Part shown: piece by piece, positions 1 to 34,758 of the stretch
Numbering within the stretch: the first letter of the stretch is position 1
Layout of the letters: every line of letters starts with the position of its first letter
DNA from: Acidimicrobiia bacterium
GTDB taxonomy: Bacteria; Actinomycetota; Acidimicrobiia; IMCC26256; PALSA-610
Length of the DNA: 34,758 bases
Direction: 5' to 3'
Assembly (NCBI GenBank): GCA_036271555.1
Contig: DATBAK010000073.1
Coordinates: forward strand, 1-34,758
Notes under the pieces: generated by a model
What the model saw: the letters and a program-made list of their open reading frames with translations, nothing else
Told to the model about the DNA's origin: nothing
Databases searched by the model: none
Program-made: the position numbers and the translations under genes

Positions 1-552
1 CCGATCCACATCGTCGACGAGACCACCGGCGAACGGTTGCCACCCGGCGAGGTCGGCGTGGTGTGGTTCGAGCCGCTGCCCAATCGCGGTGGCTTCGAGT
101 ACCACAAGGACCAGGAGAAGACACGCGATTCGTTCAACGACCGCGGCTGGTCGACGGTCGGCGACATGGGCTACCTCGACGCCGACGGCTACCTCTACCT
201 CACCGACCGCAAGACGTTCATGATCGTGTCGGGCGGCGTGAACATCTATCCGCAGGAGGCGGAGAACCTGCTCGTCGACCATCCGAAGGTGTTCGACGTC
301 GCGGTGTTCGGCGTGCCGAACGAGGAGATGGGCGAAGAAGTGAAGGCGGTCGTCCAGCCGATCGATTGGGACTCGGTCGGTCCCGACCTCGAACGCGAGC
401 TGCTCGAGTACTGCCGCGAGCACCTCGCGCACTACAAGTGCCCGCGCACGGTCGACTTCGAGCGCGAGCTGCCGCGTCAGGAGACGGGCAAGCTCTACAA
501 GCGGTTGTTGCGCGATCGGTACTGGGGCGCGCGCGACACGCGGATCGTCTGA
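1..552 (+). CDS. Acyl-CoA synthetase (AMP-forming), C-terminal part, cut by window edge
   Basis: The frame is open from base 1, so the start lies outside the window and only the last 183 residues are visible. The visible part is the end of an ANL-family adenylating enzyme, which activates a carboxylic acid with ATP and transfers it to CoA. Seen directly: the hinge motif TDRKTFMIVSGGVNIYPQE, where the A8 loop joins the mobile C-terminal domain; the stretch FDVAVFGVPNEEMGEEVKA; and near the end PRQETGKLYKR, whose Lys is the family's catalytic A10 lysine. The hinge and GVNIYP wording is closest to fatty-acyl-CoA ligases (FadD type), but the substrate cannot be read from this part. The stop overlaps the next gene's ATG (ATGA-type), so the two are probably translated together. 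Confidence 0.9.
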   Translation, partial: PIHIVDETTGERLPPGEVGVVWFEPLPNRGGFEYHKDQEKTRDSFNDRGWSTVGDMGYLDADGYLYLTDRKTFMIVSGGVNIYPQEAENLLVDHPKVFDVAVFGVPNEEMGEEVKAVVQPIDWDSVGPDLERELLEYCREHLAHYKCPRTVDFERELPRQETGKLYKRLLRDRYWGARDTRIV

Positions 553-1121
553 TGCCGCTCGGTGGCGGGCCGTTCACGCCGGACGACTTCGCCGAGCTCA
601 GCGCGCAAGTGATCGCGGCGTGGACCGCGGGCCTCGATCACGACTGGTCCGCGCCGGCCGGCGCGCTCGAGTGGAGCTGCTTCACGACGGCCGACCACAC
701 GATCGACTGCGTGTTCTCCTACGCGTTGTTCCTCGCCGCGCGTCGCGACGACGTGTATCCGCCGTTCACGGAGCTGCACGCGCTGCCCGGCGCGTCGCCT
801 CGTGATCTCGTGAACGGCCTGTCGGCGGTGTGCACGATGCTGTCGGCCGTGGTCGCGGCGGCGCCGGCCGACGCGCGCGCCATCATCTTCGGCGCGGGCC
901 CGACCGGGATCCCGCAAGACTTCGCCGCACGCGGCGGCCTCGAGCTGATCCTGCACGCGCACGACGTCTGTCGCGGGCTCGGCGTCTCCTTCGACCCGCC
1001 TCGCGACCTGTGTGCGCGTCTGCGCGACCACACGCACGACTGGCCCGGCGTACGCGACACGCCGGTCACGGACGATCCGTGGTCCGACGTGCTCGCGCGC
1101 TCCGGCCGGCAGCCCGGCTGA
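552..1121 (+). CDS. DinB / mycothiol-dependent maleylpyruvate isomerase-like protein
   Basis: A 189-residue protein. Its N-terminal half (FTPDDFAELSAQVIAAWTAG, then LEWSCFTTADHTIDCVFSYA) resembles the mycothiol-dependent maleylpyruvate isomerase N-terminal domain of the DinB four-helix superfamily. In that family, conserved His residues bind a metal. Here the His in TADHTIDC and the HAHD motif near residue 137 are candidate ligands. The ATG overlaps the stop of the acyl-CoA synthetase (552-554 against 550-552), so coupled translation is likely. Members of this family act on small-molecule or xenobiotic thiol chemistry, but the substrate here is unknown. The family assignment is moderate because the similarity was judged by eye and the superfamily is very divergent. 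Confidence 0.65.
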   Translation: MPLGGGPFTPDDFAELSAQVIAAWTAGLDHDWSAPAGALEWSCFTTADHTIDCVFSYALFLAARRDDVYPPFTELHALPGASPRDLVNGLSAVCTMLSAVVAAAPADARAIIFGAGPTGIPQDFAARGGLELILHAHDVCRGLGVSFDPPRDLCARLRDHTHDWPGVRDTPVTDDPWSDVLARSGRQPG

Positions 1122-1207
1122 CGCCGAGCAGCGAGCGTCCGCGGAGCCGGGTATCCCGGCCCGGCAGCGAGCGCGACAACAAGCACGGTTCCGACGATTC
1201 ACGCGTT

Positions 1208-1225
1208 CTTGAAGGGTCTTTCAAG
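1208..1225 (+). promoter_or_regulatory. Inverted repeat upstream of the delta-60 gene
   Basis: CTTGAA, six bases, TTCAAG form a perfect 6-bp inverted repeat in a locally AT-richer stretch, 68 bp before the delta-60-repeat gene. It could be an operator or part of the promoter. Nothing else in the 170-bp gap 1122-1292 is recognisable except the ribosome binding site at about 1280-1290. Confidence 0.3.
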
Positions 1226-1292
1226 CGCGCCGCGATGGCATGTCCCTCATCATCGACGGACACCAGTCAGTCATCGTCCAGGAAGGTGGGTC

Positions 1293-2930
1293 ATGTTCCA
1301 TCGCTCGTCCTCATTGGTCTTCCGCGTCTTGTGTTGCGGACTCGTCGGGTCGATCGCGCTCGCGACGACCGCGTCGGCCGCCACCGGCGACCTCGATCCC
1401 GGCTTCTCCGGTGACGGCATCGCGACCGCCACCGGCGGGCCTGTGAACGCAACCGCGGTCGCGGTGCAGCCCGACGGGATGACCGTCGTCGCCGGAACCG
1501 GCGCCTTCGACGACGGCACGCCGTCGAAGGTCGGGACCTACGTCGCCCGCTACACGCTCGCGGGCGAGCTCGACTCGAACTTCGGCAACGGGGGCATCGC
1601 CATCGTCAACACCGCACCCGGCAACGAGGTCGTTCGTGGCGTCGCGGTGGACGCCACGGGCCGCATCCTCGTGAGCGGCTACGGCACGAGCGTCGACAGC
1701 AGCGACGAGGCCGACGTCGCCGTGCTCCGGCTCACCGCGAAGGGTGTGCCCGACGCAACGTTCGGAGGTGGCGACGGCATCGCGACCGTCGACATGGGCA
1801 ACCACGACCGCGCCGGCACGATCGCGGTGAGCGGCAACCGCATCTTCGTCGCCGCATCGCAAGACGACGGCGGCAACTTCGCGAACGAGTGGACCCTGCT
1901 CGCGCTCGACAACAGCGGTGCGCTCGACCACGCGTTCAGCGGCGACGGCAAGGCCGAGGTCCCGACGACGGAGATCAGCACGTTCGACTCGGTGCGTGAC
2001 CTCGCAGTCCAGAAGGACGGCAAGATCGTGCTCGCGGGAACGGCCGGTACCGCGTTCGCGACCGCGCGGTTCACCAAGCAGGGTGCGCTCGACCCGAAGT
2101 GGGACGGCGACGGCGTCGCGACCGCGACGATCGGCGTCGGCGGCGCGGGCTTCCACATGGCGCTGCAGGACAACGGCAAGGTCGTCGTCGCGGGCTACGC
2201 GACGCAGACCGGCCACCCCGACAGCGACTTCGCCGCGGCTCGGTTCACGACCACCGGCGCGCCCGACGCGTCATTCGGCACCGGCGGCCGCGTCGTCGTC
2301 AACATCAGTGGCACGGCGAACGACCGTGCGCTCGACGTCGCGCTCGCGGCCGACGGCAAGATCGTGCTCGGCGGCTTCACGAACCCCCCGGGAGGCATGG
2401 ACTTCGCGACCGTTCGGCTCAACTGGAACGGCACGCTCGACACCTCGTTCAGCGGTGACGGGCTCGTCGTCACCAACACGCTCGCAGTGCAGAACGAGCA
2501 GATCGAGGCCGTCGGTGTGCTGCCCGACGATCGCGTCGTCGGCGTCGGCGAGAACCTCAACGGCTGGGCGATCGTCGCCTACACCGGCACGGCCAACACG
2601 CTGCTGTCGGTCGCCAACACGAATGTGACCGAGCCCGACTCGGGCACCGTGAACGTGGCGTTCAAGATCAAGCTCGTGGGTCCGACGCCGAGCACGGTGA
2701 CCGTCGCGTACGCGACGAAGGACGGCACCGCGACCGCGCCCGGCGACTACACCGCCCGCACCGGCACGGTGACCTTCGCGCCCGGTGAGAAGACGAAGAC
2801 GGTGACGGTTCCGGTCGTCGGTGACACCGTGCGGGAGCCGAACGAGAAGCTCTCGCTCGTGCTCTCGCTTCCCACCAACGCCGGCCTCGCGAAGGCCACG
2901 GCCGCCGGCATCATCACCAACGACGACTGA
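1293..2930 (+). CDS. Secreted delta-60 repeat protein with C-terminal Calx-beta domain
   Basis: The ATG at 1293 is preceded by AGGAAGGTGGG and opens a good signal peptide (FHRSSSLVFRVLCCG... ending near ATTASAA), giving 545 residues. An open frame upstream to 1209 lacks this logic. The mature protein has seven copies of a repeat built on G-x-LD-x-x-F-x-x-DG (for example GDLDPGFSGDG, GALDHAFSGDG, GTLDTSFSGDG), each followed by a strand such as VAVQPDGMTVVAG. This is the uncharacterised delta-60 repeat family, and seven units would suit a seven-bladed propeller (inference). Residues about 435-545 form a Calx-beta domain (VAYATKDGTATAPGDYT, GEKTKTVTVPVVGD, EPNEKLSLVLS, ending ITNDD), a Ca-binding beta sandwich found in adhesins. 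It is likely an exported or surface protein. The ECF sigma gene follows after 87 bp. Confidence 0.85.
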   Translation: MFHRSSSLVFRVLCCGLVGSIALATTASAATGDLDPGFSGDGIATATGGPVNATAVAVQPDGMTVVAGTGAFDDGTPSKVGTYVARYTLAGELDSNFGNGGIAIVNTAPGNEVVRGVAVDATGRILVSGYGTSVDSSDEADVAVLRLTAKGVPDATFGGGDGIATVDMGNHDRAGTIAVSGNRIFVAASQDDGGNFANEWTLLALDNSGALDHAFSGDGKAEVPTTEISTFDSVRDLAVQKDGKIVLAGTAGTAFATARFTKQGALDPKWDGDGVATATIGVGGAGFHMALQDNGKVVVAGYATQTGHPDSDFAAARFTTTGAPDASFGTGGRVVVNISGTANDRALDVALAADGKIVLGGFTNPPGGMDFATVRLNWNGTLDTSFSGDGLVVTNTLAVQNEQIEAVGVLPDDRVVGVGENLNGWAIVAYTGTANTLLSVANTNVTEPDSGTVNVAFKIKLVGPTPSTVTVAYATKDGTATAPGDYTARTGTVTFAPGEKTKTVTVPVVGDTVREPNEKLSLVLSLPTNAGLAKATAAGIITNDD

Positions 2931-2976
2931 GCTTGCTGGTCGGGCTCGCAGCGCGCGGGCCCGGCCAGAGGTTCTT

Positions 2977-3010
2977 GCAACCGGGGTGGCCGTCGGTGCG
3001 TCAGTACGGT
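2977..3010 (+). promoter_or_regulatory. Candidate promoters of the sigma factor gene
   Basis: Two signals overlap. GCAACC (2977-2982), exactly 16 bases, then CGTC (2999-3002) fits the general ECF-sigma promoter form (-35 with AAC, -10 CGTC) and would suggest autoregulation. TACGGT (3005-3010) lies exactly 7 nt before GTG 3018 and fits the leaderless -10 pattern seen at eight other genes here. Confidence 0.45.
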
Positions 3011-3017
3011 CGTGAAC

Positions 3018-3539
3018 GTGGGCCGGTGGGATCTCCGCGATCGTCGCTTCGAAGACTTCTTCCGCTTCGACTACCCGAAGCTCGTGACCGCTCTGCGGCT
3101 CGTGACCGGCAGCGAGGACCGCGCCCGCGACGCGGTCGACGAGGCCTGCGCGCGGGCCTGCGAACGTCTCGCGAAGGGCAAGGAGATCGAGACCCTCGGC
3201 GCGTGGATCCGCGTCGTCGCGTTCAACGCGGCGCGCGATTCCTACCGGCGCCGTCGCAGCGAGCGCGCCGCTCGCGAGCGGGTGCAGGCGCGCACCGCCT
3301 CCGACACCGAGATGCCGGACGTCGCGTTGTCGCTCGACGTCCGGGCCGCGCTGGCCGGGCTCGACGGTCGCCAACGCAAGATCGTCGTCCTCTTCTACTT
3401 CCTCGATCGATCGGTCGACGAGATCGCGCAGGAGCTCGCGATCCCGAGCGGAACCGTGAAGGCCGCGCTCCACCGCGCCCGCGCCGCGCTGCGCGCCGTG
3501 CTCGACGAGCGGGCCCCGAGCCCAGGAGCGATCCGATGA
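3018..3539 (+). CDS. ECF-type RNA polymerase sigma factor
   Basis: A 173-residue sigma-70-like factor with only regions 2 and 4, the usual ECF size. Region 2 covers about residues 10-80 (FFRFDYPKLVTALRLVTGSEDRARDAVDEACARAC, then LGAWIRVVAFNAARDSYRRR). Region 4 covers about 105-160 (LAGLDGRQRKIVVLFYFLD, then DEIAQELAIPSGTVKAALHRAR, the -35-recognising helix-turn-helix). Start: GTG 3018 lies 7 nt after TACGGT; GTG 3012 is an alternative two codons longer. The stop overlaps the ATG of the downstream membrane protein (ATGA at 3536-3539), so the partner is co-translated, the usual arrangement for a sigma factor and its membrane regulator. That partner has no zinc anti-sigma motif but carries a cupredoxin-like domain. 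Confidence 0.9.
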   Translation: MGRWDLRDRRFEDFFRFDYPKLVTALRLVTGSEDRARDAVDEACARACERLAKGKEIETLGAWIRVVAFNAARDSYRRRRSERAARERVQARTASDTEMPDVALSLDVRAALAGLDGRQRKIVVLFYFLDRSVDEIAQELAIPSGTVKAALHRARAALRAVLDERAPSPGAIR

Positions 3540-4117
3540 TCGATCTCGAGCCCGACGACATCGATCAGGCGTGGCGCGACGGTCTCACGCACCTCCGTGT
3601 CGTGCCGATCACCAACGGGGAGCAACGCGTCGAGGCGAGACTCGCCCGCCGGCGGCGAGCCCGCCGGATGCGCACGTCGCTCGCGACCCTGCTCGCGGTC
3701 CTCGTCGTCCTCGGCGTGATCGGTGTGATCGCCAGACCGCGGCCGACGCGCGCACAACACGTGACGACCACGGGTCCCGTCACGCACGTCACCGTCGACG
3801 ACGGCGTCGCCGGCACCCTGAGCATCAGGTTCCCGGGTCGGCAGACCGGCGACGGCCCGCAGCGCGTCGTGCTGCCCGCGGGCCGCGTGCAGTTCACGAT
3901 CCACTACTACTTCACACACAACCTCGTGCTCCGAGGCGTGCCGGACTTCCGAGGTTCGATCCCGCGCGGGAAGCGCTCGCCGTACACGGTGAAGACGACG
4001 GTCACGCTGCGGCCCGGCCGGTATCTCCTGTACTGCACGATCCCCGGCCATCAGACCGCCGGCGAGGTCGCGTGGATCGTCGTGCGCGACGCGGCGGTCA
4101 GTCCTCCGACGCCGTAA
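3536..4117 (+). CDS. Membrane-anchored cupredoxin-like protein, putative sigma-factor partner
   Basis: 193 residues in three parts. The cytoplasmic N-terminus (1-45) is acidic then very Arg-rich. There is one transmembrane helix (about 48-66). An extracytoplasmic cupredoxin-like domain (about 90-188) follows. Copper-site candidates in the plastocyanin order are His128 (THNLVLRG), Cys167 and His172 (LLYCTIPGHQTAGE). The axial Met expected a few residues after the second His is replaced by Glu177. Translation is coupled to the ECF sigma gene (ATGA). The position is that of an anti-sigma factor, but no HxxxCxxC zinc motif is present. A copper or redox sensor that holds the sigma factor is an inference; a simple electron carrier is the alternative. 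The 3' end overlaps the convergent gene by 20 bp. Confidence 0.8.
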   Translation: MIDLEPDDIDQAWRDGLTHLRVVPITNGEQRVEARLARRRRARRMRTSLATLLAVLVVLGVIGVIARPRPTRAQHVTTTGPVTHVTVDDGVAGTLSIRFPGRQTGDGPQRVVLPAGRVQFTIHYYFTHNLVLRGVPDFRGSIPRGKRSPYTVKTTVTLRPGRYLLYCTIPGHQTAGEVAWIVVRDAAVSPPTP

Positions 4118-5531
4118 CCGCTTCGAGCGCCACCGCGCCATCCACGACGACACGGAACCGCGCGCGGCCGGTCTTCTCGATGCGGATCGGCGCGGCGCGC
4201 TCGTCGAGCCGGCGCTTCAGGAGGATGAGCCGGCTCTCGAGATTGTCGCGGAAGTCGGGAAGCTCGCCCGCGAGCTCGAGCCGCACTTCCTTGTTGGTGA
4301 ACTCGTCGCGCCCGTCGCGCGTGTAGTGCGAGAGCAGCACCCACAGGATCCGACCGGCGACGCCTTTGATGAGGTAGTCGCCGTCGAGGAACATGCTGCC
4401 GTCGATGTCGAAGAAACGGACGCGCACGGGTGCTTCCGACGCCACCGGCTCGATGTGATGCGCGACCGGCACCGCGACCGCGGCCGCCGACTCCGCGCGC
4501 TCCTGCGCGCCGTCGATCTCGATCGCGCTCGCGACGATGCCGGCGACGACGCTGAGGATCGCCTCGTCGTGCTCGCTGAACGCGGCCTGATGCGGGCTCT
4601 CCGCCGCGAGCACCGCGACGAGCTGGCCGAGCACCATCGCGGGAACGGCGATGCGGCTCTCGGTCTCGTCGCGCTCGGGAACGGCGATCTCGCGACCGGG
4701 CGCGACGATGCCCTGTTCCTCGTAGGTACGGCGCACGCGGTTCGAGTACTTGCTCATCTGGTGGAGGTTGCCGACGCGCATCGGCGCGCAGCGCTCGGCG
4801 GCCATGCCGATCACGCCGTCGCCGACGGCGACCTCCGAACCGACGCCCTCGGCGTCGAAGCCGCGGCTGGCGATCGTGTAGAGCCGCTCGCCCCGCTCGT
4901 CGAGGAGGAGCAACACCGTCTCGTCGTAGCCGAGCAGCTCGGCGAGACCTTCGAGCGCGACGCTCACAAGGGTGTCGAGGTCGCCGCAACGGCTGAGCCG
5001 TGCGGTGAGCACCGCGAGGTTCGCCGACGACGCGCGCAGGTCGGGTGGCGGCGTGTCACCTGGTATCGCGCGGCCGTCGAAGTGAACCGGGGTGAGTACC
5101 TGCTCGACGAGCAGCACGCGATAGACGTCGGCGGCGCGCAGCTTGAACACATCCTGCATGCCCGTCATCGCGGCGACCGCGTCGACGTCGCCGCGCAGCC
5201 GCTCGAACACCGGGCCCCGCCGCTCGGTGCGCTCGAAGCACAGGGTCAGCCGGAACTGGTCGCCGGTCGTCGGGTGCGTCACGAGGAGGCTCGCCCGCGG
5301 GTTCTCCGCGAGGTTGCGTGCGGTCTTCGAGAAGAACTGGTTCGACAACGCGACCCGTTCGTCGTCGACGAGGTGCACCTTCGACAGGTACGTGATGTTC
5401 GGTGTGCCGTCGGCGGCGGCGGTGGCGACGATCGCGGGAATCGCGCCCTCGTAGCAGGGGCCCAGATCGCGCGGGCCGATGTCGATGCCGCGGTAGTCGC
5501 GCGCCGCCTCGACGGGATCCGCGGGACTCAC
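4098..5531 (-). CDS. Three-domain protein: PNPOx-like split barrel, GAF, winged helix
   Basis: 477 residues. About 25-150 form a pyridoxamine-5'-phosphate-oxidase-like flavin/haem-binding split barrel (GAIPAIVATAAADGTPNITYLS, NQFFSKTARNLAENPRASLLV). About 175-340 form a GAF ligand-sensing domain (LDTLVSVALEGLAELLGYD, GSEVAVGDGVIGMAA, AVPERDETESRIAVPAMV, FSEHDEAILSVVAGIVASAIE). About 368-465 look like a winged helix: FTNKEVRLEL, DNLESRLILLKRRLDE, then IRIEKTGRARFRVVV, resembling the recognition helix and wing of OmpR-type DNA-binding domains. The order suggests a sensor-regulator responding to a flavin, haem or small-molecule signal (inference). The start ATG overlaps the stop of the upstream split-barrel gene (ATGA at 5528-5531), so the pair forms an operon. 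Confidence 0.8.
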   Translation of the reverse strand: MSPADPVEAARDYRGIDIGPRDLGPCYEGAIPAIVATAAADGTPNITYLSKVHLVDDERVALSNQFFSKTARNLAENPRASLLVTHPTTGDQFRLTLCFERTERRGPVFERLRGDVDAVAAMTGMQDVFKLRAADVYRVLLVEQVLTPVHFDGRAIPGDTPPPDLRASSANLAVLTARLSRCGDLDTLVSVALEGLAELLGYDETVLLLLDERGERLYTIASRGFDAEGVGSEVAVGDGVIGMAAERCAPMRVGNLHQMSKYSNRVRRTYEEQGIVAPGREIAVPERDETESRIAVPAMVLGQLVAVLAAESPHQAAFSEHDEAILSVVAGIVASAIEIDGAQERAESAAAVAVPVAHHIEPVASEAPVRVRFFDIDGSMFLDGDYLIKGVAGRILWVLLSHYTRDGRDEFTNKEVRLELAGELPDFRDNLESRLILLKRRLDERAAPIRIEKTGRARFRVVVDGAVALEAVTASED

Positions 5532-6004
5532 GGCAGGGCCGTTTCGAGTCGGCCGCCCGCGCCCGGTCCCGGAGTCTGGTCGTAGAGCTCCGCGACCGCG
5601 ACGGTGACCGCGAACACATCGGGCGGCATCATGCGCGCGATGAGCTCGCGCGGCGTCCGATCGACCGCGACCACGTCGTCGGCAAACTCTCGGACGTAGC
5701 GAGCCGCCCGCTCACGATCCGCGTCGGTCCCCGCCTCGATCGCGACGGCCCGCCCCTTGAGCTGGGTCGAGTGCAGGGTCTGCACGTTGCCGGCGGTGAT
5801 CGCGATGTGCCCGGTCGTCTCCAAATTTTCCCGGATCACCGGATCATTCGTGTCGAGCAGCACACGGACTGCGACGTCGGCCGCGCCCGGCAGCACGGTG
5901 AGCCCGAAGGCCCGGTTGGCGCGGGGCTCGCCGTCGCCACCGACCGTCCCGACGATGAGCGCGCAGCCACCCTCCAAAAAGGCGACGGTCTCGGCTCCGA
6001 TCAC
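5528..6004 (-). CDS. Pyridoxamine-5'-phosphate-oxidase-like split-barrel protein
   Basis: 158 residues. Pattern: VIGAETVAFLEGGCALIVGTVGGDGEPRANRAFG, DVAVRVLLDTNDPVIRENLETTGHIAITAGNVQTLHSTQLKGRAVAIE, typical of the PNPOx-like FMN/F420/haem-binding split barrel. The cofactor cannot be told by eye. I chose GTG at 6004 because GAAGGAGGGG lies 10 nt upstream; a longer TTG start at 6037 would place this ribosome site inside the gene. It is co-translated with the three-domain split-barrel/GAF protein, so it may supply or share the sensed ligand (inference). Confidence 0.8.
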   Translation of the reverse strand: MIGAETVAFLEGGCALIVGTVGGDGEPRANRAFGLTVLPGAADVAVRVLLDTNDPVIRENLETTGHIAITAGNVQTLHSTQLKGRAVAIEAGTDADRERAARYVREFADDVVAVDRTPRELIARMMPPDVFAVTVAVAELYDQTPGPGAGGRLETALP

Positions 6005-6093
6005 GGCCCCTGCCCCTCCTTCAGGGTCGCGTAGCAATCTCTCAGCGTTCCGCTACGGGCCTTTTGGGAGCAAGCCCGCGGCGCTTCCCTCAC

Positions 6094-6105
6094 GATGAGC
6101 TCATC
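6094..6105 (+). promoter_or_regulatory. 12-bp palindrome between divergent genes (putative operator)
   Basis: GATGAGCTCATC is a perfect palindrome in the 147-bp gap between the divergent split-barrel operon (start 6004) and the hemerythrin gene (start 6152). A second, looser inverted repeat, CGTAGC/GCTACG, lies at 6030-6057. Either could bind a dimeric regulator controlling both directions. Confidence 0.4.
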
Positions 6106-6151
6106 ACGACGGCGGCCACCGGGGTCGCCCTCAGATCGGGAGGGGAACCCC

Positions 6152-6868
6152 ATGACCATCACCGAGCCGACCGTGACCGGTCAGGCTACCGCCGAGACCT
6201 TCGACCTCGTCTCGCACGACCTCTACCGCGACATCCACAAGGGCATCCGCGGCGAGCTGTTCGCGCTGACCGGATCGGCCGGTCGGGTCGACCCGAACGA
6301 CTGCGGCGGTCGCGCCGACCTCGCGCAGCACGTGAGCACGATCGTCGACTGGCTCGTGATGCACGCGGAGCACGAAGAGGCGCACGTGCAGCCGGCGCTC
6401 GAGCGCGTCGCGCCCGACCTCGCGCCGCGCGTCACCGACGAGCACGCCGCGCTGGAGGCGCGCATGATCGCGGTCCGCGCGCTCGCGATCGAGTCGGTCG
6501 ACGCGCCCGGCTTCGAGCTCGCCGGCCGCATGCACACGCTGTACCTCGACCTCGCGTCGTTCACGTCGGACTACCTGGCGCACCAGGACCTCGAGGAGCG
6601 CGAGATCATGCCGATCCTCGACCGCAAGCTCGCGTTCGAGGAGCTGCTCACGATCCACCAGGCGATCGTCGGCGCCATCCCGCCGCAGGAGCTCGCGAAG
6701 GGCCTGGCGCGGATGCTGCCGGCGATGAACATCGACGACCGCACCGAGATGCTCGGCGGCATTCGGATGGGCGCTCCCGACCCTGTGTTCCAGGGCGTCT
6801 GGAGCCTCGCGGGCTCGGTGCTCGAGCCCTCCGACCTCCGCGACCTCGCGGCCCGGCTGGGTCTGTGA
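6152..6868 (+). CDS. Hemerythrin (HHE) domain protein
   Basis: 238 residues. It has the His/Glu pattern of a di-iron hemerythrin four-helix bundle: VSHDLYRDIHKGI near residue 22, MHAEHEEAHVQPAL near 70-85, TDEHAALEARM near 100, and LAHQDLEEREIMPIL near 150. Such proteins bind O2, NO or peroxide, or store iron. The last ~70 residues (GAIPPQELAKGLARMLPAMNIDDRTEMLGGI) match the C-terminal part often seen in actinobacterial members. Start: ATG 6152 with GGGAGGGGAAC upstream; the open frame continues to 6095 without a better site. It is divergent from the split-barrel/GAF operon, which may sense a related redox or gas signal (inference). Confidence 0.88.
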   Translation: MTITEPTVTGQATAETFDLVSHDLYRDIHKGIRGELFALTGSAGRVDPNDCGGRADLAQHVSTIVDWLVMHAEHEEAHVQPALERVAPDLAPRVTDEHAALEARMIAVRALAIESVDAPGFELAGRMHTLYLDLASFTSDYLAHQDLEEREIMPILDRKLAFEELLTIHQAIVGAIPPQELAKGLARMLPAMNIDDRTEMLGGIRMGAPDPVFQGVWSLAGSVLEPSDLRDLAARLGL

Positions 6869-6981
6869 CGAGACGCGGTCGGCTCCGCAAGAACCGGCGG
6901 ATCGCGGTGCGGCCCGCCCGACTCACTCCCGGCGCGCGTCAGGGGCAGCGAGCGGAGCGAGTGCGACCGGAAGACAAAGGC

Positions 6982-7009
6982 GGGGAGGGCGCCTCTCGGC
7001 GCCCTCCCC
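6982..7009 (+). terminator. Strong hairpin after the hemerythrin gene
   Basis: A perfect 12-bp GC-rich stem (GGGGAGGGCGCC / GGCGCCCTCCCC) with a TCTC loop, without a U-run, as is common in actinobacterial terminators. It sits 113 bp after the hemerythrin stop. The rest of the 327-bp gap 6869-7195 holds only a 12-bp palindrome CGGACCGGTCCG (7074-7085) and the pyrE promoter. Confidence 0.7.
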
Positions 7010-7182
7010 GTGTCGCAAGGCCGGACGGCGAGCCCCCCCGAGCACACCGTCGACGGCCGAGCATTCTTCCGGTCGGACCGGTCCGGTTCCTCCCCGGCGC
7101 GGTCCGCCCCAACTCCTGCCAGCGGCAGGGTACAAACCGTACGTAGCCAGGTCAACGTTGAGTGTGATGGTCGTCATCGACC

Positions 7183-7188
7183 TAGCGT
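7183..7188 (+). promoter_or_regulatory. Leaderless -10 box of pyrE
   Basis: TAGCGT, then exactly 7 nt to the ATG at 7196. No ribosome binding site is present. Confidence 0.55.
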
Positions 7189-7195
7189 CCGGCGC

Positions 7196-7711
7196 ATGGA
7201 CCGCGCCGAGCTCGCTCACCGCATCTACGCCGCCTCGCACCTCACCGGTGAGTTCACGCTCCGCTCCGGCGTGGTGAGCAACGAGTACTTCGACAAGTAC
7301 CTCTTCGAGGCCGAGCCCGCCCTCCTCCGAGCGATCGCGGAGGCGATGGCGTCCGCGGTCCCGGCCGGTTGCGACGCCCTCGCCGGCCTCGAGCTCGGAG
7401 GCATCCCGATCGCCACGATGCTCTCGCAGATAACGGGTGTCCCCGCCCTCTTCGTCCGCAAGCAGGCGAAGACCTACGGCACCTGCAAGCTCGCGGAGGG
7501 TGGCGAGATCGACGGCCGCAACGTGCTGATCGTCGAGGACGTGATCACCTCCGCGGGCGCGGTCCTCGACGCGGCCCGCGAGCTGCGCGCCCGCGGCGCA
7601 CGCTTGGCGCGGGTCGTGTGCGTCATCGACCGCGAGTCCGGCGGCCGCGACAACCTCACGGCCGATGGCCTCACCCTCGACGCGCTGTTCCGGATGTCCG
7701 AGCTGCGCTGA
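7196..7711 (+). CDS. pyrE: Orotate phosphoribosyltransferase
   Basis: 171 residues. The enzyme joins orotate to PRPP to make OMP in pyrimidine synthesis. Evidence: the start-side pattern ASHLTGEFTLRSGVVSNEYFDKY, the FVRKQAKTYGTCKLAEGG loop region, and the PRPP-binding motif VLIVEDVITSAGAVLDA near residues 105-120. The start ATG 7196 fits the family length and lies 7 nt after TAGCGT; the open frame extends to 7010 but runs through the palindrome region. The gene stands alone, with no other pyr gene in the window. The dimer loop reads KTYGTCK rather than the usual K-x-HG form, a small departure. Confidence 0.88.
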   Translation: MDRAELAHRIYAASHLTGEFTLRSGVVSNEYFDKYLFEAEPALLRAIAEAMASAVPAGCDALAGLELGGIPIATMLSQITGVPALFVRKQAKTYGTCKLAEGGEIDGRNVLIVEDVITSAGAVLDAARELRARGARLARVVCVIDRESGGRDNLTADGLTLDALFRMSELR

Positions 7712-7808
7712 TCCCGGTCGGGCGCACAAGCATCGACCTCCCCGACGCCTCGGTGCCCGGCTCGGACGGGCCGCAACGCGACCCGCGCGTTCCGGCGAGA
7801 GCGCCGCG

Positions 7809-8144
7809 TCAGCTCAATGCGTTCGGCGCGCAGCGCAGGATCGCGGTACGGGTCGCGGCCCGATCGGTACCGGTCGGCTCCTTCAACGCCGCGAGCGCGC
7901 CGTCGATCTGGAGCTTCAGGTCGTCTGCCGGGATCGCGCTCCCGTTGTTCGCCTTCTGCGCGGCCTTGATCTCGACCTCGAAGTGCTTGCGGATCGCGGC
8001 GACGATGCACGTCGCCTGGGTGTGCGTGAGGTCCGCCTTCGTCTCCAGATCGCTCACCGCGCGCCCGCTCGTATACACGGGCGTGCTGCACGCGCTCGCA
8101 GCCAACGCGAGTACCACGATGGGAACGACGAGCAGTCGGCGCAC
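7809..8144 (-). CDS. Small lipoprotein of unknown function
   Basis: 111 residues starting at GTG 8144, which lies 7 nt after TAGCGT (leaderless pattern). This start gives a clean lipoprotein signal, RRLLVVPIVVLALAASAC, with the lipid-carrying Cys near residue 20; an open frame up to 8183 would add a non-signal extension. The mature part (SDLETKADLTHTQATCIVAAIRKHFEVEIKAAQK, then DDLKLQIDGALAALKEPTG) is helical and holds two further Cys (TCIVAA and ILRCAP) that could pair outside the cell. Family not recognised. Confidence 0.7.
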   Translation of the reverse strand: MRRLLVVPIVVLALAASACSTPVYTSGRAVSDLETKADLTHTQATCIVAAIRKHFEVEIKAAQKANNGSAIPADDLKLQIDGALAALKEPTGTDRAATRTAILRCAPNALS

Positions 8145-8151
8145 CTCGGCG

Positions 8152-8157
8152 ACGCTA
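8152..8157 (-). promoter_or_regulatory. Leaderless -10 box of the small lipoprotein gene
   Basis: On the minus strand TAGCGT lies exactly 7 nt before GTG 8144. It decides the start of that gene. Confidence 0.5.
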
Positions 8158-8297
8158 TCGGTCGCCGTCCGCGAAGCGGACACCGGGCGACGGATCGCCG
8201 GAGGTTGCGGCGCCGCGAGCGCCGCCGCGGCGGGCGCGGTCCGGCGATCCGGGAGCCGGCGGCGGCGGCGACGCCGTGCCGCGATGCTTCGAGGTCC

Positions 8298-8810
8298 TCA
8301 GCTCTGCTGTTCGGCGCGCGCGACCAGCTCGGCGAGGAAGGCGGGCAGGCGACCGGCGCCGAAGTCGAAGCACCGCGCCCATCGCGGCTCGATGCGGATG
8401 CGCGCCATCTGCTCGTACGTGTTGCGCAGGTTGCGTTCGAACTCGGCGAGACCATCCTCGCCGAGCGTCTCGGCCATCCCCTTCGTCGACATCGCGAGGT
8501 ACTCCTCGGCCACGCCGTCGACGATGTCGACGGACGCGGTTCCTCGGATGAACAAGGCCTTGGCTTCACCCGGCGTGTTGCCCGTCTCGATCGTCAGCGC
8601 GACCTCGGGCCGTTCGGAGAGTGCCCGCACCTTCGGCGCGTTCGTCCCGGTGCACACGACGACCTGCGCGCCGTTCCACAGGAAGCCGACGGGCACGACG
8701 CGCGGGAATCCGTCGGGACCGTTGTAGGCCAGGCGCGTCATCGACTCCTTCTCGAGCAGCTCGCGCGCGGCGGGAAGTGCGAGCTCGCTCTCGACCTCTT
8801 GCTCGTTCAT
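8298..8810 (-). CDS. Pyridoxamine-5'-phosphate-oxidase-like protein (third split barrel)
   Basis: 170 residues: LLEKESMTRLAYNGPDGFPRVVPVGFLWNGAQVVVCTGTNAPKVRALSERPEVALTIETG, the common actinobacterial PNPOx-like split barrel that binds FMN, F420 or haem. After the barrel comes a helical stretch (GVAEEYLAMSTKGM..., FERNLRNTYEQMARIRIEPRWARCFDFGAGRLP). Start ATG 8810 is supported by TACCTT exactly 7 nt upstream; an upstream start at 8852 is unlikely. It is divergent from the riboswitch-controlled gene, with no visible functional link. Confidence 0.82.
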   Translation of the reverse strand: MNEQEVESELALPAARELLEKESMTRLAYNGPDGFPRVVPVGFLWNGAQVVVCTGTNAPKVRALSERPEVALTIETGNTPGEAKALFIRGTASVDIVDGVAEEYLAMSTKGMAETLGEDGLAEFERNLRNTYEQMARIRIEPRWARCFDFGAGRLPAFLAELVARAEQQS

Positions 8811-8817
8811 TGGCCGC

Positions 8818-8823
8818 AAGGTA
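8818..8823 (-). promoter_or_regulatory. Leaderless -10 box of the split-barrel gene
   Basis: TACCTT on the minus strand, 7 nt before ATG 8810. Confidence 0.5.
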
Positions 8824-8884
8824 CCCACGTGCGGTCGCGCCGGTGCGCGCAAGGGCGCGGCCGGGCGCGAACGCGACCCGTCCT

Positions 8885-8990
8885 GTTATGGTCCCGCCGA
8901 GCCCGCGGGGGAAGTTCGGTGAGATCCCGACGCTGACCCGCAACTGTGATCACCGGTTCGGCCGGTGTGAGCCAGATCACCCGCTCGGCT
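8885..8990 (+). ncRNA. Cobalamin (B12) riboswitch, compact form
   Basis: The conserved core can be followed in order: TTATGGTCCCG at the 5' side, GGGGAAGTTCGGTGAGATCCCG (8907-8929, the GGTG and TCC elements), GCTGACCCGCAACTGTGA (8932-8949, matching the consensus CCCGCNACTGT), a small hairpin CACCGG-TTCGG-CCGGTG, then GAGCCAGATCACCCGC (matching AGCCAG-N3-ACC). It is short, with a minimal variable arm, which may place it among compact class-II-like cobalamin switches (inference). Downstream up to the AGGAGG at 9064-9069 lie hairpins at 8993-9008 and 9021-9036 and the arms CTCGG/CCGAG (8984-8988, 9017-9021) that could form the expression platform. It controls one gene only, at 9075. Confidence 0.88.
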
Positions 8991-9074
8991 CCACCGACGA
9001 CCGTCGGTAAACCCAACCGAGTCGCCTTCGAGCGACAAAACAGGCTCTCGAGGTACGGGGCCGAGGAGGAAATG

Positions 9075-10118
9075 ATGCGACGTCTCCGTCGTCCGCGCGC
9101 CGTGATCGGCGCGCTCTGCGCCGTGCTGTTGCTCGGCGCGTTCCGCTTCACCGGATTTCACGACGTCCGCGCGAAGCAGGCCGCCTCGCGCGGCGCACAG
9201 TGGATCAGCGGTCAGCAGTTGGCCGATGGCAGCTTCGAGACCGCGGGCTTCCCCGGGTTCGAGACACCCGACGCCGTGCTCGCGATCGCCGAGAGCGCGC
9301 AGACCACGCCCAAGTGGAACAAGCAGAGGGCGTTGCACGTGATCGAGGACACGACGACGAACGGCGTCGGCGTGCTGCACGCGCTCGACGACTTCGCCGA
9401 CAGCGGCATCGACGCGGGCCAGGCGGCGAAGCTCGTCGTGCTCGACGCGAAGCCGCTCGGAATCTCGACGACGAACTTCAATCCCGATCACGACAAGAAG
9501 AAGGCCGACCTCCAGGCGATCATCAAGGCCGGCGCGCAGGCGAACGGCTCCTACGGGGCGTTCAACGCGACGTTGTACGCGGCGATCGCACTCCGTCTGA
9601 CCCACGGCTCGGTTCCGGCGAAGACCCTCGCGTTCATCCGCGACGCGCAGCAGGCCAACGGAGGTTGGAACTTCGCCGGCGACCCGACCGGCACCGACGA
9701 CGACATCGACACCACCGGCCTCGCGATCCAGGCGCTCGCGGCAGCGAAGGTCTCGAAGAACGACGCGACGTTGCGCGACGCGCTCACGTTCCTCGCCGAC
9801 CGGCAGCAGTCGACGGGCGCATGGCAGTCGTTCGGCAGCGACGACCCGAACTCCACATCGGTCGCGGTCGTCGCGATCACCGCCGCCGGCTACAACCCGT
9901 ACGTCGCGTGCTGGCGCAACGCGAGCGACCCGGACCTCTCGGGCCACCCGTACACGTCACCGATCGTGTGGCTGCGCGGCCAGCAGGAGGCGAACGGACA
10001 TATCAGGAGCCCGAACGACGGCTTCGGCGTCAACACCTTCTCGACGTCGCAGACGGTCGAAGCGCTGCGTCGTGAGTGGACCCCGGTGACACCGCTCGGT
10101 CGCCAGCCCTGCGGATGA
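9075..10118 (+). CDS. Secreted or anchored alpha/alpha-barrel-like protein under B12 riboswitch
   Basis: 347 residues. A basic N-terminus and a hydrophobic stretch (RRPRAVIGALCAVLLLGAF) give a signal peptide or anchor. The rest has repeats of the prenyltransferase/squalene-cyclase type: QWISGQQLADGSFETAG, FIRDAQQANGGWNFAG, FLADRQQSTGAWQSFG and WLRGQQEANGHI, each followed by a helix such as DTTGLAIQALAAAK or NSTSVAVVAITAAG. This pattern builds an alpha6/alpha6 barrel, the same general fold as the cobalamin-binding domain of intrinsic factor and transcobalamin. The only visible control is the cobalamin riboswitch upstream, so a B12-capture role is a strong inference. AGGAGG at 9064-9069 favours ATG 9075 (5-nt spacing) over ATG 9072. 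No cyclase acid motif (DxDD) is seen. Confidence 0.78.
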   Translation: MRRLRRPRAVIGALCAVLLLGAFRFTGFHDVRAKQAASRGAQWISGQQLADGSFETAGFPGFETPDAVLAIAESAQTTPKWNKQRALHVIEDTTTNGVGVLHALDDFADSGIDAGQAAKLVVLDAKPLGISTTNFNPDHDKKKADLQAIIKAGAQANGSYGAFNATLYAAIALRLTHGSVPAKTLAFIRDAQQANGGWNFAGDPTGTDDDIDTTGLAIQALAAAKVSKNDATLRDALTFLADRQQSTGAWQSFGSDDPNSTSVAVVAITAAGYNPYVACWRNASDPDLSGHPYTSPIVWLRGQQEANGHIRSPNDGFGVNTFSTSQTVEALRREWTPVTPLGRQPCG

Positions 10119-10148
10119 CGACGGGGTAGGGGCGCGCCGGCCGCGCGG

Positions 10149-10589
10149 TCAACGCGCGCCGAAGGTGCGCTGCAGGCCGGCGATCAGGTCGGCGCGCTCC
10201 TGCTTCGACAGCTTCACCTCGTGGTGGAACCACGGGTACCACCCCGGCGGCATCGAGCCGTCGGAGACCGTCTGCGTGATCGCGCCCGCGGACTCGTGCG
10301 GCGACTCGGCCCACGCGGAGAAGTCGAGGGCCGTGCGCGCCTTGTTCACTTCCTTCGCCGCGACCCACGAGAACGGCGCGACCTGCGTGTACCAGTGTCG
10401 CTTCGTCTCGTTGCTGTGGCAGTCGTAACACGACGCGACGACGAGCGTTCGCGTCTTCGCGCTGTCCCACTTCGGTTCGTCGACGACCGGTGGATTCTTC
10501 AACCGGTACGGCACGAATTGGATGAGGACGAACACGATCACGAGCATCGTGAAGAACCACCGGAAGAGGCGGAACAGCAGGCCGAACAC
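10149..10589 (-). CDS. Membrane-anchored haem-binding domain protein
   Basis: 146 residues. The N-terminal membrane helix (LFRWFFTMLVIVFVLIQFV, about 7-26) anchors an outside domain with a c-type haem motif, CYDCH at residues 54-58. The later MPPGWYPWFHHEVKLSKQERADL provides a Met that could be the axial ligand. SCYDCHSNETKRHWYTQVAPFSWV is the signature of the Haem_bd family of small monohaem proteins. The GTG start lies one base after the stop of the lipoprotein hydrolase gene, so the two form an operon. The electron partner is unknown. Confidence 0.87.
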   Translation of the reverse strand: MFGLLFRLFRWFFTMLVIVFVLIQFVPYRLKNPPVVDEPKWDSAKTRTLVVASCYDCHSNETKRHWYTQVAPFSWVAAKEVNKARTALDFSAWAESPHESAGAITQTVSDGSMPPGWYPWFHHEVKLSKQERADLIAGLQRTFGAR

Positions 10590-10590
10590 G

Positions 10591-11568
10591 TCAGCCGGAC
10601 GTCAAGGGATGCGCGGCGAAGAAGTCCCAGATCGTGCTGCTCGCGTCGATCTGCTTGGTGGTCAGGCCGAGGCGCGGGATCGCGATCGCGCCCGGCCACG
10701 TGTGACCGCCTCCGATGATCGAGTAGAGGACGACTTCGCTCGTACCCTCGCAGCCCTTCCACGCGCGTCGCGACACCTGGGTGCCGAGCTTCGTGTCGGT
10801 GAACGCGGCGTTGCAGTGATCGTGCGCGGCCCAGCTCGCCATCGCCTTCGGTGTCGAGCCGAGGATCGCGCCGCCGCAACAGTTGACCTTGCCGCCCGCG
10901 TACGGCACGACCGGATCCTTCGTGCCGTGGAACGCGATCATCGCCACGGAGTGGTTGTTGCATCCCGGCGGCGCCAGCTGCACCGCGACCGGTCCGAACG
11001 CGGCGAACGTCTGCGGCGCGACGCACGCGAGGATCGACGTCATCGCGCCGCCGTCGGACATCCCCGTCGAGTAGACGCGCGCGGTGTCGACACAGAACGT
11101 CGCCTCGATGTGCTTCACGAGCGCGAGCACCATCGCGATGTCGCTCGGCTTGCCCTTCTCGCCGGTGAGGTTGAAGTGCTTGATCGCGCCCTGCCCATCG
11201 GGCGCGACGACGATGAAGTCGTGACGGTTCGCGAGGGGCTCGAAGTTGCCGTAGACGATCTGCTGCTGCGCGTTGGAGCCGAAGCCGTGGAAGTCGAACA
11301 CGACCGGCACCGCGGTCGTGCCCGCGTACGCGCTGGGGACGTACAGCTGATACGTGCGCTGCGTGCCGCCGAAGTCGAAGGCCTGGCCGGACTGGCCGGG
11401 TGCATGGGGACGCGCCGGCGCGCAGGACGCGGCGCGCGGTCCGGTCGTCGGCGCGGATCGCGCCGACGTCGGCGCCGACCCTTGCGACGACGAGCCGCTG
11501 CACGCGCCGGCGAGCAGCGCCACCGCGAACGCGGCGCTCAGCAGCCGGCGGCGACGGCGCGCGATCAC
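10591..11568 (-). CDS. PHB-depolymerase/LpqC-like alpha/beta-hydrolase lipoprotein
   Basis: 325 residues from GTG 11568. That start is set by TACTCT 7 nt upstream and gives a classic lipoprotein signal (RRLLSAAFAVALLAGAC); longer starts would run into the divergent gene. A Ser/Pro/Thr-rich spacer follows, then an esterase domain: QLYVPSAYAG, VVFDFHGFGSNAQQQ (oxyanion region), nucleophile Ser in STGMSDGGAMT, Asp in FHGTKDPVVPY, His in GGGHTWPG. This matches the polyhydroxybutyrate depolymerase/feruloyl-esterase-like (LpqC) family, which cleaves polyester or aryl-ester substrates outside the cell. The exact substrate is not readable. Several extra Cys (GGKVNCCGG, DHCNAAF, WKGCEG) suggest disulphides. 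In operon with the haem-binding gene. Confidence 0.87.
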   Translation of the reverse strand: MIARRRRRLLSAAFAVALLAGACSGSSSQGSAPTSARSAPTTGPRAASCAPARPHAPGQSGQAFDFGGTQRTYQLYVPSAYAGTTAVPVVFDFHGFGSNAQQQIVYGNFEPLANRHDFIVVAPDGQGAIKHFNLTGEKGKPSDIAMVLALVKHIEATFCVDTARVYSTGMSDGGAMTSILACVAPQTFAAFGPVAVQLAPPGCNNHSVAMIAFHGTKDPVVPYAGGKVNCCGGAILGSTPKAMASWAAHDHCNAAFTDTKLGTQVSRRAWKGCEGTSEVVLYSIIGGGHTWPGAIAIPRLGLTTKQIDASSTIWDFFAAHPLTSG

Positions 11569-11575
11569 GCGTCGC

Positions 11576-11581
11576 AGAGTA
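11576..11581 (-). promoter_or_regulatory. Leaderless -10 box of the LpqC-like gene
   Basis: TACTCT on the minus strand, 7 nt before GTG 11568. Confidence 0.5.
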
Positions 11582-11610
11582 CCGGCGGGCCGGGACAGGC
11601 GATCGTCACC

Positions 11611-11616
11611 TAGCCT
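11611..11616 (+). promoter_or_regulatory. Leaderless -10 box of the GH4 gene
   Basis: TAGCCT, then 7 nt to ATG 11624; no ribosome binding site. Confidence 0.55.
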
Positions 11617-11623
11617 GCGCCGC

Positions 11624-12919
11624 ATGGCCCGGATCACGTTCGTTGGCGCCGGCAGCACGGTGTTCGCCCGCAATCTGCTCGGCGACATCCTCGGTCACGC
11701 GGAGCTCGCCGACAGCGAGATCGTCCTCTTCGACATCGATCGCGAACGGCTCGCCACGTCGGAGCTCGTCGCGCACCGCGTCACCGAGGCGCTCGACGTA
11801 CCCGCGAAGATCCGCGCGACGACCGATCGGCGCGCCGCGCTCGACGGTGCCGACTACGCGATGAACATGATCCAGGTCGGAGGCTACGAACCCGCGACCG
11901 TGATCGACTTCGAGGTGCCGAAGCAGTTCGGTCTGCGCCAGACCATCGGCGACACGCTCGGTATCGGCGGCATCATGCGCGGCCTCCGCACGATCCCGGT
12001 GCTCCTCTCCATGTGCGCCGACATGGAGGAGCTCTGCCCCGACGTCTGGTTCCTCAACTACACGAACCCGATGGCGATGAACTGCCGCGCGATCTCGCGC
12101 GGCAGTTCGATCCGAACGGTCGGGCTGTGCCACAGCGTGCAGGGCACCGCGTTCGAGCTCTCGCTCGACCTCGGCATCCCGTACCGCGACATCGACTACG
12201 TGGCCGCGGGCATCAACCACATGGCGTTCTATCTGCGTTTCGAGCGCGACGGCGTCGACCTCTACCCGCAGCTGCAGGAGCTCGCGGCGTCGGGGCGCAT
12301 CCCCGACCACAACCGCGTCCGCTACGAGATCCTGCGCCGCTTCGGCTACTTCGTCACCGAGTCGAGCGAGCACTTCGCCGAGTACGTGCCGTGGTTCGTG
12401 AAGCGCGACCGGCCCGATCTCGTCGAACGATTCAACGTCCCGATCGACGAGTACCCGCGCCGCTGCATCGAGCAGATCGCCGACTGGGACGCCGAGCGTG
12501 AGCGACTCGAGCGCGGTGAGGCGTTCGAGGTCACTCCGAGCTACGAGTACGCGGCGACGATCATCCGCAGCATCGAGACCGGCAAGCCGCGCGTCGTCTA
12601 CGGCAACGTGCCCAACGACTCCCTGATCGACGACCTGCCCGCGGGGTGCACGGTCGAGGTGCCGTGTCTCGTCGACGGCAACGGCGTGCAGCCGACGCGC
12701 ATCGGTGCGCTGCCGCCGCAGCTCGCCGCGCTGATCCGCACGAACGTGAACGTGCAGGAGCTCACCGTCGAGGCCGCGCTCACCGGCCGGCGCGAGCACG
12801 TGTACCACGCTGCGATGCTCGACCCGCACACCGCGGCCGAGCTCGACGTCGAGCAGATCCACGACCTTGTCGACGCGCTGCTCGCCGCGCACGGCGACTG
12901 GATTCCCCCGCTCGGTTAG
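11624..12919 (+). CDS. melA: GH4 alpha-galactosidase-type glycosidase
   Basis: 431 residues, the normal length. Family 4 glycosidases use NAD+ and a divalent metal and cleave by oxidation-elimination. The Rossmann motif is at the start (ITFVGAGSTVFARNLLGDIL). FLNYTNPMAMNC and GLCHSVQGTAFEL (metal-binding Cys) and AAGINHMAFYLRF (metal-binding His) follow. FGLRQTIGDTLGIGGIMRGLRTIPV matches the alpha-galactosidase/alpha-glucuronidase branch rather than the phospho-glycosidase branch. Lack of a PTS neighbour agrees with a non-phosphorylated substrate. It is convergent with an MFS permease gene whose stop overlaps its own. The sugar is not proven; a different alpha-glycoside is possible. Confidence 0.87.
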   Translation: MARITFVGAGSTVFARNLLGDILGHAELADSEIVLFDIDRERLATSELVAHRVTEALDVPAKIRATTDRRAALDGADYAMNMIQVGGYEPATVIDFEVPKQFGLRQTIGDTLGIGGIMRGLRTIPVLLSMCADMEELCPDVWFLNYTNPMAMNCRAISRGSSIRTVGLCHSVQGTAFELSLDLGIPYRDIDYVAAGINHMAFYLRFERDGVDLYPQLQELAASGRIPDHNRVRYEILRRFGYFVTESSEHFAEYVPWFVKRDRPDLVERFNVPIDEYPRRCIEQIADWDAERERLERGEAFEVTPSYEYAATIIRSIETGKPRVVYGNVPNDSLIDDLPAGCTVEVPCLVDGNGVQPTRIGALPPQLAALIRTNVNVQELTVEAALTGRREHVYHAAMLDPHTAAELDVEQIHDLVDALLAAHGDWIPPLG

Positions 12920-14130
12920 CTCGCCGCCGAGGCGACCAACTCCACGCGACCCGAGCGGCGCGCCTCGGCCGTCAGTGCGACCAGTCCCGCGAGGCAGATC
13001 GCCGCGATCACGATGGTGAAGATGCGCACCGCGTCGAGCAGACCCATCGAGTTCGCGAGCACGCCGACACCGATGACCGGAAGCGCGGTCGCGAGGTAGA
13101 TGACGACGTAGAAGGTCGCGACGACGTCGCCCTTGCGGTCGGGCGGCGCGATCGTGTTCACGTCCCCGAGCGCGCCCATGAACGCGCCGCCCTGGCCCGC
13201 GCCGCTCAGCACGGTCGCGATCAACAGTGGTGCGAGTGACGACGTCACGGTCGCGACGAAGAGGAAGACGACGCCCGCGAGCATCGCGACGAGACCCGCG
13301 ATCTGCGCGGCCAGCGACGGGAGGCGGCGGACGGCGATCTGCACGACCGCGGAGCTGCCGAGCATCAACGCCACGACGCAACCGGCAACCGCGAAGTCGT
13401 GGTTGTGCAAGACGTCCGCCATGAACGACGGGATGAGCGCGACGAACAGGCCGGTGACGGCCCAGGCGACGAACGCCGACACGCTCGCGATCGCAAACGC
13501 ACGCCGGATCGGAGCCGGGACGCTCGGCCGGCGCGGTCGCCACGACGACCGGTGCTCCCGGCGCGGGAGCCGCGCCCGAACGAGCACGAGCGCGATGAGC
13601 AGCAACGCGATCTCGACGATGAACGACAACCGCCGTTGCAGTGGTGCGTACTGCACGAGGAATCCCGCAAGGAGTGGCCCGAGCGCCGCGCCTCCGGTCG
13701 TGCCGGCCGACGCGATCGCGGAGGCTCGCCGGATGTCGCCGTCCGGATCGTTCTCGACGAGCGTCGGTGCCGCGGTTCCCTGGAGCGCGCCGAGCGCGAA
13801 CGCCTGCACGGCCTGCGCCGCGAACAACCAAACGATCGCGTTCGCGATCGCGAAGAACACCGCGGCGACGATGGCGAGCACGATCGCGGGGATGAGCACC
13901 TCTCGCCGGCCGCGAGCGTCGGACAACGGACCGAGCAACAGCAGCGCGGGCACGACGAGCAGCGTGTAGGTCGCGAAGAGGAGCGTGATGCCGAGCGGCG
14001 ACAGCCCGAAGATCCGCGCGTAGAGCGGATAGAACGGCGTCGTCACGTTGCTCCCGAGCAGGAGAACGATCAGCGCGTAGGTCGCGACGACGAACGGTGA
14101 CCAGTGACGGTCCGGGCGATCCGACGGCAC
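12916..14130 (-). CDS. Major facilitator superfamily transporter
   Basis: 404 residues with about 12 membrane helices: FVVATYALIVLLLGSNVTTPFYPLYARIFG first, the loop motif GPLSDARGRREVLIPA between helices 2 and 3, and the central Arg-rich cytoplasmic loop LPRREHRSSWRPRR. This looks like a drug/metabolite exporter of the DHA type; the substrate is unknown. The start GTG 14130 follows TACCGC by 7 nt, a weak match to the leaderless box. Longer starts would run back through the tRNA gene and were refused. It lies 43 bp after the tRNA on the same strand, and its stop overlaps that of the GH4 gene. Confidence 0.85.
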   Translation of the reverse strand: MPSDRPDRHWSPFVVATYALIVLLLGSNVTTPFYPLYARIFGLSPLGITLLFATYTLLVVPALLLLGPLSDARGRREVLIPAIVLAIVAAVFFAIANAIVWLFAAQAVQAFALGALQGTAAPTLVENDPDGDIRRASAIASAGTTGGAALGPLLAGFLVQYAPLQRRLSFIVEIALLLIALVLVRARLPRREHRSSWRPRRPSVPAPIRRAFAIASVSAFVAWAVTGLFVALIPSFMADVLHNHDFAVAGCVVALMLGSSAVVQIAVRRLPSLAAQIAGLVAMLAGVVFLFVATVTSSLAPLLIATVLSGAGQGGAFMGALGDVNTIAPPDRKGDVVATFYVVIYLATALPVIGVGVLANSMGLLDAVRIFTIVIAAICLAGLVALTAEARRSGRVELVASAAS

Positions 14131-14173
14131 CGAAACCGCGGTACCCCGATGTTGCGCGCGCGGAACCGCTGCG

Positions 14174-14257
<84 letters not shown>

Positions 14258-14328
14258 GCTGAGCGAGGGACATTACCAGCAGGTTCGCGCGTTCCCCCAC
14301 GTGCGCCGGCGCGAGAAAGGTCGCCACC

Positions 14329-14334
14329 TACACT
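14329..14334 (+). promoter_or_regulatory. Leaderless -10 box of the fhaA operon
   Basis: TACACT, then 7 nt to ATG 14342. It is probably the head promoter for the overlapping genes that follow. Confidence 0.55.
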
Positions 14335-14341
14335 CGATCCG

Positions 14342-14995
14342 ATGGGTCTCCAGGCCTTCGAGCGACGCCTCGAGCGGCTCGTCGAGGGCGCGTTCACCAA
14401 GGCGTTTCGCAGTGGGTTGCAGCCGCTCGAGATCGGACGCCGGATCGTCCGGGAGTTGGACGCGGGCCGCACGGTCGGCGTGCACGGTGTCGTCGCGCCG
14501 AATCACTTCACCGTCTTCCTCTCGCCCGAGGACTTCGAACAGTTCGCGTCGTTCCGCGACGCGCTCGAGCGCGAGCTCGCCGACGCGGCACGTGAGCACG
14601 CGCGCGACGAGCGCTACCACTTCGTCGGACCCGTCGTCGTCGACCTCACCGAGGAGCCGTCCCGCCGCCGCGGCGATCTGCGCGTCGACTCGGTGATCGA
14701 GCAGGGCGAGGGCGGCTGGGCGGCCGCGCTCGTGCTCGCCGACGGCAGCCGCGTCGCCCTCGGTGAGACGGACGCCACGATCGGGCGGCTGCCCGACTGC
14801 GCGGTCGCGCTCTCGGATCCGCAGGTATCCCGCCACCACGCGCAGCTCCGCCGCAGTCCCGAGGGCTACGTCGTCGTCGACCTCGGCTCGACCAACGGCA
14901 CGACCGTGAACGGCTCGCCGGTCGCCGAACAACTGGTACGCGACGGCGACGAGATCGGCGTCGGCAACACCCTGATCCGGTTCGAGGAGAGCTGA
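14342..14995 (+). CDS. fhaA: FhaA-like protein (DUF3662 + FHA)
   Basis: 217 residues. The N-terminal FhaA domain (about 1-115) starts FERRLERLVEGAFTKAFRSGLQPLEIGRRI and contains VVAPNHFTVFLSPEDFEQF. The FHA phosphothreonine-binding domain (about 140-215) has IGRLPDCAVALSDPQVSRHHAQL and VVDLGSTNGTTVNG. In mycobacteria FhaA is bound by the PASTA kinase and helps regulate peptidoglycan precursor export. Here the long disordered linker between the two domains is almost absent, making it less than half the ~500-residue mycobacterial protein. First gene of the cell-wall cluster; fhaB begins 4 bp later. Confidence 0.92.
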   Translation: MGLQAFERRLERLVEGAFTKAFRSGLQPLEIGRRIVRELDAGRTVGVHGVVAPNHFTVFLSPEDFEQFASFRDALERELADAAREHARDERYHFVGPVVVDLTEEPSRRRGDLRVDSVIEQGEGGWAAALVLADGSRVALGETDATIGRLPDCAVALSDPQVSRHHAQLRRSPEGYVVVDLGSTNGTTVNGSPVAEQLVRDGDEIGVGNTLIRFEES

Positions 14996-14999
14996 GCCC

Positions 15000-15464
15000 G
15001 TGTCCGACGGCGTGCTCACGATCCTGAAGTTCTGCCTGTTCGCGCTCCTCTATCTGTTCCTCGCGCGCGTGGTGTGGACGGTGGTGTCGGAGATGCGGGG
15101 CGCACCGGCACCCGTTCCCGCGCCCGTCGAGGCCCGCCCCGCACCGGCCAAGGCGAAGCCCACGCCCCGCCGACCGTGGCGCCTCGTCGTCCTCGAGCCC
15201 GAGGCCGCGAACGGCCGGACGTTCGAGGTCCACGGCGAGCTCACGATCGGTCGGGCTGCGGGGTGCGGCGTGTCGCTCCCCGACGACACCTACGTGTCGA
15301 ACGTGCACGCGCGCGTGAACGAACGCAACGGCGAGGTCCTGCTCGAAGATCTCGGCTCGACCAACGGCACGCTCGTCGACGGATCGACGATCACCGCGCC
15401 GCGCACCTTGCGCAAGGGTGACCGGATTCAAATCGGCCAGACCGTGCTCGAGGTCGCCCGTTGA
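15000..15464 (+). CDS. fhaB: FhaB-like membrane FHA protein
   Basis: 154 residues. One N-terminal helix (ILKFCLFALLYLFLARVVWTVV, about 8-29), a Pro/Ala-rich linker (APAPVPAPVEARPAPAKAKP), then an FHA domain (about 80-154: LTIGRAAGCGVSLPDDTYVSNVHARV, LEDLGSTNGTLVDG). In relatives this protein (FipA) links the kinase to the division machinery by reading phosphothreonine. The GTG start is 4 bp after the fhaA stop. Its TGA shares bases with the TTG start of pstP (15461-15464), so the two are translationally coupled. Confidence 0.92.
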   Translation: MSDGVLTILKFCLFALLYLFLARVVWTVVSEMRGAPAPVPAPVEARPAPAKAKPTPRRPWRLVVLEPEAANGRTFEVHGELTIGRAAGCGVSLPDDTYVSNVHARVNERNGEVLLEDLGSTNGTLVDGSTITAPRTLRKGDRIQIGQTVLEVAR

Positions 15465-16663
15465 GGATCGACGCCGGCGCGAGCTCCGACGTCGGGCAGC
15501 TCCGCAGCGGCAACGAGGACAGCTTCCTCGTCGACGACCGGATCTCCCTCTACGCCGTCGCCGACGGCATGGGCGGTCACCAGGGTGGTGAGGTCGCGAG
15601 CGCGACCGCGCTCGAGGCGCTGCGCGCGGCCGTCGCCGGCGGCGACGCGCTCGACGCCGCGATCGTGCGCGCCAACCGTTCGGTGTACGAGAAGGCCGGG
15701 ACCGATCGCGCGCTGCTCGGCATGGGCACGACCCTCACCGCGATCGAGATCCTCGGTGAATCGACGTTCCTGATCGGCCACGTCGGCGACTCGCGCGCGT
15801 ACCGCGTCCGGGACGGCGTGCTCGAGCAGCTCACGGAGGACCACAGCCTCGTCGAAGAGCTCGTGCGTGAAGGCCGGCTCACGCCCGCAGAGGCGAAGGT
15901 CCATCCGCAACGGTCGATCATCACCCGCACGATCGGTGTCGATCCCGACGTCGACGTCGACCTCTACACGCTCGACGCGCGCACCGGCGATCGCATCATC
16001 ATCTGCTCCGACGGGCTCACGACGATGCTCGGCGACGACGAGGTGTCGCACGTCGCGCAGCTCGACGCCGATCCGCGCCTCGCGGCCGACCATCTCGTCG
16101 ACGCGGCCAACGAAGCGGGCGGCGAGGACAACATCACGGTCGTCGTGATCGACGTGCTCGACGCGCCGCCCGCGGGCGCGCCCGATCCGGAGGCGCTCGC
16201 CGCGCGGTCGCGCGCCCGCACGCCGACGCCGCGCACGGCACCCGACGTCTTCATATCGGAGCCGCGCCGCCCGAAGTGGCGCTCCGTCGGCGGCGCACTC
16301 ATGTTCGTCCTGCCCGTCCTGCTCATCGTCGGTGGCGGCATCGGCGCAGTCGACTGGTACGCGCACCACACGTACTTCGTGTCCTTCAGAGGAGACCGCG
16401 TCGTGGTCTACCGCGGCGTGCCCGGCGGAATCCTGGGATGGAAGCCGACGGTGGAAACCACCACCGACCTCGAGAAGTCGAAGCTCACGCCCGACGCCGT
16501 CGACCAGGTGAACCGCTCGGGCAAGGGTTCGCTCGAACGCGCGCAGGACTTCGTCGCCAACCTCGAGAGCTCGACCAGCACGACGACGACCACCACGACC
16601 ACGGTGCCCCACCCGACGACGACACGCCGTAACCCCCCGACCACGGCGAAGGGCGGTCAGTGA
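15461..16663 (+). CDS. pstP: PP2C-family Ser/Thr phosphatase, membrane-bound
   Basis: 400 residues. PP2C domain about 1-233 with the metal-binding motifs SGNEDS (16-21), VADGMGGHQGGE (33-44), GHVGDSRAY (106-114), SDGLTTML (183-190) and GGEDNITVVV (220-229). An Arg/Pro linker, one membrane helix (about 275-297) and a ~100-residue outer domain ending in a Thr-rich tail follow. It reverses the PASTA kinase phosphorylation of division and cell-wall proteins. The start is TTG overlapping the fhaB stop; its stop overlaps the GTG of the SEDS gene. The layout is the same as mycobacterial PstP. Confidence 0.94.
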   Translation: MRIDAGASSDVGQLRSGNEDSFLVDDRISLYAVADGMGGHQGGEVASATALEALRAAVAGGDALDAAIVRANRSVYEKAGTDRALLGMGTTLTAIEILGESTFLIGHVGDSRAYRVRDGVLEQLTEDHSLVEELVREGRLTPAEAKVHPQRSIITRTIGVDPDVDVDLYTLDARTGDRIIICSDGLTTMLGDDEVSHVAQLDADPRLAADHLVDAANEAGGEDNITVVVIDVLDAPPAGAPDPEALAARSRARTPTPRTAPDVFISEPRRPKWRSVGGALMFVLPVLLIVGGGIGAVDWYAHHTYFVSFRGDRVVVYRGVPGGILGWKPTVETTTDLEKSKLTPDAVDQVNRSGKGSLERAQDFVANLESSTSTTTTTTTTVPHPTTTRRNPPTTAKGGQ

Positions 16664-17988
16664 GCAGCATCACGGCGACCGGCCGCAAGCGCCGCAACGC
16701 GGAGCTCGGCCTGGGATTCCTCGCGATCGTCGTGACGATCGGCGGCTACATCCTCCTTGCGCTCGCGCGGGGCCCGAGCCTGCCGCCCGACCTCGCCGCA
16801 CTCGGTGTCGGCGTCGTCGGCCTCTACGTCGCCGCGCACGTCGCGGTGCGCCGGCTCGCGCCCGGGGCCGACGGCACGTTGCTGCCGCTCGCGGCGTTGC
16901 TGAACGGCATCGGGTTCGTGACGATCGCGCGCCTCGACCGCGATCTCGCGCGCATCCAGTCCATCTGGAGCGCGGTCGGCGTCGGTGCGTTCTTCCTCAC
17001 GTTGCTGTTCATCCGGCACGTGCGCAGCCTCGAGCGCTACACGTACACGTTCGCGTTCCTCGCGCTCGGGTTGCTGCTCGTGCCGCTGGTCCCGCACGTC
17101 GGCCTCACGGTGAACGGCGCGCGCATCTGGGCGCACTTCGGCTCGCTGCACTTCCAACCCGGCGAGCCCGCGAAGGTGCTGTGGGTCATCTTCTTCGCGG
17201 GCTACCTCACACAGAAGCGCGAGCTGCTGTCGGCCGGTACGCGCTCGGTCGGGCGGATGCGCCTGCCCGCGGCCCGCCACCTCGGCCCACTCGTCGCGGT
17301 GTGGGGGGTGTCGATCCTCGTGCTCGTGTTCGAGCGCGACCTCGGCTCGTCGCTGCTGTTCTTCGCGGTGTTCGCGGCGATGCTCTACATGGCGACCGAG
17401 CGCAGCGCATACCTGGTCGGTTCGCTCGCGATGTTCAGCGTCGGCGCGGTGACGGCGTTCCACCTCTTCGGGCACGTGCGCGACCGCGTGCAGGGCTGGT
17501 TGAACCCCTGGCCCTACCGCCACTCCGCGAAGGGCTTCCAGATCATCTTGTCGTGGTACGCGTTCGCGGCGGGGGGCGCGTACGGCAAGGGCATCGGGCT
17601 CGGTATTCCGGGCCGTATCCCGTACGCGTCGACCGACTTCATCTTCGCTGCGATCGGCGAAGAGCTCGGTCTCATCGGCGGGCTCGCGGTCGTCATCTGC
17701 TTCCTGCTGATCGTCGGGAGCGGCTTCCGCATCGCGGTCGAGTCGAGCCGGCCGTTCTCGAAGCTGTTCGCAGCCGGACTCACGACGATCCTCGGGCTGC
17801 AGACGTTCATCATCATCGGCGGCGTCACGCGCGTCATCCCGCTCACCGGCATCACGCTGCCGTTCGTGTCGTACGGCGGTTCGTCGCTCGTCGCGAACTT
17901 CGTGATCCTCGCGTTGCTTCTCCGCATGTCGGACGAGAACGCGCGCGACCAGGCCGTCGAGCGCTCCCGCGCGGTGGTCGCGGTATGA
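16660..17988 (+). CDS. rodA: SEDS-family peptidoglycan polymerase (RodA/FtsW)
   Basis: 442 residues with 11-12 membrane helices. SEDS proteins polymerise lipid II glycan strands together with a class B PBP. Signature parts: HVGLTVNGARIWAHFGSLHFQPGEPAKVLWV (the N-G-A-R-W-like loop and the Q-P-[GS]-E motif), the WLNPW loop, SWYAFAAGGAYGKGIGLG, ASTDFIFAAIGEELGLIG and LTGITLPFVSYGGSS. The partner transpeptidase pbpA overlaps its stop (ATGA), supporting a dedicated pair. Called RodA from its place in the cluster; the sequence alone does not clearly separate RodA from FtsW. Confidence 0.94.
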   Translation: MSSITATGRKRRNAELGLGFLAIVVTIGGYILLALARGPSLPPDLAALGVGVVGLYVAAHVAVRRLAPGADGTLLPLAALLNGIGFVTIARLDRDLARIQSIWSAVGVGAFFLTLLFIRHVRSLERYTYTFAFLALGLLLVPLVPHVGLTVNGARIWAHFGSLHFQPGEPAKVLWVIFFAGYLTQKRELLSAGTRSVGRMRLPAARHLGPLVAVWGVSILVLVFERDLGSSLLFFAVFAAMLYMATERSAYLVGSLAMFSVGAVTAFHLFGHVRDRVQGWLNPWPYRHSAKGFQIILSWYAFAAGGAYGKGIGLGIPGRIPYASTDFIFAAIGEELGLIGGLAVVICFLLIVGSGFRIAVESSRPFSKLFAAGLTTILGLQTFIIIGGVTRVIPLTGITLPFVSYGGSSLVANFVILALLLRMSDENARDQAVERSRAVVAV

Positions 17989-19457
17989 ACCGCGCCATCC
18001 GTCGCGTCGGCATCGTCGTCGTGCTGCTGTTCATCGCACTCAGCGGCCAGCTGACCTACCTGCAGCTCGTCCGCGCGAACAGCCTCAACCACGACCCGAA
18101 CAACGTGCGCGTCGTCACCGCCGACTTCGTCCGCCCGCGCGGCAACATCGTGTCCTCCGACGGCGCGGTGCTCGCGCGCTCGGTCGGGAGCAACGACGAG
18201 CTCAAGTACCAGCGCCAGTACCCGCTGGGATCCCTCTTCTCGCAGATCGTCGGCTACCAGTCGGTCACGATCGGCAACACCGGCGTCGAGAAGCAGTACG
18301 ACTCCGAATTGCTCGGGCGCGACATCAAGCTCCAGACGCACAGCCTCTCCGACCTGCTGAACCCGCAGACGAACACGGGCACGGTCGTCCTCACGCTCTC
18401 GAAGACCGCGCAGCAGACCGCGCAGACCGCACTCAACGGAAGGCGGGGCTCGGTCGTCGTACTCGACGTGAAGACCGGCGGGATCGTCGCGATGTACTCG
18501 AACCCCACGTTCGATCCGACGCCGCTCGCGAGCCACAACACGACGCTCGTGCAGAAGTACTTCGACCTGCTCGAGGCCAACCCGATCAAGCCCGACCTCC
18601 CGCGCGCGTATCGCGAGCGCTATCCGTCGGGGTCGACGTACAAGGTGATCACCAGCGCGATCGCGCTCGACGACGGCATCGTCAACCCGCAGACACCGTT
18701 CCCCGAGCTCACGACGCTCCCGCTACCGCAGACGACGCACACGCTCTCCAACTTCGGCGGGGAGCGCTGTGGCGGCACGCTCGCGGAGAGCTTCACCGTG
18801 TCGTGCAACACGACGTTCGCGCGCATCGGCCTCACCCTCGGCGACCGGCTCGCGGAGGGCGCGTTGCCGTTCGGCATCAACGGCGACGCGCCGCCGCTCG
18901 ACCTCTCGCCCGGCGCCGCGAGCAGCGTCGGTCCCGTGGCGGGAACCTTTCGCGACAACATGCCGGTCTTCGCGGAGAGCGCGATCGGCCAGGACGCCGT
19001 CGCGGTCACCCCACTCGAGATGGCGCTCGTCGCGGAGTCCGTCGCCGACGGCGGCGAGATCATGGTGCCGCACGTGATGAGCGAGATCCGTGCCTCCGAC
19101 GGCACCGTCGTGCGCCGCTACACGCCGAAGGTCTGGCGCCGCGCGATGACACCCGCGACGGCGACGATCCTCAACCAGTTCATGCAGTCGGTCGTCGCCG
19201 ATCCCCATGGCACCGGCACCGCGGCCCGCATCGCGGGCATCACCGTCGCGGGCAAGACCGGCACTGCAGAAGTGCCCGACGGGCACCCGCACACGTGGTT
19301 CATCGCGTTCGCGCCCGCCGAGGCACCGCGCTACGCGGTCGCGGTGCTCGTCGAGCACGGCGGCGACAAGAACAGCGAGTCGACCGGCGGTCGCGTCGCG
19401 GCACCGGTGGCCGCGCAGCTCCTGACGGCACTGCTGAAGGGCCCGGCAAATGGCTGA
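17985..19457 (+). CDS. pbpA: Class B penicillin-binding protein (transpeptidase)
   Basis: 490 residues. N-terminal anchor (VGIVVVLLFIALSGQLTYLQLVRA, about 8-31), a short dimerisation region (RPRGNIVSSDGAVLARSV), then the transpeptidase domain: active-site STYK with Ser217, SCN about 50 residues later, and GKTGTAE near the end. It crosslinks peptidoglycan outside the membrane as partner of the SEDS polymerase just upstream. Typical size for actinobacterial PbpA, with no PASTA domains of its own. Overlaps the previous stop by 4 bp. Confidence 0.95.
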   Translation: MNRAIRRVGIVVVLLFIALSGQLTYLQLVRANSLNHDPNNVRVVTADFVRPRGNIVSSDGAVLARSVGSNDELKYQRQYPLGSLFSQIVGYQSVTIGNTGVEKQYDSELLGRDIKLQTHSLSDLLNPQTNTGTVVLTLSKTAQQTAQTALNGRRGSVVVLDVKTGGIVAMYSNPTFDPTPLASHNTTLVQKYFDLLEANPIKPDLPRAYRERYPSGSTYKVITSAIALDDGIVNPQTPFPELTTLPLPQTTHTLSNFGGERCGGTLAESFTVSCNTTFARIGLTLGDRLAEGALPFGINGDAPPLDLSPGAASSVGPVAGTFRDNMPVFAESAIGQDAVAVTPLEMALVAESVADGGEIMVPHVMSEIRASDGTVVRRYTPKVWRRAMTPATATILNQFMQSVVADPHGTGTAARIAGITVAGKTGTAEVPDGHPHTWFIAFAPAEAPRYAVAVLVEHGGDKNSESTGGRVAAPVAAQLLTALLKGPANG

Positions 19458-19526
19458 GGAACGAGCCGTCGTCACCCCCGAGCGACCGCGGCGGCTCGAC
19501 GGCGCACCACTAGGGTTCGGCCCGAA

Positions 19527-21443
19527 ATGACCCTGGTCGGACGCGTCTTCACCAACCGCTACGAGATCCAACGCGAGATCGCCCAGGGCGGGATGGCCGA
19601 GGTCTACCTCGCGCGCGACCAGCTCCTCGACCGGCCGGTCGCGCTCAAGGTGCTGCACCCCGAGTACGCGCGCGAGCAGACGTTCGTCGAGCGGTTCCGC
19701 CGCGAAGCGCAGGCCGCCGCGAACCTCAATCACCCGAACATCGTCGCGATCTACGACTGGGGTCAGGACGGCGGCAACTACTTCATCGTGATGGAGTACG
19801 TCGAGGGGCGCTCGCTGCGCGACCTCATGCGCGCGGAAGGCCCGCTCGAGGCGCAGCGCGCGGCCGACATCGCGATCGAGATCGCGGCCGCGTTGTCGTT
19901 CGCGCACCAGAACGGCGTCGTGCACCGCGACGTGAAGCCCGGCAACGTGCTCATCACACCGACGGGAACCGTGAAGGTCACCGACTTCGGCATCGCGCGC
20001 GCGGGTACGAGCGAGAACCTCACCCAGACCGGCTCGGTCATGGGTACCGCGACGTACTTCTCACCCGAGCAGGCCCAGGGACTCGCGGTCGACGGCCGCA
20101 GCGACGTGTACTCGCTCGGCGTCGTGCTCTACGAGATGGTCACGGGGCTCGCGCCGTTCAGCGGCGAAGCGCCCCTCGCGGTCGCGCTGAAGCACGTGCG
20201 CGAAGAGCCGATCCCGCCGTCCGCGCGCAACCAGGCGGTCCCGCCCGCGTTCGAGCAGATCGTCCTCGCCGCGATGGCGAAGGACGCCGACCAGCGCTAC
20301 CAATCGGCCGACGAGCTGCGCGCCGACCTCCTGCGCTTCCGGCGCGGGCGCCCGCTCGCGAGCACACCCGTCACCGCGATGATCGCGACGACTCCCCCGC
20401 AGCCGACCGGCGCCGCGGTCGCGGCCGCCGACGCGACGCAGGCCGCGCCGCGCGTCGCACCCGTTGCCGCCGCGACCCGGCCGCGTCCCCCCGGCCGCAG
20501 CCGCGCCGCCCGCCTCTTCACGACGGCGGTCGTGCTGCTCCTGCTCGTGCTCGTGGTCGGCGGGATCCTCCTGCTCGCGACGGTGAACGGCAAGAACTCG
20601 GGAACGCTCGAGGTTCCCGATGTCACCAAGGTCTCGCAGACGCAAGCGCGCCAGACGCTCACCGACGACGGCTTCGCGGTGAAGGTCACGCTCGTGACGA
20701 ACGCGACGAAGCCGGTGAACCAGGTGATCAGCCAGGACCCGAACGGCGGCACGCGCGCGAAGAAGGGTTCGACGGTCACGCTCACCGTGAGCAAGGGCAG
20801 CGGCGAGATCAAGGTGCCCGACCTGTCGGGGCGCACGGTTCCCGACGCGACCAACGTGCTCAAGTCCGACGGTCTGAAGGTCGGCAGCGTCTCGCAAGAA
20901 GCGAGCGACTCGGTGCCGGTCAACACGATCATCCGCACCGATCCGGCCTCGGGCACGTCGGTCGGTCGCGGCTTCGCGGTGAAGCTCGTCGTCTCGTCGG
21001 GTCCGCAGCCGGTGCCGGTCCCGAACGTGCTCAACGAGCCCGTGAACACTGCGTTCTCGCAGCTTCAACACGCGGGCTTCATCGTCTTCCAGACCCAGGC
21101 CGCGTCCGACACCGTCCCTTCCGGCAGCGTCATCTCGACGAATCCGGCTCCGAACACACCGGCGCCGAAGGGCAGCCGGGTCACGGTCGTCGTCTCGACC
21201 GGTGCGCAGATGGTCACCGTCGACGACGTGACCGGACAGAGTGAAGGCGCCGCGAAGTCGGACCTCGAGAACCAGGGCTTCGTCGTCGTCATCGTGCACA
21301 CGCCGTCGACGCCGGCAAACGTCGGCAAGGTCATCAGCCAGGATCCGCAGGGCGGCACGCAGCAGAAGAAGGGCACGACGATCGTGCTCACGGTCGGCGA
21401 GTCGACCACGACGACGTCCGGCGGCACGACCACCACGACCTGA
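19527..21443 (+). CDS. pknB: Ser/Thr protein kinase with four PASTA domains
   Basis: 638 residues. Kinase domain about 12-272: GGMAEVYLARD, Lys41 in VALKVL, HRDVKPGN with catalytic Asp135, DFGIAR with Asp153, and a Thr-rich activation loop (SENLTQTGSVMGTATYFSPEQ). A Pro/Ala juxtamembrane part, membrane helix about 330-352, then four PASTA units beginning VPDVTKVSQTQA, VPDLSGRTVPDA, VPNVLNEPVNTA and VDDVTGQSEGAA, and a Thr-rich end. PASTA units sense muropeptides or lipid II outside, and the kinase then adjusts division and wall synthesis. TAGGGT lies 10 nt before the ATG, so it may have its own promoter in the 69-bp gap. No pknA-like second kinase is present. Confidence 0.95.
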   Translation: MTLVGRVFTNRYEIQREIAQGGMAEVYLARDQLLDRPVALKVLHPEYAREQTFVERFRREAQAAANLNHPNIVAIYDWGQDGGNYFIVMEYVEGRSLRDLMRAEGPLEAQRAADIAIEIAAALSFAHQNGVVHRDVKPGNVLITPTGTVKVTDFGIARAGTSENLTQTGSVMGTATYFSPEQAQGLAVDGRSDVYSLGVVLYEMVTGLAPFSGEAPLAVALKHVREEPIPPSARNQAVPPAFEQIVLAAMAKDADQRYQSADELRADLLRFRRGRPLASTPVTAMIATTPPQPTGAAVAAADATQAAPRVAPVAAATRPRPPGRSRAARLFTTAVVLLLLVLVVGGILLLATVNGKNSGTLEVPDVTKVSQTQARQTLTDDGFAVKVTLVTNATKPVNQVISQDPNGGTRAKKGSTVTLTVSKGSGEIKVPDLSGRTVPDATNVLKSDGLKVGSVSQEASDSVPVNTIIRTDPASGTSVGRGFAVKLVVSSGPQPVPVPNVLNEPVNTAFSQLQHAGFIVFQTQAASDTVPSGSVISTNPAPNTPAPKGSRVTVVVSTGAQMVTVDDVTGQSEGAAKSDLENQGFVVVIVHTPSTPANVGKVISQDPQGGTQQKKGTTIVLTVGESTTTTSGGTTTTT

Positions 21444-21448
21444 CGCGC

Positions 21449-22252
21449 GTGGCGACGGCACCCCTCGCGCGTTGGTACGCGACGAACGGACGTCACGCGT
21501 TGCCGTGGCGCGCGACGCGCGACCGCTGGGCCGTGCTCGTCGCCGAGGTGATGCTGCAGCAGACGCAGGTGTCGCGCGTCGTGCAGGTGTGGGACGCGTT
21601 CATGGCGCAGTTTCCCGACGTGGACACCGCGGCCGCCGCGGGTCCCGGCGCGCTCATCGCCGCGTGGGGCCGGCTCGGCTACCCGCGCCGCGCACGCCGC
21701 TTGTGGGAGACGGCGACCTACGTCGCCGAGCACGGATGGCCCGCGGACCTCTCGGTGCTGCCCGGCATCGGCCGGTACACCGCGGGCGCGATCACAGCGG
21801 AAGCCGACGACGCCGACACCGTCGCGCTCGACACGAACATCCGGCGCGTCGTCGAGCGGGTGCACGGACGGTTGCTGACGCCGAGTGAAGCCGACGCGGG
21901 CATGCGCGCGCTCGGTGGACGACTGGCGGGTCGCGAGCGCCTGCTCGCGCTCATGGACCTCGGTGCGCTCGTCTGCACGCCGCGCGATCCGGGGTGTGAG
22001 CAGTGCCCGCTGCACGACCGCTGCGCGACACGCGCTCCCCTCGACGGTGAGCGGCGCGCGCGTCAGGCCGCGTACAAGGGATCGTTCCGTCAGCGCCGCG
22101 GCATCGTGCTCGCCGCGCTGCGACTCGCACCGACACCGGTCGCGCAGCTCGACGGTGAAGCACTCGCGTCGCTCGTGACCGACGGCCTCGCCGAGGTCAC
22201 CGGCGCGGTCGCGGCGCTTCCTGGTGGCGCGCGCTCCGCTCAATGCTCCTGA
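21449..22252 (+). CDS. mutY: A/G-specific adenine glycosylase
   Basis: 267 residues. It removes A mispaired with 8-oxoguanine. Helix-hairpin-helix glycosylase core: LPWRATRDRWAVLVAEVMLQQTQVSRV (with the catalytic Glu in AEVMLQQT), LPGIGRYTAGAI, VALDTNIRRVVER (catalytic Asp region), and the iron-sulphur cluster cysteines C-x6-C-x2-C-x5-C in VCTPRDPGCEQCPLHDRC. It is shorter than E. coli MutY (350) and lacks most of the C-terminal NUDIX-like domain that recognises 8-oxoG, as in some actinobacterial forms. It starts at GTG 5 bp after pknB, so it is co-transcribed with the wall cluster; this is not part of the mycobacterial cluster as I recall it. Confidence 0.93.
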   Translation: MATAPLARWYATNGRHALPWRATRDRWAVLVAEVMLQQTQVSRVVQVWDAFMAQFPDVDTAAAAGPGALIAAWGRLGYPRRARRLWETATYVAEHGWPADLSVLPGIGRYTAGAITAEADDADTVALDTNIRRVVERVHGRLLTPSEADAGMRALGGRLAGRERLLALMDLGALVCTPRDPGCEQCPLHDRCATRAPLDGERRARQAAYKGSFRQRRGIVLAALRLAPTPVAQLDGEALASLVTDGLAEVTGAVAALPGGARSAQCS

Positions 22253-22322
22253 CACCTCAGCCGCCGGCCGAGGCCGCGCCGCTCGTTTCGCTCGCGCGCT
22301 CCGGCGGGAACGTTCGGCGCGC

Positions 22323-22925
22323 CTACGACGAGGCGGGCGTGCGCGCGTCGATCGCGTGCAGGAAGTTGCGGAGGAGATCGTGGCCGCCGGTCGTGAGGAT
22401 CGACTCGGGGTGGAACTGCACGCCCTCGACCGGCAGCTCGCGATGGCGCACCGCCATCACCAACCCGTCCTCCGACTCTGCCGTGATCTCGAGCACCGCC
22501 GGCATCGAATCGCGCTCGACGACGAGGGAGTGGTAGCGCGTCGCGGTGAACGGGTTCGGCAGTCCCTCGAGCACACCCGCGCCGTGATGACTGATGGTCG
22601 ACGTCTTGCCGTGCATGACGCGCGGCGCGCGCACGACCTCGCCGCCGTACAGCTGGCCGATGCACTGCATGCCGAGGCACACGCCGAGCACGGGCACACC
22701 GCGCTTTGCGAAGCAGTCGATCGCGTCGTTCGAGAGCCCTGCGTCCTCCGGGCGTCCGGGTCCCGGCGAGATGAGCACGCCGTCGGGGGCGAGGTCGATC
22801 ATCTGGTCGAGCGTGACCTCGTCGTGGCGGTGCACGATCGGTGTCGCGCCGAGCTCACCGAGATACTGCACGAGGTTGTAGACGAAGCTGTCGTAGTTGT
22901 CGACGACGAGGATGCGGGCGTCCAC
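22323..22925 (-). CDS. pabA: Glutamine amidotransferase of aminodeoxychorismate/anthranilate synthase
   Basis: 200 residues, class I glutamine amidotransferase that gives ammonia to PabB or TrpE. VVDNYDSFVYNLVQYLGELG opens it, LISPGPGRPEDAG forms the oxyanion loop, GVCLGMQCIGQ holds the catalytic Cys, and GVQFHPESILT the catalytic His and Glu. TrpG and PabA cannot be told apart here; no partner gene is in the window. In mycobacteria the similar gene beside pknB is annotated trpG. GTG start; TAACGT lies 6 nt upstream. It is convergent with mutY and divergent from crgA. Confidence 0.92.
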   Translation of the reverse strand: MDARILVVDNYDSFVYNLVQYLGELGATPIVHRHDEVTLDQMIDLAPDGVLISPGPGRPEDAGLSNDAIDCFAKRGVPVLGVCLGMQCIGQLYGGEVVRAPRVMHGKTSTISHHGAGVLEGLPNPFTATRYHSLVVERDSMPAVLEITAESEDGLVMAVRHRELPVEGVQFHPESILTTGGHDLLRNFLHAIDARTPASS

Positions 22926-22980
22926 GGGTCCACGTTACCGGCCGCCCCGAGCGCTCCGGCCCGCCGTTTCGGCGCCGCTG

Positions 22981-22986
22981 TACGCT
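22981..22986 (+). promoter_or_regulatory. Leaderless -10 box of crgA
   Basis: TACGCT, then 7 nt to GTG 22994; it fixes the short start of crgA. Confidence 0.55.
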
Positions 22987-22993
22987 GACCGCC

Positions 22994-23224
22994 GTGCCGG
23001 TCTCGAAGAGCAAGCGCTCGCGCTACACCCCGCCACCGCCGAAGAAGGCGCCGCCGAGTCCGCTGTGGGTGCCGGTCGCGTTGTGCGTGCTCATGCTCAC
23101 GGGCCTCGTGGTCGTGCTCGCCAACTACCTGCAGGCGCTGCCCGGTAACACGGAGAACCGCTATCTCATCCTCGGGCTGGTGCTGATCACCGGCGGCTTC
23201 GCGCTCGCGACGACGTATCGCTGA
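22994..23224 (+). CDS. crgA: Cell division protein CrgA
   Basis: 76 residues. Basic start with a Pro run (SKSKRSRYTPPPPKKAPPSPLW), then two membrane helices (PVALCVLMLTGLVVVLANYL and YLILGLVLITGGFALATTY) joined by a short outside loop, QALPGNTENR. This is the standard CrgA layout; in actinobacteria it helps recruit wall synthases to the septum and connects with FtsZ, FtsI and PBPs. The GTG start is supported by TACGCT 7 nt upstream and by family length; the frame is open much further back but overlaps pabA. A DUF1345 gene follows after 25 bp. Confidence 0.93.
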   Translation: MPVSKSKRSRYTPPPPKKAPPSPLWVPVALCVLMLTGLVVVLANYLQALPGNTENRYLILGLVLITGGFALATTYR

Positions 23225-23249
23225 GCGCGTCGAACGCCGCGGCACGTTC

Positions 23250-23900
23250 GTGCTCGATCGCGACTCGACGACTCCGCCATCGGAGGTCGCGCGCGTCCTG
23301 CTCTGCGCGGTCATCGGTGCGGTCGTGTCGGGAGCGCTCGTCGCGTTCGCGCCGTGGGAGGTCACGGTGCTCGCGGGTTGGATCGTCGCCGCGAGCTGCT
23401 TCGTCGGTCGCACGTGGTGGCGCATCTGGCGCTTGAACGGCGACGAGACGTCCGAGATCGCATTGCGCGAAGACAGCAGTCGCGCGACCGCGCACGTGCT
23501 CGTGAACGGTGCGAGCGTCGTGAGCCTCGTCGGCGTGGGCGTCACCCTCGCGGAAGCGTCGGGGACATCGGGCATGCGACGCGTCGTGCTCACGGCGGCG
23601 GCCATCCTCACGGTCGCGGCGTCGTGGTTCCTCGTGCAGACCGTCTTCACGCTGCGCTACGCGCACACGTACTACACACCGGCGACCGGCGGCATCGACT
23701 TCAACAGCGACGACGCGCCCGACTACCACGACTTCGCGTATCTCGCGTTCACGATCGGGATGACGTTCCAGGTCGCCGACACCGATCTCACGACCAACCG
23801 CATGCGCAGGCTCGTGCTGCGGCACTCGCTGCTCGCGTACCTGTTCGGCGCGGTGATCCTCGCGATGACGATCAACGTCGCCGCCAGCTTCATCTTGTGA
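23250..23900 (+). CDS. DUF1345 membrane protein
   Basis: 216 residues with about five membrane helices: VARVLLCAVIGAVVSGALVAFA, VTVLAGWIVAASCFVGRTWW, VVSLVGVGVTLAEASG, VVLTAAAILTVAASWFLVQTVFTLRYAHTYY and SLLAYLFGAVILAMTINVAASFIL. The late motif YHDFAYLAFTIGMTFQVADTD is the DUF1345 signature. Function unknown in all members I know. GTG start 25 bp after crgA, probably in the same transcript. Confidence 0.85.
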   Translation: MLDRDSTTPPSEVARVLLCAVIGAVVSGALVAFAPWEVTVLAGWIVAASCFVGRTWWRIWRLNGDETSEIALREDSSRATAHVLVNGASVVSLVGVGVTLAEASGTSGMRRVVLTAAAILTVAASWFLVQTVFTLRYAHTYYTPATGGIDFNSDDAPDYHDFAYLAFTIGMTFQVADTDLTTNRMRRLVLRHSLLAYLFGAVILAMTINVAASFIL

Positions 23901-23938
23901 GACTCGGCCGGGGATTACACGCCTGTCATTCGTCCCCA

Positions 23939-23964
23939 GCGTTGTCCACAGCTGTGGACAACGC
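23939..23964. repeat. 26-bp perfect palindrome made of two DnaA-box 9-mers
   Basis: Two TTGTCCACA sequences point at each other with GC between them (23942-23961), and the symmetry extends three more bases each side. TTGTCCACA is the GC-rich actinobacterial form of the DnaA box. The site lies between two convergent genes, so it may instead act as a two-way terminator stem; there is no T-run. Confidence 0.6.
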
Positions 23965-23969
23965 CGTCC

Positions 23970-24257
23970 TCAGGACTGCCGTCCCGTGTCGTCGACCGGG
24001 GCCATGAGGACCATTGGTTCCCGGCAGTGGCGGGGCGGGTCGGGCACCTCGCCGCCCTGCGCCGTGTACATCACGACCTGCGCGCCGCACACGATGCACC
24101 GGAACCGGTAGTCGACGTCTTCGAGGGTCGCCACGTCGGGCTCGTCCGGCGGCGGCTCGGCGTTGAAGTTGCGCACCAAGGCCGCGCCGATGAGGTACAG
24201 CACCAGCGCGGCGACGAGCGCGATCCCGAACCGGGCGATCGTCCACAGCTCGAACAT
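23970..24257 (-). CDS. Small membrane protein with CxxC motif
   Basis: 95 residues. One membrane helix (TIARFGIALVAALVLYLIGAAL, about 6-27), an acidic spacer, then FRCIVCGAQVVMYTAQGG and PPRHCREPMVLMAP. The CxxC and the later HC pair look like a small zinc ribbon. ATG 24257 follows TACACT by 9 nt. It lies 47 bp downstream of the thiolase on the same strand. Family not named; it looks like a conserved actinobacterial hypothetical. Confidence 0.7.
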   Translation of the reverse strand: MFELWTIARFGIALVAALVLYLIGAALVRNFNAEPPPDEPDVATLEDVDYRFRCIVCGAQVVMYTAQGGEVPDPPRHCREPMVLMAPVDDTGRQS

Positions 24258-24304
24258 GACGCTTCGAGTGTACGACCGACGCTTCGAGCGGGCCCGACCG
24301 AGAA

Positions 24305-25459
24305 CTACAGCCGCTCGATGATCGTGGCGTTCGCCATGCCGCCGCCCTCGCACATGGTCTGCAGGCCGTAGCGGCCGCCGCTGCGCTCGAGCTCGCAGAG
24401 CAGCGTCGCCATGAGGCGCGCGCCGGAGCAACCGAGCGGGTGACCGATGGCGATGGCGCCGCCGTTGACGTTCACCTTCTCCATGTCCGGGTGGTGCTCC
24501 TTCTCCCACGAGAGCACGACCGGCGCGAACGCCTCGTTGATCTCGACGAGGTCGATGTCGTCGATCTTCATCTTCGCCCGCTCGAGCACCTTCGTCGTCG
24601 CCGGGATCGGACCCGTGAGCATCGTCACCGGGTCGACGCCCGCGAGCGCGAACGTGTGGAAGCGCGCTCGCGGCTTCAGCCCGAGCTGCGCCGCCTTCTC
24701 CTCGGTCATGATCAGCACCGCGGCCGCGCCGTCGGTGATCTGCGACGAGTTGCCGGCCGTGATCACGCCGTCTTCCTTGAACGCGGGCTTGAGCTTGGCG
24801 AGCGTCTCCACCGACGAGTCGGGACGGATGCCCTCGTCGGTCGCGAAGCGCTCGCTGCCCGCCTCGGTCGTGACGTCGATCGGCACGATCTCACGGTCGA
24901 AGCGACCCTCCGCCGTCGCCCGCGCCGCGCGCTGGTGCGACTGCGCGGAGAACGCGTCGTTCTGCTCACGCGTGATGCCCCACCGCTCGGCGATGAGCTC
25001 GGCCGAGATGCCCTGGGGCACGAGGTGCGGGTAGCGGGCGAGCATCTCGGGACCGAACGGCATGCTGCCCGGAAGGAACGACGCACCCATCGGCACGCGC
25101 GACATGTTCTCGACGCCCGCCGCGATCACGACGTCGTAGGCGCCGGCGATGACGCCCTGCGCCGCGAAGTGCGCGGCCTGCTGGGACGATCCGCACTGGC
25201 GGTCGATCGACGTGCCGACCACCGACTCGGGGAAGCCCGCGGCGAGCGCGGCGTTGCGGCCGATGTTCACGGCCTGATCGCCGACCTGCATCACGCAGCC
25301 CATGATCACGTCCTCGACGAGCGCGGTGTCGAGATCGTTGCGCTCGGCGAGCGCCCGCAGCGTGTGCGCCGCGAGGTCGACTGGGTGCACGCCCTTGAGC
25401 TTCCCGTTGCGCCGGCCAAGGGGCGTGCGGACGGCATCGACGATCACGGCGTTCGGCAT
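24305..25459 (-). CDS. Acetyl-CoA acetyltransferase (thiolase)
   Basis: 384 residues, full length for the family. Thiolases cleave 3-ketoacyl-CoA or join two acetyl-CoA. Nucleophile Cys in SIDRQCGSSQQAAHFAAQ; second active-site parts NEAFAPVVLSW, GGAIAIGHPLGCSGAR (His) and the C-terminal MCEGGGMANATI (Cys). GRRNGKLKGVHPVDLAAHTL at the start is typical of FadA/AcAT-type degradative enzymes in actinobacteria. The ATG is preceded by GGGAGG at 5 nt. The upstream gap holds a direct-repeat operator candidate. Substrate (fatty acid, steroid or acetoacetyl-CoA) not decidable. Confidence 0.93.
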   Translation of the reverse strand: MPNAVIVDAVRTPLGRRNGKLKGVHPVDLAAHTLRALAERNDLDTALVEDVIMGCVMQVGDQAVNIGRNAALAAGFPESVVGTSIDRQCGSSQQAAHFAAQGVIAGAYDVVIAAGVENMSRVPMGASFLPGSMPFGPEMLARYPHLVPQGISAELIAERWGITREQNDAFSAQSHQRAARATAEGRFDREIVPIDVTTEAGSERFATDEGIRPDSSVETLAKLKPAFKEDGVITAGNSSQITDGAAAVLIMTEEKAAQLGLKPRARFHTFALAGVDPVTMLTGPIPATTKVLERAKMKIDDIDLVEINEAFAPVVLSWEKEHHPDMEKVNVNGGAIAIGHPLGCSGARLMATLLCELERSGGRYGLQTMCEGGGMANATIIERL

Positions 25460-25512
25460 GGTTCCTCCCGGAGACGGCTCGCCTCTACGGCGTGCGACCA
25501 AAACTAGACCAA

Positions 25513-25541
25513 CCGGTCAACACGTGTTCCGGGCCGGTCAA
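25513..25541. promoter_or_regulatory. Direct repeats CCGGTCAA, 21 bp apart, upstream of the thiolase
   Basis: Two identical CCGGTCAA (25513-25520 and 25534-25541) are spaced 21 bp start to start, two helical turns, with the palindrome CACGTG between (25521-25526). This suits binding of a regulator such as a TetR-family repressor of lipid catabolism, but no regulator gene is adjacent. Confidence 0.45.
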
Positions 25542-25646
25542 CCGGGCCGATCGGCAACCCGGTCGTGTGCTTGCTCGTCCCGGCACGACGGTGACGCGGA
25601 CTTCCGGGACCGACCGCGCACCCCACTCCATGCTTCACTTCCCGCC

Positions 25647-26261
25647 GTGCGTCGCCTCCTGATCGTGCGTCACGGCGAGTCCGAGTGGAACCGCGAGGGC
25701 CGCTGGCAGGGCTGGATCGACATCGCGCTCACGCCCCGTGGGGAGGCCCAGGCCCGGGCACGCGGCGTCGAGCTGCACGCCGACGGGCACCGGTTCCCGG
25801 CGGTCCATTGCTCCGACCTCGTGCGGGCCGCCCGCACGGCGACCCTGCTGAGCGAGGCGCTCGGCGCTCCGCCCGCGCAACCGGAGCGCGCGCTGCGAGA
25901 ACGGTTCGGCGGCGAGTGGCAGGGGCTGACCGGTGAGGAGATCCGCACGCGCTGGCCGGAGGAGCGCGCGGCGTGGCGGCGGGGTGATCTCCCGGGTCCG
26001 CCCGGCGGGGAGACCGACGCCGCGCTCGTCGACCGCGTGCTCGCGGCCATCGCCGCGATCGATGCCGCCACGGTCGAGGGCCCCGTGCTGATCGTCACGC
26101 ACGGCGGCGTCCTCGGACAGCTGACCGATTGGGCCGGTCTGCGCGAGCCGGCTCCGATCACGAACCTCGGCGGGCGTTGGTTCGACTGGGACGGCACGGC
26201 CCTCGAGCCCGGCGAGGCGCTCCCGCCGCTGGCCGAGCCGACCGAGACCGATCTGGAGTAG
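25647..26261 (+). CDS. Histidine phosphatase family protein
   Basis: 204 residues. The catalytic RHGE motif is at the start (RLLIVRHGESEWNREGRWQGWIDIALTPRGEAQA), and the partners are CSDLVRAARTATLL, LRERFGGEWQGLTGEEI (acid residue) and LIVTHGGVLGQL (second His). It is related to cofactor-dependent phosphoglycerate mutase and to broad acid phosphatases, but the short length favours a phosphatase. The GTG start at 25647 is directly before the first strand. Substrate unknown. Confidence 0.87.
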   Translation: MRRLLIVRHGESEWNREGRWQGWIDIALTPRGEAQARARGVELHADGHRFPAVHCSDLVRAARTATLLSEALGAPPAQPERALRERFGGEWQGLTGEEIRTRWPEERAAWRRGDLPGPPGGETDAALVDRVLAAIAAIDAATVEGPVLIVTHGGVLGQLTDWAGLREPAPITNLGGRWFDWDGTALEPGEALPPLAEPTETDLE

Positions 26262-26316
26262 GTCGGGACCGGTCGTAGGATGACGCCAACTCGCCGGTCG
26301 CACCTGGGGGACCACC

Positions 26317-27123
26317 ATGGCCGTGCTCGAGACGTCCACGCTTCGGCGGTCGAGACTCACGGGCGGCGCGGTGCTCGCGCTCACGCTCGTGCTCGTGCTC
26401 GGCGCGTGCAGCAGCAGTAGTAAGTCGTCGTCGCCGACGACGAAGACGAAGACCGCTTCGTCGGCGACCCCGGTGAGCGCCGCGAGCACGCTGACCGGCA
26501 AGACGCCCTGCGAGAAGGCAGGCCCGCCCGCGTCGGAGGGCCAGGTCCTCGACGGATCCGGCCACTTCCACCGCGGTCCGTACCCGCAGGTCCCGCTGAG
26601 CGAGTCGACACGAGTCTCGCTCGAGCAGGAGCAGGTCGACGCGCGCGCGGTCGCGGTGAAGTACCCGACCGTCGCCAGCGCGCAGGCTGCGGGCTACCGG
26701 GAGTCGACGGTCTACGTGCCGTGCATCGGCGCGCACTTCACGAACACGTCCCTCGTGGCCTCGTTCAACCCGTCCGCGCCCTCGGAGCTGCTCTACGACG
26801 GCACCAAGCCGACCTCGAAGATCGTCGGTCTGAGCTACCTCGTGTTCCACCCGGGCGGTCCGCCGACGGGCTTCGCGGGTGGGAACGACCGCTGGCACCA
26901 GCACACGTTCAACGGCGGGCTCTGCATGAAGGGCGGGCTCGTGATCGGCGCCGAGAGCACGAGCAAGACCGCCTGCGCGCAAGAAGGTGGGCAGAAGATC
27001 GCGCTCAACGACATCTGGATGGTGCACGACTGGATCGTCGCCGGGTGGGAGTGCTCATGGGGCGTGTTCGCCGCGGAGTGCCCCGAGCTCGGCGGCAAGG
27101 CCGGCCTCGACGCGTTCCACTAG
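26317..27123 (+). CDS. Lipoprotein of unknown function, Cys- and His-rich
   Basis: 268 residues. Lipoprotein signal RLTGGAVLALTLVLVLGAC, then a Ser/Thr/Lys linker. The domain (about 60-265) has a marked motif GGNDRWHQHTFNGGLCMKGG with a His-x-His pair, earlier YVPCIGAHFTN and LLYDGTKPTSKIVGLSYLVF, and a Trp-rich end NDIWMVHDWIVAGWECSWGVFA. Six or so Cys suggest disulphides; the His could bind a metal. I recognise it only as a conserved actinobacterial-type hypothetical. TAGGAT at 26276-26281 may be its -10, giving a short leader. Confidence 0.75.
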   Translation: MAVLETSTLRRSRLTGGAVLALTLVLVLGACSSSSKSSSPTTKTKTASSATPVSAASTLTGKTPCEKAGPPASEGQVLDGSGHFHRGPYPQVPLSESTRVSLEQEQVDARAVAVKYPTVASAQAAGYRESTVYVPCIGAHFTNTSLVASFNPSAPSELLYDGTKPTSKIVGLSYLVFHPGGPPTGFAGGNDRWHQHTFNGGLCMKGGLVIGAESTSKTACAQEGGQKIALNDIWMVHDWIVAGWECSWGVFAAECPELGGKAGLDAFH

Positions 27124-27160
27124 ATCTGGTCGGGCTCGCTCGCGGCACCGCCCCGTGAAC

Positions 27161-27205
27161 GCGTAGACGAAGCGACCCCGCCGGGAGCGGGGTCGTGGGC
27201 TACGC
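27161..27205. terminator. Two-way terminator hairpin between convergent genes
   Basis: Inner stem CGACCCCG (27173-27180) with CGGGGTCG (27188-27195) and outer arms GCGTAG (27161-27166) with CTACGC (27200-27205). It lies between the stops at 27123 (+) and 27200 (-), overlapping the latter's stop codon. Confidence 0.65.
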
Positions 27206-27463
27206 GTTGGTTCTGCGTCGGGATCCGTTGTCGGAGCAGCGAACGCCGAGCGGGGTCTGCCAGAAGGCGTCCGGCGGTCCGGCCATGCCGAAGCCGGCGA
27301 CGATCTCACGGGCGGCACCCGCGGTCGTCATGTCGCCGGGTCGACTGCTGCTGAGCAGCCGCTCGACCGTGCGCTCGATACGGGCGTGAGACCAACCGAG
27401 GTAGTGGTAGGTCTCGTGCTCGAGCTCGTCCTGTTGGGACTCGTGGATTGAAGGCGGAAGCAC
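27200..27463 (-). CDS. Small protein of unknown function (87 aa)
   Basis: GTG start at 27463 with GGAGGT 5 nt upstream, one of the best ribosome sites in the window, so the gene is likely real. The sequence is polar, with HESQQDELEHETYHYLGWSHARIERTVERLLSSSRPGD then TAGAAREIVAGFGMAGPPDAFWQTPLG. It looks soluble and mostly helical, with no signal or membrane segment. Not recognised. It is convergent with the Cys/His lipoprotein gene and shares the hairpin at its end. Confidence 0.65.
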   Translation of the reverse strand: MLPPSIHESQQDELEHETYHYLGWSHARIERTVERLLSSSRPGDMTTAGAAREIVAGFGMAGPPDAFWQTPLGVRCSDNGSRRRTNA

Positions 27464-27580
27464 CGCACACCTCCGAAGGTCTTCTCGTCACCGGTTCTAT
27501 CGGCGGCAACGGCCGCAGGGTTCACCGATTTTCCGGTTGCGTTCGCGGGCTCGTCGGCTCGGGGGATCGGAAGTCAGACT

Positions 27581-28363
27581 GTGCTCGTGGGCGTCGAGTT
27601 ACCCGGTCCGATTCCGCACCGTCGCGACGGTGGCCACCCGATCGCGTCCTGGACCAGCGCGCTCGTGCTCCCGATCGGCGTCGCCGCGACCTGTATCCCG
27701 CTCCGTTCCCACGTCGCCGCGGCCGACGTCGCCCTGCTGCTGGCGGTCGTGATCCTGGTCGCCGCCACCTTCGGCAGCCGTCTGACCGGCGCCGTTGCGG
27801 GCGTCGAAGCCGCGATCGCGTTCGACCTCTTCTTCACCAAGCCGTACTACTCGCTGCGCATCAACCGCGCCGAGGACGTCGAGACCGCGGTGCTCATGCT
27901 CATCGTCGGCGTTGCGATCGGCGAGATCGTCACGCGCGGCCGGCGCGACCGGCACGCGGCGCGGGTCTCGCGCTCGAACCTCGAACGCGTGTCGCGCTTC
28001 ACCGAGCTCGCCGCGGGCGGTGAGCGACCCGGGCGCCTGATCCGCGTCGCGCGGCGCGAGCTCATCGAGCTGTTGGAGCTCGATGACGCCGAGTTCGAAC
28101 GGCCGCCGTTCTTCGACGCGTTGCCGCGTCTCAATCACTCCGGTCTGTCGATTCCGCCGACGCTCGCGACCGACGGCCACGCGGCCGCGCGCCGCGCGTC
28201 GCAGATCGAGCTGCCGATCTGGGCCGAGGGACTCGAGGTCGGACGGTTCGTGCTCACGTTGCCCGACGAGGCGACCGGTCTCGAGTTCGCGCCGCAGGCG
28301 CGCACGTCCGCGCTCGCGCTCGCCGACCAGCTCGGCGTCGCGTTACTGGCCCACGACCGGTGA
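27581..28363 (+). CDS. DUF4118 (KdpD-like) membrane protein
   Basis: 260 residues. Four membrane helices at about 24-120 carry the DUF4118 pattern of the KdpD sensor (VILVAATFGSRLTGAVAGVEAAIAFDLFFTKPYYSLRI, then AEDVETAVLMLIVGVAIGEIVTRGRR). A coil and a ~120-residue cytoplasmic part follow, but no histidine-kinase motifs, so it is a sensor-type domain without the kinase. GTG 27581 or GTG 27587 could start it. Its end overlaps by 21 bp the convergent gene for a KimA-like K+/amino-acid permease. A shared potassium theme is an inference. Confidence 0.8.
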   Translation: MLVGVELPGPIPHRRDGGHPIASWTSALVLPIGVAATCIPLRSHVAAADVALLLAVVILVAATFGSRLTGAVAGVEAAIAFDLFFTKPYYSLRINRAEDVETAVLMLIVGVAIGEIVTRGRRDRHAARVSRSNLERVSRFTELAAGGERPGRLIRVARRELIELLELDDAEFERPPFFDALPRLNHSGLSIPPTLATDGHAAARRASQIELPIWAEGLEVGRFVLTLPDEATGLEFAPQARTSALALADQLGVALLAHDR

Positions 28364-30700
28364 GCCCGGCACCTCGAGCGTGTAATACGGGTTGACGATC
28401 TCGAGGTGACCGCGCCGCAGGCCGACCGCGCCGGTGACCGCGATCATCGTGCCCGGTTCGATGCCGCCGATGTGCCGGCGCCCGAGGAACACGATGCTGA
28501 TCTCGCCGCTGGCATCGCGCAGGCGGCACTCCATCGTGGCGATGCCACCGCGCGGCTGGATGCGGATCGCGTGCACGCTGCCGTGCAACGTGACCTGCTG
28601 ACGGTGGCGCGCGTGCGAGATCGGGGTCGGGCCGTCGTCGTGACGGTCGATGAGCTCCTGCACCTCACGGTCGGGCGGGACCGACGGCAGCGCCTCGCCG
28701 ATCTCGTGCTGCTGGTGCCGGCCGAGGTGGTACGGCACGAAGGTGACGTTGGCGTGCGGGAGGTCGGCGATCTGCGACGCGAGCGCGTCCGCCGTGCGGT
28801 CGTGCAGGAACTTGTGCCAGATGCGCTCGCGGTGGATGCGCGGGAGCAGCACGCTCACCTCGGTCTTCTCGTCGGCGAGCACTTCCGCGACGAGCTCGAC
28901 ACCTGCGCGCTGGATGCGCCGGTCGGGACACCCGACGATCTCGAGCGTGAACCGCGAGAAGCCGAGCTCGAGCCACTGGTCGCGCAACGTCTTCGCGCGT
29001 TGCATATCGATCGCGAAGTGCACGGCGCGCAGCTCGTCGGGCGCGAGGGTCCGCGCGTACTGCAACGCGCGGGCCGACGCGAGGTCGATGGTGTCGATGA
29101 ACACGAGCACGACGTGCCGGCGCAGGATCGGCGCTTCTGCGGCGCGCGCCGCGTCCTCGAGCAGCTCGCTCGCCTCGTCGAGGTACTGCCGGTTGAGCCG
29201 CAGCAGCAGCGCCACGAGGATCGGGACGAGCAGGATGATCACCCACGCGCCTTCGGCGAACTTCGCGACCGCGATGATCACGGCGACGACGAACGACAGG
29301 AACGCGCCCATCCCGTTGACGAAGAGTCCGCCACGCCAGCCCGGCTCCCGGCGCCGGATGTGGTGCCGAGCCATGCCCGCCTGCGACAACGTGAAGCTCG
29401 TGAACACACCGAGCGCGTAGAGCGGGATCAGCCGGCTCACCTTCGCGTCCGTCGCGAGGAGCACGACGATGCTCACGCCGGCGAGCGAGAGGATGCCGTT
29501 CGAGAACACCAATCGGTGCCCGCGCTTGGTGAGCTGCCGGGGCATGAACTGATCGCTCGCGGCGAAGGACGCGAGCCGGGGGAAGTCGGCGAAGCTCGTG
29601 TTCGCGGCGAGCACGAGGATGAGCAGCGTGCCCGCCTGCAGCGACAGGTAGGCGACGTGCGCGACCGCGCCCGACCCGTACACGAACTTGCCGATCTGCG
29701 AGATGACGGTCGGCGTGCCGCTGTCGAACACGGTCACGTGCATGCGCGCGGCGAGCACCGAGATGCCGAGGAACATCACGCCGAGCGTCGATCCCATGAT
29801 CACGAGCGTCGAGCGCGCGTTCTTCCACGCCGGCTCCTTGAACGCGGGCACGCCGTTCGAGATCGCCTCGACGCCGGTGACCGCGGCACCGCCGGACGCG
29901 AACGCGCGCAGCACGATGAACAGTGACGCGCCGAGGAACAGGCCGCTGCCCTTCGACCCGTACGTCAACGCGCCCGCATGGTGCGCGTGGTCGATGGGGA
30001 GGTGACCGGTGGCGAGCCTGACGACACCGATCGCGAGCAGCGCGACCATGTTGAGGAGGAAGAAGTACGTCGGCACCGCGAACACGCGGCCCGACTCCTT
30101 CACACCGCGCAGGTTGCCGTAGGCGATGATCACGACGAACGCGATGGCGATCGGGACCTCGAAGCGCGCGATCGACGGAGCCGCCGACGCGAGCGCGGCC
30201 GTGCCCGCGGCCACCGACACCGCGACCGTGAGGATGTAGTCGGTGAGCAGTGAGACGCCCGCGATGAGCGCAGGGGTCTTGCCGAAGTTGTCCTTGGTGA
30301 CGATGTACGCGCCGCCGGCGCTCGGGTACTCCTTGATCGTCTGCCGGTAGGACAGGATCAGGAACCCGAGCACGATGAGCAGCGCGATCGTGATCGGCAC
30401 GACGAGCGCGAACGCGGCGATGCCGATCACCGGGATCAGCGTGCGCAGGATCTCCTCGGTCGCGTACGCCGACGACGAGAGGTTGTCGGACGCGAACACC
30501 GCGAGCGCGGTCGGCTTGCCGAGGCGTTGATGCTCGAGCTCGTCGCTCGACAGCGGCGGGCCGAGCAGCTTCTTCTTGACGCGGTATCCGCTCGTCTCCG
30601 GCACGACCGGCACGTTCGCGGGCGCGTTCACGGCCGCGGCCGTCGCCGTCGATTGCGCACCCGACGCCACCGGCTCGTCTTGGACCGACTCCACCGCCAT
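28343..30700 (-). CDS. KimA/YdaO-like APC permease with USP-like and OB-like C-terminal domains
   Basis: 785 residues. About 60-505 is a 12-helix APC-fold transporter whose start GKPTALAVFASDNLSSSAYATEEIL is the hallmark of the KimA/YdaO group, known high-affinity K+ importers controlled by c-di-AMP in Bacillus. YPSAGGAYIVTKDNFG and GVEAISNGVPAFKEP agree. About 528-660 is a universal-stress-like cytoplasmic domain (VVLVFIDTIDLASARALQYARTL). About 702-776 looks like an added OB fold (VTLHGSVHAIRIQ, RLRDASGEISIVFLGRRHIGGIEPGTMIAVTG, HLEIVNPYYTLE), resembling a nucleic-acid or nucleotide-binding OB. ATG 30700 follows TAGGCT by 7 nt. Substrate K+ is inferred; an amino acid is possible. Confidence 0.85.
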   Translation of the reverse strand: MAVESVQDEPVASGAQSTATAAAVNAPANVPVVPETSGYRVKKKLLGPPLSSDELEHQRLGKPTALAVFASDNLSSSAYATEEILRTLIPVIGIAAFALVVPITIALLIVLGFLILSYRQTIKEYPSAGGAYIVTKDNFGKTPALIAGVSLLTDYILTVAVSVAAGTAALASAAPSIARFEVPIAIAFVVIIAYGNLRGVKESGRVFAVPTYFFLLNMVALLAIGVVRLATGHLPIDHAHHAGALTYGSKGSGLFLGASLFIVLRAFASGGAAVTGVEAISNGVPAFKEPAWKNARSTLVIMGSTLGVMFLGISVLAARMHVTVFDSGTPTVISQIGKFVYGSGAVAHVAYLSLQAGTLLILVLAANTSFADFPRLASFAASDQFMPRQLTKRGHRLVFSNGILSLAGVSIVVLLATDAKVSRLIPLYALGVFTSFTLSQAGMARHHIRRREPGWRGGLFVNGMGAFLSFVVAVIIAVAKFAEGAWVIILLVPILVALLLRLNRQYLDEASELLEDAARAAEAPILRRHVVLVFIDTIDLASARALQYARTLAPDELRAVHFAIDMQRAKTLRDQWLELGFSRFTLEIVGCPDRRIQRAGVELVAEVLADEKTEVSVLLPRIHRERIWHKFLHDRTADALASQIADLPHANVTFVPYHLGRHQQHEIGEALPSVPPDREVQELIDRHDDGPTPISHARHRQQVTLHGSVHAIRIQPRGGIATMECRLRDASGEISIVFLGRRHIGGIEPGTMIAVTGAVGLRRGHLEIVNPYYTLEVPGSPVVGQ

Positions 30701-30707
30701 GGATCGG

Positions 30708-30713
30708 AGCCTA
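30708..30713 (-). promoter_or_regulatory. Leaderless -10 box of the KimA-like gene
   Basis: TAGGCT on the minus strand, 7 nt before ATG 30700. The mobile element begins 29 bp further upstream, so the -35 region ends close to its left edge. Confidence 0.55.
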
Positions 30714-30741
30714 GAGGGATCGGGTGGCTCGGTCGGCTCTC

Positions 30742-30759
30742 GGTAGTGGCTCAGTTTGA
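30742..30759 (+). repeat. Left terminal inverted repeat of the insertion
   Basis: GGTAGTGGCTCAGTTTGA; it contains the stop and last two codons of the 57-aa passenger gene. The 8-bp duplication CGGCTCTC touches its outer end. Confidence 0.85.
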
Positions 30760-30924
30760 CTTGGGCTCACGACGGCCGACGGTCCAGAGCTGGATGCCTA
30801 CCGTGAGCACGCCGAGCAACCCGACGCCGGTAAACCACCACCGTCGGTGGACAAGTGCCACGACGAGGAGAAAGAGAAAGAAGACCAGCGACGCGAAGAG
30901 GAAGAGGAACCACCGATCGCGCAT
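30751..30924 (-). CDS. Small two-helix membrane protein (57 aa), passenger of the insertion
   Basis: A 57-residue frame from ATG 30924: MRDRWFLFLFASLVFFLFLL opens it, continuing VVALVHRRWW, then a second helix FTGVGLLGVLTVGIQLWTVG and a basic tail RREPKSN. Two strong membrane helices with Arg/His/Trp at the turn are not expected by chance. Use of TTT codons differs from neighbours. TAGTTG lies 7 nt upstream, a partial leaderless box. The stop is inside the left inverted repeat. Function unknown. Confidence 0.6.
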   Translation of the reverse strand: MRDRWFLFLFASLVFFLFLLVVALVHRRWWFTGVGLLGVLTVGIQLWTVGRREPKSN

Positions 30925-31044
30925 GAGCGGCCAACTACCCGCTCTACGCCTCGCTCAGACGAGCAGTTCCGCGACCTGGAACACGGACCACGGAGCCTTC
31001 GCCCTCTGGTTCAGATCAGTCAGCATCTCGTGTGCGCTTCACCA

Positions 31045-31233
31045 TCAGTCTGAGCCTACGCGGCGTCGCTCCGACGCCCATCGAAACCACGTCCACGCGA
31101 CGAACACGAGTATCAAGCCGAACCCGACGATCGTCACGGAGAGCTTCCCGATGAGCAGCATCAGCGGGACGCCGATTGCGACGACGAGCGCAACCGCGAC
31201 GCCGTGTCGAATCGACGGCCAGTCCAGGTGCAT
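31045..31233 (-). CDS. Small two-helix membrane protein (62 aa), passenger of the insertion
   Basis: 62 residues from ATG 31233: a short start MHLDWPSIRHG, helix VAVALVVAIGVPLMLLIG, turn, helix VTIVGFGLILVFVAWTWFRWA, and the basic tail SERRRVGSD. The topology is like the 57-aa neighbour (two helices, basic tail). CAGACT lies 7 nt upstream, a weak leaderless box. Between the two genes (30955-31026) is a 23-residue frame ending APWSVFQVAELLV, not called. No family recognised. Confidence 0.6.
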   Translation of the reverse strand: MHLDWPSIRHGVAVALVVAIGVPLMLLIGKLSVTIVGFGLILVFVAWTWFRWASERRRVGSD

Positions 31234-31270
31234 GCGGCACAGTCTGACGACCGCCGCCTATCCGTCAAGC

Positions 31271-31288
31271 TCAAACTGAGCCACTACC
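31271..31288 (-). repeat. Right terminal inverted repeat of the insertion
   Basis: TCAAACTGAGCCACTACC, exact complement of the left end, followed at once by the second CGGCTCTC copy (31289-31296). Confidence 0.85.
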
Positions 31289-31353
31289 CGGCTCTCGGGC
31301 CGTCCGGAGTCGACTGCCAGCCGACTCCCAGGCGAGGCGGCAAGGATGCCCGC

Positions 31354-32055
31354 ATGCACGGTTGGAAACGGTGGGCATTGGTCGCGGTCGTCGTCGTCTT
31401 GGTCCTGGTCGTCGGCGGGCCGTTCGTGTACTTCCACTTCATTCAGGGCCCGGCTCCGAAGCCCTTCACGCTCGACGACACCACCACGACCTCGGCGCCG
31501 TCGGGTTCGACGACGCCGACGACGACGCTCACGTCGCTCGACGGCACGTGGAAGATCACGAGCGGCTCGCAGGCCGGCTACCGCGTGAAGGAGACGCTGG
31601 TCGGTCAGAGCGCGACGGCGGTCGGACGCACGAGCGCCGTCACGGGGTCGATGACGCTGTCGGGCACGAGCGTTCCGAGCGCGAGCTTCACGGTCGACAT
31701 GACGAAGGTCTCGAGCGATCGCAGCCAGCGCGACGATCAGTTCCAGGGCCGGATCATGGACACCGCCGACTTCCCCACGGCGAAGTTCGCGCTCTCGTCG
31801 CCGATCAAGCTCGGCAGCGTTCCCTCGGCGAGCACGACGATCACCCCGTCGGCAACCGGCAAGCTCACGCTCCACGGCACGACGAAGACGGTGACGATCC
31901 CGCTCTCCGCGAAGCGCGCCGGCAACACGATCGAGGTGACCGGCTCCACCACGATCACGTTCTCCGACTACGGCATCGACAATCCGAGTGGCGGCCCCGC
32001 GTCCGTCGGCAACAACGGGACGATGGAGTTCCTGCTCGTACTGACGAAGTCGTAG
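31354..32055 (+). CDS. YceI family protein, membrane-anchored
   Basis: 233 residues. N-terminal anchor WALVAVVVVLVLVVGGPFVYFHF (about 6-28), a Thr/Ser linker (TTTTSAPSGSTTPTTTLTS), then a YceI lipocalin-like barrel (about 68-233): GTWKITSGSQAGYRVKE, VGRTSAVTGSMTLSG, SFTVDMTKVSSDRSQRDDQFQGRIMDTADFPTAKFAL, GKLTLHGTTKTVTIPL and ITFSDYGIDNPS. YceI proteins bind long polyisoprenoids such as ubiquinone precursors. Start: ATG 31354; the open frame goes back through the insertion's repeat to 31204, which I refuse. An in-frame overlap with the insertion is therefore only apparent. Confidence 0.88.
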   Translation: MHGWKRWALVAVVVVLVLVVGGPFVYFHFIQGPAPKPFTLDDTTTTSAPSGSTTPTTTLTSLDGTWKITSGSQAGYRVKETLVGQSATAVGRTSAVTGSMTLSGTSVPSASFTVDMTKVSSDRSQRDDQFQGRIMDTADFPTAKFALSSPIKLGSVPSASTTITPSATGKLTLHGTTKTVTIPLSAKRAGNTIEVTGSTTITFSDYGIDNPSGGPASVGNNGTMEFLLVLTKS

Positions 32056-32061
32056 GCGCAG

Positions 32062-32919
32062 TTACGACGGGCAGCTCTGCAACGGGTTGAGCGGGTTCAC
32101 CCACGTCGTCCCGTCGCCGGTGAAGTTCGATTGCAGGAGCGCGAGATCCGACGAGTCCACGGCGCCGTCGTGGTTGATGTCGCCCGCGAGCAGCGAACCG
32201 AGCTCGCCCAGCTCGGGCATGAGGATGCTCTCGTCGATGCAGCCGACCATGCCGTCGAAGTTGAGGTCACCGACGAGCGGACCCGGCGTCGTCGTGGTCG
32301 TCGTCTCCGGCGGTTGCGTGGTGGTCGTCGGAGGTTCCGTCGTCGTCGTGGTCGGCGGCGGCGGCGCTTGTGTCGTCGTCGGCGACCGCGGACGGGTGGT
32401 CGTCGTGGTCCGGCGACGCGTCGTCGTCGTGGTCGTGGAACCGCGCTTGTGCGGGCCCCGCACGGTCGTCGGTGTATGGCCCTGCGAGGTCGTGCCGCGC
32501 GACGTCGTCGAAGATGACGACGATCGGGAGGTCGTGGCCGAGCCCGAGCGCGCCGCACTCGTGGTGGCCGAACCGGACTTCCGATGGCTCGACGACGAGC
32601 GCGTGCTCCGCTTGTGCTGCGCCGTGCTCGACGGCTCCGCGTCGTCGTTGACGCGCGATGACGAAGACGACGACGTCGTCGCACCCGCGGCGACGCGCGT
32701 GTCGGGACGAACCGGGCTGCGGTGCACGACGAACGCCGCGCCCCCCGCAACGAGAACGACGGCTGCCGAGCTCGCGGCGACCGCGCGCTTCGCGCGGTGA
32801 CCGAAGTGGAGCTCCGACGGCGCGATGCCGAGTGCGGGCACGCCGTACATCGCGACACCCGCGACCGAGACCGCGACCACGACGACCACTACCGCGCCGA
32901 TGATGAGTGCTGCTTCCAT
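32062..32919 (-). CDS. Membrane protein with Thr/Ser-rich linker and C-terminal dockerin-like domain
   Basis: 285 residues. Helix 1 (ALIIGAVVVVVVAVSVAGVAMYG) and helix 2 (AVAASSAAVVLVAGGAAFVV) are followed by ~130 residues of Ser/Thr/Pro/Arg (runs of T up to 7, PPPPTTTTTEPP) and a C-terminal pair of calcium loops: GDLNFDGMVGCIDESILMPELG and GDINHDGAVDSSDLALLQSNF. The D-N-D-G spacing is that of dockerin type I/EF-hand repeats. Dockerins pair with cohesins, but no cohesin or cellulase is visible, so it may act in another surface assembly. An in-frame ATG at 32940 is an alternative start. It is convergent with the YceI gene. Confidence 0.75.
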   Translation of the reverse strand: MEAALIIGAVVVVVVAVSVAGVAMYGVPALGIAPSELHFGHRAKRAVAASSAAVVLVAGGAAFVVHRSPVRPDTRVAAGATTSSSSSSRVNDDAEPSSTAQHKRSTRSSSSHRKSGSATTSAARSGSATTSRSSSSSTTSRGTTSQGHTPTTVRGPHKRGSTTTTTTRRRTTTTTRPRSPTTTQAPPPPTTTTTEPPTTTTQPPETTTTTTPGPLVGDLNFDGMVGCIDESILMPELGELGSLLAGDINHDGAVDSSDLALLQSNFTGDGTTWVNPLNPLQSCPS

Positions 32920-33009
32920 TACCGCCCCGCAGCCGTGCATCCATGCCTGCCGGAAGAAACGGTAGCCCCATGAGCGCGACCGCACACCTCTCCCTGCGAG
33001 ACTCCCGCG

Positions 33010-34203
33010 ATGCGCCGCATCGTGTGTCTCTTGGCCGTCGCGTCGTGCGCACTCGGCGCCTGCAGCAGCTCGGGTTCGAAGCCGAACGCGTCGCGAGGCC
33101 GTAACACCTCGACGACCGTCGCCGCCGCCGTCGCGGCCAAGGCCTACGAGCAGGCCGGACCGCACCCCGTCGGCGTCACGACCTACACGCTGCCGGCGGG
33201 GAACCAGGTCGAGGTCTGGTACCCGGCGGTCGACGGAACGACCGGCACCATCAGTTACGACGTGCGCGACTACGTGCCCGCCGCGATCAAGCAGTTGCTC
33301 ACCGCGAACGTGCCCGCGACGTTCAGCTATCCCGGCAAGCGCGACGCCGCGGCCGCGCCGGGCACGTATCCGCTCGTGCTCTTCAGCCACGGCTTCTCGG
33401 GCATCCGCATGCAGTCGTCGTTCCTCACGTCGCACCTCGCGTCGTGGGGGATGATCGTCGCGTCGCCCGAGCATCCGAGTCGCGACCTCACGCACGCGCT
33501 CGTGGGTGAGGTCGGACCCGCGCAGGCGTCGGTGAACGACATCAAGGCGACGCTGCAACTCGTCACCGATCAGAATCGGAAGAGTGGTTCGCTGCTCGAC
33601 GGTCACGTCGACCTCGCACACGTCGCCGCGGTCGGTCACTCCGCCGGCGGCGCGACCGTGCTCAGTGCCGCGCAGCAGATGCCCGAGGTCGCGGGTTACG
33701 TGTCGCTCGCGTCCGGCATCTTCCGCGACTCCAGCACGACGACGAGCGCGGGCGCGACGACGACCACGACCGCGATGCCCGAGAAGCCGTCGCTGTTCGT
33801 CGCGGGCACCGACGATCACGTCGCGGTCTTCTCGCAGGTGACCAAGCCCGCGTTCGACGCGGCAGCCGCGCCGACGCGTCTGTGGTTGATCGACAAGCTC
33901 GGTCACAACGGCTTCGACGACTTCTGCACGTTCGGCAACGGCAAGGGCATCATCGGCGTGGCCGAAGCCGCGGGGCTCGGTCCCGCGCTGTCGAGGCCGC
34001 CGCTCTCGCAGTTCAAGGCGCTCGGCGAGGACGGCTGCTCGCCGCCCGCGCTGCCCGTTCGCCAGGTGTGGCCGATCATCGACCACGTCGTCACGTCGTG
34101 GCTGCGCAACCTGTTCGGAACCGACAAGGCGCCCGTCGGACTCGATGCGTCGGTCTCGGGTCAGTACAACGTGAAGGTCGATATCTCGACCCGCCTCGGC
34201 TGA
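33010..34203 (+). CDS. Alpha/beta-hydrolase lipoprotein (PAF-acetylhydrolase/chlorophyllase-like)
   Basis: 397 residues. Lipoprotein signal [17 protein letters not shown]. Catalytic core: [27 protein letters not shown] (oxyanion), nucleophile Ser in [13 protein letters not shown], Asp in [10 protein letters not shown] and His in [12 protein letters not shown]. The pattern FSHGFSG...[18 protein letters not shown] is found in secreted platelet-activating-factor acetylhydrolase-like and chlorophyllase-like esterases. A Thr-rich insert ([15 protein letters not shown]) lies in the lid region. Substrate unknown; probably an ester lipid outside the cell. Confidence 0.85.
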
Positions 34204-34204
34204 C

Positions 34205-34405
34205 GCGTCGCCATCGGCATCGCGCAGGAGCGGCGGCGGGAACTTCGACAACACGCAACCCGTGCGCGTGAGCAAGCGGTTCGCTCGCGCGCTCCTGGCG
34301 AGCACGCTCGAGGGTCGGACGCGCGACAGCGATGCGTTCGAGATGCTCGGGTTTCGCACGGCGACCACGTTGCGCAGGCTCGCCGAGCGGATGGGCGTGG
34401 CCTGA
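34205..34405 (+). pseudogene. C-terminal remnant of an unidentified protein
   Basis: A frame ending at 34405 reads [20 protein letters not shown] then [20 protein letters not shown] and [18 protein letters not shown]. It has the look of a real conserved C-terminal tail, and from memory resembles the end of some actinobacterial ImmA/IrrE-type metallopeptidases; this is unverified. No start with a ribosome site is visible (GTG 34262 is possible), and upstream the frame runs into the hydrolase gene, so the main part is missing. A short intact 47-aa gene from GTG 34262 is the alternative. Confidence 0.4.
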
Positions 34406-34499
34406 CGGCCGGAGCTTGCGTCGGCTCAGGTCGCGTCGCCGCCCGTCGATTGAGTCGCGGAGGAACTCGCGCGCTCGGCGATGAAAGGCGTTGCAGCTC

Positions 34500-34758
34500 A
34501 TGGCGAAGCACCACGTCCTGGTGGACGAGTACGGCAACAAGGCCCGGTTCGTCGGCGATCACCTCGGCCAGAACCGCCGCGGCGACGACTACTACGTCAA
34601 GGGCGACGACGACACGCGCACGCTGCTGCACGTCGACAACCGCGACGGCTCGTGGCTCGCGGTGACGCGCGAGCAGGAAGTCGACGTCATCCGTCGCCTC
34701 ATCGCGGAAGGCGACCGTGACCTCGGCACCCGTGTCGCCGACGCGCTCGACCGGAGCG
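34500..34758 (+). CDS. Unidentified protein, cut by window end
   Basis: ATG at 34500 opens a frame that stays open to the last base (86 residues visible). It begins AKHHVLVDEYGNKARFVGDH and continues GDDYYVKGDDDTRTLLHVDN, REQEVDVIRRLIAEGDRDLGTRVADAL. It is strongly acidic and hydrophilic with no signal. AAAGG lies about 11 nt upstream, a weak ribosome site. A frame at 34481-34720 in another phase has Arg-rich shadow composition and is rejected. Family not recognised. Confidence 0.55.
   Translation, partial: MAKHHVLVDEYGNKARFVGDHLGQNRRGDDYYVKGDDDTRTLLHVDNRDGSWLAVTREQEVDVIRRLIAEGDRDLGTRVADALDRS

Follow-up and report, generated by a model that had tools for sequence, protein, structure and literature searches.

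The lone gene behind a compact cobalamin riboswitch in a contig of an Acidimicrobiia bacterium (34,758 nucleotides, referred to as the window) probably encodes the alpha half of a split, transcobalamin-like extracellular corrinoid receptor that feeds an ECF importer. This assignment is based on observed cobalamin switches, the pairing of the gene with a second exported family (beta), alpha-beta fusions, ECF neighbours, the co-occurrence of the two families, the fold of the alpha protein and the absence of CbiC. A preliminary description had proposed an extracellular cobalamin binder. An exported capture protein, and not a terpene enzyme, is well supported, mainly by evidence beyond that description (the conserved switches, the beta partner, the ECF genes, the fusions and the CbiC absence), but the protein probably provides half of a binding site and does not act as a stand-alone binder. 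The features of the gene and its leader are as follows.

8882-9002, plus strand: aptamer of a cobalamin riboswitch (RF00174), compact form, found with cmscan
8989-8992 (CUCC) and 9065-9068 (GGAG), plus strand: predicted pairing in a fold of 8988-9080
8993-9008, plus strand: hairpin ACCGAC-GACC-GUCGGU, candidate P13/L13 element, from a single-strand fold
9043-9062, plus strand: hairpin GGCUC...GGGCC of the expression platform, immediately 5' of the Shine-Dalgarno sequence, with conservation and covariation among relatives
9065-9069, plus strand: Shine-Dalgarno sequence GGAGG, read from the sequence
9072-10118, plus strand: exported alpha/alpha-barrel protein of 348 amino acids, proposed alpha subunit of the split transcobalamin-like corrinoid receptor
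9096-9155, plus strand: stretch of hydrophobic residues at the N-terminus, either a signal peptide or an anchor, from the sequence and homologue comparison
9255-9275, plus strand: GFETPDA (residues 62-68), the most conserved motif of the family in a 40-sequence alignment
9702-9716, plus strand: DIDTT (residues 211-215), at the place of DxDD(T) in type II cyclases, in the same alignment

The neighbours on either side (8298-8852 and 10149-10589) are encoded on the minus strand, which leaves 9072-10118 as the only gene behind the switch, as had been described. Its start may be 9072 or the next ATG at 9075, which is spaced slightly better from GGAGG. Close homologues carry a lipobox, at the position of which the window protein has Ala-Phe and no lipobox Cys, and more distant homologues in the 40-sequence alignment have LPxTG-like tails. 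Together with the hydrophobic N-terminus, these features indicate that alpha is an exported protein, as a rule anchored in relatives, in agreement with the secreted or anchored protein suggested earlier. The window protein was not found on the plasmid records searched.

The alpha proteins of one group (L021, L022, L024, L025 and L030-L033) terminate precisely at PRFTG or ...LTG, without a membrane helix downstream, and an unrelated exported protein nearby (L044 6608-7555) ends in KLTG; these ends are possibly an unrecognized C-terminal sorting or processing signal. Elsewhere in the window, positions 15461-21443 contain a cluster of a common actinobacterial type, with genes for a PP2C phosphatase, an FtsW/RodA-like protein, a penicillin-binding protein and a PASTA-type Ser/Thr kinase, and a tRNA gene is located at 14174-14257 on the minus strand (RF00005, 53.8 bits).

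The clear switch core of the preliminary description was recovered by covariance search: the window aptamer belongs to RF00174 with 39.0 bits, above the gathering score of 31.5, and with E-values of 1.3e-6 over the whole window and 1.8e-8 in a scan of the 501-base neighbourhood. It comprises 121 nucleotides compared with 189 model positions, and in the alignment to the model approximately 50 positions of the P6 extension are replaced by a short UUCG-capped hairpin. This compactness is only suggestive of selectivity for hydroxo- or methylcobalamin (Class II). Despite the modest score, the match is not due to chance, because the same RNA family was found upstream on the same strand at 28 of 29 homologous loci; the 29th (L018) lies on a truncated contig with only 166 bases of upstream sequence. 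Homologues in other genomes thus also follow cobalamin switches, a point that the preliminary description had proposed to check. The hairpin at 8993-9008 may act as the P13/L13 element known from cobalamin riboswitches.

The expression-platform hairpin is common to the leaders in the form GGCCC-UCGUGGAAAG-GGGCC, ending 0-4 nucleotides 5' of GGAGG. Over 22 distinct leaders, including those of the window gene and of the beta gene in the same genome, 124 of 132 pairs were formed, compared with 112.9 +/- 2.1 when the 3' arms were swapped between leaders, and compensatory changes were observed (GAGC..GCUC, GAAC..GUUC and CGAC..GUCG). The arms were paired by arm matching, with partners picked for best pairing in the observed and shuffled sets alike; this procedure replaced a MAFFT alignment, the register of which was wrong for hairpin rows with an extra base. 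The single-sequence fold energy of the window hairpin was no better than that of shuffled sequences (z 0.44), and its support lies entirely in the comparison across leaders. A conserved and covarying hairpin next to the Shine-Dalgarno sequence suggests control at the translation start, the direction of which we infer.

Homologues of alpha were identified in 34 of the 58 genomes of the order, and in two of the 28 switch-bearing loci a beta gene is placed between the switch and alpha. Among the 39 cobalamin switches scoring above the cut-off in alpha-carrying genomes, 36 directly precede alpha (29) or beta (7), which makes the alpha/beta pair the greater part of the visible B12 regulon in these genomes. 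Tandem cobalamin switches precede alpha in two genomes (G016:C423:2187-2317 and 2415-2524; G044:C1:351764-351832 and 351513-351582), the second copy scoring slightly below the cut-off in each case.

The beta family adjoins alpha in most relatives, among them the cultivable IMCC26256 (L075), is present in 30 of the 40 named alpha loci and has a conserved core ending in D-G-D-V-E-G-W. DUF4430 is the domain of the transcobalamin C-terminus (PMC4350170). It is this part of transcobalamin that shuts over B12. A six-frame search of the order with the DUF4430 profile gave no match, and the beta family was therefore traced through neighbouring genes and an alignment built for the family itself. Neighbour genes were in part recognized by eye in simple ORF calls, and several of the genomes are incomplete. 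SCO2322_fam (NF040672) is matched by 26 of 30 beta members and DUF4430 by 6 of 30 (best E 7.7e-7), and a search of the PDB with the beta profile matched no chain. The family occurs in 33 of the 34 alpha-carrying genomes and in 1 of the 24 others, i.e. 33 genomes have both alpha and beta, one has alpha only, one has beta only and 23 have neither, in a tally from which, on our reading, two weak beta matches covering the tail only were dropped (Fisher p 6e-14, uncorrected for relatedness or shared descent). The alpha carrier in which beta was not found (G017) is 90% complete.

Alpha and beta are encoded in one reading frame at three loci (L085, L127 and L133), and cobalamin switches are located upstream of the frames in L127 and L133. 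The frame in L085 is the same as L037 8029-10695 (G049), in which a single open frame runs from alpha through an LPRTG-type anchor and another signal-like segment to beta; this may represent a genuine fusion, or the arrangement may be polyprotein-like or overlapping. Two alpha paralogues on either side of beta were found in L040 (9371-11140 and 12187-14082) and also in L041, and these paralogues bear C-terminal 'GYWLVAADGGIFSFGDA'-type repeats, which may bind the cell surface.

Genes for ECF T, A and S components reside beside alpha and/or beta in relatives, and beside beta only in the window's own genome. Three cobalamin switches are present in this genome, the first being that of the window; the features around the second are listed below.

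C57:61670-61761, minus strand: second cobalamin switch of the genome, before the beta protein
L050 8687-9577, minus strand: beta protein (contig C57)
L050 9829-10992, divergent from beta: ECF T component

A frame for a double ATPase and an S-component gene run with the T gene, divergently from beta. The T component is a weak match to CbiQ, and the homologous genes of L036 match the ECF ATPase and ECF_trnsprt models. The beta protein itself shows a weak SCO2322 match and no Pfam match. In this genome, separate contigs carry alpha and beta, each gene with its own switch, and this split layout with two switches was found in five genomes (the window's own, G004, G016, G018 and G029). The third switch, the strongest in the assembly (95.6 bits; contig C94, L049 8992-9162), precedes a ribonucleotide reductase gene. 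The other proteins of C94 are unlike those of the rest of the genome, assembly contamination is listed as 4.45%, and this contig is probably contamination.

CbiC/CobH is a corrin-ring enzyme common to both routes of B12 synthesis. It was found in 4 of the 58 genomes, in none of the 34 alpha carriers and not in the window's own genome. The latter encodes four strong B12-binding domains, in frames recognizable as MetH and methylmalonyl-CoA mutase, and therefore appears to belong to a B12 scavenger, lacking CbiC yet having these enzymes.

In Pfam, the window protein matches SQHop_cyclase_C (29.2 bits, cut-off 26.1), and it shows a partial match of approximately 100 residues to SCO2321_fam (NF053823) with 38.6 bits, below the cut-off of 300. 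AlphaFold2 run on the 40-sequence alignment gave an alpha/alpha barrel with a pLDDT of 92.9 and a pTM of 0.90, as had been predicted from the repeats; this model was used in place of that from the single sequence, which was not usable (pLDDT 37). Structural comparison places squalene-hopene cyclases nearest (Z 25, 2.6 A over 259 residues), and glycosidase toroids reach Z 18-20. Human transcobalamin (7qbf_A) was matched by Foldseek at rank 45 with an E-value of 1e-3, a probability of 1.00, a TM of 0.47 by query and about 12% sequence identity. It was not among the 50 VIA-align matches listed, which is no evidence either way, and profile searches of the PDB listed terpene cyclases and TED domains and did not find intrinsic factor or transcobalamin. 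Of the animal B12 carriers to which the fold had been likened earlier, transcobalamin is thus present among the matches, but only at rank 45 and with terpene cyclases as the best ones, and the fold alone fits both readings. The absence of a cyclase acid motif was borne out: DxDD occurs at this position in none of the 40 alpha sequences, the consensus being D-x-D-T-T. Besides GFETPDA, the residues DPNST (258-262) are conserved.

In transcobalamin and intrinsic factor, two domains sandwich one B12 molecule. By analogy, the alpha barrel and the beta-type protein, exported separately, would close over one corrinoid at the cell surface, and the captured corrinoid would be passed to the S component of the ECF transporter whose T, double-ATPase and S genes lie beside beta. 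Each of the two mRNAs would be governed by its own cobalamin riboswitch, low intracellular B12 releasing translation that is otherwise prevented by sequestering of the Shine-Dalgarno sequence. The imported corrinoid would serve MetH and methylmalonyl-CoA mutase, because the cell has no corrin-ring synthesis.

Two observations on beta count against the split receptor: the beta protein of the window's own genome has no Pfam match and only a weak one to SCO2322, and no beta was found in G017. The nearest structural and profile relatives of alpha are squalene-hopene cyclases and not transcobalamin, which speaks against a split receptor and in favour of a type II terpene cyclase, or an enzyme resembling prenyltransferases, whose regulation by B12 would be fortuitous. 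Such an enzyme is nevertheless very improbable, since alpha is exported, consists of a single small barrel, lacks DxDD at the catalytic position in all 40 sequences and is consistently associated with beta, ECF genes and cobalamin switches. Nor did the neighbouring genes inspected in ten loci include any recognized terpene gene. The similarity to glycosidase toroids might instead point to an extracellular alpha/alpha-toroid protein, carbohydrate-active or of some other function, with an incidental link to the switch, an explanation that we consider the most remote, as it is contradicted by the switch at 28 of 29 loci and by the near-perfect co-occurrence with beta.

An alternative closer to the split receptor, unlikely but deserving more weight than the preceding two, is a protein of a B12-uptake system that does not itself bind cobalamin, serving as a wall scaffold for beta or binding cobinamide, a lower-ligand base or cobalt. 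The gene context indicates a B12 regulon and an ECF importer and does not name the ligand, which could be another corrinoid or a precursor, and CbiQ/CbiO-type ECF genes also move cobalt. Against this alternative, alpha fused to a DUF4430-like domain repeats the transcobalamin layout, in which the barrel contributes a large share of the binding site, and hosts without CbiC, as all alpha carriers are, would gain little from cobalt or early precursors. Other ligands were left possible by Burroughs et al. and their reviewer (PMC1796856) for related bacterial proteins. The split, corrinoid-binding receptor is accordingly the reading that we prefer.

We tentatively extend this reading to a plausible generalization, held with less confidence than the assignment of the window gene: Actinomycetota may use a two-protein split transcobalamin, separately riboswitched, that delivers surface-bound B12 to a dedicated ECF importer. 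This would be the main route of B12 entry in the lineage and would give a function to SCO2321/SCO2322-type proteins, and the alpha-beta fusions of the same phylum would represent a bacterial analogue of the animal carriers or a relative of their source. Corrin synthesis is missing from many uncultured actinobacteria of this group, which have to scavenge B12 although their extracellular capture proteins are unnamed. If the proposal is correct, relatives of SCO2321 and SCO2322, carried as uncharacterized in databases, would acquire a testable function, the transcobalamin principle would be seen divided between two separately switched genes, and simple bacterial proteins would become available for testing the origin of the animal B12 carriers and two-domain assembly round a ligand.

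Several known systems resemble the proposed one in part. The squalene-hopene and other type II terpene cyclases are closest in fold and profile; unlike them, alpha has no DxDD, is exported and belongs to a B12 regulon. Animal transcobalamin, intrinsic factor and haptocorrin likewise combine an alpha/alpha barrel with a beta domain, the arrangement proposed here, but they are single chains, whereas the proposed system would consist of two proteins, and profile searches with alpha gave no match to them. Of the Streptomyces families, SCO2321_fam is matched partially by alpha and SCO2322_fam by most beta members. At the locus of one full-length SCO2321_fam member (L118), alpha, beta and a CbiQ-type gene occur in succession; no cobalamin switch was found in the flanking sequence examined of the two full-length members. 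Among 20 loci elsewhere in the phylum that were selected with SCO2321_fam, 15 code for a beta-type protein, either in a fusion or close by, and 7 have a cobalamin or AdoCbl switch. For the last step, the proposed importer is of the class of the ECF-CbrT vitamin B12 transporter (PMC5997447); in that paper, transcobalamin and intrinsic factor appear in the reference list only, and an extracellular toroid/beta receptor is not discussed.

The closest precedent is the work of Burroughs, Balaji, Iyer and Aravind (2007, PMC1796856), who described a transcobalamin C-terminal-like SLBB clade in bacteria, fused to alpha/alpha toroids, with operons containing CbiO and CbiQ, Gram-positive anchors and hosts usually without B12 synthesis, and predicted these proteins to be B12 scavengers. 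Our search of the open-access literature (SCO2321, DUF4430 and transcobalamin-like bacterial proteins; subscription papers were outside its scope) found no experimental test of a bacterial toroid/beta pair. The present system shares with theirs the exported toroid and the link to CbiO/CbiQ-type ECF genes. A transcobalamin-C-terminal-like domain may be a further common feature, since the partner family, adjacent or fused to alpha in most relatives, includes DUF4430 matches, although the beta protein of the window's own genome is not one of them. It differs in its hosts, which are Actinomycetota (relatives within Acidimicrobiia) and not the low-GC Gram-positives, planctomycetes and some euryarchaea listed for the SLBB clade; in the toroid being a separate protein, which in the window's own genome is even encoded on a different contig from beta, behind a switch of its own; and in its beta members, most of which are missed by the DUF4430 profile. 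The general kind was already predicted by Burroughs et al., and the new elements are the actinobacterial group, the split under separate switches and the conserved platform hairpin.
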